This document shows, in pieces, positions 1-64,000 of a DNA stretch of 64,000 nucleotides. Positions within the stretch are counted from its first letter, which is position 1. Each line of letters begins with the position of its first letter. Below the pieces are notes generated by a model, which did not search any database, was not told where the DNA came from, and saw nothing but the letters and a program-made list of their open reading frames with translations. A program made the translations under genes and the position numbers. Source of the DNA: Pectobacterium colocasium (GTDB lineage: Bacteria; Pseudomonadota; Gammaproteobacteria; Enterobacterales; Enterobacteriaceae); contig NZ_CP084032.1 of assembly GCF_020181655.1 (NCBI RefSeq), forward strand, positions 2,170,001 through 2,234,000, read 5' to 3'.

Positions 1-192
1 GTCATCCTGATAATTGGAGAGATTATTATTAACGACAGCCTGTAACGGATTAAAGCAGGAGCCGTCATAAACGGCGATAAAGGAGATACCGGCTTTAGAA
101 TCTCTCCGGGTACGTACCCAGCCGCGCACGGTGACTTCGCTGTCAACGGCGACACGGCCTTGCAGTACATCGACTACAGGCACTACGCTCAT
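1..192 (-). CDS. asnS: Asparaginyl-tRNA synthetase, N-terminal 64 residues (cut by window edge)
   Basis: Charges tRNA-Asn with asparagine in the cytoplasm; class II aminoacyl-tRNA synthetase. Only the start is present: reading the minus strand from the ATG at 192 gives [12 protein letters not shown], then [17 protein letters not shown], the typical beginning of the OB-fold anticodon-binding domain of bacterial AsnS, and the frame stays open to the window edge. The downstream neighbour pncB fits the asnS-pncB order of Enterobacterales. The identity rests on remembered family sequence; the catalytic domain is outside the window. Confidence 0.9.
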
Positions 193-366
193 AAAATTCT
201 CTCTTTAATTAATCGTGTTTAAGAAATATATCGTGGTTAAAACGCCAAATGGCCCAATCCGAGCCATTTGCTATGTTACTTGCGATGCAACAGGACACAA
301 GCAGAAATCACCGGAATGGCGCGAAGTTTTCGCGTATCACAGTGAATCTGCTGCAAAGTTGGTCAA

Positions 367-639
367 ATACCCGTCATACTTCAAGTTGCATGTGCGTTGG
401 CTACGCTACTCGGCACACTAACGTGTACCTCGCCCCGTTGGGGCCGCTGCAAGCAGCGTTCAAATCTGCCTCTGGCAGATTTGTCAGTCACCCGAATCAC
501 TTACTTAAGTAAGCTCGTCGGGATTCCCTCTCTTGCCGCGTTACGATGCTCATAAATGAGCATCGCCCTAAAGGGCTAACGCTTCGCGTTATTCAAAACG
601 AACTCGTTTTGTCCTGAAACTCGAATTATTTAGGGTATA
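367..639 (-). repeat. ERIC element enlarged by two hairpin-string inserts
   Basis: The ends are the ERIC/IRU termini: atacccgtcatacttcaag at the left and ctcgaattatttagggtata at the right, and the centre (about 484-540) is the ERIC core with cacccgaatcacttactta. The intact 127-bp copy at 31207-31333 gives the reference. Here the element is 273 bp because about 78 bp (near 406-483) and about 71 bp (541-611) have been added, one in each arm. Each insert is a run of short perfect hairpins: gcccc/ggggc, cgctg/cagcg, caaatctgcc/ggcagatttg in the first; gatgctcat/atgagcatc, gccc/gggc, taacgc/gcgtta, caaaacg/cgttttg in the second. It fills most of the asnS-pncB gap (193-648); open frames across it look fortuitous. 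Confidence 0.85.
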
Positions 640-648
640 CGGGAAAGC

Positions 649-1854
649 TTAACTGGCCTTTTTCACACGAGGCAGGTCAAACGCTTTGCGTAACTCACAC
701 ACGAAGTTCTGATCCTGGCAGATGGTTTTACCCGGACTATCGGAGAGCTTTGCCACCGGTTTGCCGTTGCATTCCACCAGTTTGATGACGATATTCAGCG
801 GTTTCACGCCGGGGATATCGCATGTCAGGCGCGTGCCGATACCAAACACCAGATTCACGCGTTGCCCGAAATGACGGTACAGCGTCAGCGCTTTATCCAG
901 ATTCAGATTGTCGGAGAAGACCAGCGTTTTGCTCATTGGGTCGATATTCAGGCGCTGATAATGTGCAATGGCTTTCTCTCCCCAATCGACCGGATCGCCG
1001 GAATCGTGACGCAGCCCCTGATAGGCTTCAGCGAACGGCAAATCGAAATCACGCAGGAAGGCGTCCATGGTGATGCAGTCGGTTAATGCGATGCCTAAAT
1101 GCGAGGGATATTCATGCAGCCACATTTGCAGTGCGGCGCGCTGGCTGTTGGCCAGTGTTGGGCTGATTTGCTGATGAGCCTGAAACCACTCGTGCGCCTG
1201 TGTGCCGACCGGTGTGATACCCAAACGGCGTGCCAGATCGTAATTACTGGTGCCGATGAGGTAAGGGAAATCAGCTTGCAGTGCCGTCACAATCGTCTGC
1301 TGGACATCACGAGAGAAACGCCGACGCGTGCCGAAATCCATCAGCTTGAAGCGACTGAGATCCACATCCGCGCTGTTTTGGCGGAAGCTCTCCAGCGAGG
1401 CGGAGAGTCGGGCGAGAGCCTGCTCGGTTGTGACGTCGGGCGAGCGATGCCGATGCACGACTTCACTGATGACCGCCAACAGGGGAACTTCCCACAAAAT
1501 CACTTCACGCCACGGTCCGGTGATGCGGATATCCAGCTTGCCAGCGTTATTCTTGATCGAAACCTGCCGCGGATTAAAGCGAAAGCCTCGCAGCCAGTGC
1601 AGGTAATCCGGCTTAAAGAACGGCAGAGAAGAAAGATAGGTAAACTCGTCATCACTTAATGACAAGAAGCGCATCAGATCGACCTGATGGGCTATTTCGT
1701 CGGCGTAAACGCCTAATAACTCATCACCGCGGCAGCGAAATTCAGCTGCAACGTCAACATCATAATAGTGATGATACACCGCCTGTTGCATGTGCAGCTT
1801 GTAGGCGTCGGTATCCAGCAATGCGTGTAGAATCGGGGAAGTGTGCAAAGTCAT
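649..1854 (-). CDS. pncB: Nicotinate phosphoribosyltransferase
   Basis: Converts nicotinate and PRPP to nicotinate mononucleotide, with ATP hydrolysis, in the NAD salvage (Preiss-Handler) pathway; cytoplasmic. The 401-residue protein has the family opening [22 protein letters not shown] and retains the central [13 protein letters not shown] and [14 protein letters not shown] segments, which belong to the substrate-binding barrel, and [12 protein letters not shown]. Length matches the usual 400. It is transcribed in the same direction as asnS and is separated from it by the enlarged ERIC element. The single clear start is the ATG at 1854. Confidence 0.97.
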
Positions 1855-2077
1855 AATGCGTTACAGCATCCTCGTAAGATGCATATCCACCATCGGGACA
1901 ATCAGCAATGTCCGGCCAGTATACCTTGATTATCCGTTTATTACATTACGACAACATAGCGAGACGTGCGGGCGCGAACCACGGTACGATGATTATCCTC
2001 ATTATTTTGTCGTGGTAACATTAAGATAACAGGCTTAGACTTGATCTTTGATGCTTATGACGAGGTGGAAACTTTAT

Positions 2078-4693
2078 ATGAATCAACAGCCGCAAATAAA
2101 ATATCGCCATGACTACCGTGCGCCGGATTATACCATTACCGATATTGCACTGGATTTCGATCTCCATGCCGAGAAAACGCGCGTAAAAGCCGTGAGTCAG
2201 GTGGTGTTGCAAGGGGAGGCTGGCGCGCCGTTGAAGCTGGATGGGGAAGGGCTGGTTCTGATCGGGCTGAGCGTTGATGGGCAGCCGTGGACACATTATC
2301 AGCAGCAGGACGATGGCCTGATCCTGACGCAACTCCCTGCGCGTTTTACGCTCAGCATCGAAACGGAAATCAATCCCATCGCCAATAGCGCGCTGGAAGG
2401 GCTATATCAATCCGGTGAAGCCCTGTGTACGCAGTGTGAGGCCGAAGGTTTCCGTCATATTACCTACTATCTTGACCGGCCGGATGTGCTGGCAAAATTC
2501 ACTACGCGCATTACGGCGGATAAAGCACGCTATCCTTATTTACTCTCTAACGGCAACCGCATGGCGCAAGGGGAGCTGGAAGGCGGCCGCCATTGGATTG
2601 AGTGGCAGGATCCATTCCCGAAACCGGCCTACCTGTTCGCGCTGGTTGCCGGCGATTTTGATGTCCTTCAGGATCGTTTCACGACACGTTCTGGCCGTGA
2701 TGTGGCGTTGGAGCTGTACGTTGACCGTGGCAATCTCGATCGTGCCGGCTGGGCGATGACTTCGTTGAAGAATGCGATGAAGTGGGACGAAGAGCGCTTT
2801 GGCCTGGAATACGATCTCGACATTTATATGATCGTTGCTGTTGATTTCTTCAACATGGGGGCGATGGAAAATAAAGGGCTGAACGTATTCAACTCTAAAT
2901 ACGTGCTGGCCAAGGCAGAAACTGCGACGGATAAAGATTATCTGAACATTGAAGCGGTGATCGGCCATGAATATTTCCACAACTGGACGGGTAACCGCGT
3001 GACCTGCCGCGACTGGTTCCAGCTTAGCCTGAAAGAAGGGCTGACGGTGTTCCGCGATCAGGAGTTCAGTTCCGATCTGGGATCGCGTCCGGTGAATCGT
3101 ATTGATAATGTGCGTGTCATGCGCGGCGCGCAGTTTGCCGAAGATGCCAGCCCGATGTCGCATCCGATTCGTCCCGATCAGGTGATCGAGATGAATAACT
3201 TCTACACGCTGACGGTCTATGAAAAGGGATCGGAAGTGATCCGCATGATGCACACCTTATTAGGTGAAGACGGTTTCCAGGCAGGTATTCGTCTGTATTT
3301 TGAGCGTCATGACGGCAGTGCGGCAACCTGTGATGACTTTGTGCAGGCAATGGAAGACGCCTCCGGTGTCGATCTCACGCAGTTCCGCCGTTGGTACAGC
3401 CAGTCAGGTACGCCGGTGCTGACCGTGCGTGATGACTACGATCCGCAGACGCAACAATATCTGCTGAGCGTGAGCCAAATGACGCCCGTTGGTGCCGATA
3501 AACAAGCCAAACTGCCGCTGCACATTCCGCTGGATATCGAACTGTACGATCCGCAAGGGCAGGTGATTCCGTTACAGAAAGACGGCCAACTGCTGGCGTC
3601 GGTGCTTAATGTCACCGAATCCGAGCAAACGTTCATTTTCGATCAGGTGCCTTGCCGTCCGATTCCTTCTTTATTACGTGAGTTTTCTGCGCCAGTAAAA
3701 CTGAACTATGCCTGGAGCGATGAACAGCTGACGTTCCTGATGCGTCATGCGAGCAATGCGTTCTCACGGTGGGATGCAGCACAGAGCCTGTTGGCTAACT
3801 ATATCCGTCTGAACGTTTCCCGTTATCAGCAGAAGCAGCCGCTTTCCGTGCCGATGCATGTCGTCGATGCTTTCCGTGGCGTACTGCTGGATGAAAAACT
3901 GGATCCGATGCTGGCCTCTCAGATTCTGACATTACCAAGCGAAAATGAGATTGCCGAGCTGTTTGACGTCATCGATCCGACGGCGATCGCCGCTGTACGT
4001 GAGAGCATGACGCGCACAATAGCGAAAGAGATGGCGGATGAGTGGCTGGCGGTGTATCACGCCAATCAGGCACCACAGTATCGCATCGAGCACGCGGATA
4101 TGGGTAAACGTGCGCTGCGCAACGTCTGCCTGCATTATCTGGCATTTAGCGATGAAGCGCAGGCGAATAAACTGGTGCAGGCGCAGTTCCGTCAGGCGGA
4201 TAACATGACTGATTCGCTGGCCGCGCTGTCGGCGGCGGTTGAGGCACAGTTGCCAGTGCGTGATGAATTGCTGACGCAGTTTGACAACCGCTGGCATCAG
4301 GATGGTTTGGTTATGGATAAATGGTTTGTGCTGCAAGCCACTAGCCCGGCCGCCGATGTGCTGACCCGCGTGCGTGAGTTGCTGCAACACCGTTCATTTA
4401 GCCTGAATAACCCTAACCGTCTTCGTTCGCTGGTAGGGGCGTTTGCGGCCGCTAATCCGTCGGCTTTCCATGCTGAAGACGGCAGTGGTTATCGCTTCCT
4501 GACGGAGATTCTGAGCGATCTGAACACCCGCAATCCGCAGGTCGCGGCTCGGGTGATCGAACCGTTGATCCGCCTGAAACGCTATGATGCTAAACGTCAG
4601 GCGCAAATGCGTCAGGCGCTGGAGCAACTGAAGACGTTGGAAAATCTGTCCGGTGATTTGTTCGAGAAGATCAGCAAGGCACTGCAAGACTAA
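2078..4693 (+). CDS. pepN: Aminopeptidase N (M1 family zinc metallopeptidase)
   Basis: Broad-specificity cytoplasmic aminopeptidase that finishes protein degradation by removing N-terminal residues. The ATG at 2078 is preferred over in-frame starts at 2048 and 2051 because it gives the family N-terminus MNQQPQIKYRHDYRAPDY and is preceded by an AGGTGG ribosome site; this gives 871 residues, as in E. coli. Visible motifs are the substrate-binding GAMEN (about 261-265) and the zinc site HEYFH (about 297-301) with the third ligand in the following KEGLTVFRDQEF helix (about 320). The C-terminal helical domain is complete. It is divergent from pncB and followed by a weak hairpin at 4716-4744. Confidence 0.97.
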   Translation: MNQQPQIKYRHDYRAPDYTITDIALDFDLHAEKTRVKAVSQVVLQGEAGAPLKLDGEGLVLIGLSVDGQPWTHYQQQDDGLILTQLPARFTLSIETEINPIANSALEGLYQSGEALCTQCEAEGFRHITYYLDRPDVLAKFTTRITADKARYPYLLSNGNRMAQGELEGGRHWIEWQDPFPKPAYLFALVAGDFDVLQDRFTTRSGRDVALELYVDRGNLDRAGWAMTSLKNAMKWDEERFGLEYDLDIYMIVAVDFFNMGAMENKGLNVFNSKYVLAKAETATDKDYLNIEAVIGHEYFHNWTGNRVTCRDWFQLSLKEGLTVFRDQEFSSDLGSRPVNRIDNVRVMRGAQFAEDASPMSHPIRPDQVIEMNNFYTLTVYEKGSEVIRMMHTLLGEDGFQAGIRLYFERHDGSAATCDDFVQAMEDASGVDLTQFRRWYSQSGTPVLTVRDDYDPQTQQYLLSVSQMTPVGADKQAKLPLHIPLDIELYDPQGQVIPLQKDGQLLASVLNVTESEQTFIFDQVPCRPIPSLLREFSAPVKLNYAWSDEQLTFLMRHASNAFSRWDAAQSLLANYIRLNVSRYQQKQPLSVPMHVVDAFRGVLLDEKLDPMLASQILTLPSENEIAELFDVIDPTAIAAVRESMTRTIAKEMADEWLAVYHANQAPQYRIEHADMGKRALRNVCLHYLAFSDEAQANKLVQAQFRQADNMTDSLAALSAAVEAQLPVRDELLTQFDNRWHQDGLVMDKWFVLQATSPAADVLTRVRELLQHRSFSLNNPNRLRSLVGAFAAANPSAFHAEDGSGYRFLTEILSDLNTRNPQVAARVIEPLIRLKRYDAKRQAQMRQALEQLKTLENLSGDLFEKISKALQD

Positions 4694-4715
4694 TCCTGCC
4701 ACGCTATTAGCACAG

Positions 4716-4744
4716 CCACACGCGGTATCCTGCCGGGTGTGGCA
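4716..4744 (+). terminator. Possible pepN terminator hairpin
   Basis: Stem gccacac / gtgtggc starts 23 bases after the pepN stop codon, followed by the T/C-rich run attctctctta. There is no long T tract, so termination strength is doubtful. Confidence 0.4.
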
Positions 4745-4769
4745 TTCTCTCTTATGCCATTTCTCACTT

Positions 4770-4785
4770 CCGCAAACGTTTTACT
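4770..4785. promoter_or_regulatory. Candidate PurR operator upstream of pyrD
   Basis: ccgcaaacgttttact matches the PurR consensus ACGCAAACGTTTGCGT at 12 of 16 positions, including the central GCAAACGTTT. pyrD is a known PurR target in E. coli. The site lies about 290 bp from the pyrD start, and a 106-bp repeat element sits between them. Confidence 0.55.
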
Positions 4786-4865
4786 TTCCGCAGAGATGGC
4801 ACTACCATCACCGACCGTGAATTCATAATCTTAGATTGTGACGATTATTTTTTGCGGAATGATAA

Positions 4866-4971
4866 CGGTGGTAGGGGATAGAAGAGTAAAGCGTCCGCGC
4901 CAGGGATGGCGCGGCTCGAGCTTACAGGGATGTACTTGCAGCGTCTTTACGATCTATCCCTTACCACAGCG
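4866..4971 (+). repeat. 105-bp palindromic intergenic repeat, copy 1
   Basis: Imperfect terminal inverted repeats cggtggtaggggatagaaga and the complement of gatctatcccttaccacagcg enclose gagtaaagcg...cgtctttac arms and a central gcgccagggatggcgc hairpin. The same layout recurs at 12259 and 27975. It lies in the pyrD leader region. It has no coding capacity and is best seen as a non-autonomous miniature element. Confidence 0.8.
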
Positions 4972-5061
4972 TGACGTAACGTTATTATCAAGCGCTAATC
5001 CACTATTGCTTACTTTCAGCGTAGGCAAGATACCTTTGCGATAGGGATCTCAGGAGACAAT

Positions 5062-6072
5062 ATGTTCTATCCCGTTATCAAAAAAGCCCTGTTTCAGCTC
5101 GATCCAGAGCGTGCACATGAGCTGACCTTCCAACAATTACGCCGTATTACCAACACGCCTTTTGAATTTCTCGTCCGTCAGTCTGTTCCGACTAAGCCGG
5201 TTACCTGCATGGGATTATCTTTTAAAAACCCACTTGGTCTGGCGGCGGGATTAGATAAAGACGGCGAATGTATTGATGCATTAGGCGCAATGGGGTTTGG
5301 TTTTATTGAAGTAGGGACGGTAACGCCGCGCCCACAATCTGGTAATGATAAGCCGAGATTATTCCGCGTAGTGGAAGCGGAAGGGTTGATTAACCGGATG
5401 GGTTTCAATAATAAAGGCGTGGATTATCTGGTTGAGAATGTAAAGCAAACGCGCTTTGGCGGTGTATTAGGGATCAACATCGGCAAGAATAAAGATACGC
5501 CGGTTGAGCAAGGTAAAGACGATTATTTGATCTGCATGGATAAGGTTTATCCCCACGCTGGCTATATCGCGATCAATATTTCGTCACCCAATACGCCGGG
5601 GTTACGCAGCCTGCAATATGGTGAAGCGCTGGACGATCTTTTGCTGGCGATAAAGAACAAGCAGGCGGAATTAAAAGAGAGACATCAGAAATATGTCCCC
5701 GTGGCGGTAAAGATCGCGCCGGATCTTTCTGAAGAAGAATTGATCCAAATTGCCGATAGTCTGGTTCGGCATAACATCGACGGGGTGATTGCCACGAATA
5801 CCACGCTTGATAGAAAACTGATTCAGGGATTAAACCACTGTGGGCAGACCGGGGGATTAAGCGGTCGTCCATTGCAGACCAGCAGCACGGAAATTATCCG
5901 CCGTTTGTCACAGGAATTAGCCGGACGTTTACCGATTATTGGCGTTGGCGGAATTGATTCTTTGGTCGCCGCACGTGAAAAAATGGCGGCTGGTGCATCG
6001 CTGGTACAGATATATTCTGGCTTTATTTTCCACGGTCCTCGTCTGATTAAAGATATCGTTACACATATTTAA
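5062..6072 (+). CDS. pyrD: Dihydroorotate dehydrogenase (quinone), class 2
   Basis: Fourth step of pyrimidine biosynthesis: oxidises dihydroorotate to orotate with FMN and passes electrons to membrane quinones. The 336-residue protein has the class 2 N-terminal amphipathic extension ([20 protein letters not shown]) for membrane association, then the FMN barrel with [28 protein letters not shown] and [11 protein letters not shown], which carries the class 2 catalytic serine (about 175), and the phosphate-binding IGVGGIDS near the end. The start has a GGAGAC ribosome site. Probably repressed by PurR (site at 4770). A strong hairpin lies 20 bases after the stop. Confidence 0.97.
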
Positions 6073-6092
6073 TCCGACATTCCTTTCATTTT

Positions 6093-6122
6093 TAGCTGGG
6101 GGTTTATTTATCCCCCCAGCTA
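6093..6122 (+). terminator. pyrD terminator-like hairpin
   Basis: tagctggggg / tccccccagcta stem with an 8-base AT loop and a T/A-rich tail (gtctatatttt) after the pyrD stop. The tail is imperfect, so this is a probable rather than certain intrinsic terminator. Confidence 0.55.
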
Positions 6123-6273
6123 GTCTATATTTTATCCGTTTGCGTAAATAATCTATCAACCGATGTCTGATTTTCTTACCGCGACGTTTATGTCGATGAA
6201 CACTTAATGAAGTGTAAGAAAACACAATCAGCCATTTCTGATATTTCTACTGTGAAGACGAAGGGTAAATAAT

Positions 6274-6861
6274 ATGAAGTTAAAACCTGACGATAACTGG
6301 CGCTGGTATTTTGATACCGAACACGATCGCCTGATGTTGGATCTGGCTAACGGCATGTTATTCCGTTCTCGTTTTCCCTCTAAAATGTTAACGCCGGATG
6401 CTTTCAATGAATGTGCTTTCTGCGTTGACGACGCCGCGTTATTTTTTACTTATAACGACAAATGCCAGAGAGCGGCGTTGCACCGCGACCTTCAAGGCGA
6501 ATTAGTCTTGAACGCGCTGGTGGCGACCCGATTCCTCAAACCGTTAATGCCGAAAAGCTGGCACTTCATCCAACAGCCGGATGCTGTGACCCATTCGCCG
6601 CAGGCGGGGGATATTGTGCAGGTACAGCTCACTGAGACCCATGAAACGGCCTGTTTTCTGGTGGCGGAAGCAGGAGATAAAGCCTGTCTCTGCTTGCTGG
6701 CGCAAGAACAACTGTCATTAAATGGGAAGGCGATGGGGTTGGGTGATGCCATAAAAATCATGCACGACAGATTAATGCCTGCCGCTGTGCAGAATAGCGT
6801 TGAGTGGGAAACCACATTGGGTGAAGGCACGTCGGCATTTGAGTACGCCAAGGTCGTCTAA
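6274..6861 (+). CDS. zapC: Cell division protein ZapC
   Basis: FtsZ-ring-associated protein that promotes lateral bundling of FtsZ protofilaments at mid-cell; cytoplasmic. The N-terminal half carries the family sequence [31 protein letters not shown] and [20 protein letters not shown], and the [22 protein letters not shown] segment is diagnostic. At 195 residues it is slightly longer than E. coli ZapC (180), the extra residues being in the C-terminal tail. The pyrD-zapC-ycbX order is conserved. Confidence 0.93.
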
Positions 6862-6870
6862 ACCCTCGGC

Positions 6871-6907
6871 TATACCCGTCATACTTCACGCTGCATGTGC
6901 GTTGGCT
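6871..6907 (+). repeat. ERIC end fragment
   Basis: tatacccgtcatacttcacg followed by ctgcatgtgcgttggct is one ERIC terminus; the rest of the element is missing. It sits 9 bases after the zapC stop, in the gap between the convergent genes zapC and ycbX. Confidence 0.75.
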
Positions 6908-6955
6908 TGTCTTTGGTTATTACAGTACAGAGGTTATTGCAGTACAGATGCTTTT

Positions 6956-8077
6956 CTATTGCAAATGAAGGTCACTCTGCGGAATACAGCTACAGCTAAG
7001 AATTTCGCCGTTTCCTTTGATAGCGCTTTGCTTCAGTGCGGAAACCTCCCCGCTGACTAACGTCAATTTACAGCACCCGCATAGTCCTGCCCGGCAAGAA
7101 TAGGGGACGCGAATGCCCTGTTGCTCCAACTGCTCCAGCAAAATCTGCTGATTGTTCCCTTGTAATATTTTTCCCTGATAGTGAAGGGTGACAGCCTGTT
7201 CACTTTTTTCGGGAACCGCAAGGCTTTCGACCACCTGACCTGAACCGTAAGGACGTGGCGGTTTGGTGGCTAAGACTTCCAGCGTGTCACCTACGCGAAT
7301 GATGCCCGTATTTCTGGCGACCAGATTTTGTCCAAAATCAACGTCGCCGTTTTCCGCAGTGCGGAACGATTGCAGCGTTGCCAGCGGTTCTCCTGATGGG
7401 TGCTTACGGCCACGTTCGATGCTGACGGTGGTGAAAATACAGCGGCTACAGGGTTTGACGACGTCAAAAATAACCTCGCCAATACGAATAGTCTTCCAGC
7501 TATCTTCGGCAAAGGCGTCCGCGCCTGTCACCACCAGATTGGGGCGAAATTGCTCGATTTTAATGCCGGCGGGGCAACGCTGGCGTAACGCCTGAAATGA
7601 GGCGTCATTGATTAACAGAAACGGATAGCCGTCAGCAAATGCCAAAGGCACTTCTGGATAATGCTTAACCCGTCTCGACGGTTCATTGCCCACCCAGCGC
7701 AGTTGGACGGCGCGCTGAAAATAGTGGCTTAACCAGACATTGATGGAATCAGGAGCGACGAGTGCCGTAAAGTGCGTTCCCCACACCTCTGTCGGCTGCG
7801 GTGCTGCGGTGAAGTCGGCAAAACGTATGGTGGCGGTTTGGCCATCCGGCGCGGCAATAAACAGCCCGTCCGGCAGCAGCGCCGGTGTAAACAACACCAT
7901 TTGTGGATACTGGCGAGCGGTAATAAAGGTTCCATCAAGTTCGGTAATCATAAAGGCACGATCGTTCGCCAACCCGCTGACAGATGCCATCGCGTGGGAC
8001 AGTTGTAGCCCTCGCATTGATTTTACCGGATGAATATAAAGCCGCGTTACGCCAATCACTGACCTGTTCCTCGCCAA
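6956..8077 (-). CDS. ycbX: MOSC-domain protein with C-terminal 2Fe-2S ferredoxin domain
   Basis: In E. coli YcbX takes part in reducing N-hydroxylated base analogues with the molybdenum cofactor; cytoplasmic. The order here is a MOSC N-terminal barrel domain (about 8-130), the MOSC domain with the conserved [11 protein letters not shown] cysteine segment and [12 protein letters not shown], then a plant-type ferredoxin domain (about 290-373) with [13 protein letters not shown], whose cysteines plus a later CSC would hold a 2Fe-2S cluster. The length of 373 is close to E. coli's 369. It diverges from rlmKL. Confidence 0.95.
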
Positions 8078-8168
8078 AGTAAAACGGCAACTTTATGACA
8101 AGCGTCTCGGATTAGCTATAATGCGCCTCAATTTCTTTTATGAATCTATTTTTGGTGATAGTGACGAC

Positions 8169-10286
8169 ATGAATGCTTTGTTTGCCAGCACGGCGCGGGG
8201 ACTGGAAGAGTTATTAAAAAGCGAACTCGAATCATTGGGTGCGCAGTCCTGTACAGTGGTGCAGGGTGGTGTCCATTTTGAGGGTGATAACCGCCTGATG
8301 TACCAGAGCCTGCTGTGGAGCCGTCTGGCGTCGCGCATTCTGCTACCGCTGAATGAATTCAAGGTACACAGCGACCTGGATTTGTATCTGGGCGTGCAGG
8401 CGATTGACTGGTCAGCGGTTTTCAGCATCGATAAAACCTTTGCCGTCCATTTTACCGGCACCAATGAAGATATCCGCAACAGCCAGTACGGCGCGTTAAA
8501 AGTCAAAGATGCGATTGTGGATAGCTTTACGCGCAAAACCGGACAGCGGCCCGATGTGGCAAAGCAGCAGCCGGATATTCGTATTAACGTCTTTTTACAG
8601 CGTGATACAGCGAGTGTCTCGCTGGATTTAAGCGGCGAAGGGTTGCATCAACGTGGCTACCGCGATCTCGCGGGGCTGGCACCGCTGAAAGAAAATCTGG
8701 CTGCGGCGATTGTGTTACGTTCCGGCTGGCAAAACGGCACGCCGTTGGTCGACCCGATGTGTGGTTCCGGGACGTTGCTGATCGAAGCGGCGATGATAGC
8801 TGCCGATCGTGCACCCGGTTTACACCGTACGCACTGGGGATTTAACGCCTGGTTAAAACACGACGCCGAACTCTGGCGCGAGGTGACGGCGGAAGCACAA
8901 GTGCGCGCCCGTCAAGGCTTGCAGGCAACGACCTCACGCTTCTTCGGATCGGATAATGACCGCCGGGTGATTGATATCGCTAAGGCCAATGCACGTCGTG
9001 CAGGCGTAGCTGAACTGATTTCTTTCGGTGTAAAAGATGCGGCACAGCTCCATAACCCGTTGCCGGAAGGCCCTAAAGGTACGGTCATCAGTAACCCGCC
9101 TTACGGTGAGCGTCTGGAAAGTGAACCCGCACTGATTGCCCTGCATAATATGCTTGGTCGTAAAATGAAAAGTGATTTTGGCGGCTGGCAGCTCTCGCTG
9201 TTCAGTGCGTCGCCGGAGCTGTTGAGCTGTCTGCAACTGCGTGCTGAACGCCAATTCAAGGCGAAAAATGGCCCGTTAGACTGCGTACAGAAAAATTATC
9301 AACTGGCAGAAACGCAAAGTGCATCCGCAGGGCAAATCGCGGAAGATTTTGCCAACCGCCTGCGTAAGAACCTGCGTAAGCTGGAGAAATGGGCGGGTCA
9401 GCAGGGTATTGAATGCTATCGCCTCTATGATGCCGATTTGCCTGAATATAATGTGGCGGTTGACCGCTATGGCAGTTGGGTGGTTGTACAAGAGTACGCG
9501 CCACCGAAAACCGTTGATGCGCAAAAAGCCCGTCAGCGCCTGTTTGATGTTATTAACGCGACGCTGAGCGTGCTGGAATTGCCGTCAAACCGTTTGGTGC
9601 TGAAAACGCGTGAACGTCAGAAAGGCAAAAACCAGTATGAGAAGCTGGCGCAGAAAGGCGACTTCCTGCTGATGGAAGAGTTTGGCGCCAAGCTGTGGGT
9701 CAACCTGACCGATTACCTCGATACCGGTTTGTTCCTCGATCACCGTATCGCCCGTAAAATGCTGGGTGAGATGAGCCGTGGCAAAGATTTTCTCAATCTG
9801 TTTGCCTACACCGGCACGGCGAGCGTACACGCCGGATTGGGCGGCGCACGTTCAACGACCACTGTCGATATGTCACGTACCTATCTGGAATGGGCGGAGA
9901 AAAACCTGCGGGTGAATGGCCTGACCGGACGTCAGCACCGCCTGATTCAGGCGGATTGCCTGTCATGGTTGCATAATGCGAATGAACAGTTTGATGTGAT
10001 CTTCATCGACCCGCCGACCTTTTCTAACTCAAAACGGATGGAAGAATCGTTTGATGTCCAGCGCGATCATCTGGCGCTGATGAAGGATCTCAAACGTCTG
10101 CTGCGTCGTGGCGGCACCATCATGTTCTCGAATAATAAACGTGGCTTCCAGATGGATAGCGCTGGTTTGGCCGCGCTGGGGCTGAGCGCGAAAGAAATCA
10201 CCGCGCAGACCCAGTCACAGGATTTTGCCCGTAATCGTCAAATTCATAACTGCTGGCTGCTGACGCACGCCGGTGAGGAAAAGTAA
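8169..10286 (+). CDS. rlmL: Bifunctional 23S rRNA methyltransferase RlmKL (G2069 N7 and G2445 N2)
   Basis: Fused enzyme modifying two guanines in domain V of 23S rRNA during 50S assembly. The ATG at 8169 gives the family start [16 protein letters not shown] and 705 residues; an upstream in-frame ATG at 8121 adds 16 unrelated residues. The N-terminal half has a THUMP RNA-binding domain and an N2-methyltransferase with [15 protein letters not shown] (SAM binding) and the catalytic NPPYGERL; the C-terminal half is a second methyltransferase with [19 protein letters not shown] and [11 protein letters not shown]. The gene ends 3 bases before uup, suggesting cotranscription. Confidence 0.96.
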
Positions 10287-10289
10287 CCG

Positions 10290-12218
10290 ATGTCTTTAAT
10301 CAGTGTTTCAGGTGCGTGGCTGTCGTTCAGCGATGCACCGCTGTTGGATAACACCGAACTCCATATCGAAGAGAATGAGCGCGTTTGTCTGGTTGGGCGC
10401 AACGGTGCGGGCAAATCAACCCTGCTGAAAATTCTGGCCAAAGAGATTCCGCTGGATGATGGCCGCATTACCTATGAACAGGATCTGATTGTTGCACGTT
10501 TACAACAGGATCCTCCCCGTGATGTCGCGGGCAGCGTCTTTGATTTTGTCGCCGAAGGGGTCGCTGCACAGGCTGACTACCTGAAAAATTATCACGCCAT
10601 GCTGCGTTTGGTAGAAAGCGACCCGAGCGAAAAGAACCTGAATCAACTGGCTAAGTTACAGGACGTTCTGGAGCATCAGGGTTTGTGGCAATTGGAAAGT
10701 CGCATTCACGAAGTGCTGGAACAGCTTGGCCTGTCCGCTGATGCGCCGCTGGCGTCACTTTCCGGCGGCTGGCTGCGTAAAGCCGCACTCGGCAGAGCGC
10801 TGGTGAGTTCGCCGCGTGTACTGTTGTTAGATGAACCGACTAACCATCTGGATATTGAGACGATTGACTGGCTGGAAACTTTCCTGAAAACGTTCCAGGG
10901 CAGCATTATCTTCATCTCCCATGACCGCTCGTTTATTCGCAATATGGCGACTCGTATTGTCGATCTCGATCGCGGCAAGCTGGTTTCCTGGCCGGGTAAC
11001 TACGATAAGTATCTGGAAGGAAAAGAAGAAGCGCTTCGGGTGGAGGATCTGCAAAATGCGGAATTCGATCGCAAGCTAGCGCAGGAAGAAGTGTGGATCC
11101 GTCAGGGCATCAAGGCCCGCCGTACCCGTAACGAAGGCCGTGTGCGTGCGCTGAAGGCCATGCGTCAGGAACGCGCACAGCGCCGCGAAGTGATGGGCTC
11201 GGCGAAAATGCAGGTTGAAGAGGCCGCCCGCTCTGGCAAGATTGTGTTTGAGCTGGAAGACGTGAACTATCATGTCGATCAGGGTGCGCAGGGGGATAAG
11301 AAAGTCCTGACGCGCCATTTCTCCGCTCAGGTACAGCGCGGCGACAAAATTGCGTTGGTGGGGCCGAATGGCTGCGGTAAAACCACGCTGCTAAAATTGA
11401 TGCTGGGTGACCTGGAACCGGTCAGTGGACGCGTGCACTGTGGCACGAAGCTGGAAGTGGCCTATTTCGATCAGCACCGTGCCGAACTCGATCCAGAACG
11501 TACGGTGATGGACAACCTGGCGGAAGGCAAACAAGAAGTGATGGTCAACGGCCGCTCACGTCATGTATTGGGCTATTTACAGGACTTCCTGTTCCATCCG
11601 AAACGCGCGATGACGCCGGTAAAAGCGTTGTCGGGTGGGGAACGTAACCGCCTGCTGCTGGCGCGTTTGTTCCTCAAGCCCAGCAACCTGTTGATTCTTG
11701 ATGAACCAACCAACGATCTGGACGTGGAAACGCTGGAACTGCTGGAAGAGTTGATCGAAAGCTATCAGGGAACCGTTTTGCTGGTCAGCCACGATCGTCA
11801 GTTTGTTGATAACTCGGTGACCGAATGCTGGATCTTTGAAGGTGAAGGCAAGATTTCTCGTTTTGTCGGCGGGTATTACGATGCACAGCAGCAGCGTGCC
11901 ACAGCAACGCCACTGCGAACGGCAGCAGCGCCAACGCCAGCGGCAAGCACGACGGCAACGAGCACCGCACCGTCCGCTAAACGAAGCACGGGAAAATTAA
12001 GTTATAACCAGCAGCGCGAATTAGAGCAGTTGCCACAGCGCCTTGAGCAACTGGAGCAGGACATTGCGTCGCTACAGGCGCAGATGAATGATGCGGGTTT
12101 CTTTAGCCGTCCACGTGAAGAGACACAGCAAGTCTTAAACGCGCTGGCGGAAGCGGAAAGCGCGTTGGAAACCTGTTTCGAACGTTGGGAAGAGCTGGAA
12201 GCACAGAAAAACGGCTAA
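10290..12218 (+). CDS. uup: ABC-F family ATPase Uup
   Basis: Soluble tandem ATPase without membrane segments. Uup proteins bind branched DNA and affect precise transposon excision, and are also linked to ribosome function. Two ATP-binding cassettes are visible: [17 protein letters not shown] and LLLDEPTNHLD in the first, GPNGCGKTT, LSGGERNR and LILDEPTNDLD in the second. Between them is the basic linker RRTRNEGRVRALKAMRQER typical of ABC-F. A low-complexity Ala/Thr/Pro stretch (about 535-570) leads to a C-terminal coiled coil (about 575-640), the DNA-binding region of Uup. Its 642 residues compare with about 635 in E. coli. Confidence 0.95.
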   Translation: MSLISVSGAWLSFSDAPLLDNTELHIEENERVCLVGRNGAGKSTLLKILAKEIPLDDGRITYEQDLIVARLQQDPPRDVAGSVFDFVAEGVAAQADYLKNYHAMLRLVESDPSEKNLNQLAKLQDVLEHQGLWQLESRIHEVLEQLGLSADAPLASLSGGWLRKAALGRALVSSPRVLLLDEPTNHLDIETIDWLETFLKTFQGSIIFISHDRSFIRNMATRIVDLDRGKLVSWPGNYDKYLEGKEEALRVEDLQNAEFDRKLAQEEVWIRQGIKARRTRNEGRVRALKAMRQERAQRREVMGSAKMQVEEAARSGKIVFELEDVNYHVDQGAQGDKKVLTRHFSAQVQRGDKIALVGPNGCGKTTLLKLMLGDLEPVSGRVHCGTKLEVAYFDQHRAELDPERTVMDNLAEGKQEVMVNGRSRHVLGYLQDFLFHPKRAMTPVKALSGGERNRLLLARLFLKPSNLLILDEPTNDLDVETLELLEELIESYQGTVLLVSHDRQFVDNSVTECWIFEGEGKISRFVGGYYDAQQQRATATPLRTAAAPTPAASTTATSTAPSAKRSTGKLSYNQQRELEQLPQRLEQLEQDIASLQAQMNDAGFFSRPREETQQVLNALAEAESALETCFERWEELEAQKNG

Positions 12219-12258
12219 TTCATTCAGATTTCTGGCAAGCTTATTTCTCGAACGAGAA

Positions 12259-12439
12259 CGGTGATAATGGGATAGAAGAGTAAAGCGTTTGCGCCAGGGA
12301 CAAAAACGTCAGGAACGTTTTTGAACGTCGCTAGCGACGGCCCTAAAAGGGTGAATCTCAGGGATGAGATTCATATCTGCGCAATCCGAGCGTACAGGGA
12401 CGTATTTACAGCGTCTTTACGATCTACCCATTATCACCG
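12259..12439 (+). repeat. 105-bp palindromic repeat, copy 2, with a 78-bp hairpin-string insert
   Basis: The ends cggtgataatgggatagaag and gatctacccattatcaccg match copies 1 and 3. After gcgccaggga, bases 12301-12378 are extra and consist of hairpins: caaaaacgt/acgtttttg, the palindrome cgtcgctagcgacg, ccct/aggg and gaatctca/tgagattc. The element then resumes with gcgcaatccgagcgtacag. The insertion point is in the loop of the central gcgcc hairpin. It occupies most of the uup-pqiA gap. Confidence 0.8.
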
Positions 12440-12522
12440 CACGATGTACTTTACCTGTGCACTTATGGCATTGGTGACGATGCTTTCAGTCAGAAGCTGA
12501 CGAGTTTTGAAGGAGAGGATGT

Positions 12523-13830
12523 ATGTGTTCCCATCACGATCGGCATGACTGTCATCTTCAACACGATCCTCATCATGATGACTATATGCTTTGCCCGCAG
12601 TGTGACCTGCTGGTGGAGTTGCCTGAACTTTTGCACGGTCAGAAGGCGACCTGTCCGCGTTGTAAAACGGCGCTAACCAGCAGACAGACGGAACCGCGCA
12701 AACGGCCGGTTGGCTACGCGCTGAGCGCGCTATTCATGCTATTGCTGGCAAACCTCTTTCCCTTCGTTTCTATGCGCGTGGCGGGCATCACTAGCGAAAT
12801 TACCCTGATACAGATTCCTAAAGTGATGGTGGCAGAAAATTATGCCAGCGTCGCGACGCTGTTTATGCTATTTGTGCAACTGGTTCCGGCCTTAAGTATG
12901 GCGACCCTTATTCTGCTTTGCTTGCATGCCTCGCTGCCGCTGGCGTTGAAAAAAAGCATGGGCAAGATGCTATTCCATCTTAAGAGCTGGGGTATGGCGG
13001 AGATTTTTCTGGCTGGCGTGCTGGTCAGTTTTGTTAAACTGATGTCCTATGGCGATATCGGTATCGGCACCAGTTTTATGCCTTTTGTCCTGTTCTGTGT
13101 ATTGCAACTGCTGGCTTTCCAAAGTCTCGACCGTCGCTGGTTATGGAATGACATCGTGCCGCCTCCTTCCTTGCCTGCGCCCCCTGTCTTGGGGGAAAGT
13201 GGGCTGTCACAAGGGCTGCGTTCGTGCTCATGCTGCACCGCTATCCTGCCAGCCAACCAGTTAACTTGCCCGCGCTGCCACTCACGTGGACATGCTCGTA
13301 AGAAGCATAGCCTGCAATGGACACTGGCTCTGCTGATCACATCTGTGATGTTGTATATCCCCTCTAATCTGATGCCGATTATGGTGACCGAAGCCTTCGG
13401 CGATCGCATGGGATCGACGATCATGTCGGGCGTCATCCTACTGTGGGGGATGGGGTCTTACCCCGTTGCAATGGTCATTTTTGTCGCTAGCGTCATGGTT
13501 CCATCGCTAAAAATGTTGGCGCTAGGTTGGCTTTGTTGGCAGGCCAACGGCAAAACCAAAAACACGGAGGACAGCGAGCGGATGCATGTCATCTATGAGA
13601 TGGTTGAGTTTGTCGGACGCTGGTCGATGATTGATGTGTTCGTGATTGCCGTCCTGTCTGCGATGGTGCGGATTGGTCGACTGATGAGTATTTATCCCGC
13701 CGTTGGGGCGGTGTTGTTTGCGGCCGTGGTCATTTTGACCATGTTTGCCGCGATGATGTTTGATCCCCGTCTGTTGTGGGATCGTCGCAATGATGTTCTT
13801 CATAAGGAGCCTGCCGTTGGCGAAAAATAA
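12523..13830 (+). CDS. pqiA: PqiA, integral membrane protein of the PqiABC lipid transport system
   Basis: Inner-membrane partner of the MCE protein PqiB; the PqiABC system spans the periplasm and is induced by superoxide generators in E. coli. The 435-residue protein has two similar halves, each with a zinc-ribbon-like motif (CPQCDLLVELPELL...CPRCKTAL near 26-56; CSCCTAILPANQLTCPRC near 230-250) followed by four hydrophobic segments, the PqiA/YebS pattern. The N-terminus is unusually rich in His and Asp (HHDRHDCHLQHDPHHDD), which could bind metal. It overlaps pqiB. Confidence 0.95.
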   Translation: MCSHHDRHDCHLQHDPHHDDYMLCPQCDLLVELPELLHGQKATCPRCKTALTSRQTEPRKRPVGYALSALFMLLLANLFPFVSMRVAGITSEITLIQIPKVMVAENYASVATLFMLFVQLVPALSMATLILLCLHASLPLALKKSMGKMLFHLKSWGMAEIFLAGVLVSFVKLMSYGDIGIGTSFMPFVLFCVLQLLAFQSLDRRWLWNDIVPPPSLPAPPVLGESGLSQGLRSCSCCTAILPANQLTCPRCHSRGHARKKHSLQWTLALLITSVMLYIPSNLMPIMVTEAFGDRMGSTIMSGVILLWGMGSYPVAMVIFVASVMVPSLKMLALGWLCWQANGKTKNTEDSERMHVIYEMVEFVGRWSMIDVFVIAVLSAMVRIGRLMSIYPAVGAVLFAAVVILTMFAAMMFDPRLLWDRRNDVLHKEPAVGEK

Positions 13831-15457
13831 TCATGCCGTTGCGGATGTAGAAACGATTAAACGCTGGTCGCCGGTCTGGATTGTGCCGATTGTCACGGTG
13901 CTGATCGGCGCCTGGATACTGTTTTACCATTTCAGTCATCAGGGGCCGCAAATTACGTTGATTACCAGCAACGCTGAAGGCATTGAAGCGGGCAAAACCG
14001 CGATCAAGAGCCGTAGCGTAGATGTTGGGGTGGTTGAAAGCGTGGTGCTGAGCGACGATCTTCATCGGGTACAGATTAAAGCTCGTCTGAATGACGGCAT
14101 GGAGAAACTGTTAAAGCAGGACTCTGCTTTCTGGGTGGTGAAACCGAAAATTGGTAGCGAAGGGGTTTCCGGTTTAGGGACTCTGTTATCCGGCGCTTAT
14201 ATCGAGTTGCAGCCCGGAGTCCATCAGGAAGATAAACGCGAGTTTACCCTGCTGGATGCTCCGCCGCTGGCCTCGCCGGATGCGAAAGGCATCAGGGTGA
14301 TACTGGACAGTGAACAATCCGGGCAATTGAATGCGGGCGATCCGGTTCTGTTCCGCGGCTATCGGGTGGGGTCGGTGGAAACCAGCGCATTTGATCCGAA
14401 AGCGCGTAAGATGCGCTATCAGCTGTTTATCTCTGCACCGTATGACGGTCTGGTCACGACCAATGTTCGTTTCTGGAAAGACAGCGGCGTCGCGTTTGAT
14501 ATGTCGGCACAGGGAATGCGTGTCGAAATGGGCTCGCTGACCACGTTGTTCAGCGGGGGCGTCAGTTTTGACGTGCCTGCTGGATGGGAACTGGGCGATG
14601 CAGCCCAGACCATGGCGCAGTATCGACTGTTTGATAGCCAGCGCAGCATTCAGGACTCGCTATACACCGAATATAAAGAGTATCTGCTGTTCTTCAGCGA
14701 ATCGATTCGTGGTCTACAGGCGGGCGCGCCGGTTGAATTTCGTGGTATTCGTCTGGGCACGGTTGCCGAAGCGCCATTTTTCCCAAAAAATATGAAGCAG
14801 GATCTGGATGATGATTATCGTATTCCGGTACTGATTCGTATTGAACCTGATCGCTTCGAGAAGAAGATTGGTGGCTCTTTCGACTTTGAACAGCATCTGA
14901 AGCAGGCGCAATCGCTGGGGCTACGCGCCTCGATGAAGTCGGCTAACCTCCTCACGGGAGCGCTCTATATCGATCTCGATTTTTATCCAAAAGAGAAAGG
15001 GGATAAACCGCTGTTCGTTATGGATGGCTACCCGGTTCTGTCGACCATTGACGGCGGCCTGTCGCAGATTCAGCAGAAGCTTATGGCGGTGTTAGATAAG
15101 GTGAACAACCTACCGCTGAATCCGATGGTCAATGAAGCGACGAAGACACTGACGGAAAGTCAGGCCACGCTGCGTGAAATGCAGAAAACGCTGGCGACGT
15201 TAAACAAGCTGACGTCCAGCAAAGCGATGCAGGATCTGCCTGAAGACATGCAAAAAACGCTGCTTGAACTGAATCGCAGTATGAAAGGCTTCCAACCCGG
15301 CTCGCCGGCGTATAACAAGATGGTGGCGGATATGCAGCGCTTGGATCAGGTGTTACGGGAGCTACAGCCTGTGCTACGCACCCTGAATGAGAAAAGTAAC
15401 GCGTTGGTGTTTGAAGCCTCGGGTAGTCAGGATCCTCAGCCGAAGAGGGCAAAATAA
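13817..15457 (+). CDS. pqiB: PqiB, MCE-domain periplasmic tunnel protein
   Basis: Single-pass inner-membrane protein whose MCE domains stack as hexameric rings to form a lipid channel across the periplasm. The TTG at 13817 is preferred: it has an AAGGAG site 7 bases upstream, overlaps the pqiA stop as in translational coupling, and gives 546 residues as in E. coli. In-frame ATGs at 13793 and earlier lie inside pqiA. One transmembrane segment (about 20-40, WSPVWIVPIVTVLIGAWILFY) is followed by three MCE repeats (GIEAGKTAIKSRSVDVG; LNAGDPVLFRGYRVG; LQAGAPVEFRGIRLG) and a C-terminal coiled-coil needle. Confidence 0.95.
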   Translation: MAKNNHAVADVETIKRWSPVWIVPIVTVLIGAWILFYHFSHQGPQITLITSNAEGIEAGKTAIKSRSVDVGVVESVVLSDDLHRVQIKARLNDGMEKLLKQDSAFWVVKPKIGSEGVSGLGTLLSGAYIELQPGVHQEDKREFTLLDAPPLASPDAKGIRVILDSEQSGQLNAGDPVLFRGYRVGSVETSAFDPKARKMRYQLFISAPYDGLVTTNVRFWKDSGVAFDMSAQGMRVEMGSLTTLFSGGVSFDVPAGWELGDAAQTMAQYRLFDSQRSIQDSLYTEYKEYLLFFSESIRGLQAGAPVEFRGIRLGTVAEAPFFPKNMKQDLDDDYRIPVLIRIEPDRFEKKIGGSFDFEQHLKQAQSLGLRASMKSANLLTGALYIDLDFYPKEKGDKPLFVMDGYPVLSTIDGGLSQIQQKLMAVLDKVNNLPLNPMVNEATKTLTESQATLREMQKTLATLNKLTSSKAMQDLPEDMQKTLLELNRSMKGFQPGSPAYNKMVADMQRLDQVLRELQPVLRTLNEKSNALVFEASGSQDPQPKRAK

Positions 15458-16023
15458 TGATGAAAGCATGGACACTGGCTTTGGCGCTGGTATTGAGCGC
15501 GTGCAGCAGTAGCAATACCCAGAAAACGTATTATCAGCTACCGACAATAGCAGATACCAACACGACGCAGGCTGCGGTGACTCAGGGACACCCGCTTTGG
15601 GTTGAACATGTCAGCGTGGCGGACTATCTCGTCAATGCAGGCTTGGTCTACCAGACTAACGATGTGCAGTATGTCATTGCCAGCAACAACCTGTGGGCCA
15701 GCCCTCTGGATCAGCAATTACAGCAGGCACTGGTGACGAACCTGGGGCATAAACTGCCCGGTTGGGTCGTGACCACACAGCCGCAGGGAAGCGATCAGGC
15801 AGTGCTGAACGTTGCGGTTACGGGCTTTCACGGTCGTTATGATGGCAATGTCATCGTGCGTGGAGAGTGGATGCTGACCTATCAGGGGAAAGTGGTTAAG
15901 CGCCCCTTTAGCGTCGTGCTGCCACAAACGGAAGACGGTTATGACGCGCTGGTCAGAACGTTGGCGCAAGGTTGGCAGCAGGTTTCTCAGTCGGTTGCCC
16001 AGCAGGCCGCGACGCTGAACTAG
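15457..16023 (+). CDS. pqiC: PqiC outer-membrane lipoprotein
   Basis: Outer-membrane lipoprotein that caps the PqiB needle. The signal peptide MMKAWTLALALVLSAC ends in a lipobox LSAC, followed by SSS. The ABC-type transport auxiliary fold is suggested by the YYQLP start and the LWVEHVSVADYL and NLWASPLDQQLQQAL segments. It overlaps the pqiB stop by one base. The 188-residue length is normal. A clear intrinsic terminator follows. Confidence 0.93.
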   Translation: MMKAWTLALALVLSACSSSNTQKTYYQLPTIADTNTTQAAVTQGHPLWVEHVSVADYLVNAGLVYQTNDVQYVIASNNLWASPLDQQLQQALVTNLGHKLPGWVVTTQPQGSDQAVLNVAVTGFHGRYDGNVIVRGEWMLTYQGKVVKRPFSVVLPQTEDGYDALVRTLAQGWQQVSQSVAQQAATLN

Positions 16024-16104
16024 CTGTTACTTGGCAATAATCGTTGCAGGTGCTCGGTATCGTCCGATCATAATTTGAAACAGCGGCGTTTCTAAAAAAG
16101 CAGG

Positions 16105-16156
16105 CCTCTAAAGATGTAATGCTGTGATTGCATTACGTTTTTAGAGGTTTTTTATT
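16105..16156 (+). terminator. pqiABC terminator
   Basis: Nested stems cctctaaa/tttagagg and, inside, gtaatgc/gcattac, followed by a run of six T. It lies about 80 bases after pqiC. The rest of 16157-16342 is AT-rich and presumably carries the rmf promoter; no site is clear enough to name. Confidence 0.85.
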
Positions 16157-16342
16157 ATTTTCAATTAGTTACGATTTTCTACTGTTGAGTGAGGAAAATT
16201 CCTATTTTGGATCACAAATATGACACTGGCGTGAATTTTGCGCCTTGACCTTTGGCGACAGAATCGGTATTGATAGTCTGTGGTTGCTTATAAAGTAATC
16301 ATTGTTTTCTTTCCACCAGATAAATAATGAGGGAAATAAGGC

Positions 16343-16510
16343 ATGAAGAGACAGAAACGCGATCGCCTGGAACGGGCTCATTCACGTGGTTATCAAGCAG
16401 GTATTGTCGGTAGACCGAAGGAATTTTGTCCTTATCAATCTATTAATGCCCGGTCTTACTGGTTGGGAGGCTGGCGAAAAGCCATGGAAGACAGGGCTGT
16501 TACCGCTTAG
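16343..16510 (+). CDS. rmf: Ribosome modulation factor
   Basis: Small basic protein that dimerises 70S ribosomes into inactive 100S particles in stationary phase. The frame gives 55 residues beginning MKRQKRDRLERAHSRGY, then QAGIVGRPKEFCPY and ARSYWLGGWRKAMEDRAV, nearly the same as E. coli RMF (55 residues). Its position after pqiC matches E. coli gene order, and an intrinsic terminator follows within 25 bases. In E. coli expression is growth-rate and ppGpp dependent; nothing in this sequence tests that. Confidence 0.97.
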   Translation: MKRQKRDRLERAHSRGYQAGIVGRPKEFCPYQSINARSYWLGGWRKAMEDRAVTA

Positions 16511-16533
16511 CGCGCCTTGTCATTAGAAGGAAC

Positions 16534-16562
16534 GCCTCCGCTTTTGCGGAGGCTTTTGTTTT
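16534..16562 (+). terminator. rmf terminator
   Basis: gcctccgc / gcggaggc stem, tttt loop, then ttttgtttttt. Perfect 8-bp GC-rich stem directly after rmf. Confidence 0.92.
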
Positions 16563-16938
16563 TTAGCGGCGAAATACGCTGATTCTTCTTCTCTCTGTTC
16601 ATCGATGTCGATCCATCGATAGATACGACTCATGAACACCATCAACGAACGCGATAGATAAACACGATCGGCAAACCGATGGGACCTCAGATAACAATCT
16701 GGGGCGTTGGTCATTTCTGTAACGTTATTTACCTGTTAATTTCGATTTCGATCATTTTTATCACTTTTTTCTGTCTTTACTGCTCGATATCGTCTTTAAA
16801 TTGAGCGAATAGGATAATTTTTCATTATTTATTGTTAAAAAATCTATCATTACTCTCTGGATGGTATGGTTCAGGACGGCAATGTAGTGTAATTTTTTGT
16901 TCGGAATTTTCTGAAAAGCGGTTAGGGAGAAATATATA
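16563..16938. other. Intergenic region rmf to chemotaxis receptor
   Basis: AT-rich, especially 16735-16920, and presumably holds the receptor promoter. An open frame on the minus strand (16523-16714) has no recognisable features, overlaps the rmf terminator and was not called. Confidence 0.5.
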
Positions 16939-18498
16939 GTGAAATTACGAACCAGAATTGCACTGCTATGCGGTACAACCTTATTAGGGATGTTAATTTT
17001 ATCTGCGGTAGCGCTGAATACGCTCTATAACACGATGATGAGCGAACGCATCGGTCAGCTTTCTACCTTAGTTGAACTGGCTCATTCGGCGGCACAAAAG
17101 GCGTATGATCTTGAGAAAAGCGGTCAACTGTCGCATGAGGAAGCGGAAAAAGAGGCCAAGCGCACGATCGGCCGTTTCCATCAGGGCGATCGCTATTTCT
17201 TTGTGCGCGGTTATACGAATGATGTGAACTACGTTCATCCTAACCCTAAACGTATTGGCATCGTCGACGCCAATGGCGGCAAAGAAGCAGGAGAACGCTA
17301 CCGCGCTTCGCTTCAGGGCAATACGATCGGCACCGTGATTGCAGAAGGAACGCGTCCGGGGCAGCAGAATAAGGTTGAGAAACTTTATGCCGTCATGAAA
17401 TTCGAGCCGTGGGATTGGACGATTGGCTACGGTGATTACATTGACGATATCCAGCAAACATTCTGGCGTAATGCACTGATCCTGTTGTCCTTAGGGTTGG
17501 TTCTGCTGTTAATCATCTCTGCGTTTGCGTGGAACATGTTGCGTACGCTGATGCGCCAGCTCGGCGGTGAGCCGCAGTATGCCGTGGATGTTGTACGCGA
17601 AATTGCGGAAGGTAATTTACGCGTCGATGTTGAAACAAAGCCGGGCGATCAAACCAGTATTCTTTACGCTATCCGCGCGATGCGCGACAACCTGTCTCAT
17701 TTGGTTAATCAGGTGCGCAGCAGTACCAATTCCATTGCTACCGCTTCAACGCAGATCGCATCAGGTAACGGCGATTTGTCTGCTCGTACCGAATCGCAGG
17801 CCAGCGCATTAGAACAGACGGCGGCGGCAATGGAACAGCTGACCGCGACAGTGAAACAGAATGCGGACAATGCACGCTATGCGAATGAACTCGCGGTATC
17901 GGCGTCGGATGTGGCTGTGCGCGGTGGTGACGTTGTCAGCCGCGTTGTCGTGACGATGGATTCCATCAGCCTATCATCACGCAAAATTGTGGATATCATC
18001 GGTGTTATCGACAGCATAGCTTTCCAGACCAACATTCTGGCGTTGAATGCGGCGGTAGAAGCGGCACGCGCTGGTGAACAGGGCCGGGGCTTCGCCGTGG
18101 TCGCGAGTGAGGTTCGCACGCTGGCACAGCGTTCAGCATCTGCTGCCCGGGAAATTAAAGGCCTGATTGATGACTCTGTGGCCAAGGTGGGCGAGGGCAC
18201 GGATTTCGTGAAGCAGGCGGGCGATACGATGAATGAGGTGGTTGAAAGCGTGCATCGCGTCACGTCTATGATGGGCGAAATCAGTGTGGCAAGCGCAGAA
18301 CAGCGCTCTGGGATTGAACAGGTCAATCTCGCGATATCGCAGATGGATCAAAGCACTGAGCAGAATGCGGCACTGGTTGAAGAAGCGCTGGCCGCAGCGA
18401 GATCGCTGAGTGAACAGGCGCAGGAGCTGTCACGCACCGTTGAACAGTTCCGCGTTGATGAATCCGCAGGCAGCTATCTGGCGTTGGGGGCAAGATAG
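16939..18498 (+). CDS. Methyl-accepting chemotaxis protein with single-Cache sensor
   Basis: Inner-membrane chemoreceptor that senses a periplasmic ligand and controls CheA. The start is the GTG at 16939 ([12 protein letters not shown]) with GGGAGA about 12 bases upstream. Transmembrane helix 1 (about 8-30), a periplasmic single-Cache_2-type domain (about 35-185, with [19 protein letters not shown] and [14 protein letters not shown]), transmembrane helix 2 (about 188-210), a HAMP region, and the cytoplasmic signalling hairpin with [30 protein letters not shown] are all visible. There is no C-terminal NWETF-type CheR-docking pentapeptide. The ligand cannot be read from the sequence. No E. coli counterpart sits at this place; it lies at a synteny break after rmf. 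Confidence 0.93.
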
Positions 18499-18540
18499 TT
18501 GCCATAAACTGGCGGGGTTCAGGTATCCGGCTGACCCCCG

Positions 18541-19119
18541 TCAAGGCTTCTCATCCGTCCCATCACCATAAAAGAAAACGCCCCTGACTTACGTCAAGGG
18601 CGTTTGGGATGAGTATATTGGGGGGATTGACTCGCGGCGTCCTGCCGCTCGCCCTGCGGGCCGCCGTTGGCGGTCCAAAACGCCAATCCTGTCGTTTTGT
18701 CGAACCCTGTCAAGGCTTCTCATCCGTCCCATCACCATAAAAGAAAACGCCCCTGACTTACGTCAAGGGCGTTTGGGATGAGTATATTGGGGGGATTGAC
18801 TCGCGGCGTCCTGCCGCTCGCCCTGCGGGCCGCCGGTGGCGGTCCAAAACGCCAATCCTGTCGTTTTGTCGAACCCTGTCAAGGCTTCTCATCCGTCCCA
18901 TCACCATAAAAGAAAACGCCCCTGACTTACGTCAAGGGCGTTTGGGATGAGTATATTGGGGGGATTGACTCGCGGCGTCCTGCCGCTCGCCCTGCGGGCC
19001 GCCGGTGGCGGTCCAAAACGCCAATCCTGTCGTTTTGTCGAACCCTGTCAAGGCTTCTCATCCGTTCCAGCACCATAAAAGAAAACGCCCTTAACTTGCG
19101 TCAAGGGCGTTTTCTTTTA
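18541..19119 (-). repeat. 169-bp tandem array downstream of tRNA-Ser
   Basis: Copies begin with tcaaggcttctcatccg at 18541, 18710, 18879 and 19048, an exact 169-base period: three full copies and a partial fourth that runs into the tRNA-Ser terminator. Each full unit holds a copy of the terminator-like hairpin aaaacgccc...gggcgttt, the segment gatgagtatattgggggg, and a string of four hairpins: gcggc/gccgc, gccc/gggc, ccgcc/ggcgg and caaaacg/cgttttg. The copies are almost identical; copy 1 has ccgccgttggcgg where copies 2 and 3 have ccgccggtggcgg. Reading from the tRNA, the array lies downstream, in the same relation as the 178-bp repeats after E. coli tyrT. Confidence 0.9.
19075..19119 (-). 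terminator. tRNA-Ser terminator, bidirectional
   Basis: ataaaagaaaacgccct and its exact complement agggcgttttcttttat form a 17-bp perfect stem with a 12-base loop immediately after the tRNA 3' end. A and T runs on both sides mean it could stop transcription from either strand. The repeats to the left hold damaged versions in which the second arm ends after gggcgttt. Confidence 0.9.
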
Positions 19120-19121
19120 TA

Positions 19122-19211
19122 TGGCGGTGAGGAAGGGATTCGAACCCTTGATACGTTTTCACGTATACACACTTTCCAGGCGTGCTCCTTCAGCCTCTCG
19201 GACACCTCACC
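19122..19211 (-). tRNA. tRNA-Ser, anticodon GGA
   Basis: Minus strand reads GGTGAGGTGTCCGAGAGGCT from 19211, anticodon loop CTGGAAA, a long class II variable arm (TATACG...CGTATC), T arm GGGTTCGAATCCC and a discriminator followed by genome-encoded CCA at 19122. Acceptor arms ggtgagg/cctcacc pair fully. The 90-base length fits a serine tRNA. It reads UCC and UCU codons. It corresponds in position to E. coli serX, beside ycdX. Confidence 0.97.
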
Positions 19212-19490
19212 GGGGTCTCGCCGTCTTACATCTCAGCGGACGGCGCTAATGTAGGTAAATTGCCGAACAGCGTCAACAAACTTCTGCATTCAATGCGCGC
19301 AATTAGCTAAAGTTAACGCAATTTGTTGCTTTGCTCACCGTTTTTGCGCTCGCCTTCCATTCATTCCCCGTCGTGACGCAAAAAACTGATGTTTCATTTG
19401 TGTTAATCATGCGTTGTAATTTCGCTCACTGGCTGCGGAATATCCCTGAAAATGGTATGCTGCCTTGCAAACGTTGACTCAGGAGAATCT

Positions 19491-20228
19491 ATGTATCCCG
19501 TCGATTTACATATGCACACCGTTGCCAGTACGCACGCTTACAGTACCCTGCATGATTACATTGCTGAAGCTCAGCAGAAGAATATCCGCCTGTTCGCCAT
19601 TACCGATCATGGCCCGGATATGGCGGATGCACCGCATTACTGGCACTTCATGAATATGCGCGTTTGGCCTCGTCTGGTTGATGGCGTAGGTATCCTGCGC
19701 GGTATCGAAGCGAATATTAAAAACATTGAAGGTGAGATCGACTGCACCGGCCCCATGTTGGATCAGGTGGATGTGATTATCGCGGGCTTTCATGAGCCGG
19801 TTTTTCCACCACAGGATAAAGATACGCACACTACGGCGATGATCGCGACTATGGCACGCGGCGACGCACATATCATTAGCCACCCCGGTAACCCAAAATT
19901 TCCTGTCGATATCCGCGCAATTGCGGAAGCCGCGGCGAAATACAATGTGGCACTGGAGCTGAATAACTCCTCTTTCATGCATTCGCGCAAAGGCAGTGAA
20001 CCAAACTGTCGGGCGATTGCGGAAGCCGTTCGTGATGCAGGTGGATTACTTTCTTTAGGTTCTGATTCCCATATTGCGTTTTCTCTGGGAGACTTTACCC
20101 ACTGTGAACGTATTTTGCAGGAAGTGAATTTCCCGCAGGATCGGATATTGAATGTAAGCCCTCGGCGCGTGTTGGATTTCCTCGAACAGCGTGGAATGCC
20201 GGTTATCGCTGAGCTTGCTGATTTGTGA
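19491..20228 (+). CDS. ycdX: PHP-domain phosphatase YcdX
   Basis: Trinuclear-zinc phosphatase of the PHP superfamily; in E. coli it has alkaline phosphatase activity and is linked to swarming. The ATG at 19491 has AGGAG six bases upstream and gives 245 residues, the family length. Metal-binding motifs are visible: DLHMHTVAS near the N-terminus, TDHGPD (about 41-46), GIEAN, HISHPGNP and GSDSH near the C-terminus. It is followed by ycdY, as in E. coli, where YcdY is a chaperone for YcdX. Confidence 0.95.
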
Positions 20229-20232
20229 CGCT

Positions 20233-20274
20233 GTCACTTAAAGGGATCGTCACATAAAGGCATCGTCACTTAAA
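20233..20274 (+). repeat. 16-bp tandem repeat, 2.6 copies
   Basis: gtcacttaaagggatc, gtcacataaaggcatc and gtcacttaaa follow one another between ycdX and ycdY. It is short and partly degenerate. Confidence 0.75.
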
Positions 20275-20291
20275 AATAAATAGGGTTATCA

Positions 20292-20870
20292 ATGAACGAG
20301 TTTTCTATTGTGTGCCGCCTATTGGGCACGCTGTTTTATCGCCAGCCGCAGGATCCTTTGCTGACGCCGCTGTTCACGCTGATTAAAGAGGGGAAATTGG
20401 CGCAGCATTGGCCGCTGGAGCAGGATGCCTTGTTGGCCCGTTTGCAAAAGGGATTGGATTTACCCGCAATGGCGGCGGATTATCAGGCACTGTTTGATAG
20501 TGAAAACGGCTCGGTGTCGCCGCTGCGCTCATCCTATGACAGCGATGCGGATGATGCGGAAATTCGTACTTTTCTACAACAGCGCGGTATGCCGTTAAAT
20601 GACGGCGCGGTTGGTCATTTCGGCAGCTTGCTTCTTGCGGCGTCATGGCTGGAAGATCAGGCACAAGAAGACGAAACGGCGGCGCAGATTACCCTGTTTG
20701 ATGAGTATCTCTTGCCGTGGAGCGATCGTTTTCTCGGGAAAGTGGAAAGCCACGCCACCACCGCATTTTATCGTACGCTGGCAATAGTGTGCCGTGAAGC
20801 GCTGGAAGCCATGCGAGATGAACTGGGTGAAAGCGATGAAGAAGAAGACGAGTCGGAAGCAGAAGAATAA
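20292..20870 (+). CDS. ycdY: TorD/DmsD-like chaperone YcdY
   Basis: All-helical redox-enzyme maturation-type chaperone. In E. coli YcdY assists zinc loading of YcdX. The 192-residue protein keeps the family N-terminus MNEFSIVCRLLGTLFYRQPQDPLLTPLFTLIKEGKL and the central GTLLLAASWLEDQ-type segment (here GSLLLAASWLEDQ) and LFDEYLLPWSDRFLGKVE. The tail is very acidic (ESDEEEDESEAEE). Neighbouring ycdX is the expected client. Confidence 0.93.
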   Translation: MNEFSIVCRLLGTLFYRQPQDPLLTPLFTLIKEGKLAQHWPLEQDALLARLQKGLDLPAMAADYQALFDSENGSVSPLRSSYDSDADDAEIRTFLQQRGMPLNDGAVGHFGSLLLAASWLEDQAQEDETAAQITLFDEYLLPWSDRFLGKVESHATTAFYRTLAIVCREALEAMRDELGESDEEEDESEAEE

Positions 20871-20907
20871 TCCGCGGGTATGAAACCTCGCAGTATGAAA
20901 ACGAGTA

Positions 20908-20940
20908 CGCCGATAGCAGACACGATGTGTGCTATCGGCG
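20908..20940. terminator. Hairpin between convergent ycdY and yceB
   Basis: Perfect 11-bp stem cgccgatagca / tgctatcggcg with an 11-base loop. No T tract follows on either strand, so it may be a weak terminator or an end-stabilising hairpin. Confidence 0.45.
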
Positions 20941-20948
20941 AGTAGGCA

Positions 20949-21515
20949 TTAGTCAGTAAACAGGATAACGATCTGGCCAGGTTTGATTTCGATGCCTTTC
21001 GCCATCTTCTTCGCCAGTGATTCTGTTGTGCTCTTATCCGCATTCAACACGTAAGCCGGTTTTTGGTCAAAATAGCTTTTCAGCGATTGATTGAGGTAAG
21101 GGCTTAGCGTTTTCATTATCGTCTGCATTTTTTCAGGCTGTACCGTGTAATCAACCAATTCCATGTCTTTCAGGTAAATCGCGCCCTGCGCTTTATCAAA
21201 TACCGGCTGCGCTTTTAGCGTCAGTTTCATATCGGCGGCCTGATTGCCCAACAGGGATGAAATATCGACCTTTGCATTGCCCGCTAACGTGACTTTCCCC
21301 GGTTCTGCCCGACCAATCTGGCTGGATAGCTCGGTTAAAACGATATGCGCATCCACCACGCCAGGCACGCCCAGCTCTTTCTGGTAATCATTGTGTTTTT
21401 GCAGGTACTCATTCACTTCCTGTTCACTGAGCGTGTATTGCGTGAGTTTATTACAGCCGCTGAGTGTAAAAGCCAGCAGCACTGCGGCCGCGGCCATCCA
21501 TCCTGATTTTTTCAT
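20949..21515 (-). CDS. yceB: YceB lipoprotein (DUF1439)
   Basis: Predicted envelope lipoprotein of unknown detailed function. Signal peptide MKKSGWMAAAAVLLAFTLSGC ends in a lipobox LSGC at residues 18-21. The mature part has the DUF1439 pattern (YTLSEQEVNEYLQKHNDYQKELG; DIVLTEL-like DAHIVLTELSSQIGR), which resembles a lipid-binding fold. Length 188, close to E. coli. It lies upstream of grxB's terminator and is transcribed in the same direction as grxB. Confidence 0.92.
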   Translation of the reverse strand: MKKSGWMAAAAVLLAFTLSGCNKLTQYTLSEQEVNEYLQKHNDYQKELGVPGVVDAHIVLTELSSQIGRAEPGKVTLAGNAKVDISSLLGNQAADMKLTLKAQPVFDKAQGAIYLKDMELVDYTVQPEKMQTIMKTLSPYLNQSLKSYFDQKPAYVLNADKSTTESLAKKMAKGIEIKPGQIVILFTD

Positions 21516-21673
21516 TATTCTGACCTCTTAATGCTATTGACGCGCACAACCCACCCATCGGTGGCGTGTGTTCATACGGGCAATCTATTTGTGTTAGCAA
21601 CCAACACGATTACGCATCGGCAGCGTGCGCCTGATGCACAGGGTAAACAATAGGATAGCACTGAAACAGCAGA

Positions 21674-21700
21674 GAAACGCCGCTTCAGGACGAAGCGGCG
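21674..21700 (-). terminator. grxB terminator
   Basis: cgccgcttc / gaagcggcg, 9-bp stem, 5-base loop, with a TTTCTCT tail in the minus direction after the grxB stop. Confidence 0.75.
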
Positions 21701-21715
21701 GAGTAAATCGAAGGA

Positions 21716-22363
21716 TTAGATTGCCAGGCTGCTGAGCAGCGTTACCTGAGTCTGTTTCGCCATGTTATCCCGATAGTCTGCAACGCGCGAAGGAGGCGTG
21801 ACGCCCGCCACGATAGACAGCGAGCGGAGCAGTGGGAAGAGGTCGATATCATCTGTCGATAGCTCGCCGTTACAGGCGTTTGGTTGGACAATCAGCGGAT
21901 CCAGATCCTGTAAGTCATTGTTCAATTTCTTAATCAGCCCCTGAGAATGGCTCAGGTGATCGGCAAAACTGCCTAGCTGGGCTTCCTTCTTATTAATAAA
22001 GTATTGCCGGGCGGAAGCGGAGGCAAATTCTTCAAAGGCTGCCTGAGCAAAGCGGGGGATAATCAGGCGTGGCGTATATTCGGTAACTTTACGCAGCCAT
22101 GCGGCGATGGCGGGGTTGGTGGAACCGGTCAGCAGCGGCTTGCGGTCATAATGATCAATGAAATGAACAATGTCCATGCTTTCAGGCATGTGGCTGCCAT
22201 CGTCTTTTTGCAGAATAGGCACCATTTTTTGGCCGATTAACCGCTCTGGTGTTGCGGCATCATCATTCGCCAGTATTTGCAGTTCGACAGGGAGATTCTT
22301 CAGGCCGAAGATCATGCGCGCCTTAACGCAGTAGGGACAGTGATCGTAAATGTAGAGCTTCAT
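21716..22363 (-). CDS. grxB: Glutaredoxin 2
   Basis: GSH-dependent disulfide reductase with a glutathione-S-transferase-like fold; cytoplasmic. The active site CPYC is at residues 9-12 (MKLYIYDHCPYC), the thioredoxin-fold domain runs to about 75 with the cis-proline KMVPIL and the glutathione-binding PESMDIVHFID, and a helical C-terminal domain completes the usual 215 residues. The yceB-grxB-mdtH order matches E. coli. Confidence 0.96.
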   Translation of the reverse strand: MKLYIYDHCPYCVKARMIFGLKNLPVELQILANDDAATPERLIGQKMVPILQKDDGSHMPESMDIVHFIDHYDRKPLLTGSTNPAIAAWLRKVTEYTPRLIIPRFAQAAFEEFASASARQYFINKKEAQLGSFADHLSHSQGLIKKLNNDLQDLDPLIVQPNACNGELSTDDIDLFPLLRSLSIVAGVTPPSRVADYRDNMAKQTQVTLLSSLAI

Positions 22364-22544
22364 ACGTCGTCTCCTAAATTACAGGTTTTAGACAAAGACC
22401 GCAGGGCGGCCACGCGTGTAACCCATCATCAAACAAGGTGAACCGAACGTGCGAGAAGGCTCGCGACGAAACAATTGTTTGAATGTATTAGGAAAGTATA
22501 GGAGGGCTTTACCGACGAGATCAAACTCGCCGGTAAAATTCAGA

Positions 22545-23750
22545 CTAATGACCACCCAACATCGCAGGCTCTATGCGGCGTTGATTGAACTGCCAATACA
22601 GGGCGGCTAACGTCAGGAACCCGATAGTACCGAGCATGAACCACGGCAGTTCCGGCTGGTTCAACGCATGTCCGGTATCGAACAGCCAACCGCCGCCGCT
22701 ATAACCAATCGCACCACCGAGCGCCAGCCCAAGCCGACTGAACCCCATATAGCTCCCTCTGGCTCTGGAATCCGCCAGCGAGGCGCTCAAGGTTTCACGC
22801 GCGGGTTCGGCGATAATCGAACCAACGTAAAACAGGCTGATTAGCAGCAGCAGGGTTTGCAGTTCTGTTGTCATCCCAATGGGGAACATGCTGACGGACA
22901 TGATAAAAAGCCCCGCCATCAGACGTTGTTCCAGCCGGAAACGTTTCTCACTCCAGCGGGCGATAGGGTACAGCAGCGTCAACGACAGCGTTGCTTCAAT
23001 GGCGTACATCCATTTCACCGCAGACGGCGTTCCGGCGATTTCGTTGACCATAATCGGCAGCATTAACAGCACCTGCACGGCCAGCATGTAGTAGCCTGTT
23101 AGGGTTAATACATACATGAGAAAACGACGGTCGCGAATAACGCGCGTCAAACCTTCCACTATCGGCGTTTTGACCGTTGAGATGCGATAGGCTGGCAGCA
23201 GCCAGGCATTGAGCGCTGCCGCGAGCACGAAGATGACGGCACCCGCCCAGCAGACGATCTCAAAATCGTACTGGAGCAACCAACTGCCGATAAGGGCGCC
23301 GATAACGGCACCTGCGCTGTCCTGCATCATTAACAGCGAGTAAAAACGGCCACGTTCCTGCGGGCGCACCAGTTTGATAACCAGTGCGGTGCGCGGCGGG
23401 TCGAAGAGCGTGCCGCCGAGACCGGACAGTGCGCAAGACAGCCAGAGTAGCCAAGGCTCGTCGGCAATTGCCATGAACACAAAACCGGAGGCGCGTAGCA
23501 GCATCCCGGTAATAATCATCGGTTTGGCACCAAAACGGTCAGCAATGGCCCCGCCGAAAATACCGAGCCCTTGCTGAATAAACTGGCGCAATCCTAACGC
23601 GATACCGACTAATAATGCCGCCCAGCCGAGATCGTCGACAAAACGAATGGAAATAAGGGGAAAGACAACAAAGAATCCCAGAACCACCAGCATATTATCG
23701 AGTAATAAAAAATATTTACCCAAGCTCCGAGCTTGCGACATCAGAGGCAT
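22545..23750 (-). CDS. mdtH: Multidrug efflux MFS transporter MdtH
   Basis: Inner-membrane proton antiporter, linked in E. coli to quinolone resistance. The 401 residues form about 12 hydrophobic segments. The MFS motif A region [14 protein letters not shown] is between helices 2 and 3. The start [27 protein letters not shown] and [42 protein letters not shown] are family-specific. It diverges from rimJ. Confidence 0.95.
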
Positions 23751-24065
23751 GTTTCACCACAACGAAGAAAGGAGGAAAATAACAGACGTGACTATTTTGT
23801 ACTCTAATTCGACTTTGGTATAGCCTATTGTTGGATAATATTTTTTTATCGATTTAACGTTATCCGAGTAGCATTTCGGCGAGAAAAAATGGCTTTCCTG
23901 ATTCAACTGCGCAATAACTCGGCGACGAGGATTTTACGTCTCTGAATTTATGTGGTTATAGTAAGGATTATCGGAAATGCCGATATTTTCTGCTTATGTG
24001 GAATAGTGATTTTTTCAGCGGCGATTAATTTTACTTATCGATAACATGGAGAGGCAGGGGGAAAA
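23751..24065. other. Intergenic region mdtH / rimJ
   Basis: 315 bases between divergent genes, AT-rich, expected to hold both promoters. I see no repeat, hairpin or operator I can name. Confidence 0.5.
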
Positions 24066-24650
24066 ATGTTTGGCTATCGTTCAACGCCAGCAAGAGTGCA
24101 ATTGACAACCGACAGGCTGGTGGTGCGTCTGGCCCATGAACGTGATGCATGGCGTCTGGCTGAATACTATTCTGAAAACCGTGATTTCCTTAAGCCGTGG
24201 GAACCCGTGAGAGACGCCAGCCATTGCTATCCATCAGGCTGGCAGGCGCGGCTGAGCGTGATTAACGATATGCATAAGCAGGGCAGCGCCTATTACTTCC
24301 TCCTGTTGGATCCGAATGAAAACGAAGTGTACGGCGTGGCGAATTTCAGCAACGTGCTACGGGGATCGTTTCATGCCTGCTATCTGGGCTATTCGCTTGG
24401 CCAAAAATGGCAGGGACAGGGGCTGATGTACGAAGCGCTGCAACCGGCAATACGTTATATGCAGCGTCAGCAGCATATGCACCGCATCATGGCTAACTAT
24501 ATGCCGCATAACCAGCGTAGTGGGAATTTGCTGGCACGTTTGGGGTTTGAACGTGAGGGTTATGCGAAGGATTATCTGCTGATTGACGGCAAATGGCAGG
24601 ATCATGTATTAACCGCGCTGACCAACGCCGAGTGGAAGTCTCCGCGTTAA
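24066..24650 (+). CDS. rimJ: Ribosomal protein S5 alanine N-acetyltransferase
   Basis: GNAT acetyltransferase that modifies the N-terminal alanine of ribosomal protein S5 and has a role in 30S maturation. The GNAT acetyl-CoA site is visible as [15 protein letters not shown] (about 118-131), preceded by [21 protein letters not shown], and the [44 protein letters not shown]-terminal pattern is typical. The 194-residue length is normal. The yceH gene follows at once. Confidence 0.95.
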
Positions 24651-24659
24651 GGAAAAATG

Positions 24660-25298
24660 ATGAAATTCCAATTGGATGCTCGTGAAGCCCGCGTGATTGG
24701 CTGCATGCTGGAAAAGCAGATCACCACGCCGGATCAATATCCGATGTCGTTAAACGGCATCACCACGGCTTGTAATCAGAAAACCAACCGCGAACCTGTG
24801 ATGGAACTGAGTGAAAGCGAGGTGCAGCAAACGCTGGATTTACTCGTGAAGAAGCATTTTCTGCGCACGCTCAGCGGTTTTGGTAATCGTGTCGTGAAGT
24901 ATGAACATCGTTTTTGCAATTCTGAATTTGGCGACCTGAAACTGTCACCAGCGGAAGTGGCGTTGGTGACAACGCTGCTTTTGCGAGGCCCTCAGACGCC
25001 AGGTGAACTGCGTACGCGCGCGGCCCGACTGTATGAATTTTCAGATGTCAGCGAGGCTGAATCCACGCTTGAACAACTACAGCAGCGCGACGATGGGCCG
25101 TTTGTCGTCCGACTGGCGCGGGAAGCGGGTAAGCGAGAGAGCCGCTATCGACACCTTTTCAGCGGTGAAGCCACTGATGCGGCGACGCTTGATGCGGAAA
25201 GCGCAAACGATGATTCACATACGCTGACCGAACGGGTTGAGGCGTTGGAAAAAGAGGTCGCTGAACTCAAACGTCAGCTTGCCGCGCTGTTAGCGTAA
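24660..25298 (+). CDS. yceH: YceH, UPF0502 family winged-helix protein
   Basis: Conserved protein of unknown function with two winged-helix-like domains. The ATG at 24660 is preferred to that at 24657 for its spacing from AAGGA. Recognisable segments are [60 protein letters not shown] and [16 protein letters not shown] [11 protein letters not shown]; a C-terminal coiled coil (about 185-212) follows. It is probably cotranscribed with rimJ and mviM, as in E. coli. Confidence 0.94.
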
Positions 25299-25324
25299 TC
25301 AATCGGTATCAGGGAGAAAAATCA

Positions 25325-26293
25325 ATGATGAAGCCTCAGCTTACGTCTGCGCAAAGCGTCTCGGAGAATAGCGGTGTTAGCCAATGTCCCCGTATCGGCG
25401 TTGTCGGGCTGGGTTCTATCGCGCAGAAAGCGTATTTGCCGATTCTTAGCCAAGCCGAACGCTGGGAATTGGTTGGCGCATTTTCTCCCGACCAGCAAAA
25501 GACACAGCGGATTTGTCAGCACTATCGGATGACGAGTTTCTCTGCGTTGGACGTGCTGGCTGCACAATGTGATGCCGTTTTCGTGCACAGCAGCACCGCC
25601 AGCCATTTTTCTGTTGTGAGCCAACTGCTGAAAGCTGGCGTCGATGTTTATGTGGATAAACCGCTGGCAGAGACATTGGAGCAGGCGGAAGCGTTGGTTG
25701 AATTGGCAGAGCAACGACAAAAAATTCTGATGGTCGGCTTTAATCGTCGGTTTGCGCCGTGCTATCAGCAGCTAAAACAGCGGCTGGATCAGCCCGCATC
25801 GCTACGCATGGATAAACATCGGGTTAATGGTGTTGGGCCGCAGGATGTGCGTTTTACTCTGCTGGATGACTACCTGCACGTGGTGGATACGGCGCTCTGG
25901 CTGGCGGGAGGCGAGGTCCAACTGATTGATGGCGTTTTGCATGCGAATGCGGAAGGCCAACTGCTGTATGCCGAGCACCATTTCCAGAGTGGTAGCTGTC
26001 AGGTAACGACCAGCATGCATCGTCAGGCTGGCAGCCAGCGGGAATGGGTTCAGGCCGTTACCCATGGCGGTCTCTATCAGGTGGATGAGATGCGTGAATG
26101 GCGTGAAGACCGCGACGGTGTGACGCTCCGCCCTGCCGTGCCATCCTGGCAAACCACGCTGGAACAGCGCGGATTTGTCGGTGCGGTGCAGCATTTTATG
26201 GCGGCGATTGAACAACGGAAACCAGCGGAAACATCCGGTAACCAGGCGTTGCTGTCCCAGCGCATGATTGAAAAATTGCTGGGAAAAAGCTGA
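25325..26293 (+). CDS. mviM: Gfo/Idh/MocA-family oxidoreductase MviM
   Basis: Predicted NAD(P)-dependent oxidoreductase; physiological substrate unknown. The Rossmann fold starts with RIGVVGLGSIAQKAYLPIL, and the KPLAE motif (CYDKPL-type VDKPLAETLEQAE) carries the family lysine that is usually catalytic. The second alpha/beta domain includes DDYLHVVDTALWLAGG. There is an N-terminal extension of about 22 residues ahead of the Rossmann fold compared with E. coli, so a later start cannot be excluded, although no later methionine precedes the fold. It lies immediately upstream of murJ. Confidence 0.93.
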   Translation: MMKPQLTSAQSVSENSGVSQCPRIGVVGLGSIAQKAYLPILSQAERWELVGAFSPDQQKTQRICQHYRMTSFSALDVLAAQCDAVFVHSSTASHFSVVSQLLKAGVDVYVDKPLAETLEQAEALVELAEQRQKILMVGFNRRFAPCYQQLKQRLDQPASLRMDKHRVNGVGPQDVRFTLLDDYLHVVDTALWLAGGEVQLIDGVLHANAEGQLLYAEHHFQSGSCQVTTSMHRQAGSQREWVQAVTHGGLYQVDEMREWREDRDGVTLRPAVPSWQTTLEQRGFVGAVQHFMAAIEQRKPAETSGNQALLSQRMIEKLLGKS

Positions 26294-26420
26294 AAAGTTC
26301 AGCGGTTATGACAATGCGCGGTAGCTATTGCTCGCGCAATGCGTAGACTAGTCGCACCTCGCAATCAGGATGACCTCAACGGGTTACTAATCGGTCCTGA
26401 ACCATTCAGAACATAATCGG

Positions 26421-27956
26421 ATGAATTTACTTAAATCACTGGCTGCCGTCAGTTCCATGACCATGCTATCGCGCATTTTAGGATTCGTGCGCGATGCGAT
26501 CGTCGCCCGTATTTTTGGTGCCGGCATGGCGACGGATGCCTTCTTTGTGGCGTTCAAACTGCCTAACCTGCTCCGGCGGATTTTCGCGGAAGGCGCATTC
26601 TCACAGGCATTTGTGCCTATTCTTGCTGAATATAAAAGCCAGCAGGGTGAAGAAGCCACGCGAACGTTCCTCGCTTATGTTTCCGGTATGCTGACGCTGA
26701 TTCTGGCGTTGGTCACCGTTGCGGGAATGGTTGCCGCACCCTGGGTTATTATGGTGACCGCTCCCGGTTTTGCCGCGACGCCAGAGCGCTTTGAACTTAC
26801 CTCGGATCTGTTAAGAGTCACGTTCCCCTACATCCTGCTGATTTCGCTGACCTCTATGGTGGGGTCGGTGCTAAATACCTGGAACCGTTTCTCGGTACCG
26901 GCGTTTGCTCCGACATTGCTTAACGTCAGCATGATTGGCTTCTCGCTGTTTGCCGCCCCGTATTTTAACCCGCCGGTAATGGCGTTGGCCTGGGCGGTGT
27001 TGGTTGGCGGTTTACTGCAACTCGGCTACCAGCTACCGCATCTGAAAAAGATTGGCATGCTGGTATTGCCACGTCTGAAATGGCGGGAACCGAGCGTCTG
27101 GCGAGTCATGAAGCTGATGGGGCCTGCGGTTCTGGGCGTCTCGGTAAGCCAGATTTCACTCATCATCAACACCATTTTCGCGTCCTTCCTCAGTGAAGGT
27201 GCGGTGTCATGGATGTATTACGCCGATCGCCTGATGGAGTTCCCATCCGGTGTTCTGGGCGTGGCGCTGGGAACGATCTTACTTCCGTCTCTGGCGAAGA
27301 GTTTTGCCAGTGGTAACCATGATGAATACTCCCGTCTGATGGATTGGGGGCTTCGCCTGTGTTTCCTGTTAGCGCTGCCGAGTGCGGTCGCATTAGGTAT
27401 TTTGGCTAAACCGTTGACGGTGTCGCTGTTCCAGTACGGCAAATTTAGCGCCTTTGATGCGCTGATGACCCAGCGGGCGCTGATAGCTTACTCGGTTGGG
27501 CTGATGGGATTGATTGTCGTTAAAGTGTTAGTACCTGGCTTTTATTCCCGACAGGATATCAAGACGCCAGTCAAAATCGCGATAGTCACGCTGATTCTGA
27601 CGCAGGTGATGAACCTGATCTTTATCGGCCCGCTGCAACACGCCGGTCTGGCGTTGTCCATCGGTCTGGCCTCCTGCCTGAATGCAGGGCTGCTGTACTG
27701 GCAACTGCGTAAGCAGGATATTTTCCAGCCACAGCCAGGTTGGCGGCGTTTTCTGATACGCCTGCTGGCCGCGGTTATCGTGATGTCGCTGGTTTTACTG
27801 GGGATGCTGTGGTGGATGCCCGCGTGGGATGACGGCAATATGACGATGCGAATCTTGCGTTTGCTGCTGGTGGTGGTCGCGGGGGCGGGCTCTTATTTTG
27901 CCACGCTGGCGCTGTTGGGATTCCGTCCGCGGGATTTTGCCCGCCGTAGCGTGTAA
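26421..27956 (+). CDS. murJ: Lipid II flippase MurJ
   Basis: Essential MOP-superfamily flippase that moves lipid II across the inner membrane for peptidoglycan synthesis. The 511-residue protein has about 14 hydrophobic segments. Family motifs are visible: [19 protein letters not shown] at the N-terminus, [22 protein letters not shown], and [28 protein letters not shown]. Conserved arginines in these segments match those needed in E. coli MurJ. It is preceded by mviM; the palindromic repeat at 27975 follows. Confidence 0.97.
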
Positions 27957-27974
27957 CAACGTTATTGAATACAA

Positions 27975-28079
27975 CGGTGATAATGGAATAGAAGAGTAAA
28001 GCGTTTGCGCCATGGATGGCGCAAGCCGAGCGTACAGGGATGTATTTACAGCGTCTTTACGATCTATCCATTATCGCCG
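27975..28079 (+). repeat. 105-bp palindromic intergenic repeat, copy 3
   Basis: cggtgataatggaatagaag ... gatctatccattatcgccg forms the terminal inverted repeat, with a central gcgcc/ggcgc hairpin. This is the cleanest of the three copies. It lies 19 bases after the murJ stop, between the convergent genes murJ and argS. Confidence 0.8.
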
Positions 28080-28104
28080 CGTGACTGTCTTTGCCTGTAA
28101 CGCA

Positions 28105-28136
28105 AAACGCCATTGGTGGCAGCACCAATGGCGTTT
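28105..28136. terminator. Bidirectional terminator between murJ and argS
   Basis: aaacgccattggtg / caccaatggcgttt perfect 14-bp stem with a 4-base loop; A and T runs at either side. Confidence 0.85.
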
Positions 28137-28171
28137 GTGTTTCAATGCATCCGTTTTCAGTCGATGGAGAC

Positions 28172-29902
28172 TTACATCTTCTCGACGGTTTCGATGCCCA
28201 GCGTATCCAGACCTTGCTTCAGCGTTTTCGCCGTCAGCAGCGCCAGTCTCAGACGGCTTTGACGCACGTCGTCACTGTCGGCATTGAGAATCGGGCAGTG
28301 CTCGTAGAAACCAGAGAACAGACCTGCCAGATCATACAGGTAGCTACACATTACATGCGGTGTGCCTTCGCGGGCGACGGTGGTGATAGTTTCTTCGAAT
28401 TGCAGCAGACGCGTGGCAAGGGCAAATTCGCGCTCATCGCTCAGCGTAATCGGCTGCGTTAAGCTGTCTTCCTGTATGCCTGCACGCTTGAAAATAGACG
28501 CGACGCGGGTGTAGGCGTATTGCATGTAAGGCGCGGTATTGCCTTCAAACGCCAACATGTTGTCCCAATCGAAAACGTAGTCCGTGGTACGGCTCTTCGA
28601 CAGATCGGCGTATTTGATCGCACCGATGGAAACCACTTTCGCCAGCGCGGTTAACTCATCGCTTTCCATTTGTGGATTTTTCTCTGCGATGAGCTTCAGA
28701 GCACGATCGTAGGCTTCATCTAACAACTCGGACAGTTTAATCGTCCCGCCTGCACGCGTTTTGAATGGCTTACCGTCTTTGCCCAGCATCATGCCGAACA
28801 TATGGTGTTCCAGACTGACGGAATCAGGCACATAGCCCGCTTTACGCACGATGGTCCAGGCTTGCATCAGGTGCTGATGCTGGCGGGAGTCGATGTAGTA
28901 AAGCACACGATCGGCGTTCAGGGTTTCATAACGGTATTTGGCGCAGGCGATATCCGTTGTGGTATAGAGGTAGCCGCCATCCTTTTTCTGGATGATGACG
29001 CCCATCGGTTCGCCTTCCTTGTTTTTATATTCATCAAGGAAAACCACCGTAGCGCCTTCACTTTCTACCGCCAGACCTTTGGCCTTCAGATCGGCGACGA
29101 TACCCGGCAGCATGCTGTTATACAGGCTTTCACCCATCACATCCTGCTTGGTCAGCGTGACATTGAGGCGTTCATAGTTGATCTGGTTTTGCGTCATGGT
29201 GATATCGACGAGGTTGTGCCACATCTGGCGGCAATATTCATCGCCACCCTGCAATTTTACCACGTAAGCGCGTGCGCGTTCGGCGAAATCGGCGTCTTCA
29301 TCGTAGTGTTTCTTCGCTTCACGATAGAAGGCTTCAAGATCGGACAGATCCATCTCGCTGGCGTTTTCGTTTTGCATTTTTTCAAGATAGGCAATCAGCA
29401 TGCCAAACTGCGTACCCCAGTCACCGACGTGGTTGGCACGAATGACATTGTGACCCAGAAACTCCAGCGTACGGGCCGCGGCGTCACCAATGATGGTCGA
29501 ACGCAGGTGGCCGACGTGCATTTCTTTCGCGACGTTGGGGGCAGAATAGTCAATCACGATCGTTTGTGGTTCAACCTGCGTTAAACCCAGTTTTGGTGCA
29601 TTCAGGGCGTTCTCAACCTGGCTCGCAACCCACTGCTTATCGAGAAAAATATTAATAAATCCCGGGCCTGCGATTTCTGTTTTTTCTGCAATGCCCTCCA
29701 GCGCCAAAAGCTGGACGACTTTTTCGGCCAATTGTCGCGGCGGCATGCCCAGTTTTTTTGCCACGGCCATAACGCCATTGGCCTGATAGTCACCAAACTG
29801 TGCTTTTGCCGACTGACGAATCTGAGCTTCGCTGTCTGCTGGCGCGCCCGCGGCGGTTAACGCCTGGCTGACTTTTTCGGAGAGAAGAGCCTGAATATTC
29901 AC
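28172..29902 (-). CDS. argS: Arginyl-tRNA synthetase
   Basis: Class I synthetase that charges tRNA-Arg. The N-terminal Add-1 domain ([15 protein letters not shown]) is present, then the HIGH-type motif HVGHLRS (about 130) after [11 protein letters not shown], catalytic-domain segments [20 protein letters not shown] and [20 protein letters not shown], and the DALR anticodon-binding domain with [10 protein letters not shown] at the C-terminus. The 576-residue length matches E. coli 577. There is no KMSKS motif, which is normal for most ArgS. Confidence 0.97.
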
Positions 29903-30117
29903 CGGTTTACCTTAAATAAAAAATTAAGCCTTGCTTATACCATATTTGCCTTTCTTCGTCAGCAGACGGGGAGGGGGAGCGGGATGTTCAGGCGAAAAAA
30001 TGCCCGCCTGGCGGGATAGGAAAAGGGAACGATGAGAAGGAAAAAAGAGATAAGGAGAACACGACAAAAAAGAAAATGTGGCTTGAGGTAGAATTAAAAT
30101 AAATAAAAATTACGATC
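29903..30117. other. Intergenic region upstream of argS
   Basis: Presumably holds the argS promoter on the minus strand. It is A-rich at 30060-30110, with one small hairpin (gcccgcc/ggcggg-like) near 30000. Nothing further is supported. Confidence 0.4.
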
Positions 30118-30237
30118 TTAACGTTTTCTTGAACGATTATTTACACCAATTTTATGTGAGTCTCTGGTTTTAAAATGACGAAAAATAGCGTATGCCGCAA
30201 TAGCGATAAGCGCGATGGATATAATGAGTAAAACCAT
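30118..30237 (-). CDS. Possible 39-residue single-span membrane protein
   Basis: Minus-strand frame from the ATG at 30237 encodes MVLLIISIALIAIAAYAIF, a strongly hydrophobic helix, followed by a basic tail (RHFKTRDSHK...NRSRKR). This is a classic N-out or N-in small single-span layout with positive residues on one side. The ribosome site is weak (AGAGA). I do not recognise the family. The strongest argument for it is the coherent protein character in an otherwise empty gap; it could still be chance. Confidence 0.45.
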   Translation of the reverse strand: MVLLIISIALIAIAAYAIFRHFKTRDSHKIGVNNRSRKR

Positions 30238-30560
30238 GATGATATCTCTGCGTTATTATTTGTTTTCTTAATTTATACGTTTTCTTTTAGGCGTTCAATG
30301 GGGTAACTCTTATTTAAGATTCCTCCCAGAATAGATTGCGAGAAGTATCGCAGATTAACGCCGGGTAAAAAATATTTCCGTTTATTAATCAAGCAGCATG
30401 GTTGTCTTTTCTTTGCATTTAATGCGTTTCACGTAACGGAGGTGTAAATAAATGTACAGGAAGAAAAGTAGAATTTAATTAGAATGTGTCACGGGTGTGA
30501 TATTCTCACCGCGCGAATGGTTAGTGATAATGTGAGATGCCGCGAGGAGTTTTACCCGAT

Positions 30561-31109
30561 ATGTTACCCAATGATTTGATAACGGATTTAGCGCGTTTTG
30601 AGCACGCGTTGCAGGAATTGGCCGATGTACTACAGCTGGATTTAGGCGCATTTCATGCTGACCATATTTCTCTGCGCTGTAACCAAAATACGACGGCTGA
30701 ATCCTGGAAAGCGGCGCTGCTAAAGACGGGCCGCCTACTGTCTGAAAACCAGATCAATGGTCGCCCAATCTGCTTGTTTATACTGGATAAGGCTATATCG
30801 GTCGGCCCTTGGGAAATGACGTGTATCGAGCTACCGTGGCCGGGGAAAAAACATTATCCGCATGAAGGATGGGAGCATGTAGAACTGGTGCTGCCTGGGG
30901 AGGCGGAAACGCTGCATCAGCGTGCGCTGGCCTGTTTGTCTGATGATGCGCTGCGTACGCCGGGTATCAAGCTGAAATTCAGTTCTCCACAAGGTGAAAA
31001 AGAACGAATACCTAATCCGACGCTGGCGGTAACCAATGGGAAAGTGACAATAAAATTCCATCCATTTGATATACGCGATGTTGTCGCGAGCGAAATGTCT
31101 TCACAATGA
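30561..31109 (+). CDS. yecM: YecM, VOC-superfamily protein
   Basis: Conserved protein of unknown function with a glyoxalase-like (VOC) fold and a predicted metal site. Family segments are HADHISLRCNQNTTAESW, LLSENQINGRPICLF, IELPWPGKKHYPHEGWEHVELVLPG and NPTLAVTNGKVTIKFHPFDI. The start is uncertain: ATG 30561 gives MLPNDLITDLARF with GAGGAG 12 bases upstream; ATG 30537 would add eight residues. The argS-yecM-cutC grouping matches E. coli. Confidence 0.92.
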   Translation: MLPNDLITDLARFEHALQELADVLQLDLGAFHADHISLRCNQNTTAESWKAALLKTGRLLSENQINGRPICLFILDKAISVGPWEMTCIELPWPGKKHYPHEGWEHVELVLPGEAETLHQRALACLSDDALRTPGIKLKFSSPQGEKERIPNPTLAVTNGKVTIKFHPFDIRDVVASEMSSQ

Positions 31110-31206
31110 AAATAGTGAAGAATGTGTACGTAGAGTAATCAGAAAGATAACATTGGTTGAAAGTTAAAATGGCATGTCACGTTATTCATGCCATTTTCTT
31201 TTACTG

Positions 31207-31333
31207 TATACCCTAAATAATTCGAGTTTCAGGCAGGCGGCAAGCGAGTGAATCCCGATGAGCTTACACAAGTAAGTGATTCGGGTGAGTGAACGTAGCC
31301 AACGCACCTGCAATTTGAAGTATGACGGGTATA
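31207..31333 (+). repeat. Intact 127-bp ERIC element
   Basis: tataccctaaataattcgag at the left, the core gagcttacacaagtaagtga in the middle and ttgaagtatgacgggtata at the right; the outer ends are imperfect inverted repeats. The length is exactly the usual ERIC length. It lies between yecM and cutC and is the reference for the enlarged copy at 367-639. Confidence 0.92.
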
Positions 31334-31518
31334 GAACAGATTAATAAAACTGTGGTTTATGTCATGTTTATTTCGGCAATCTATCGCGCTCATTGTGACT
31401 CCTGTCTCCTCACGATATGGATGTGAATGCCATAGTTATTACTTTAATCGGCCTGATGATTCGCCGATTCTTCGCTAATTAAGAAAAGTAGTCTGGGAGT
31501 TTACATGGAGGAGCAGCG

Positions 31519-32277
31519 ATGACGAAACTGGAAGTATGCTGTTATAGCGTTGATTGTGCCATAACAGCAGCGCAGTCTGGGGCTGACAGGATTGAACTCT
31601 GTGCAGGACAACGGGAAGGCGGATTAACCCCCTCCTATGGTGCGCTGCGTGGTGCTCGTGAAAAGGTCGCGATTCCCGTGCACCCGATTGTGCGTCCGAG
31701 AGGCGGTGATTTTTGCTACAGTTCGACAGAACTGGCTGCCATCAAATACGACATTGAGCAGATTCGCGAAATGGGGTTCCCCGGCGTCGTTGTCGGTGTG
31801 CTGAATGAGGAAGGACATATTGATTTGCCCAAAATGCGTGAAATCATGGCGGTAGCGCAAGGCATGGCAGTAACCTTTCATCGCGCGTTCGATATGTGCC
31901 TGAACCCTTACATTGCGCTGGAACAACTCACTGAACTCGGCGTATCGCGCATATTGACCTCCGGACAGCAGCAGACGGCGGAGAATGGGCTGCGGCTATT
32001 GCGTGAACTAACACAGGCCAGTCGCGGTCCAATTATTATGGCGGGCTCTGGCGTGCGGTTGACTAACTTGCACAAATTTCAGCAGGCCGGTATTCGCGAA
32101 CTGCACAGTTCCGCTGGTCAATGGACCCCATCCCCTATGCGCTACCGAAAAATTGGCGTGTCGATGTGTTCTGATACAGAGCTAGATGAATTTAGCCTGT
32201 ATTGCGTGGATGGCGATGTAGTGGCTGCAATGAAACGGGCGGTCAGTCCGGATCGTGAAATGCAGTACGTGTCATAA
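31519..32277 (+). CDS. cutC: CutC family protein
   Basis: TIM-barrel protein named for copper homeostasis in E. coli, though its direct role in copper handling is disputed. The 252 residues contain family segments [60 protein letters not shown] and [18 protein letters not shown] precedes the ATG. An intrinsic terminator follows, placed between it and the convergent cmoB. Confidence 0.95.
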
Positions 32278-32398
32278 CCTCAGGCATGTCGTGGGGTGGC
32301 GATAGACGTAGTGTGTAAACAGCATCGCAATCAACACGGCATCATCATTCTTCAATTTTGCCGCGCAGCATACCCTTCGGTTTGCATGGCAAGTACCA

Positions 32399-32428
32399 GG
32401 CCCCAACGTGTTGTTGGGGCTTTTTTTG
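32399..32428 (+). terminator. cutC terminator
   Basis: ggccccaac / gttggggc stem followed by seven T. It lies 120 bases after cutC and just before the end of cmoB. Confidence 0.88.
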
Positions 32429-32442
32429 TCGAGCACAGTAAT

Positions 32443-34238
<1,796 letters not shown>

Positions 34239-34339
34239 TCACATTGTGTCGGCGTAGGATTATGGACGCGGCTTTTGATTCCCGGGCGCAGGAATGTTCG
34301 TGCGACCGGGAAGGCAGTTGGCGTTCTTGTTTCGCGCCA

Positions 34340-34735
34340 TCAATACAGCGTGAAAACCAGATCCCAGGGGAGGTAATAGAGGTTTGCTGCAATCATCAGG
34401 ATAAGCGAGGCATACGTTGCCGCCATACCTGAACGCCGCCAGCGAAATTCGCGGTGCCGAAGGCCGTAATAGTGAACTAAACGTCCGGTAATCAATAAGA
34501 TGCCGCAGAAATGGATCATAATGACAAGGGCGCCGTTCATTTCCATCAGCACCAGCAAAATCGCCGCAATCGGGATATATTCAACCGCATTGCCATGTAC
34601 TCGGATGGCGGTTTGCAATTCATAAAATCCGCCGTCGCCATAGGCCACGCGATACTGCATTCTGAGTTTCACAACATCAATAGACAGCTTTATCAACAAG
34701 ATTGCGCCAAGCACGATATAGAGCGCACTTACCAT
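34340..34735 (-). CDS. yecN: YecN, MAPEG-family membrane protein
   Basis: Inner-membrane protein of the MAPEG superfamily (glutathione and eicosanoid metabolism relatives); bacterial function is not established. Four hydrophobic segments in 131 residues, with the family motif RVHGNAVEYIPIA and LVHYYGLRHREFRWRRSGM. It lies between yecE and cmoA as in E. coli. Confidence 0.93.
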   Translation of the reverse strand: MVSALYIVLGAILLIKLSIDVVKLRMQYRVAYGDGGFYELQTAIRVHGNAVEYIPIAAILLVLMEMNGALVIMIHFCGILLITGRLVHYYGLRHREFRWRRSGMAATYASLILMIAANLYYLPWDLVFTLY

Positions 34736-34889
34736 GTTTTACTCCGTAACCTAACCGAAAACGGCTTGCAGAATAATAGCTTTACCTAACGCAACTGTCG
34801 CCTATAAAGGCCGATTTTTTTAGCGGAAATGCGTTGCGTTGCCAAATGGTTTATAACCAAACGGGCTAACACCTGCCTGAGCGGGTGGA

Positions 34890-35705
34890 TCAAAAGAGCG
34901 TTGCCTGCTGTGGCCAATCCGGCTGGGGCGGCAAGGTTGGGTCGATCTCAGCGAGTAGCGGCCAAAGCTGTTGCGCCAGTGGAGGAGCATCACCAATATC
35001 CGGTGTGTGAATGAAGAAGAAGGGATTGGCCTCGTTCCATTGCGGCAGTTTGTTACGCCACGACTCGAACCAGCGAAGATTTTCTTCCGGCGTTTCACTA
35101 CCGATAAAGCGGATAAGCGGCTGTGTGGCGGTGAGCACGGCGTGTACTGGCACGCGAGGTTTCTTACGCTGGGCCTCACGCATGGCTGCACTGTCTGGCG
35201 CGGCATGGTGAACCGGACGGCTGTCGAGAATCACGCGGTTAATGCCGCGCTGCTGCAATCCCTGATTCAGCGCGCGCTCCTCATCACCTTTGGCAAAAAA
35301 TAGCGGGTGACGCACTTCCACGCCGTAGCCAAATCCCTGCGGTAAGGCATCGAGAAAACGCCATAGAACGGGGAGTTGCGCAGGGCCGAAAGCGGCAGGG
35401 AGTTGCAGCCAGAGCTGCCCGATACGGTGTGCAATGGGTTCAATGCATTGATAAAAAAGGCCGACATCGCTGTCACAGTTCTGCAAGGCGGCTTTATGGC
35501 TGATCGTTGAAGGAAATTTAAAGCAAAAGCGGAAATCGTCATGCGTCATATCACGCCAGCGCCCGACGATCTCACGTGAAGGTAACGCATAAAAGGTCGT
35601 ATTGCCTTCAACGCAGGTAAAGTAGCGGCTGTAATCGGCAAGATCGTTGAGTCCTAACCGACTCCATGCCGGGTGCTGCCATTGCGGTAATCCGATGTAC
35701 ATCAT
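34890..35705 (-). CDS. yecE: YecE, DUF72 family protein
   Basis: Conserved TIM-barrel-like DUF72 protein of unknown function. Recognisable features are MYIGLPQWQHPAWSRLGL, FTCVEGNTTFYALPS, RFCFKFPSTISH and LWLQLPAAFGP at the N-terminal half and YFFIHTPDIGDAPPL-like PFFFIHTPDIGDAPPLAQ near the end. The 271-residue length is normal. In E. coli it also neighbours yecN and aspS. Confidence 0.93.
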   Translation of the reverse strand: MMYIGLPQWQHPAWSRLGLNDLADYSRYFTCVEGNTTFYALPSREIVGRWRDMTHDDFRFCFKFPSTISHKAALQNCDSDVGLFYQCIEPIAHRIGQLWLQLPAAFGPAQLPVLWRFLDALPQGFGYGVEVRHPLFFAKGDEERALNQGLQQRGINRVILDSRPVHHAAPDSAAMREAQRKKPRVPVHAVLTATQPLIRFIGSETPEENLRWFESWRNKLPQWNEANPFFFIHTPDIGDAPPLAQQLWPLLAEIDPTLPPQPDWPQQATLF

Positions 35706-35791
35706 CGCACCATCACGTCATTAAACCTCAATAGAATGGCGCTGATTATCGCGCAATTGTCAGCACCGTGCGAGTGAGCTGGAGACATCGT

Positions 35792-37009
35792 TTATAAAAT
35801 CTCATCGGCCCACTGCGTTGCTTCTCTTATCATGGTAAAGAAGTCTTCTTCATTGAGACCTAATTGCGTTAAAAGCGGTTCAAGTTCTTCCCATTCTTGC
35901 TGTTCATATTTAGAAATTAGCGTCAGATAAGGTGCGAGTTCGCCAGTATGATCCAATAAACTTTGGTTAATTTTTTCGGATAGCGCGATTTGTGAGAGCA
36001 GCAGGGGCATTGGCGAGTCTAATACGGCATCAAGCAGCGACAATAATCCGCACAAAAATGCCTCGGTGGTATCCTCCTTTACATTAAAAGAGGCATACAA
36101 TAATTCGAAGAATCTGGCGCGAATTAAACTGGTTCGATAAAGCTCGCTGGGTTTATTTTCATTACTGTTGGTAATGCTGATTAACGAGACAAAACGTTTG
36201 AGTTCCCGTTGCCCAAGCAGCATGGCCATAGAACGGAACGACATTGAGGTTGCGGTGATGCCAAAACGGGTGTTGTATTTGATGTTGGTGATGTGGCGCA
36301 TCAATTTATAATAAAGCGACAGATCCGCACACACTAATTCCTCGATCGTGGCATAGTTGATTTCGGGCTTATTGACTTCTCTCAGTAATCTGATGGTATT
36401 ACTGGAGTTATTGGCCAGCTTCTTCGATTTAATCATTTCAGGACGGCTGAAAAAATATCCCTGAAAAAGTGAGATCCCCAGCTTTTTGCTTTGCAGGTAT
36501 TGCTCATGTGTTTCTACTTTTTCGGCCAGATAAGTTAATTTACGCTGCGAGGTTCTGTTGATGAAGTTTTCAATATCATCAAACGTCGACAGGGTTAAAT
36601 CGAATTTGATGATATCAACGTAAGGTAAAAAACGATCCCACTCTGAATCCATCGAGAAATCATCCAGTGCAATTCTGAAGCCCTTTCTTTTTAGCTTTTT
36701 TACGGCCACCAAGAGATCGTTGTTGGGGGGCGAATTTTCAAGAATCTCGATAACGACTTTTTCTTGTGGCAAGACCTCTGCCTGACCATTGATCAGCAGT
36801 TGATGGGGGAAATTAATGTAGTAAGGTTGTTCAACCACGGATTTTGTTAGTGGGTTGGTTAAGAACTGATCGGAAATAAGCTGTGCGGTCGCAAATTCAG
36901 GACTGACGTCAGGAAATTTATTGGTGATGTCCATGCGAAAAAGGAGCTCGTAGGCGACCGTTTGAAGATGGCTATTTAAAATGGGTTGACGGGCAACAAA
37001 TGAATACAT
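35792..37009 (-). CDS. EAL-HDOD signalling protein with a degenerate EAL domain
   Basis: The protein has an EAL fold at the N-terminus (about 1-200) followed by an HDOD domain (about 205-390), the architecture called YuxH or CdgJ-like. The signature EAL position reads YELLFRMD, so Ala is replaced by Leu, and other metal-binding acidic residues seem reduced (DDFSMDSEWD is kept); it is therefore probably not an active cyclic di-GMP phosphodiesterase, although it might bind the nucleotide. In related bacteria such proteins affect motility and attachment. It has no counterpart between yecE and aspS in E. coli. AT-richer codon use than its neighbours is consistent with acquisition, but this was judged by eye. 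Confidence 0.85.
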   Translation of the reverse strand: MYSFVARQPILNSHLQTVAYELLFRMDITNKFPDVSPEFATAQLISDQFLTNPLTKSVVEQPYYINFPHQLLINGQAEVLPQEKVVIEILENSPPNNDLLVAVKKLKRKGFRIALDDFSMDSEWDRFLPYVDIIKFDLTLSTFDDIENFINRTSQRKLTYLAEKVETHEQYLQSKKLGISLFQGYFFSRPEMIKSKKLANNSSNTIRLLREVNKPEINYATIEELVCADLSLYYKLMRHITNIKYNTRFGITATSMSFRSMAMLLGQRELKRFVSLISITNSNENKPSELYRTSLIRARFFELLYASFNVKEDTTEAFLCGLLSLLDAVLDSPMPLLLSQIALSEKINQSLLDHTGELAPYLTLISKYEQQEWEELEPLLTQLGLNEEDFFTMIREATQWADEIL

Positions 37010-37466
37010 AGCTGTTCTCCATGTAAATCATACGCATTTGCCAGTAGTGGAAAGCGCTTTTTATTAAAATTTTTATAAAAATCAGCAATTACTTGGTAAT
37101 TCTAGCAGGTTTTATTAAAAAGGAAGGTCGGTTTCCCTAAATCCTCATGTGATGCACACTGGCAAATTTTACCGCTTTGAGCTGATGACTCGGGCTTCTT
37201 CTTTTGCTCACTTTTGCAACAACTTTATGCTGATTGATGAACATTCCGTTAACCGGAACGGAAATTTCGTAAAAAGAGTAGGCGGCAGCGTCGCAGAGCG
37301 TTACCTTCATGCTTATCGTTCGGGCGAATATCCTTTATAATAGCCGCCTTTTTTCATCGGACAGTAACCCAGAAAAACCATGCCGTGCAGCGAAAATGCC
37401 ACTGTTTTTGCACTGTGATCTACCGTGAAAACGTGTGAGCTGGCGGATGAGTAAAAGGACATCGTG
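37010..37466. other. Divergent promoter region before aspS
   Basis: A perfect TATAAT at 37336-37341 is a good -10 for aspS; the -35 is not clear. An open plus-strand frame at 37149-37340 (63 codons) has no ribosome site, overlaps this promoter and is probably not a gene. Confidence 0.5.
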
Positions 37467-39263
37467 ATGCGTACTAATTATTGCGGGCAGTTGAATTCGT
37501 CCCATGTGGGCCAGGAAGTGACATTGTGCGGTTGGGTTAACCGCCGCCGCGATCTGGGTGGTTTGATTTTTATTGATATGCGTGACCGTGAAGGGCTGGT
37601 TCAGGTGTTTTTTGATCCGGATCGTCAGGACGCATTTAAACTGGCATCCGAGCTGCGTAACGAGTTCTGCATCCAACTTACCGGTGTGGTACGCGCCCGT
37701 CCAGAAAGCCAGATCAACAAAGATATGGCGACGGGTGAAGTCGAGATTTTTGCCAGTGCGCTGACTATTGTTAACCGCTCTGAAGCGTTGCCGTTGGATT
37801 CCAATCAAACCAACACCGAAGAAGCCCGTCTCAAATACCGCTATCTGGATTTGCGCCGCCCTGAAATGGCGCAGCGCCTGAAAACGCGCGCACGTATCAC
37901 CAGTTTTGTTCGCCGCTTTATGGACGATCACGGCTTCCTGGATATCGAAACGCCAATGTTGACGAAGGCGACGCCGGAAGGCGCGCGCGACTATCTGGTG
38001 CCGAGCCGCGTACATAAAGGCAAGTTTTATGCGCTGCCGCAGTCTCCACAGCTGTTCAAACAGCTGCTAATGATGTCTGGTTTTGACCGCTACTATCAGA
38101 TAGTCAAATGCTTCCGCGACGAAGACCTGCGAGCTGACAGACAGCCAGAATTTACCCAGATCGATGTGGAAACCTCTTTCATGACCGCGCCTCAGGTGCG
38201 TGAAGTGATGGAGAAACTGGTGCGTGAACTGTGGCTGGACGTGAAAGGCGTCGATCTGGGCGATTTCCCGATCATGACGTTCGCAGAAGCGATGCGCCGT
38301 TTCGGTTCCGACAAGCCCGATCTGCGTAACCCGCTGGAGCTGGTTGACGTCGCCGATCTGGTGAAAGACATCGACTTTAAAGTGTTCTCCGGCCCGGCAA
38401 ACGATGCCAAAGGCCGCGTTGCCGCTATTCGCGTTCCGGGCGGCGCGCAGTTGAGTCGTAAGCAGATTGATGAATACGGCAAGTTTATTGAAATCTATGG
38501 TGCGAAAGGCCTGGCTTACATTAAGGTCAACGAGCGCGCCAAGGGGCTGGAAGGCGTTCAAAGCCCCGTCGCGAAATTCCTGAATGAAGACATCCTGTCT
38601 GCGCTGTTGGATCGTACCGCGGCGCAAGATGGCGACATCCTGTTCTTTGGCGCAGACAGCGCGAAAGTGGTGATCGATGCGCTGGGTGCGCTGCGTCTCA
38701 AGTTGGGCCGCGATTTGAGCCTGACGAAAGACAATAGCTGGGAACCGCTGTGGGTCGTCGATTTCCCGATGTTTGAGGAAGATGGCGAAGGCGGCCTGGC
38801 TGCGATGCACCATCCGTTTACTGCACCGCGTGACATGTTGCCTTCTGAACTGGCTGCTAACCCAGTTTCGGCGATTGCCAACGCCTATGACATGGTGATT
38901 AACGGTTATGAAGTGGGCGGCGGTTCTGTGCGTATTCACAACGGTGACATGCAGCAAACCGTGTTCAGCATTCTGGGCATTACCGAACAAGAGCAGCGTG
39001 AGAAATTTGGCTTCCTGCTGGACGCGCTGAAATATGGTACGCCGCCGCATGCCGGTCTGGCGTTTGGTCTTGACCGCCTGGTGATGCTGCTGACGGGCAC
39101 CGATAACATTCGTGATGTTATCGCCTTCCCGAAAACAACGGCAGCCGCCTGTCTGATGACGGAAGCGCCAAGTTTCGCCAACCCGGCCTCGCTGGAAGAG
39201 CTTGCCATTGCGGTTGTCGTAAAAGGGAAAGCGGCTCAGGATGGAAAATCCGAGAACGAATAA
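37467..39263 (+). CDS. aspS: Aspartyl-tRNA synthetase
   Basis: Class II synthetase that charges tRNA-Asp. The ATG at 37467 gives [32 protein letters not shown]; a GTG three bases earlier is an alternative. Domains: OB-fold anticodon-binding (1-105), catalytic core with [29 protein letters not shown] (motif 2) and [12 protein letters not shown] (motif 3), and the bacterial GAD insertion (about 290-420). Its 598 residues compare with 590 in E. coli. nudB begins directly after the stop. Confidence 0.97.
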
Positions 39264-39264
39264 G

Positions 39265-39708
39265 ATGGTATATAAGCGACCCGTTTCGGTTCTGGTGGTG
39301 ATCTATGCCCGTGACACTGGGCGGGTGCTGATGTTGCAGCGGCGTGACGATCCTGAATTCTGGCAGTCGGTAACCGGCAGCATAGAAGAAGGGGAAAGTG
39401 CGCCGTATGCCGCACAGCGTGAAGTCAAAGAAGAAGTTAACATTGATATATCCGCAGAAGCGTTATCACTCTTTGATTGTCAGCGCTGTATTGAGTTTGA
39501 GCTATTTGCTCATTTGAGACGTCGCTATGCGCCGGGAGTAACGCACAATACCGAATATTGGTTTTGTCTGGCGTTACCTGCTGAGCGCGAGGTGCAATTA
39601 TCCGAGCATCTTGCCTACCTGTGGTTGGATGTGCCCCACGCGGCACAGTTGACCAAGTCCTGGAGCAACCGGCAGGCGATTGAGGAATTTGTTATTTATC
39701 CGGCCTGA
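39265..39708 (+). CDS. nudB: Dihydroneopterin triphosphate diphosphatase
   Basis: Nudix hydrolase that removes pyrophosphate from dihydroneopterin triphosphate in folate synthesis. The Nudix box reads [21 protein letters not shown] with the REXXEE core as REVKEE. The ATG at 39265 gives [15 protein letters not shown], one base after the aspS stop; an ATG at 39241 inside aspS would add eight residues and is a weaker choice. The aspS-nudB-yebC-ruvC order is conserved. Confidence 0.94.
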
Positions 39709-39731
39709 ACAGGCTTTTTTCGGAGATTTTT

Positions 39732-40475
39732 ATGGCAGGTCATAGTAAGTGGGCTAACACAAAGCATCGTAAAGCAGCACAGGACGCCAAACGCGGTAAA
39801 ATCTTTACCAAGATTATCCGCGAACTGGTTACCGCAGCCCGTCTGGGCGGTGGCGATCCGGGTTCTAACCCACGTCTGCGCGCCGCGATCGATAAAGCAC
39901 TGTCCAACAACATGACGCGCGATACCCTGAACCGCGCGATTGCCCGTGGCGTCGGCGGTGACGAAGATGCCAACATGGAAACCATCATTTATGAAGGTTA
40001 CGGCCCGGGCGGCACGGCTGTCATGGTGGAGTGCCTGAGTGATAACCGTAACCGCACCGTTTCCGAAGTACGCCATGCGTTTACAAAAACCGGTGGTAAC
40101 CTGGGAACTGATGGTTCCGTTTCGTACCTTTTCACCAAGAAAGGCGTTATTTCTTACGCGCCAGGTCTGGATGAAGATGCGGTGATGGATGCGGCGCTGG
40201 AAGCGGGCGCGGACGATGTCGTGACGTACGATGACGGCGCAATTGACGTCTTCACGCCGTGGGAAACGTTCGGTAACGTGAAAGATGCGCTGGATGCGGC
40301 GGGTCTGAAAGCGGAGTCGGCTGAAGTCTCCATGATCCCGTCCACCAAAGCGGATATGGATGCGGAAACGGCACCGAAGCTGATGCGTCTGATCGACATG
40401 CTGGAAGATTGCGACGATGTGCAGGAGGTTTACCACAACGGTGAGATCTCCGATGAGGTGGCTGAACTGCTGTAA
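39732..40475 (+). CDS. yebC: YebC/PmpR family regulator
   Basis: Cytoplasmic YebC-type protein. The family has been described both as a transcriptional regulator and, more recently, as a factor aiding ribosomes stalled at proline stretches. The 247 residues begin [32 protein letters not shown], the most conserved part, and contain [21 protein letters not shown]. It sits immediately upstream of the ruv genes, as in E. coli. Confidence 0.96.
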
Positions 40476-40538
40476 TGGCAGGTCGGTAATGCAGAGTAGC
40501 AACGGCTATCTACACGGGCGAATCGGCGGAGCGGCACG

Positions 40539-41060
40539 ATGACAATAATAGTCGGCATTGACCCCGGTTCGCGCGTGACGGGCTATGGCATTATTCGTCA
40601 GCAGGGGCGTCATCTGACGTATCTCGGCAGCGGCTGTATCCGTACCGTGGTGGATGATATGCCCACGCGACTGAAGCTGATTTACGCTGGCGTCAGTGAA
40701 ATCATCACGCAATTTCGCCCAGACTGTATGGCGATTGAGCAGGTTTTCATGGCGAAAAACCCAGATTCGGCCTTGAAACTGGGGCAGGCGCGCGGTGTGG
40801 CTATCGTCGCAGGGGTGAATCAGGATCTGCCGGTATTTGAGTACGCCGCGCGTTTGGTTAAACAAACCGTGGTAGGGACGGGTGCGGCGGATAAAAAGCA
40901 GGTGCAGCATATGGTTCGCTCGCTGCTGAAATTGTCGGCCAGCCCGCAGGCGGATGCCGCCGACGCGCTGGCGATTGCCATCACCCATTGCCACTTTAGT
41001 CAAAGTCTGCTGCGTACATCGGCGGCGAAAGCGAATCCGCTGGCAGGACGACTGCGCTGA
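40539..41060 (+). CDS. ruvC: Holliday junction resolvase RuvC
   Basis: Dimeric endonuclease that cuts Holliday junctions within the RuvABC complex. The RNase H-like fold shows the catalytic acids in IVGIDPGSR (Asp7), AIEQVF (Glu) and [12 protein letters not shown] (two Asp). The 173-residue length is normal. The LexA box and promoter of ruvAB begin 10 bases after its stop. Confidence 0.97.
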
Positions 41061-41069
41061 AACAGGAGG

Positions 41070-41085
41070 CTGGATATTCATCCAG
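41070..41085. promoter_or_regulatory. LexA operator (SOS box) of ruvAB
   Basis: ctggatattcatccag has the CTG-N10-CAG form and differs little from the E. coli ruvA box ctggatatctatccag. With flanking gg/cc and the following tttttt it also forms a hairpin that may end the ruvC transcript. ruvAB is SOS-induced in E. coli, and the position just ahead of ruvA fits. Confidence 0.85.
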
Positions 41086-41099
41086 CCTTTTTTATGTTA

Positions 41100-41121
41100 T
41101 ATACTCGTCATACTTCAAGCC
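41100..41121 (+). repeat. ERIC end fragment in the ruvA leader
   Basis: tatactcgtcatacttcaag matches an ERIC terminus with one change (c to t), after which similarity stops. Its first six bases, tatact, would serve as a -10 element 14 bases after the LexA box. Confidence 0.65.
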
Positions 41122-41151
41122 ATTCATTCCCTAAGTAAAAGGAAGCGCAAC

Positions 41152-41769
41152 GTGATAGGTCGTCTCAGAGGCATTATCCTGGAAAAACAGCCGCCGCAGG
41201 TGCTGATAGAAGCTAACGGCGTGGGTTACGAAGTCCATATGCCGATGACGTGCTTTTACGAACTCCCTGAGCTCAATCAGGAAGCGATTATTTTTACCCA
41301 CTTCGTTGTCCGTGAAGATGCGCAACTGCTGTTCGGTTTTAATGATAAGCAGGAGAGGGCGCTGTTCCGTGAGCTGATCAAAGTGAATGGCGTTGGGCCG
41401 AAGCTGGCGCTGGCGATTCTCTCAGGCATGTCCGCGACGCAGTTTGTCAGCGCGGTTGAGCGTGAAGAAATCGGTGCGCTGGTTAAGCTCCCTGGTGTCG
41501 GTAAGAAAACGGCGGAAAGACTGGTTGTTGAAATGAAAGATCGCTTCAAGGGCTTGAGCGGCGATCTGTTTAATCCTGTCAGTGATATTCCGCTGGCGTC
41601 GCCTGCGAGCGCAGAGAGCCGCACCAGCGATCCTGAAGCGGAAGCCGCCGCCGCATTGGTTGCGTTGGGCTATAAACCGCAGGAAGCCAGCCGCATGATT
41701 TCCAAGATTGCGCGTCCCGACGCTGACTGTGAAACCCTGATCAGGGATGCACTGCGCGCGGCGCTGTGA
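41152..41769 (+). CDS. ruvA: Holliday junction branch migration protein RuvA
   Basis: Tetrameric junction-binding subunit that loads RuvB. The start is the GTG at 41152 ([15 protein letters not shown]), preceded by AAGGAAG; the open frame runs upstream into ruvC but the family N-terminus is unambiguous. Domain I OB-fold, domain II with paired helix-hairpin-helix motifs ([34 protein letters not shown]) and the flexible linker to domain III ([19 protein letters not shown]) are visible. 205 residues. ruvB follows after seven bases. Confidence 0.97.
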
Positions 41770-41776
41770 GGTATTC

Positions 41777-42781
41777 ATGATAGAAGCCGATCGTTTAATT
41801 TCCGCTGACGCCGTTCCAGAAGAAGAGTTTCTTGACCGTGCGATGAGACCCAAGCTGCTGACCGAATATGTGGGGCAGCCGCAGGTGCGTGAACAGATGG
41901 AAATTTTTATTCAGGCGGCCCGTAAACGCGGGGATGCGCTTGATCATCTGCTCATTTTTGGTCCTCCTGGTCTGGGGAAAACGACGCTGGCGAATATTGT
42001 CGCCAATGAGATGGGCGTAAATATGCGCACAACGTCAGGCCCGGTGCTGGAAAAAGCCGGTGATCTTGCCGCGCTGCTGACCAACCTCGAACCGCATGAT
42101 GTGCTGTTCATTGATGAAATCCATCGTTTGTCGCCCGTTGTGGAAGAAGTGTTGTATCCGGCGATGGAAGATTACCAGTTGGATATCATGATCGGTGAAG
42201 GGCCCGCTGCTCGGTCGATTAAACTCGACTTGCCGCCTTTTACGCTGATTGGTGCAACGACGCGCGCTGGCTCGTTAACCTCGCCGCTGCGCGATCGTTT
42301 CGGCATTGTGCAACGTTTGGAGTTTTATAACGTCACCGATCTCCAGTATATCGTTGGCCGCAGTGCACAGTGTTTAGGGTTGGATCTGACGTCGGATGGG
42401 GCACTTGAAGTGGCGCGTCGTTCGCGTGGTACACCGCGTATTGCCAACCGATTATTGCGTCGGGTGCGAGACTTCTCCGAGGTTAAGTCAGAAGGAGCAA
42501 TTACCGGAACCGTGGCGATGCAGGCGCTGGATATGCTGGCGGTGGATACCGAAGGTTTTGACTACATGGACCGCAAGCTGCTGTTGGCGATCATCGATAA
42601 ATTCATGGGCGGCCCCGTTGGGCTGGACAACTTAGCAGCCGCTATTGGCGAAGAACGTGAAACGATTGAAGACGTGCTGGAACCGTTTTTGATTCAGCAA
42701 GGGTTCATTCAGCGTACGCCGCGCGGTCGGATGGCGACACAGCATGCCTATCGGCACTTTGGCTTAACGCGCGAGGAGTAG
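41777..42781 (+). CDS. ruvB: Holliday junction branch migration ATPase RuvB
   Basis: Hexameric AAA+ motor of branch migration. The ATG at 41777 gives [13 protein letters not shown] and 334 residues. Walker A is GPPGLGKTT, Walker [16 protein letters not shown], sensor 1 [19 protein letters not shown], and the C-terminal winged helix ends with [17 protein letters not shown]. It shares the LexA-controlled promoter with ruvA. Downstream gene order departs from E. coli here, where the PTS remnant begins. Confidence 0.97.
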
Positions 42782-42816
42782 CGTCATCTGCGCACGTTTT
42801 CCTACATTGCCCACAT

Positions 42817-42846
42817 TCAGGGAGACCATATGGTCTCCCTGAGTTT
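42817..42846. terminator. Hairpin between ruvB and the EIIA fusion gene
   Basis: tcagggagacc / ggtctccctga, an 11-bp perfect stem with an atat loop, between convergent genes. The T tract is short (gttta), so efficiency is uncertain. Confidence 0.6.
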
Positions 42847-42852
42847 ATGGGA

Positions 42853-43350
42853 CTAGAACCAGGCTTCCCACATTGCCCCAACGTTGAACGAATCGAGCTT
42901 CGTGTTGACGCCGGTGGTTGTCCGCGCGGTGTGTTTGTTATCCACTTCTCCGCCAGTGACATAGAAGCGTAGCATCGGTCTGAATTCCGGCCCCATCGCG
43001 ATCGAGACATTCTGGGAAAGCGTCAGTTTCCATCCTTTATTGTCACTTCTTTGGTATAAATGAATAATCTCTTCTGATAATTCGCGGGCGAGCAGGGATG
43101 TCATTAAATGGTCTTGAGCATGAACCATAATCAATGTAATCGGTTGTCTGGCTTCTCCTGCATCCTGTTCGATCAGCTGAGTTTGCATCTGGTGAGCCTT
43201 ACGCGCGTAACTATCGGCTTCCTTCAGCAGATTTTTGGCTTCATCAATGTTGCCTTTACGCGCAGCGTGTAGCGCCTCAAAACACAGGCTGCGTGACTGT
43301 CCAGCATTGACGATAATTTCCATTACTGCATCTTCTAATGTAATCATCAT
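42853..43350 (-). CDS. PTS lactose/cellobiose-type EIIA fused in frame to the C-terminal tail of a maltoporin-like protein
   Basis: Residues 1 to about 100 are a complete EIIA of the lactose/cellobiose (Chb) type: MMITLEDAVMEIIVNAGQSRS..., with IEQDAGEARQ and LIMVHAQDHLMTSLLARELSEEI; the phosphoacceptor is His77 and the metal-binding residue Asp80. The remaining 63 residues do not belong to that family: KLTLSQNVSIAMGPEF, RPMLRFYVTGGEVDNK and the ending FNVGAMWEAWF look like the last strands of a LamB/BglH-type outer-membrane porin, with a terminal aromatic. The switch is near base 43050 without a stop codon. The start at 43350 lies 5 bases after the EIIC stop with an AGG site. Inference: a deletion joined an EIIA gene to a downstream porin gene. 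No EIIB gene is present. Activity is doubtful, though the EIIA part may still fold. Confidence 0.85.
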   Translation of the reverse strand: MMITLEDAVMEIIVNAGQSRSLCFEALHAARKGNIDEAKNLLKEADSYARKAHQMQTQLIEQDAGEARQPITLIMVHAQDHLMTSLLARELSEEIIHLYQRSDNKGWKLTLSQNVSIAMGPEFRPMLRFYVTGGEVDNKHTARTTTGVNTKLDSFNVGAMWEAWF

Positions 43351-43355
43351 ATGAC

Positions 43356-44501
43356 CTATTTTTTTGTTGTCCACGGCGTGAGCGATACCACCTGTGCCAG
43401 CCACCCCATTTTGGTTGCGGTGTAAGCCAGTACAGCATTGACCATCGGTACGAAAACAAAGGGGAGGAACAGCATTGGGTTCATGATGATGGGCGCGCCA
43501 AACATGATCGGCTCGTTGATGTTAAAGAAGCTCGGAACGACGCCCATTCTGCCGATGGTTCGCAGCTGCGTTACCTTGCTACGTAACAGCAGGAAGGCCA
43601 GCGGTAGCGTTGAACCGACGCCGCCAATCAATAGATAGTGATCCCAAAAGCCCTGTAAATAGATATGTGGCAAGACGTCGCCAGCTGCCAGCGCGGCCTG
43701 ATTCACGGCCAGATTGGTCATCCAGAATGGGTTCATGATGCCGGTGACAATCAGAGAACCGTGGATCCCCGAAAACCAGAAAAGCTGGCACAGCAGCACA
43801 GACAGAAGAATGGCAGGCAGCGAGTCGGAGGCGGACACCAGCGGTGCCAGCAGGTGCATAATCGCTTCGGGAATGATCATGCCTGTTTTTGCTTCAATGA
43901 AAAGATTGAGCGGGTGCAGCGTCGCGACAATCACTAACACGGGAATGAGGATTTCAAACGAACGGGCGACCCCCGTCGGCACTTCTTTTGGCAAGCGGAT
44001 GGTAATCTTGTGCTGCTTCAGCGCCGCATAAACACGGGTGGCGTAGATGGACGTCAGTAAGGCGGTGAAGATCCCTTGTCCTGACAGGTACTCGGTAGAA
44101 ATTTTGTTATCGGCGTAAGGGGCGGCGACGAGCAGGAAAGCCATAAACGCCAATAGACCGGACATGACGGAGTCGAGATTAAGCTGTCGTCCCAGGCTGG
44201 CACCCACACCTACGGAGATGAAAAATGTCATTAGCCCCATACTCAGTTCGAAAGGCAGCATCAGCTGTGCGCGATAGGTGATAGAAAAATCGAGCCAGGT
44301 ACGGGCAAATTCGACGGTGGTATCGGCGGAAAAGGGAGGGAAAATAAACACCAGCATAAATGAGCCGATGATCATAAAGGGGAGTGCGGCGGTAAAGCCA
44401 TCGCGGATAGCGATCACATATTTTTGTTGTCCTAAACGCCCGGCCAGCGGGGTAATCGATTGTTCGATCGCAGCAATCGTTGATTGATATAAGGAACCCA
44501 T
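43356..44501 (-). pseudogene. PTS EIIC component, cellobiose/chitobiose type, truncated at the C-terminus
   Basis: Membrane-embedded sugar channel of a PTS permease. The 381-residue frame has the family opening SITPLAGRLGQQKYVIAIRDGFTAALPFMIIGSFMLV, WFSGIHGSLIVTGIMNPFW, and the substrate-site segment FFNINEPIMFGAPIIMNP. Relatives are about 430-450 residues and continue after the conserved PWTTPGPIG-type motif; here the protein ends at LTPWTTKK, so the last 60 or so residues (about two membrane helices) are missing. The cut lies at the A7 run just before the EIIA start. It follows a divergent LacI-type regulator. I call it a probable pseudogene because the frame is shortened and EIIB is absent; a short but functional variant cannot be excluded. 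Confidence 0.75.
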
Positions 44502-44726
44502 GTGAACACCTTTCTTGTGTGTCGCCGCAGCAGCTGCAGATCGTCACCAAGTATGTTATCGCCACGTTTTATGCCGTGATGCATGGTATCTCAATGCGTT
44601 ACGGCGATATCGCGAATGGCCGCCTGTTATGAACGTGAGTCTATACCCGTTATTTTTTCCGCGGCGGACCGCATTTTCTGCCAAGCAGAATGTAAAAAGT
44701 TATTGCCACGATGATTGGATATCATA

Positions 44727-44742
44727 TGGAAACCGTTTTCCA
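44727..44742. promoter_or_regulatory. Candidate operator for the LacI-type regulator
   Basis: tggaaaccgttttcca is a near-perfect palindrome of the GAAACC-GNTTTC type typical of LacI/GalR-family operators such as that of AscG. A second partial site, gaaac...ggtttcc, lies at 44844-44863. Both are in the 457-bp divergent region between EIIC and the regulator gene, which otherwise shows no recognisable feature. Confidence 0.65.
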
Positions 44743-44955
44743 TACAAAGAAAAGAAAGTGTGATGGCGGTCAATGTGTGATGATTTCTGGCGGTATTAAT
44801 TAGATTTACATCATATCTTATGGGTAGAAATACTTATTGGATGTGAAACGGATAATCGGTTTCCATGCCGGATAGAAAGGGTTATACTGCCGGACAATAC
44901 AAAGCGCTGTTGGTGTTCAGGGTTTTAAGTCGGATTTAGCGTTTTCCAGGGGCAA

Positions 44956-45918
44956 ATGATGTCTACAATCAACGATGTATCGCGTTTAGCTGGGGTGTCT
45001 AAAGCCACAGTCTCCCGGGTGTTGAGCGGTTCGCGCGGCGTAAAGGAAGCCAGCCGTCTCGCGGTGTTAAAAGCGGTTGATGAGCTTAAATATCGGCCGA
45101 ACGTCATCGCTCAATCGCTGCTGAGTCAGTCAACTGGCTGTATTGGCGTCATTTGTGCTCAGGACAACATCAACCAGACGACTGGCTATCTTTATGCGCT
45201 GGAAAAACACTTTAGCCGGCATCAAAAGCATCTCTTGTTGCGGTTTGCCAGCAGCAGAGCAGAAGTCATGAGCGTGCTGGATGAACTGACCAGCGGCCTG
45301 TGCGATGACATCTTAATCATCGGCGCGCGTTTTCCGCTGAATCTGTCCGATAAGAATATCATTCTGATCGATTGCATGGAGACGGACACGGCGAACAGTC
45401 TGCAATTCGATCACGCTTTTGCCACAGAAACGGCGTGCAATTACCTGATCAGACAAGGAAGACGGCAAATCGCGCTGATTAATCCCGCCGCCAGCAGTTC
45501 CGCGGAACAGGTGCTCTTAGGATATAAACGGGCGCTGGAAAATAACTTCTTGCCGTTTAACCGTAACCTGATCTTTATGGATGCGTCTTCATCGTCGTCG
45601 GTGGCGCTGCAAGTATTGCTCAATAACAGCACGACGCTGAACTTCAATGCGTTGCTGGTGGCGGATGAGCTGGAAGCCAAACGTGTTATTACGCAGCTTC
45701 AGGCGTTTAATAAATCTGTGCCAAAAGACATCATGGTATTCAGCCTGGCGGGATCTCTCGATATTCCGGGCATTCCGGCGATACCGGCAATTGAATATTC
45801 GATGGATGCGGTGGCGGCGAGAATCGTGTCCTGGCTCAATGAGAAAACACAGGACGTGCTGGGTTCGTATGTCTTGCGGGGTGATTTAATCATTCCCGAT
45901 ATGGCGAACCGGCAATAA
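44956..45918 (+). CDS. LacI/GalR-family transcriptional regulator, AscG-like
   Basis: DNA-binding repressor-type protein. The N-terminal helix-turn-helix and hinge read STINDVSRLAGVSKATVSRVLSGSRGVKEASR...YRPNVIAQSL, followed by a periplasmic-binding-protein-like effector domain of about 260 residues (GCIGVICAQDN; ALINPAASSSAEQVLLGYKRAL; VFSLAGSLDIP). The start is ATG 44956 or 44959. It is divergent from the PTS genes and probably controls them through the operators at 44727 and 44844. The effector, presumably a beta-glucoside, is not visible. The domain is complete, in contrast to the damaged PTS genes. Confidence 0.9.
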   Translation: MMSTINDVSRLAGVSKATVSRVLSGSRGVKEASRLAVLKAVDELKYRPNVIAQSLLSQSTGCIGVICAQDNINQTTGYLYALEKHFSRHQKHLLLRFASSRAEVMSVLDELTSGLCDDILIIGARFPLNLSDKNIILIDCMETDTANSLQFDHAFATETACNYLIRQGRRQIALINPAASSSAEQVLLGYKRALENNFLPFNRNLIFMDASSSSSVALQVLLNNSTTLNFNALLVADELEAKRVITQLQAFNKSVPKDIMVFSLAGSLDIPGIPAIPAIEYSMDAVAARIVSWLNEKTQDVLGSYVLRGDLIIPDMANRQ

Positions 45919-45944
45919 ACACGGTTCTCCCTCACGGCAAAAAG

Positions 45945-45982
45945 AAAAGCCCTTCTGAATGCTATTTCAGAAGGGCTTTTTT
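45945..45982. terminator. Bidirectional terminator
   Basis: aaagcccttctgaa / ttcagaagggcttt, 14-bp perfect stem with a 6-base loop followed by tttt. It serves the regulator gene on the plus strand and znuB on the minus strand. Confidence 0.92.
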
Positions 45983-45997
45983 CATCTTGTACGTCTG

Positions 45998-46783
45998 TTA
46001 GACGGGTTGTCGCTTCAGCAGGCTGATAATAAATAGCAGCGATGCGCACAGCACCACTGATGGTCCGGCCGGCGTATTGTAGCCAGCCGAGAAGGCCAAA
46101 CCACCCGTCACGGCAATCATGCCAACAATCATTGCGATACTTGCCATTTGTTCTGGTGTCCGCGCGAATCGTCTGGCGCTTGCGGCGGGAATAATCAGCA
46201 GCGACGTAATGATCAGCGCACCAACAAATTTCATGGCAATACCAATGGTTAGCGCAGTGGTTAGCATCAACAGCAGCTTGGTACGCTGTAGTTTCACGCC
46301 GTCGACGTGCGCCAGCTCCGGGCTAATCGTCATCGAAAGCAGCGCGCGCCATTGCCAGCGCATAATGGCCACAACGACAATCACACCGCCACCGATGACC
46401 CACAGATCCTCTGTCGTGACGGAGAGCAAATCACCAAACAGGTAAGCCATCAGATCCACGCGCACGTTATTCATTAGGCTAACCACAACTAACCCCAGCG
46501 ACAGGGCACTGTGTGCCATGATGCCGAGTAAGGTATCGACGGCCAGATAGGGACGCCGCTCCAGCCAGACAAGCCCCAGAGCCAGAATGAGTGTCACGGC
46601 GATGACGGCAGCAAACAGATTAATGTTCAGCAGCAGGCCGAAAGCGATGCCAAGTAAGGAGGCATGTGCCAGCGTATCGCCGAAGTAAGACATTCGCCGC
46701 CAGACGACGAACGAACCCAGCGGACCTGCCGCAATAGCCAGTAATATCCCCGCCAGCCAACCGGGAAACAGCAGTTCGATCAT
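45998..46783 (-). CDS. znuB: Zinc ABC transporter permease ZnuB
   Basis: Inner-membrane permease of the high-affinity zinc importer ZnuABC. The 261 residues contain about eight hydrophobic segments with [35 protein letters not shown], and [20 protein letters not shown], typical of the ABC-3 family. It overlaps the znuC stop by four bases. Controlled with znuC from the promoter near the Zur box at 47562. Confidence 0.96.
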
Positions 46784-47538
46784 GCGTCGTTTCCACCTTG
46801 TCTTTTCAGAATGATACGTCCCTGTAGATCGTGACGATGATTATGGTGGTGGCGATAAATCGCCAATTGCTCCGCGCCGCGGTGGCCAAACATCGCTAAA
46901 AATTCAGGATGAAGGGAGACCACTTCAGGCGTGCCGGAGCAGCAAACATGTTGATTAAGGCACAGAACTTCATCAGTTTTTGCCATCACCAAATGCAGAT
47001 CGTGCGAGACCATCAGCACACCGCAGTGGAATTCCTGCCGTAGTTGATTGATGAGATCGTACAGCGCCAATTGCCCATTGACGTCGACACCCTGTGTCGG
47101 CTCATCCAGCACCAGAAGCTGAGGTTGATTGAGCAGTGCGCGCGCTAATAGCACACGTTGGGTTTCGCCGCCGGAAAGTTTCTGCATCGGCTGTTCCAGC
47201 AGGTGTGCTGCCTGTACGCGCTTAAGGGCAGGTAAAATATCCTGCTTTTTCACGCCAGGACGCAGTTGCATAAAGCGGCTGACGGTCAACGGCAGCGTGG
47301 TATCCAGATGCAGCTTCTGCGGAACGTAGCCGATACGCAGTGCGGGATCCCGGGTCAGCGAACCGGAAGTGGGGGACAGTAACCCTAGAACGACGCGCAC
47401 CAGTGTCGATTTCCCTGCGCCATTCGGCCCCAGCAGTGTCAGAATTCGACCTGCCTGCAAGGTAAGAGAAATATCTGACAAGACCTTTCGGCTGCCAAAT
47501 GTAACGGAAATATTATTAAGTGATACCAATGTGGACAT
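46780..47538 (-). CDS. znuC: Zinc ABC transporter ATPase ZnuC
   Basis: ATP-hydrolysing subunit of ZnuABC. The ATG at 47538 gives [20 protein letters not shown] and 252 residues; an upstream in-frame ATG at 47616 would run across the Zur box and overlap znuA. Walker [10 protein letters not shown], signature LSGGETQRV and Walker [13 protein letters not shown] are clear, and the C-terminus is His-rich (HHHNHRHD) as in other ZnuC proteins. Confidence 0.96.
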
Positions 47539-47561
47539 ATAATTCGGCTTGCACAACCCAT

Positions 47562-47584
47562 GTAACGTTATATTATAACAGGTA
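47562..47584. promoter_or_regulatory. Zur box between znuC and znuA
   Basis: The palindrome gttatattataac inside gtaacgttatattataac matches the core of the enterobacterial Zur operator (TGTTATANTATAACA). Its place in the divergent znuCB/znuA promoter region is as in E. coli; zinc-loaded Zur would repress both units. Confidence 0.88.
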
Positions 47585-47614
47585 ACACGATAAAAATCGA
47601 TGGGAGCGATTTTC

Positions 47615-48634
47615 ATGCAGCAATCTATTCAACAAAAAAAAGCTATTCAGCAAAAAAAATGGTTAAAAAGTGTGTTTGTTGCCAGCGCGCTATTCGCGAG
47701 CGGGATGTCAATTAGTGCGGCATCCGCGGCGGTTATTACGTCAATTCGTCCTTTGGGATTCATTGCGTCGGCGATTGCCGATGGCGTAACGCCAACGGAG
47801 GTTTTGTTACCTGATGGCGCATCGCCCCACGATTATGCCTTGCGCCCGTCTGATGTCCAGCATTTACAGTCCGCCGATCTGGTGATTTGGGTTGGTCCGG
47901 AAATGGAAGCCTTCCTTGGAAAACCGTTAGCGAAAATTCCACCCGCAAAGCAGATTGCACTTTCCGAGTTGCCTGCCATTAAATCTGAGCTGGAAAAAGA
48001 GGCTGGGCACGATCATGAGGCTGAGCATGAACAGGTGCATGATGACCATGAAAAAGGCCACGATCACAGCCATGCCGCCCATGATGACGGCGACGATGGC
48101 CACCATCATGGCGAATTCAATATGCATATTTGGCTGTCGCCGGAGATGACAAAACAGGCGGCAATTGCCATTCATGCAAAATTATTGGAACTTATGCCTC
48201 AGAATAAGGACAAACTAGACGCGAATCTGCTTTATTTCACGGATAAAATCGCGCAAGCAGATGAAAAAATTGTTAAGATGCTAGCGCCTGTGCAGGGTAA
48301 AGGCTATTTCGTGTTCCATGATGCCTATGGCTATTTTGAGAAACACTACGGATTAAGCCCCTTGGGTTACTTCACGGTTAACCCCGAAATCCAACCTGGA
48401 GCACAGCGTTTACATCAAATACGAACACAGTTGGTTGAGCAGAAAGCCGTATGCGTTTTTGCTGAACCACAATTCAGGCCAGCCGTTATTAATGCTGTTG
48501 CCAAGGGAACCGACGTGCGCTCGGGTGTGCTCGATCCATTGGGAAGCAATATTGCACTGGGTAGAGATAGCTATGCCGATTTCTTGTTGCAGCTATCGAA
48601 CCAGTATGTGAGCTGTCTGGAGGAAAAATCATGA
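47615..48634 (+). CDS. znuA: Zinc-binding periplasmic protein ZnuA
   Basis: Captures zinc in the periplasm for ZnuBC. The ATG at 47615 has GGGAG eight bases upstream. A long basic leader ([17 protein letters not shown]) precedes the signal-peptide core [19 protein letters not shown]. Zinc ligands appear in [23 protein letters not shown] and [13 protein letters not shown]; the flexible His/Asp-rich loop [20 protein letters not shown] is at about 142-172, and the C-terminal [10 protein letters not shown] and CLEEKS hold the disulfide cysteines. Each half of the leader duplication has an A8 tract. Confidence 0.96.
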
Positions 48635-48646
48635 GGATACGAATAA

Positions 48647-49969
48647 GTGCAGCAGATAGTCCGAACTATCGCTCTGGCGTATAACAGCTTACCTCGGCCC
48701 CATCGCGTCATGCTGGGGTCGCTTACCGTTGTGACATTGGCCGTTGCTGTTTGGCGACCTTTTGTTTATCCCCACGTCGATGATGCTCCTGTGATCGTGA
48801 AAGATATCGATCTGGAAACTAACCAACTCCGTACGCTGACGCCAGAAGCCAGTGAACCTATAGACCAGCCCTCGCCAGATGACGATATTCCACAAGATGA
48901 GCTGGATGATAGAGTTGCCGATGAAGGCAGTTCACATGAGTATGTGGTGTCTACGGGCGATACCTTAAGCAGCATTTTAACGCAATATGGTATCGATATG
49001 GCGGACGTTACCCAACTCGCCGATCAGAATAAAGATTTGCGTAACCTGAAAATTGGTCAGCAAATTTCATGGTCACTGGGTGAAAATGGCGATCTGCAAA
49101 GCCTGACCTGGCAGATGTCTCGCCGTGAAACGCGCATTTATGAGCGCGTCGGTGACGATTTCAAAGAACGCATTGAAACGCTGAAAGGTGAGTGGCGTAA
49201 CAGCGTTCTGAATGGCCGAGTCACGGGCAGTTTTGTCAGCAGTGCGCAAAATGCCGGTTTGACCAGCGCAGAAGTGCGTGACGTCATCAAAGCGCTGCAA
49301 TGGCAACTGGATTTCCGTAAGTTACGCAAGGACGACACGTTTTCTGTTTTGATGTCTCGCGAAATACTCGATGGTAAAAGTGAACAGAGTGAGCTGATCG
49401 GCGTTCGTTTGAATACCGGAGGCAAAGATTATTACGCCATTCGCGCTGAAGACGGAAAATTCTACGACCGTGAAGGTTCAGGGTTGACGCGTGGCTTTAT
49501 GCGCTTCCCTACGATGAAACAATTCCGTGTTTCCTCCAACTTTAATCCGCGCCGTTTGAACCCGGTGACAGGGCGCGTTGCGCCGCATAACGGTGTCGAC
49601 TTTGCTATGCCAGTCGGTACACCGGTTCTGGCCGTCGGAGACGGTGAAGTCGTGATTGCCAAACGCAGTGGCGCGGCGGGTAACTATGTTGTCATCCGTC
49701 ATGGTCGTCAATACACCACTCACTTTATGCACTTGAATCGTATATTGGTGAAATCCGGTCAGAAAGTGAAACGTGGCGATCGTATCGGATTGTCTGGCAA
49801 CACCGGGCGTTCAACTGGCCCGCACCTGCATTATGAATTCTGGATTAACCAGCAGGCAGTAAACCCGCTAACGGCTAAACTGCCGCGTTCTGAAGGACTT
49901 GCGGGCAAAGAGCGTCGTGATTATCTGGCGCAGGTGAAAGAAGTCGTGCCGCAGCTTAAGTTTGATTAA
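48647..49969 (+). CDS. mepM: Murein DD-endopeptidase MepM
   Basis: Cleaves D-Ala-mDAP cross-links so that new peptidoglycan can be inserted; a periplasmic, membrane-anchored enzyme. The GTG at 48647 is the first start of the frame, 12 bases after znuA. It shows an N-terminal membrane anchor (about 20-40), a LysM domain with YVVSTGDTLSSILTQYGI (about 95-140), an OapA-like middle region and an M23 domain (about 310-410) with the zinc motifs HNGVDFAMP, HFMHLNRI and GPHLHYEFW. The 440-residue length equals that of E. coli. Confidence 0.96.
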   Translation: MQQIVRTIALAYNSLPRPHRVMLGSLTVVTLAVAVWRPFVYPHVDDAPVIVKDIDLETNQLRTLTPEASEPIDQPSPDDDIPQDELDDRVADEGSSHEYVVSTGDTLSSILTQYGIDMADVTQLADQNKDLRNLKIGQQISWSLGENGDLQSLTWQMSRRETRIYERVGDDFKERIETLKGEWRNSVLNGRVTGSFVSSAQNAGLTSAEVRDVIKALQWQLDFRKLRKDDTFSVLMSREILDGKSEQSELIGVRLNTGGKDYYAIRAEDGKFYDREGSGLTRGFMRFPTMKQFRVSSNFNPRRLNPVTGRVAPHNGVDFAMPVGTPVLAVGDGEVVIAKRSGAAGNYVVIRHGRQYTTHFMHLNRILVKSGQKVKRGDRIGLSGNTGRSTGPHLHYEFWINQQAVNPLTAKLPRSEGLAGKERRDYLAQVKEVVPQLKFD

Positions 49970-50160
49970 CGATATCGACTGCATATTATGCCGGTGGCTT
50001 GCTGCCGGCATTTTCATTTATAAAACAGGTTCATGTTATAGAACGCGGTCTCCTGATTTTTGTTGCTAAGCGGGCGAGCTTTTACGTATTGTCGGCGAGT
50101 TTGCTAAACGCTAAGCGGCAACGATGATGATGTTTACTGATTGATCTGAAGAGTTTAGGC

Positions 50161-51132
50161 ATGGAAAAAGAAAAAAAATCGAACGCTGAATTTGTTCCCC
50201 AGTTTCAACGCGCCTTTTTTCATCCGCGCTATTGGGGCGTTTGGTTAGGTGTTGGCGTAATGGCGCTCGCCGCCTATATTCCGGCGCGATTGAGAAATCC
50301 GGTGTTGGGTGGGTTAGGGCGTTTTGTCGGGAGAATATCAAAAGGCGCCCGCCGCCGTGCCCGTATTAACCTGCTGTATTGCATGCCGGAGTTAACGGAA
50401 GCACAGCGTGAAACCATCATCGATGACATGTTTGCGACAGCGCCTCAGTCGATGATCATGATGGTGGAAGTCGGGATTCGTAACCCAAAGAAAATCGAGA
50501 AATATGTTCGCTGGCACGGTGAAGACATTCTGGATCGTATTAAAGAACAAGATAAGAACGTGATCTTTTTGGTGCCGCACGGATGGGGCGTAGATATTCC
50601 GGCGATGCTGCTGACTTCGCGCGGGCAGCGTATGGCAGCCATGTTCCACAATCAGAAAAATGCGCTGGTGGATTATTGGTGGAATCGGTTACGCCGTCGC
50701 TTTGGTGGTCGTATCCATGCGCGTAACGACGGCATTAAGCCGTTTATCAGCTCCGTGCGTTCTGGGTGCTGGGGTTATTACCTTCCCGATCAGGATCACG
50801 GCCCTGAACACAGCGAATTTGTTGATTTCTTTGCGACTTATAAAGCCACGCTGCCTGCTGTCGGACGGCTGATGAAAGTATGCCGTGCTGATATCATTCC
50901 GCTGTTTCCGGTGTATAACGCGAAAGACGGCTGTCTGGATGTGTTTATTCGCCCGCCGATGGATGATTTGGCTGAAGCAGATGACGCCTATATTGCTCGA
51001 CGCATGAATGAAGAGGTGGAAATTCTGGTCAGGCCGAATCCTGAGCAGTACACCTGGATTCTGAAACTGTTGAAAACCCGCAAGCCGGGAGAGATTGAAC
51101 CGTACTGTCGGGATGATTTATACCGCAACTAG
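50161..51132 (+). CDS. lpxM: Lipid A myristoyltransferase LpxM
   Basis: Adds the second acyloxyacyl chain to lipid A at the inner membrane. The 323 residues have an N-terminal membrane segment (about 22-42), the HX4D catalytic motif as HGWGVD (about 140-145), and NQKNALVDYWWNRLRRRFGGRIHAR, RSGCWGYYLPDQDHGPEHSEFV and PLFPVYNAKDG typical of LpxL/M enzymes. It follows mepM as in E. coli. Confidence 0.95.
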   Translation: MEKEKKSNAEFVPQFQRAFFHPRYWGVWLGVGVMALAAYIPARLRNPVLGGLGRFVGRISKGARRRARINLLYCMPELTEAQRETIIDDMFATAPQSMIMMVEVGIRNPKKIEKYVRWHGEDILDRIKEQDKNVIFLVPHGWGVDIPAMLLTSRGQRMAAMFHNQKNALVDYWWNRLRRRFGGRIHARNDGIKPFISSVRSGCWGYYLPDQDHGPEHSEFVDFFATYKATLPAVGRLMKVCRADIIPLFPVYNAKDGCLDVFIRPPMDDLAEADDAYIARRMNEEVEILVRPNPEQYTWILKLLKTRKPGEIEPYCRDDLYRN

Positions 51133-51134
51133 CT

Positions 51135-51171
51135 TATACCCGTCATACTTCAAGCTGCTTGTGCGTTGGCT
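51135..51171 (+). repeat. ERIC end fragment
   Basis: tatacccgtcatacttcaag then ctgcttgtgcgttggct, directly after the lpxM stop; the rest of the element is absent. Same orientation as the fragments at 6871 and 41100. Confidence 0.75.
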
Positions 51172-51196
51172 CCCCTTACTCACTGGCCGCATAGAT

Positions 51197-51230
51197 AAAA
51201 AAGCCGGACGAGAAATCGTCCGGCTTTTTA
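51197..51230. terminator. Bidirectional terminator between lpxM and pykA
   Basis: taaaaaagccggacg / cgtccggctttttа-type stem: aaaagccggacga / tcgtccggctttt with a 4-base loop and A/T runs at both ends. Confidence 0.9.
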
Positions 51231-51274
51231 CTGGAATGAACTGTCTGCCTGCTAGCGGACGGCTATGGTAACGA

Positions 51275-52717
51275 TTATTCCACGCGCAGGATGCGGATCG
51301 TGTTGGTCGTGCCTACGGTACCCATGATGTCACCCTGTGTGACGATAACCAGATCCCCAGACATCAGGAATCCTTTATCGCGCAGGCGAATCACCGCATC
51401 GTTAGCGGCAGCCACGCCATCCGTGTAGCTATCGAAATGCACGGGAGTAACGCCACGATATAATGCCGTCAGGTTCAGCGTTTGTTCATGACGAGACATG
51501 GCAAAAATCGGCAATCCGGAACTGATACGAGACATCATCAGCGCGGTACGGCCTGACTCCGTCATAGCGATCAGCGCCGTCACCCCTTTCAGGTGATTGG
51601 CGGCATACATCGCAGACATCGCGACGGATTCTTCCGTGTTATCAAATTGCACATCAAGGCGGTGTTTGGAGACGTTGATGCTTGGGATTTTCTCCGCGCC
51701 TAAACAGACTTTCGCCATGGCGGCGACGGTTTCAGCCGGATATTGACCCGCAGCGGTTTCTGCCGACAGCATGACCGCATCGGTACCATCTAGCACGGCG
51801 TTGGCGACGTCCATCACCTCTGCGCGCGTTGGCATCGGGTTGGTGATCATCGATTCCATCATCTGCGTGGCGGTAATGACGGCACGGTTCAACTGACGGG
51901 CGCGACGAATCAATTTCTTCTGAATGCCCACCAGCTCTGGATCGCCGATTTCAACGCCCAGATCGCCCCTCGCCACCATCACCACATCGGAAGCCAGAAT
52001 AATGTCATCCATCGCGGCATCTGAGCAGACGGCTTCAGCACGTTCAACTTTTGATACGATCTTGGCGTGACAGCCCGCATCGCGCGCGAGGCGGCGTGCG
52101 TAGTTGAGGTCTTCACCTGTACGGGGGAAAGAAACGGCCAGATAGTCGACGCCAATTTTTGCGGCAGTAATAATGTCGGCTTTATCTTTTTCCGTCAGGG
52201 CTTCAGCAGACAGACCGCCGCCGAGTTTGTTGATGCCTTTGTTGTTAGACAGCGGGCCACCAACGGTGACTTCGGTATACACTTTCAGGCCTTCAACCTG
52301 AAGCACTTTCAGTTGTACACGACCATCATCCAGTAACAGGATATCGCCAGGTACGACGTCGCTCGGTAAGCCTTTGTAATCGATCCCAACTTTTTCTTTA
52401 TCGCCTTCGCCTTTCGCTAAGTTGGCATCCAGCAAGAATTTGTCGCCGACATTCAGGAAAATTTTACCTTCTTTGAAGGTAGAAACACGAATTTTTGGAC
52501 CCTGTAGATCGCCAAGAATGGCAACGTGGCGGCCCAATTTAGCCGCAATTTCACGAACTTTGTTGGCACGTAATAGATGATCTTCTGGTGTGCCGTGAGA
52601 AAAATTCATGCGTACTACGTTAGCGCCCGCACTGATAATCTTTTCGAGATTATTATCGCGGTCGGTAGCGGGCCCCAGGGTGGTGACAATCTTGGTTCTT
52701 CTGAGCCGTCTGGACAT
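51275..52717 (-). CDS. pykA: Pyruvate kinase II
   Basis: Final glycolytic step, phosphoenolpyruvate plus ADP to pyruvate plus ATP. The 480-residue protein starts [19 protein letters not shown] and contains [32 protein letters not shown], the signature [11 protein letters not shown] and the C-terminal domain [20 protein letters not shown]. The start residues and the length match PykA (480) rather than PykF (470). It lies beside hexR, as in E. coli. Confidence 0.96.
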
Positions 52718-52900
52718 GTATAACTCCGTTCACTTGTGAAGCTGTAGTGTTGCGATTAAGCGTCGAATAACGGTGCAAAATGTCACTTTACAACAAAACT
52801 ATTTCACCTGCGTTATCCGAACATCGTGTTGAGTCTGATTATCATACTGTACAGGTAATCCCCGTCATCTTTCCATGCCCGTCGTCTGTGGCCATTCAAG

Positions 52901-52930
52901 ATGAGCGGGTAGATGATACCGCTCATTTTT
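52901..52930 (+). terminator. Terminator-like hairpin pointing rightward, in the pykA-hexR gap
   Basis: atgagcgg / ccgctcat with a 10-base loop followed by five T on the plus strand. The flanking genes pykA and hexR both read leftward, so the obvious client is missing; in the hexR direction the tail is cttgaatgg, not T-rich. Confidence 0.5.
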
Positions 52931-52973
52931 CATAGGTATAACTCAAAAACAAAGCACAACATAAACTTATCTA

Positions 52974-53843
52974 TCACCTGAAGGGATTAATCAGTCGCTC
53001 GTCTTTATCAAAGCGAGATTCGCGCAAGGCCTCTTTGACCCGCTTCAGGTTATCACGAAACTTCTCTCCGCGGCGCAGTGTGAAACCAGTCGCCAGAACG
53101 TCGATCAGCGTCAACTGGGCGATGCGAGACACCATCGGCATATAGACATCGGTATCTTCAGGCACATCAAGCCGCAACGCCAGCGAGGCCTCACGCGCGA
53201 GCGGCGTGCCGTCTGAGGTGATCGCGATGACGGTCGCGTCGTTCTCACGTGCTAACTGTGCCATTTCGACCAGACTTTTGGTTCTGCCAGTGTGGGAGAT
53301 CAGTACCACCACGTCGCCGTCGCTGGAATTCATGCAACTCATACGCTGCATAACGATGTCATCAAAATAAACGACGGGAATATTGAAGCGGAAAAATTTG
53401 TTCATCGCATCGTGTGCGACAGCCGCGGAGGCGCCCAGACCGAAGAAAGAGATTTTTTTCGCCTGCGTCAGCAAATCCACGGCGCGGTTGACGGCAGTGA
53501 CATCCAGGCTGGATTTCACCTGTTCCAGACCCGCCATTGCGGATTCAAAGATTTTACTGGTGTAGGCGTCAACGCTGTCATCTTCTTCAACGTTACGGTT
53601 CACATAGGGCGTACCGTTTGCCAGACTTTGTGCCAGATGTAGTTTAAAATCGGGAAAACCTTTCGTTTCAAGGCGGCGACAGAAACGATTGACCGTTGGC
53701 TCGCTGACGTCGGCCATTTTGGCTAAGGTCGCGATGCTGGAGTGAATGGCTGTCTGCGGAGTGCTTAGGATCACTTCAGCAACTTTTCTTTCCGATTTGC
53801 TCAAGAGTTCTAGGTGACTCTGGATTTTTTCCAGCATATTCAT
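52974..53843 (-). CDS. hexR: HexR, RpiR-family regulator of sugar metabolism
   Basis: Repressor of central carbon genes that releases DNA on binding 2-keto-3-deoxy-6-phosphogluconate. The ATG at 53843 gives the family start MNMLEKIQSHLELLSKSERKVAEVIL and 289 residues; an upstream in-frame start at 53897 adds 18 residues not seen in the family. An HTH_6 DNA-binding domain (1-77, with ADVSEPTVNRFCRRLETKGFPDFK) is followed by an SIS sugar-phosphate domain (about 120-260, VVVLISHTGRTKSL). It is divergent from zwf, which has a HexR operator. Confidence 0.95.
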   Translation of the reverse strand: MNMLEKIQSHLELLSKSERKVAEVILSTPQTAIHSSIATLAKMADVSEPTVNRFCRRLETKGFPDFKLHLAQSLANGTPYVNRNVEEDDSVDAYTSKIFESAMAGLEQVKSSLDVTAVNRAVDLLTQAKKISFFGLGASAAVAHDAMNKFFRFNIPVVYFDDIVMQRMSCMNSSDGDVVVLISHTGRTKSLVEMAQLARENDATVIAITSDGTPLAREASLALRLDVPEDTDVYMPMVSRIAQLTLIDVLATGFTLRRGEKFRDNLKRVKEALRESRFDKDERLINPFR

Positions 53844-54171
53844 ACGACAAGGGCCATGTAAGTTTTTTCCAATTTCAACTAAAGGTACAACTGGCATGCA
53901 TTACGTGAAAATATACTACGACCCTGTACTGGTTGGCAGCGGGCAACACGTTAAGTTAGGTCCTTTTTTTGCCAGAACATGACATGTGTCTAACTTTCAG
54001 AAAAGTAATCGACTGTCAGAAACGACGAAAAATTTCGCTTTAGGGCGAATGCATAAGTGATTTCAGCCGCTGCACAGACCGATTTATGTGTGGTTTTCAG
54101 CCAATAGCGACCATTATTTGGCATTTTTATGATGGGTTTACTGGCTGTAGTCAAAAAGAGTACATTATCGC
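53844..54171. other. Divergent promoter region hexR / zwf
   Basis: Apart from the HexR box at 54172, no repeat is visible here. A longer, less regular pair tgtagt...agtaca at 54146-54164 resembles the HexR half-sites but has too long a spacer to call. Confidence 0.45.
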
Positions 54172-54186
54172 TGTAATAAAATTACA
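54172..54186. promoter_or_regulatory. HexR operator of zwf
   Basis: tgtaataaaattaca is a perfect palindrome around AAA and fits the HexR consensus TGTARTTWWAYTACA at nearly every position. It ends 24 bases before the zwf ATG, so bound HexR would block transcription initiation or elongation into zwf. Confidence 0.9.
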
Positions 54187-54210
54187 GCATCCTGCAACGA
54201 GGAGATGAAC

Positions 54211-55686
54211 ATGGCGGTAACTTCAACAGCCCAAGCGTGCGATCTGGTTATTTTCGGTGCCAAGGGCGATCTGGCGCGCCGTAAATTGCTGCCTTCCCTG
54301 TATCAGTTGGAAAAAGCAGGCCACATCCATGCGGACACCAAAATTATCGGGGTGGGCCGCGCAGATTGGGATAAAGCGGAGTATACCCGCGTCGTGCGCG
54401 AAGCGCTTGACACCTTTATGAAAGAAGCCATCGACGATAAGTTGTGGGAGACGCTAAGCAGTCGGCTGGATTTCTGCAATCTTGATGTGGAAGACACGAA
54501 AGCGTTCAACAAACTGGGCAAGATGCTTGACCAGAAAAACCGTACCACCATTAACTACTTTGCGATGCCGCCGAGCACATTCGGCGCGATCTGCAAAGGG
54601 CTGGGAACCGCTGGGCTGAATAAAGAGCCGGCGCGCGTGGTGATGGAAAAACCACTGGGTACCGATCTGGCGTCTTCTCGCGTCATTAACGATCAGGTCG
54701 CGGAATACTTCAATGAGTGCCAGGTTTATCGTATCGACCACTATCTCGGTAAAGAAACCGTACTGAATCTGCTGGCGCTGCGTTTTGCCAACTCGCTGTT
54801 CTCCTCAAACTGGGATAACCGGACGATCGACCATGTGCAGATTACGGTAGCGGAAGAAGTCGGGATTGAAGGGCGCTGGGGCTATTTTGATAAAGCTGGC
54901 CAGATGCGCGACATGATCCAGAACCATCTGTTACAGATTTTGACGATGATCGCGATGTCACCGCCATCTGACCTGACGACCGACCGTATCCGAGATGAAA
55001 AAGTGAAAGTGTTGCGTTCACTGCGTCGTATTGATCGTTCCAACGTGCATGAAACGACCGTGCGCGGCCAATATACGTCTGGTTTTGTTCAGGGACACAA
55101 AGTGCCGGGCTATCTGGAAGAAGAAGGCGCGAACAAAAGCAGCAGCACGGAAACCTTTGTCGCGATTCGTGTCGACATTGACGACTGGCGCTGGTCCGGC
55201 GTGCCGTTCTACCTGCGTACCGGTAAACGCCTGCCGACCAAATGTTCAGAAGTTGTCGTGTACTTTAAAAACCCTGCGCTGAATCTGTTCCACGATTCTT
55301 ACCAACAACTGCCGCAAAACAAGCTGATCATTCGTTTGCAGCCTGATGAAGGTGTAGAAATCCAGATTCTGAATAAAATCCCAGGATTAGAGCACAAACA
55401 CCGCCTGCAAACGGTGAAACTGGATCTGAGCTTCTCGGAAACCTTTAATCAGCAGCATTTGGCCGATGCCTATGAGCGTCTGCTGCTGGAAACCATGCGT
55501 GGTATTCAGGCACTGTTTGTCCGTCGTGATGAGGTGGAAGAAGCCTGGAAATGGGTGGATTCCATCATGGATGCATGGGGTATGGACAACGATGCGCCGA
55601 AACCGTATCAGGCGGGAAGCTGGGGGCCTGTGGCATCCGTGGCGATGATTACCCGCGATGGCCGTTCCTGGAATGAGTTTGAATAA
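54211..55686 (+). CDS. zwf: Glucose-6-phosphate 1-dehydrogenase
   Basis: First enzyme of the oxidative pentose phosphate and Entner-Doudoroff routes, making 6-phosphogluconolactone and NADPH. The ATG at 54211 gives MAVTSTAQACDLVIFGAKGDLARRKLLPSLYQ and 491 residues; an ATG at 54205 is an alternative. The GAKGDLARR coenzyme loop and the active-site signature RIDHYLGKE (about 178-186) are intact. It is preceded by the HexR box and followed by eda; edd is not next to it, unlike E. coli. Confidence 0.97.
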   Translation: MAVTSTAQACDLVIFGAKGDLARRKLLPSLYQLEKAGHIHADTKIIGVGRADWDKAEYTRVVREALDTFMKEAIDDKLWETLSSRLDFCNLDVEDTKAFNKLGKMLDQKNRTTINYFAMPPSTFGAICKGLGTAGLNKEPARVVMEKPLGTDLASSRVINDQVAEYFNECQVYRIDHYLGKETVLNLLALRFANSLFSSNWDNRTIDHVQITVAEEVGIEGRWGYFDKAGQMRDMIQNHLLQILTMIAMSPPSDLTTDRIRDEKVKVLRSLRRIDRSNVHETTVRGQYTSGFVQGHKVPGYLEEEGANKSSSTETFVAIRVDIDDWRWSGVPFYLRTGKRLPTKCSEVVVYFKNPALNLFHDSYQQLPQNKLIIRLQPDEGVEIQILNKIPGLEHKHRLQTVKLDLSFSETFNQQHLADAYERLLLETMRGIQALFVRRDEVEEAWKWVDSIMDAWGMDNDAPKPYQAGSWGPVASVAMITRDGRSWNEFE

Positions 55687-55710
55687 TTTTTTGATAATGC
55701 GTCAGTAATT

Positions 55711-55745
55711 GAGATGCCGAGATCGCTCGGCATCTCACAGTTTTA
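55711..55745 (+). terminator. zwf terminator
   Basis: gagatgccgag / ctcggcatctc, 11-bp perfect stem with a 4-base loop, then acagtttt. Separates zwf from eda. Confidence 0.75.
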
Positions 55746-55853
55746 ATGTATGGCTAACGGTGCGGTCGGACATCTGCGGTGACGCAGATCCCTGTGGCAG
55801 GGGCGCGCTATATAATTAATGATGCCTTCGGGCATGACTGGAGATAACTTTTG

Positions 55854-56495
55854 ATGAAAAACTGGAAAACGAGCGCGGAACAGATTTTGACAACGGGTCC
55901 CGTTGTTCCTGTTATTGTAGTCAACAAACTGGAACACGCGGTGCCGATGGCAAAAGCGTTAGTCGCGGGCGGCGTTCGCGTTCTGGAACTGACATTGCGT
56001 ACCGACTGCGCCATTGACGCGATCCGCGCGATTGCGAAAGAAGTACCCGAAGCCATCGTAGGTGCGGGTACGGTAACAAACCCTGAACAACTGGCGGCCG
56101 TAGTGGAAGCCGGTGCCCAGTTCGCCATCAGCCCTGGTTTGACTGAACCGTTGCTGAAAGCGGCGACAGCAGGCAACATCCCGTTGATTCCAGGTATCAG
56201 CACGGTGTCTGAACTGATGCTGGGTATGGATTACGGCCTGCGTGAGTTCAAATTCTTCCCTGCGGAAGCTAACGGTGGTGTGAAAGCCCTCCAGGCGATC
56301 GCGGGTCCGTTTGCTCAGCTCCGTTTCTGTCCAACCGGTGGCATTACGCCAAATAACTACCGCGATTATCTGGCGCTGAAGAGCGTGCTGTGCGTGGGTG
56401 GTTCATGGCTGGTGCCGAACGATGCGCTGGAAAGCGGTGATTACGCGCGTATTACCGAACTGGCGCGTGAAGCCGTTGCAGGTGCAAAAGCCTAA
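55854..56495 (+). CDS. eda: KHG/KDPG aldolase
   Basis: Splits 2-keto-3-deoxy-6-phosphogluconate to pyruvate and glyceraldehyde-3-phosphate (Entner-Doudoroff and pectin/hexuronate catabolism). The ATG at 55854 gives [23 protein letters not shown] and 213 residues. The Schiff-base lysine is in [14 protein letters not shown] (about 133), with catalytic Glu in RVLELTLRT. It provides the last step for KDPG, the molecule that releases HexR. It has its own terminator at 56518. Confidence 0.97.
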
Positions 56496-56517
56496 GTTTG
56501 CTCGTGACTGAATGATA

Positions 56518-56547
56518 AAGGCCACTCGTAGTGAGTGGCCTTTTTTT
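56518..56547. terminator. eda terminator
   Basis: aaaggccactc / gagtggccttt with a 5-base loop followed by seven T; convergent purT may share it. Confidence 0.93.
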
Positions 56548-56579
56548 ATCTCATGCCTTACCCGGTTGGTGGCAGTCTA

Positions 56580-57758
56580 TCAGCCGCTGACTTTTACACC
56601 TGCCGCGACGCGCTTAGCGATTGCCACTGCATCGTCCGTGGTTTCTGCGCTGGCTAATGCGACGCCCATGCGACGTTTACCGCTAATATCCGGCTTACCA
56701 AACAGGCGAATTTGCGTATGAGGGAGTAGTGCACTTTCCAGCCGCTGATAGCGCACATTATTGCTATCGAGTTCCGGTAAAATCACAGCAGAAGCCGATG
56801 CGCCATATTGACGAATTGCGCCAATGGGTAACCCCAGAAACGCGCGAACGTGCAAGGCAAACTCGGAGAGAGCCTGAGAAATCATCGTCACCATGCCAGT
56901 ATCGTGCGGACGAGGGGACACTTCGCTGAAGATGACCTCATCGCCACAAACGAACAGTTCAACACCAAAGAGACCATAGCCACCGAGCGCTTTCACAACA
57001 TCGCTTGCCATTTTTTGCGCGCGTTCTTGCGCCAGTGCACTCATCTGCTGCGGTTGCCAGGACTCACGATAGTCGCCATCTTCCTGACGATGCCCGATAG
57101 GCGCACAGAAATGAATACCGTCAACCGCATGGATGGTTAGCAGCGTGATCTCAAAATCGAAATTCACCAACCCTTCCACGATGACGCGCCCACCGCCTGC
57201 GCGTCCGCCCTGTTGGGCGTAGTTCCACGCTTGCGCTAATTGTTCCGCAGAGCGAATCAGGCTTTGCCCTTTGCCGGATGAACTCATGACCGGTTTCACA
57301 ATGCAGGGATAGCCAATCGCATCTACTGCCTGACGAAAACTCTCTTCGCTATCGGCAAAACGGTAGGTGGAGGTAGGAACGCCGAGCGTTTCGGCTGCCA
57401 GACGGCGGATACCTTCACGGTTCATCGTCAGGCGTGTGGCTTCGGCGCAGGGAACAACATGGTGACCCTGCTTTTCCAACGTGACTAGCATGTCGGTGGC
57501 GATAGCCTCAATTTCCGGCACGATATAATCAGGACGTTCGGCTTCAACCAGCGCTTTCAATGCATCGCCATCCAACATATTGATGACGTGGCTGCGATGC
57601 GCAATCTGCATGGCTGGCGCATCGGCATAGCGATCGACCGCAATCACTTCGATTCCCAAACGCTGACATTCAATCGCCACTTCTTTGCCTAATTCACCGG
57701 AGCCAAGCAGCATCACTCGTGTGGCATCCGCACGCAGGGCGGTTCCAATCGTTAACAT
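56580..57758 (-). CDS. purT: Formate-dependent phosphoribosylglycinamide formyltransferase
   Basis: ATP-grasp enzyme that formylates GAR using free formate in purine synthesis, an alternative to PurN. The ATG at 57758 gives [35 protein letters not shown] and 392 residues, as in E. coli; the frame runs 44 codons further upstream across the PurR box, which is not coding. ATP-grasp segments [16 protein letters not shown] and [27 protein letters not shown] are clear. Confidence 0.96.
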
Positions 57759-57801
57759 AACCTTATACCTGATCGGGTTGTGAAAAATGGCCGCAGTATA
57801 A

Positions 57802-57817
57802 ACGAAAACGTTTGCGT
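57802..57817. promoter_or_regulatory. PurR operator of purT
   Basis: Read in the purT direction this is acgcaaacgttttcgt, 14 or 15 of 16 matches to the PurR consensus. It lies 44 bases upstream of the purT ATG, and purT is a PurR target in E. coli. Confidence 0.9.
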
Positions 57818-57958
57818 GCGCATTAAAGAGGGCGTGCATTGGAATGCGGTGCGCAAAAGCGCACCAAGAGATAAGGCGGTGGCTTGGCATTACTGGGCAA
57901 TCGTGCCACTCTTCTTGCAGAGTGAAAATTTTATGTTAAGACAACGAGATCCGACACG

Positions 57959-60010
57959 ATGAAGACACCGCAAGCTGAAAAACGCCCCCATGTGATGAGC
58001 ACGCATGGCGATACGCGTATCGACAATTATTACTGGCTGCGTGATGACAAGCGTGCCGATCCACAGGTGCTGGCCTATCTGGAACAGGAAAATGCCTATA
58101 GCGAGGCGGTAATGGCACCTCATGAGGCGCGCAAGCGGTCACTGTATGACGAAATGGTTAAGCGTATCCCGTCAACGGATATGTCTGTGCCGTATGTCAG
58201 AAAGGGTTATCGCTATCAAAGTCGTTATGAGCCGGGCAAAGAGTACGCCATTTATCTGCGCCAGCCCGAGCAGGCAACAGACGGATGGGAAACGCTGCTG
58301 GACGGAAATCAACGAGCAGAAGGGCACGAATTTTATAGCCTCGGAGCGCTTGAAGTTAGCCCGAACAATGCGCTGCTGGCACTTTCGGAGGATTTTTTAT
58401 CCCGTCGGCAGTACACGCTTCGTTTTCGCGATCTGAACAGCGGTGAGTGGCTGCCGGATGTGATCGAAAATGTCACGGCGGGGGCGGAATGGTCGGCGGA
58501 TTCGACGGTTCTGTATTACGTGCGCAAGCATGAGCAAACGTTATTGCCGTATCAGGTCTATCGTCATCGTCTGGGGAGCGATCCGGCACAGGATGAGCTG
58601 GTATATGAAGAGAAAGACGACACCTATTATGTCAGCCTGAGTAAAACGACATCAGAGCACTACATCACCATTTATCTCAGCAGCACGACGACGACGGAAG
58701 TGTTGTTGCTCGATGCGACGCACCCGGATGCTGTGCCGCAGGTCTGCATTCCACGCCGGAGAGATCATGAATATGGTATCGACCACTATCAGGGCCAGTT
58801 TTATCTGCGTTCTAATCGGGAAGGTAAAAACTTTGGTCTCTACCGTTCGGACAAACCCGATGAGCAGACGCTGGAAACGCTGATTGCACCACGTGAAAGC
58901 CGTGTGTTGGAAGGGTTTGAGCTGTTCCGTGACTGGCTGGTGGTCGAAGAGCGGGAGCGCGGTTTGACCAGCCTGCGCCAGATTCACTGGCATACGCAGG
59001 AAGAAAAAACGATCGCCTTTAATGACGCGAGTTATGTGACATGGCTGTCTTACAACCCGACGCCAGACACGGCCTTGATGCGATATGGCTATTCGTCAAT
59101 GACAACCCCCAGCACGCAATATGAATTGAATCTGGATACGGGCGAACAGCAGTTACTTAAACAAGCTGAAGTGAAAGACTTCTCTTCGGACAATTACCGG
59201 AGCGAACGCGTATGGATCACAGTTCGAGATGGCGTCGAGGTTCCTGTTTCTCTTGTTTACCATCGCGATCATTTCAGCCCAGGTAAGAATCCGATACTGG
59301 TCTACGGCTACGGCGCTTATAGCCATAGTTTGGATCCGGATTTCAGTGTGAGTCGCTTGAGCCTGTTGGACCGAGGGTTCATTTTCGCCTTAACGCACAT
59401 TCGCGGCGGTGGTGAGCTGGGGCAACAGTGGTACGACGATGGCCGGTTGCTCAATAAAATGCATTCCTTCACGGATTTCATCGATGTATCGCAGGCATTA
59501 ATAGCAAAAGGCTATGGCGACAGGAAAAACATGTTCGCAATGGGAGGCAGTGCGGGAGGATTATTGATGGGCGCGGTGGTGAATATGGCGCCTGAACTGT
59601 TTAAAGGCGTTGTCGCTCAGGTTCCATTCGTTGATGTGCTGACGACGATGCTGGATGAGTCTATCCCATTGACGACCGGCGAGTATGACGAGTGGGGCGA
59701 TCCGAATGAGCAAACCTACTATGACTACATCAAACAATACAGCCCCTATGACGGTGTTATCGCACAGCGTTATCCACATTTGCTGGTGACGACCGGGTTG
59801 CACGATTCTCAGGTGCAGTATTGGGAACCTGCGAAGTGGGTCGCGAAATTGCGGGAGGTCAAAACCGACGATCGTCTGGTGTTGCTGTACACCGACATGG
59901 ATGCCGGGCATGGCGGAAAATCTGGTCGTTTTAAACGCTATGATGATATCGCGTTGGAATATGCTTTTCTGCTGATGGTGCTTGAAATACCTGAGGGCGA
60001 TCGTGGATAA
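57959..60010 (+). CDS. ptrB: Oligopeptidase B
   Basis: S9A serine peptidase that cuts short peptides after Arg or Lys; cytoplasmic. The 683 residues comprise a beta-propeller (about 70-405) and an alpha/beta-hydrolase catalytic domain with the nucleophile in [16 protein letters not shown] (about Ser532), the [18 protein letters not shown] segment with the acidic residue, and the His in [13 protein letters not shown]. Length is close to E. coli 686. A perfect hairpin follows at 60031. Confidence 0.95.
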
Positions 60011-60030
60011 GAGATAAAGCGTAGCTATGA

Positions 60031-60056
60031 GGGTAAACCCAATCTCGGGTTTACCC
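60031..60056 (+). terminator. ptrB hairpin
   Basis: gggtaaaccc / gggtttaccc, a 10-bp perfect stem with a 6-base loop 21 bases after the ptrB stop. No T run follows (gattggc), so it may protect the 3' end or work with a factor. Confidence 0.55.
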
Positions 60057-60109
60057 GATTGGCACGGTGCATTACTTCGGTTACCAAAATTTAGGTTATC
60101 AATGAATAC

Positions 60110-60220
60110 CTAGGTAATATCAGCCTGCGTTTTTTTCGCTTTTTTGTCAGCCCGCTTTTCGGCGGCTGTTCTTAGCGGTTTCTTCTTGCTGTTTTTTTTG
60201 CTATCCAGTCCTTTACTCAT
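60110..60220 (-). CDS. 36-residue lysine-rich basic protein, unrecognised
   Basis: The minus-strand ATG at 60220 follows GAGG with 7-base spacing. The protein begins MSKGLDSKKNSKKKPLRTAA and continues EKRADKKAKKTQADIT; 13 of 36 residues are Lys or Arg, none is aromatic, and no membrane segment exists. It is likely disordered and might bind nucleic acid. I cannot assign a family. The good ribosome site and compact frame support a real gene. Confidence 0.6.
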   Translation of the reverse strand: MSKGLDSKKNSKKKPLRTAAEKRADKKAKKTQADIT

Positions 60221-60320
60221 ATCTTGCCTCGCTTGATAAAAGGTTAGGTTGCCACTCCATTAACCTCCTGTGCGGGCCGATATGCAAGTAGAAAATGGTT
60301 TTTGCTCTGTAAGAATGTAA

Positions 60321-60347
60321 ACCGTGGAAAGGGATGGTTTCCACGGT
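60321..60347 (-). terminator. holE terminator hairpin
   Basis: accgtggaaa / tttccacggt, 10-bp perfect stem, with TTTACATTC following in the holE direction. It starts 34 bases after the holE stop. Confidence 0.6.
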
Positions 60348-60380
60348 ACAGACGGCATAGACAGGAACGAGGAGGTAAGG

Positions 60381-60611
60381 CTATTTAGCCTTGGGCTCGT
60401 AGGGTAAACGCGAGAACTGAAGTGAGCGCTGGCGATAAAACATTACGCGTTCGCGAAAATAGTTACGTAGGTGCTCGGGCTGCTCTCTCTCAACGGCCTC
60501 TGGAATGACCGGCATATTGTAACGTTCTTTGAAGGCAACGCCTGATGCCGCCAAATCCACGTTAACTTTATCCATCTCCTCTTTGGACAACTCCGCCAGA
60601 CTATAGCCCAT
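60381..60611 (-). CDS. holE: DNA polymerase III theta subunit
   Basis: Small subunit that binds the epsilon proofreading exonuclease in the polymerase III core. The 76 residues include [46 protein letters not shown] and end [10 protein letters not shown], nearly as in E. coli theta (76 residues). A GGAG site precedes the ATG. In E. coli it is also near ptrB. Confidence 0.96.
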
Positions 60612-60714
60612 ACCATTTTCTCCTGCCGATTGATCACAGACTGATGTGCGCCACGGTAAAGTAGTGGCAGGAAAATGGCAAGTGTTCGCCTTATCATGTG
60701 GATGTTTATTATTC

Positions 60715-60860
60715 TTATTACGAAATAGGAATCATTTTTAATACGGAAATTTCATAAGTGATATAAAACGCGGTTGTTATTTTTGATAATAAAAATGATT
60801 CGCAATAATATATTCCCCTAAGAGGTAGTTGATAATAAATATCAATAACAATATTCGTAA
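60715..60860. promoter_or_regulatory. AT-rich ftnA upstream region with possible Fur-type sites
   Basis: Two stretches resemble the Fur consensus GATAATGATAATCATTATC: tgataataaaaatgattcgc at about 60784 and gttgataataaatatcaata at about 60829. In E. coli several Fur dimers upstream of ftnA relieve H-NS silencing, so clustered imperfect sites in AT-rich DNA would fit. The 371-bp gap holds no gene. Confidence 0.45.
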
Positions 60861-60982
60861 TGCATTGTTTTTGTTGTTTATTTTATTAATTAACTTGTGA
60901 TGTTAATAAAGTGTTTTTTATTTTATTTTTTCAGGCATAATGCCCTGAATAATTTCACCTGCCGGGAAAATAGGGAGTTAAT

Positions 60983-61489
60983 ATGTTAAAAAAAGAAATG
61001 ATTCAGAAGCTGAATGAGCAACTTAATCTGGAATTTTATTCCGCAAATTTGTATCTGCAGATGAGCGCATGGTGCGGTGACAAAGGTTTTGAAGGCGCAT
61101 CCAGTTTCCTGAAGACGCATTCTCAGGAAGAAATGCAGCACATGCAGCGCCTGTTTGACTATCTGGACGACACCGGAAGCCTGCCTGTATTAGGCGCGAT
61201 TGCTGCACCGCCGATTGATTTTGATTCATTGGCTGATGTCTTCAAGCTGACCTATGAACACGAACAACTGATCACTGCAAAAATTAATGAGCTGGCGCAT
61301 GAGGCGATGGCGCTGCAAGACTACTCCACATTTAACTTCCTGCAATGGTACGTTGCTGAACAGCACGAAGAAGAGAAACTGTTCCGTTCCATTCTGGACA
61401 AACTGGCTCTGGTCAAAGCCAGCGAAGGCGGCCTGTTCTTCATCGATCAGGACCTGAAAAAAATGTCTGCGGCGGCACCGTCAGCCTAA
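60983..61489 (+). CDS. ftnA: Non-heme ferritin
   Basis: 24-subunit iron storage protein with a ferroxidase centre. The 168 residues begin [31 protein letters not shown] and contain the ferroxidase ligands in [11 protein letters not shown] (Glu17), [12 protein letters not shown] (Glu and His near 50-53) and [11 protein letters not shown] (about 126-130). There is no heme-ligand methionine pattern of bacterioferritin. A terminator follows. Confidence 0.96.
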
Positions 61490-61531
61490 CGACAAGCGAC
61501 GCTTCTGTCGGCCAATGATGACTTGAATGAT

Positions 61532-61563
61532 GCGGGATACTGTTCTCTTTATCCCGCAATTTT
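61532..61563 (+). terminator. ftnA terminator
   Basis: gcgggata / tatcccgc with a 10-base loop followed by aatttt, 43 bases after ftnA. Confidence 0.75.
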
Positions 61564-61771
61564 CCCCTTCTGAACGACCTTTCTGCCGGTATCAAACCGC
61601 CGATGTTATTCCTGACGTCGCGCTCGACTTCATCTGCCTCTGTCGCTATGATCGCCTCAGTAGTGATATACAACATTCTGTTTTATAAGGTTTGTGCCGT
61701 CTTTCTCTGAGTTAGATAAGACTGCAAAACTTACACACATCATTGTCTGAATACGCCATGTCGGGAATACC

Positions 61772-62128
61772 ATGATGAAGAAACTCTTGCTATCTATCGT
61801 GCTTACCTCACTTTCTGTGAATGCTTTTGCTGCTGCGAAACTGGCCAATATCAGCCGGTTGGAATACGGCGATCGTTGGGCTTTCACCCGTGAAGAAGTT
61901 CAACTGATTTGCCGCCCAGGTAATGCTCTGTACGCCTTACACACCGGGACGCTGATGCAGTATCCGCTGAACGATGTTGCTATCGCACAGATGAAGTCCG
62001 GGCAGGTGAGTGCACAGCCGATAGATGCAATCTGGTTGGACGATCCTAAACATCCCGGCCAGAAGAAAAGTCTTCAGCCATTTATCGAGCGTGCAGAACA
62101 ACTGTGTCAGCCAGAGGCGACACCATGA
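61772..62128 (+). CDS. yebY: YebY, DUF2511 periplasmic protein
   Basis: Small secreted protein of unknown function, grouped in E. coli with the copper-related yobA-yebZ genes, which are absent here. The signal peptide is [20 protein letters not shown]; the mature part has the family segments [32 protein letters not shown] and [10 protein letters not shown], with two cysteines that may form a disulfide. SdsR lies just downstream, as beside E. coli yebY. Confidence 0.93.
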
Positions 62129-62248
62129 AGTAATTGATTTATCTATTGATGTTAACCAGTTACTTCTTAATGGTTAAAACAAAGTGTGAAATCTGTTCCA
62201 TTTGTGATAATTACGCGCGGGTTGAGGCTGGAAAACGTGGGGGAGTTG

Positions 62249-62260
62249 GCTAAGCTTAAA
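62249..62260 (+). promoter_or_regulatory. Sigma-S-type extended -10 of sdsR
   Basis: gctaagcttaaa fits the sigma-S extended -10 pattern (KCTAYRCTTAA) and lies 7 or so bases before the inferred SdsR 5' end. There is no clear -35, as is common for sigma-S promoters. Confidence 0.7.
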
Positions 62261-62264
62261 TCTA

Positions 62265-62366
62265 CAGGGCTAGCACAGCTTGTATAAATGCCAACTTTTA
62301 GCGCACGGCTCTCCCAAGAGCCATTTCCCTAGACCGAATACAGGAATCGTATTCGGTCTTTTTTTT
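62265..62366 (+). ncRNA. sdsR: SdsR (RyeB) small RNA
   Basis: Hfq-dependent, sigma-S-controlled RNA that represses outer-membrane protein and stress-related mRNAs in enterobacteria. The body from about 62285 (taaatgccaacttttagcgc, acggctctcccaagagcc, atttccctagaccgaatac) is almost the E. coli SdsR sequence, with the terminator gaccgaatac / gtattcggtc and eight T. The middle hairpin ggctct...agagcc is two bases shorter than in E. coli. The 5' end is inferred from the promoter; the 5' twenty bases are diverged. It follows yebY as expected. Confidence 0.92.
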
Positions 62367-62687
62367 GGTTTAAAACCCTAATGAATGAAAAACGGCGTTC
62401 AGTCGTCTATTTTCTGATTTGTTTTTTCTTTAAAAAAGAGAAAAATTGGCTGCAACGGGGCTGTTTTATAGCATGCCTGAAAATAATATCTTGCTAAAGA
62501 TTGTTAGACGTGCGTTAATAGCTCGTCGGTTTGATTCGCAGACCTAAAAGCAGTTTAGTAAAGCAGTTCTCATCTCCAAGTGTTATCCATAGATATCCCT
62601 TCTTTTGAGCCTCCTTCTCGTTGCTAATTAAATTCTGTGCACAGGCCCTATTTGCCGGAAGGCGCTATACAAATTAAGGTAATCTCT
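62367..62687 (+). promoter_or_regulatory. Long leader region of the cold-shock gene
   Basis: 321 bases between the SdsR terminator and the cold-shock gene with no other gene. CspA-family genes usually have a structured 5' leader of over 100 bases, and this gap could hold one. I do not see an unmistakable cold box. Confidence 0.4.
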
Positions 62688-62900
62688 ATGTCTAATAAAA
62701 TGACTGGTTTAGTAAAATGGTTTGACGCGGGTAAAGGTTTTGGTTTCATTACTCCTGACAACGGCAGCAAAGATGTATTCGTACATTTCTCTGCTATTCA
62801 GAGCAATGATTTCAAAACGCTGGACGAAGGCCAAAAGGTTGAGTTCACCATTGAAAATGGCCAGAAAGGCCCAGCAGCTGGCAACGTTGTCGCACTGTAA
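62688..62900 (+). CDS. CspA-type cold-shock protein
   Basis: 70-residue OB-fold RNA chaperone. The ATG at 62688 gives [20 protein letters not shown]; an in-frame start at 62637 would add 17 residues unlike the family. RNP1 is KGFGFITP and RNP2 VFVHF; the ending [11 protein letters not shown] resembles CspA, CspB and CspG more than the constitutive CspC and CspE. Which paralogue this is, and whether it is cold-induced, cannot be settled here. Confidence 0.93.
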
Positions 62901-63011
62901 GACGCCGCGCCGTAATAAAGCTACACTAAGCTGCACTATAAATTTGAAGTGATGCTTTTCTTGCGATAGCGATGATGGTTTAAGCCGGAGCAGTCAAGAG
63001 AAGTAATAAAG

Positions 63012-63043
63012 AACCCCTGGCGTGAAGCTGGGGGTTTTTGTTT
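63012..63043 (+). terminator. Cold-shock gene terminator
   Basis: aacccc / ggggtt stem with a 13-base loop and tttttgttt tail, about 110 bases after the cold-shock gene stop. Confidence 0.8.
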
Positions 63044-63289
63044 AAACCTCATACTGTATCTTCAGCAGATGTTATTTTCAGAAATCATCGGAAAATATAT
63101 CTTGCTTCGTATCACCTACAGATATTCCCCTTCGTTAGCTATTTTATAAATAGCGAAAATAATTGTTCTCTCTTATATAAAATATCTTTGTCACAACGGA
63201 ATCGGAAGATTCATGCCCCGTTTGTAGCGATTATCGACTAAGTTAATAGAAGACAACGTTAATAAAACACGACGTGATAGGAGGAAACG
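63044..63289. other. AT-rich intergenic region
   Basis: Probably the promoter region of the small acidic gene at 63290. A frame at 63038-63241 has no recognisable features and no ribosome site and was not called. Confidence 0.4.
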
Positions 63290-63436
63290 ATGACTGAGAA
63301 AAATGCAGACACCAAACATAAGGATGAAAAGGATCATCCGGCAAAAGAGGCGCCGAAAGATCGGGGAGAGATTCCTCGCAAACGCGATGACAGCAAAGAC
63401 GATGTTGAAGATCCGTTTGATGCGAATAAGGATTAA
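63290..63436 (+). CDS. 48-residue highly charged hydrophilic protein, unrecognised
   Basis: ATG at 63290 follows an excellent AGGAGG site at 63279-63284. The protein starts MTEKNADTKHKDEKDHPAKE and ends DVEDPFDANKD; more than half of its residues are charged, with no hydrophobic core, so it is probably disordered. The composition recalls small stress-related hydrophilic proteins, but I cannot name a family. The ribosome site makes translation likely. Confidence 0.7.
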   Translation: MTEKNADTKHKDEKDHPAKEAPKDRGEIPRKRDDSKDDVEDPFDANKD

Positions 63437-63483
63437 TAGGTTGGCGACAGATTTCTGTCGCCAATGTCATGCGGAAAAGAGAA

Positions 63484-63966
63484 TCAGTGCGTTTTGGCCG
63501 TCGCAGCACCCAATGCGTCAGGGGTGAAATAATCGTTGTCGTCGACAATCGGAATATAAATTCTGACCCACTCGGTGCCTTCAACCATCTCCCAGCTATG
63601 TCCTTCCCCCTGCGTATCGGCGGCAATCAAAACCGTTCCGGGAGAAAGCAGGAAAGTAGAACCATCGCTGACCCGAAATTTCAGCGTGCCTTTCAGCGTG
63701 ATGACATATTGCTTGCGCGGTGCTGGGTGGACATTCATTTCCCAGGCTTCAGTGGCATTACTGAGCCAAAATTTCTGCGCGGTGATTTTTTCCAGCGCGG
63801 GCACGCTGCCTGTCACGAAGGCCGAGTGATTGTCGGGTGTATTGATTAGTTTGATGGCCGGTATCCGTGCTTCCTCAGCGTGAGTCGAAGGAGGCGCAGC
63901 CGAATAAGCCGTAGCGGAAAACCATAATCCGGCAAGCGCCAGAAGAAAACGCGATGTCTTTTTCAT
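63484..63966 (-). CDS. Periplasmic cupin-domain protein
   Basis: 160 residues with a signal peptide (MKKTSRFLLALAGLWFSATAYSA) and one small cupin barrel (about 60-150): HPAPRKQYVITLKGTLKFRVSDGSTFLLSPGTVLIAADTQGEGHSW. The usual cupin metal ligands are partly present (a His in NVHPAP, Gln-Tyr, and a later His in EGHSW). The substrate is unknown. It is convergent with the small charged protein gene. Confidence 0.8.
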   Translation of the reverse strand: MKKTSRFLLALAGLWFSATAYSAAPPSTHAEEARIPAIKLINTPDNHSAFVTGSVPALEKITAQKFWLSNATEAWEMNVHPAPRKQYVITLKGTLKFRVSDGSTFLLSPGTVLIAADTQGEGHSWEMVEGTEWVRIYIPIVDDNDYFTPDALGAATAKTH

Positions 63967-64000
63967 TTAAATAAAATCCATATTATCTATGTCCGATGAG

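Follow-up and report, generated by a model that had tools for sequence, protein, structure and literature searches.

A four-hairpin module matching the core of tRNA-linked repeats lies in ERIC elements, Ysr224-like palindromes and tandem tRNA-Ser units of Pectobacterium

The window analysed here, 64,000 bases of the 4.9-Mb one-contig genome of Pectobacterium colocasium (G000:C1:2170001-2234000), contains strings of short hairpins in an ERIC element, in a palindrome of about 105 bp and in tandem units associated with a tRNA-Ser gene. A first-pass annotation had reported such strings of "three or four" hairpins in these three settings; the strings are present as it described them, with the correction that each holds four hairpins. 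The six strings are copies of one homologous four-hairpin module of about 70 bases. The relevant features are given below, with scores from two covariance models, R1 and R2, whose E-values are rough, since calibration was shortened:

367..641, minus strand: ERIC element hosting two modules (from orthologous-locus comparison)
412..483, minus strand: module in ERIC site 2 (R1 53.2 bits, E 2.7e-10; R2 65.6 bits; fold z -5.7)
544..611, minus strand: module in ERIC site 1 (model match 547-611; R1 58.5 bits, E 1.6e-11; R2 65.7 bits; fold z -5.1)
4888..4995, minus strand: Ysr224-like copy without module, loop intact (RF02770 74.7 bits, gathering 70)
12242..12452, plus strand: Ysr224/YPAL-like palindrome hosting a module, about 105 bp when empty
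12301..12378, plus strand: module in that palindrome (model match 12301-12370; R1 70.3 bits, E 2.6e-14; R2 82.6 bits; fold z -4.7)
18634..18699, minus strand: module in tRNA-Ser tandem unit (R1 28 bits, E 2.4e-4; R2 35 bits; RF00391 35.1 bits at 18611-18744)
18803..18868, minus strand: module in the next tandem unit (R2 34.5 bits; RF00391 34.8 bits at 18780-18913)
18972..19037, minus strand: module in the tandem unit closest to the tRNA gene (R2 34.5 bits; RF00391 29.2 bits at 18954-19076)
19122..19211, minus strand: tRNA-Ser(GGA) gene, upstream of the tandem units in transcription and on the same strand as their modules
27998-28104: Ysr224-like copy without module (RF02770 75.7 bits, gathering 70)
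31206..31329, minus strand: ERIC copy without modules, used for comparison (G000:C1:2201206-2201329)

The module consists of hairpins A, B, C and D in fixed order, with conserved spacers and covarying stems. Most of the strings printed read as A (CAAA...TTTG), spacer AA(C), B, C (GCCC...GGGC), spacer GA and D; the start is CAAA, and hairpin C keeps a CCC..GGG stem in nearly all copies, while a few weak genome matches (e.g. L035, L039, L043) are partial or do not form hairpins. The recurring stems singled out earlier find their place in this scheme, 'caaaacg' as hairpin A and 'gccct/agggc' as hairpin C. When folded as RNA, the palindrome insert and the two ERIC inserts form exactly these four hairpins, and none of 200 shuffles folds as well; for the longer tRNA-Ser unit (18612-18730) the fold is less clear-cut (z -1.7), and 11 of 200 shuffles do as well. 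Simple clustering of hairpins (stem of at least 5 or 6, gap of at most 8) returned one cluster of three in the window and was too blunt, hence an ordered descriptor and covariance models were used instead. The mechanical A-B-C-D descriptor finds two strings in the window, at 12301 (score 56.9) and 412-483 (60.2), and misses 544-611 and the tRNA-Ser units, while 20 dinucleotide shuffles give three matches, the best scoring 52.0.

Covariance model R1 is the stronger test. It was built from four well-aligned copies, the tandem pair 4824339/4824414 and two ERIC copies, none of them in the window, because a MAFFT alignment of many copies misplaces parts of A, C and D; the other copies were aligned to R1. 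At E ≤ 0.5 it gives 59 matches in 63 sources (two of these overlap others on the opposite strand and look spurious, but are kept in the counts), including all six window strings, with the three tRNA-Ser units at E 8.6e-5 twice and 2.4e-4. Its successor, R2, was built from 45 Pectobacterium copies, excluding the tRNA-Ser units. In the 55 distinct rows from the window's own genome (alignment A4, which includes two likely spurious matches) 21 of 24 base pairs have changed on both sides, with 263 doubly changed cells against a shuffled mean of 76, and 94.4% of the cells are paired against at most 44.0% when the partners are slid. The corresponding values for 74 distinct rows from other genera, none of which was used for R2, are 22 of 24 pairs, and 96.7% against at most 44.5%. 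Both alignments were fitted to the model, and that of the other genera (A6) includes a few overlapping opposite-strand matches (L313, L298). The order, the spacers and the covarying stems show that the strings share common descent. Repeated generation of hairpins by slippage or template switching, without common ancestry, would agree with the large differences in stems among copies and with their nearly perfect arms, such as arm-to-arm correction would yield. Against it stand the A-B-C-D order, the AAC and GA spacers, the CCC..GGG stem of hairpin C and the CAAA start that the copies have in common, the ability of a four-copy model to retrieve the rest and of its successor to retrieve E. coli rrB, the near-restriction of GGA to loops A and D across genera, and the 18 of 24 order-level genomes without the module; we regard it as extremely improbable.

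The module is separable from its hosts, as had been supposed: it occurs in many unrelated contexts, and clean empty sites are seen both in other copies of its host repeats and in an orthologous position. The states of the ERIC locus at 367..641 were read by eye in the 24 scorable genomes among 25 of the genus. Eleven have no ERIC and only 9-12 bp between the flanks, three have an ERIC without module, three have one module, two have two, and five show other forms (a site 3 module with a lone A hairpin in G017, collapsed forms in G019, G014 and G011, and a remnant in G010). The host behaves as an ERIC, a palindrome of about 127 bp that is either there or missing as a whole: 128 bp lie between the flanks in the module-free G021 and G024. 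The empty-site comparison used a 115-base core of an ERIC copy in the window. The 105-bp palindrome, previously recognized only as a repeat family, can now be identified as Ysr224/YPAL-like, as its two empty window copies match RF02770; the interrupted copy is not among the matches to this family at gathering, and the name YPAL is applied on what we take to be a likeness. Eight copies of the palindrome in the genome are filled, seven of them 91-95% identical to the eighth, that of the window, and many others have their halves about 2 bp apart. Sequence like the insert also occurs alone elsewhere in the genome.

The junctions resemble each other. In the Ysr224-like family the empty TTGCGCCAGGGA|TGGCGCAA corresponds to the filled TTGCGCCAGGGA[module]TGCGCAA, a clean insertion after the "GA" of the GGGA loop, and the ERIC junctions are CAGGA|AGGCGG at site 1, CTGA|ACGC at site 2 and AAGGA|ATCCC at site 3; tRNA T-loops share this type of junction. 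One or two bases of the empty site are missing beside the module at ERIC site 1 and in the palindrome. Comparison by eye of empty and filled ERIC and Ysr224 sites revealed no target duplication, and the ends of the module at these sites, CAAA and GAGTA (or TCGTA, TTGTA, TCATT), are not inverted repeats as in classical MITEs. In other genera, 71 of 76 distinct contexts have A directly before the module (GA 56, CA 15); 20 of the 76 read TTCGA, with ATCC to the right in 12. Of the genome's own 88 copies, 79 follow an A (GA 50, TA 26, TTCGA 4). The TA cases are mostly what we call type II, i.e. standalone or tandem units between CATAAAAAA repeats beside a terminator-like hairpin. Further hosts include a family of hairpins of the form CGCGT..ACGCG and, in locus L316 around 1501-1567, a dRS3-like repeat that reads GAAAGCCGGA|...|ATCCAG.

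These comparisons bear on the possibility that the module inserted only a few times long ago, once per ERIC or Ysr224 site, and was later copied only by its hosts and by unequal recombination. Copies are indeed alike within a host class, as the Ysr224 copies illustrate. In three ERIC copies (1189001, 3168887 and 4737151) the centre is missing and a hybrid module remains, its left part from site 1 and its right part from site 2, which implies recombination between two modules of one ERIC. The number of tandem units also varies at a single orthologous type II locus, which by eye ranges from none (G014, G019) through partial and single to two and more units, in agreement with the earlier description of the module as recombining; the A and B stems of neighbouring units there often differ. 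On the other hand, the orthologous ERIC exists in many states, including module-free ones with near-identical flanks, type II copies have no common host beyond CATAAAAAA, and the arrival of the module in so many hosts would be left unexplained. We consider this scenario a real possibility, somewhat short of an even chance.

The third setting proved not to be a foreign host. The module is, as judged from sequence and structure matches, the core of the tRNA-linked repeats (TLRs), known in E. coli as rttR/RtT and rrA/rrB/rrF, a family that the first-pass annotation had missed when it knew of no description linking the strings. According to PMC8144298, E. coli K-12 has 22 TLRs at ten loci, and the mark of a TLR is a stretch of 18-19 bp that repeats the 3' end of the tRNA or rRNA gene lying upstream; rrA, rrB and rrF lie between two rrn terminators, the rrnB T1-T2 spacer is widely used in plasmids, and a claim that RtT modulates the stringent response was later retracted. 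At the two E. coli TLR loci examined, of the ten, R2 finds the four-hairpin core: the match to the rrnB T1-T2 spacer is strong (67.1 bits, E 7e-16), and that to the three rtT repeats is weak (18.2 bits, with an E-value of 4e-4 that refers to a search of small size). The window tRNA-Ser units share with RtT the layout GATGAGAA, TTCGA|module|GAGT..AATCC, in which the module (as at 18634-18699) occupies a T-loop-like site TTCGA|..|AATCC. They differ from it in scoring below the RF00391 gathering threshold of 45, as does L300 (42.8 bits), whereas the three E. coli repeats, taken as a control, score 133.8-137.5 bits; E. coli rttR, for its part, lacks GGA in loops A and D. By position and strand, the window units lie behind a tRNA gene, as TLRs do; the ERIC and Ysr224 copies do not. 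The copied 18-19 bp are not seen, on reading, in the window units: all that these retain of the T-arm is GGGTTCGA..AATCCC, beyond which the likeness ends. A longer copy is present in L288 and L297. The tandem units form a TLR-like locus and represent the usual home of the module, so that two, not three, of the hosts named before, the ERIC and the palindrome, stand as unrelated to it. These two carry the TLR core. They and the terminator-associated copies differ from TLRs in having no copied 3' end and in lying outside stable-RNA operons; what the module shares with TLRs is the four-hairpin core with two GGA loops. Two sub-threshold Hammerhead_II matches (28.8 bits, E 0.012, against a gathering score of 37), at 18541-18610 and 18710-18779 on the minus strand, fall in the part of the tandem units outside the module and are probably due to chance. 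Elsewhere in the window, at 62225-62959 and 55759-55844, Rfam matches correspond to SdsR/RyeB with SraC/RyeA, the cspA thermoregulator and KDPG-aldolase RNA.

In other genera the module is often found behind a tRNA gene, interrupting a copy of the T-arm as GGTTCGA[module]GAGTAATCC. A tRNA or tmRNA lies within 300 bp, not always upstream, in 17 of 29 loci from the gammaproteobacterial class, a non-random sample of the best-scoring ones. Over all 50 loci scanned (the ARAGORN scan left out 12 of the 30 loci L235-L264) the number is 24, and 23 of these have a module on the same strand there; L256 is opposite, L313 has also opposite-strand copies near its tRNAs, and L298 counts by virtue of its second copy. 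In G033 the module follows 5S in an arrangement like that of E. coli rrn. L289 (1391-1640) presents a whole tRNA-Ser-like sequence with a module in the T-loop, directly before an intact tRNA-Ser gene.

The module is by no means limited to the places where it was first noticed. R2 finds at least 88 copies in the genome of the window at E ≤ 1e-3 and 101 at E ≤ 1; such copy numbers are lower bounds, as the best 150, 86 or 13 candidates per genome were scored, depending on the search. Under E ≤ 1e-3 the module is present in 35 of 59 genomes searched as relatives: in all 25 of the genus, with 32 to at least 86 copies each, in 4 of 10 in the rest of the family (at least 51 copies in G027) and in 6 of 24 in the rest of the order. 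With the stricter filters used it was not found in the other 24, including 18 of the 24 order-level genomes. Across the class, with the best 13 candidates per genome scored, at least 136 of 369 genomes and at least 111 of 272 genera have it. In E. coli 669 of 5426 genomes have a place where at least 80% of a query made of an ERIC with module is covered, and the two ERIC inserts examined are this module (87.6 and 79.9 bits). Such an ERIC with module lies between ybtP and ybtA on plasmid pH222-1 (L318) and between dxs and yajO in strain 104 (L320). A plasmid search with the palindrome insert returned 25 records, all from Pantoea, one of which, tested with R2, scored 73.8 bits; a phage search with an RtT-like unit gave no match. 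The type II core pattern, sought over named genomes, occurred only in Pectobacterium and Brenneria (23 stretches). In Pectobacterium polonicum (L265, 2541-3161) nine matches to it follow one another in 74-bp steps as mostly near-identical tandem units, and this array adjoins a terminator-like hairpin.

Insertions within ERIC were reportedly treated by Sharp in 1997 and in a companion note of that year on foldable interruptions, by their titles as a matter of ERIC only; two E. coli ERIC inserts are the module described here. Our literature search, which had most subscription journals outside its scope, turned up no publication that connects TLRs with the inserts of ERIC or Ysr224, and the word "ERIC" is absent from PMC8144298.

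The loops carry a further conserved feature. Among the 74 distinct copies from other genera, with loops taken together with their closing pairs, GGA is present in loop A of 64 and loop D of 63, compared to 5 for B and 6 for C; the complement TCC appears in 4, 0, 1 and 0 of the 74 in A, B, C and D, respectively. Loop D reads CANGGANG in 41 of 74 and CAGGANG in 17, and the two GGA motifs of the 62 copies that have both are 41-59 nt apart (median 49). A reading of GGGA as a GNRA tetraloop is ruled out, because the base before GGA varies. The E. coli RrA, RrB and RrF RNAs bind CsrA in vitro at about 100 nM, RrB RNA with three GGA motifs changed shows no shift, and deleting rrA/B/F has modest and mutually contradictory effects on CsrA phenotypes (PMC8144298). 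The CsrA SELEX consensus is RUACARGGAUGU and the CsrB element CAGGA(U/A/C)G (PMC7652899).

In the window, ANGGA-type loops are found in the palindrome insert (cagga in A, ggga in D) and in the tRNA-Ser units (cagga in both). The two ERIC inserts have none: the loops of 412-483 include 'aga' in A and 'gtta' in D, and those of 544-611 likewise lack GGA. Only 23 of the 55 distinct own-genome rows of A4 have both GGA loops. By host, according to a crude loop finder that undercounts long loops and misses the CAGGA that the tRNA-Ser units have in their long loop A, both are present in 8 of 8 Ysr224 copies, 0 of 27 at ERIC sites 1 and 2, 5 of 8 at ERIC site 3 and 11 of 26 of type II; the T-loop units have both in 0 of 4 cases, and the remaining copies in 7 of 15. 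GGA is also absent from A and D of E. coli rttR, the best-known TLR, and 4 of 5 distinct rows of G027 in A6 have loops of the AAA/GAAA/GCAA type; most copies read in L238, L246, L253 and L261, together with G027, have such loops in A and D. Empty Ysr224-like copies (e.g. L009-L012) hold GTACAGGGATGT, a 12/12 match to the CsrA SELEX consensus, and by this match the host family itself may be a CsrA/RsmA ligand, apart from its central GGGA hairpin. In L242 (1257-1384) a TwoAYGGAY RNA match (38.6 bits, gathering 43) lies just upstream of two opposite-strand modules; it falls outside the module and was rejected as its identity.

Two known groups of RNAs come close to the module. Its four hairpins align on the same strand with those of AaHKsRNA22 (RF02902) in 5 modules of 4 loci (25.5-30.8 bits), and other loci reach 36.1 bits, all below the gathering threshold of 39.8; the difference is that the Rfam name denotes an Aggregatibacter sRNA and that its consensus A and D loops have no GGA. 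With CsrB/CsrC/RsmX-Y-Z (clan CL00106) it shares strings of hairpins and GGA loops, and some loci give weak rsmX, RsmY or RsmV matches. It differs from them in having two GGA hairpins and ties to tRNA/rRNA genes or MITEs and, in contrast to these RNAs, we know of no dedicated promoter for it.

Pairing statistics can be read at the level of RNA or of DNA. G-U pairs make up 0.85% of the pairs in all 81 rows without the C-closing pair (15 of 1770) and 2.0% with it (37 of 1846), compared to 3.9% (23 of 594) in the stems of 35 tRNAs that lie in these loci, a scarcity as compatible with constraint on the DNA or correction between the arms as with RNA. Away from tRNA genes, 30 modules are sense and 18 antisense between co-directional ORFs (9 and 5 at ERIC loci); this count excludes three T-loop units and follows a crude longest-ORF rule, with host labels that contain errors (e.g. 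3298884, a Ysr224 copy labelled ERIC; 7 of 8 Ysr224 copies are labelled correctly). So weak a bias toward the sense strand does not favour a sense-RNA function away from tRNA genes. There is no clear replication-strand bias either (18 plus and 29 minus in the first half of the chromosome, 20 and 21 in the second, with the origin assumed).

DNA-level constraint is a live rival, and with it a mobile DNA element whose recombinase would read hairpins on single-stranded or extruded DNA and plant the module 3' of GA, often in hairpin loops, with GGA loops as part of the DNA signal and CsrA binding as incidental. The clean, fixed-orientation insertion without target duplication (ERIC and Ysr224, by eye), the several independent hosts (ERIC sites 1, 2 and 3, Ysr224, the CGCGT..ACGCG family, the dRS3-like repeat) and the few G-U pairs speak for it. 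A preference for extruded hairpins, suggested earlier, holds for the Ysr224-like and tRNA T-arm insertion points, which are hairpin loops, but not for those in ERIC, which lie in arms. REP/BIME, RAYT, IS200/IS605 and PATE elements also have short hairpins, make no target duplication and are dispersed. The module resembles them in these respects and differs in its four-hairpin order, in having no GTAG/CGTC foot and in the lack of a Y1 (HUH) transposase, which was not found in the window genome by a search for PF01797. The same search was negative in 16 other genomes of the genus and positive in 8 of 25; with 17 of 25 lacking PF01797 and 25 of 25 carrying the module, RAYT or IS200 was rejected as its motor, and the associated RAYT-like transposase once proposed finds no support. 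The ends of Y1 elements in two Pectobacterium genomes, G023 and G021 (L125, L126), show no resemblance to it by eye. Moreover, no new insertion was caught within a species, and RrB binds CsrA as RNA (PMC8144298). On balance we find it unlikely that the module is primarily a mobile DNA element.

A role as backup terminator or protector of mRNA 3' ends, spread through its usefulness downstream of genes, would fit the type II copies, which by eye abut hairpins like those of intrinsic terminators and toward which the right-hand ORF points in 18 of 24 copies so labelled, as well as the location of E. coli rrB between rrn T1 and T2 (PMC8144298). However, it needs neither two conserved GGA loops, nor a fixed order of hairpins, nor insertion in a T-loop, and the orientation of the module to genes is mixed, which leaves it quite improbable.

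What is observed directly is the class-wide presence of the module, the like junctions, the clean empty sites and the two conserved GGA loops in most copies from other genera. The reading that we prefer, and hold to be probable with its conditional steps included, is that the strings are one element, the TLR core, which in Pectobacterium has also been placed in ERIC, in the Ysr224-like palindrome and beside terminators. Its ancestral job may have been that of an RNA freed from tRNA or rRNA transcripts and presenting a CsrA/RsmA dimer with two GGA hairpins, which would tie CsrA activity to stable-RNA synthesis; copies other than RrB would then be expected to bind CsrA too. Judging from the junctions, it would have inserted, rather than been lost, 3' of GA (tRNA T-loop TTCGA|ATCC, palindrome GGGA|T, ERIC GGA|ATCCC and CTGA|ACG), in fixed orientation and without target duplication, while the terminator-linked type II copies, following TA between two CATAAAAAA repeats, may have spread differently. 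Thereafter copies would have multiplied with their hosts ERIC and Ysr224 and by tandem duplication, and those without GGA, e.g. at ERIC sites 1 and 2, may be passengers kept as hairpins. In short, the module would be an RNA associated with tRNA and rRNA genes that has two CsrA sites and has left its original locus. Counting against this reading are the GGA-less copies at ERIC sites 1 and 2, in G027 and in E. coli rttR, the 26 of 88 own copies that follow TA, the weak sense-strand bias away from tRNA genes, the scarcity of G-U pairs and the contradictory deletion phenotypes. A bolder version, namely a self-spreading element of the whole class, born in a T-loop, bearing a hairpin pair for the CsrA/RsmA dimer, moved by an enzyme to sites 3' of GA and scattering dozens of potential CsrA-titrating sites via the ERIC and Ysr224 MITEs, seems doubtful to us.

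The analysis joins items that had been described apart: TLRs/RtT, the rrnB T1-T2 spacer, AaHKsRNA22, ERIC inserts and Ysr224-like inserts. They have an anatomy in common, including two conserved GGA loops, from which it can be predicted which of the copies in ERIC elements and TLRs ought to bind CsrA. The clean empty and filled sites provide a way to ask how a 70-base non-coding module moves; since it is present in so many places, both its spread and its function are testable. With many copies per genome, the module could affect the dosage of CsrA/RsmA, and its insertion in ERIC may influence the band patterns obtained by ERIC-PCR.
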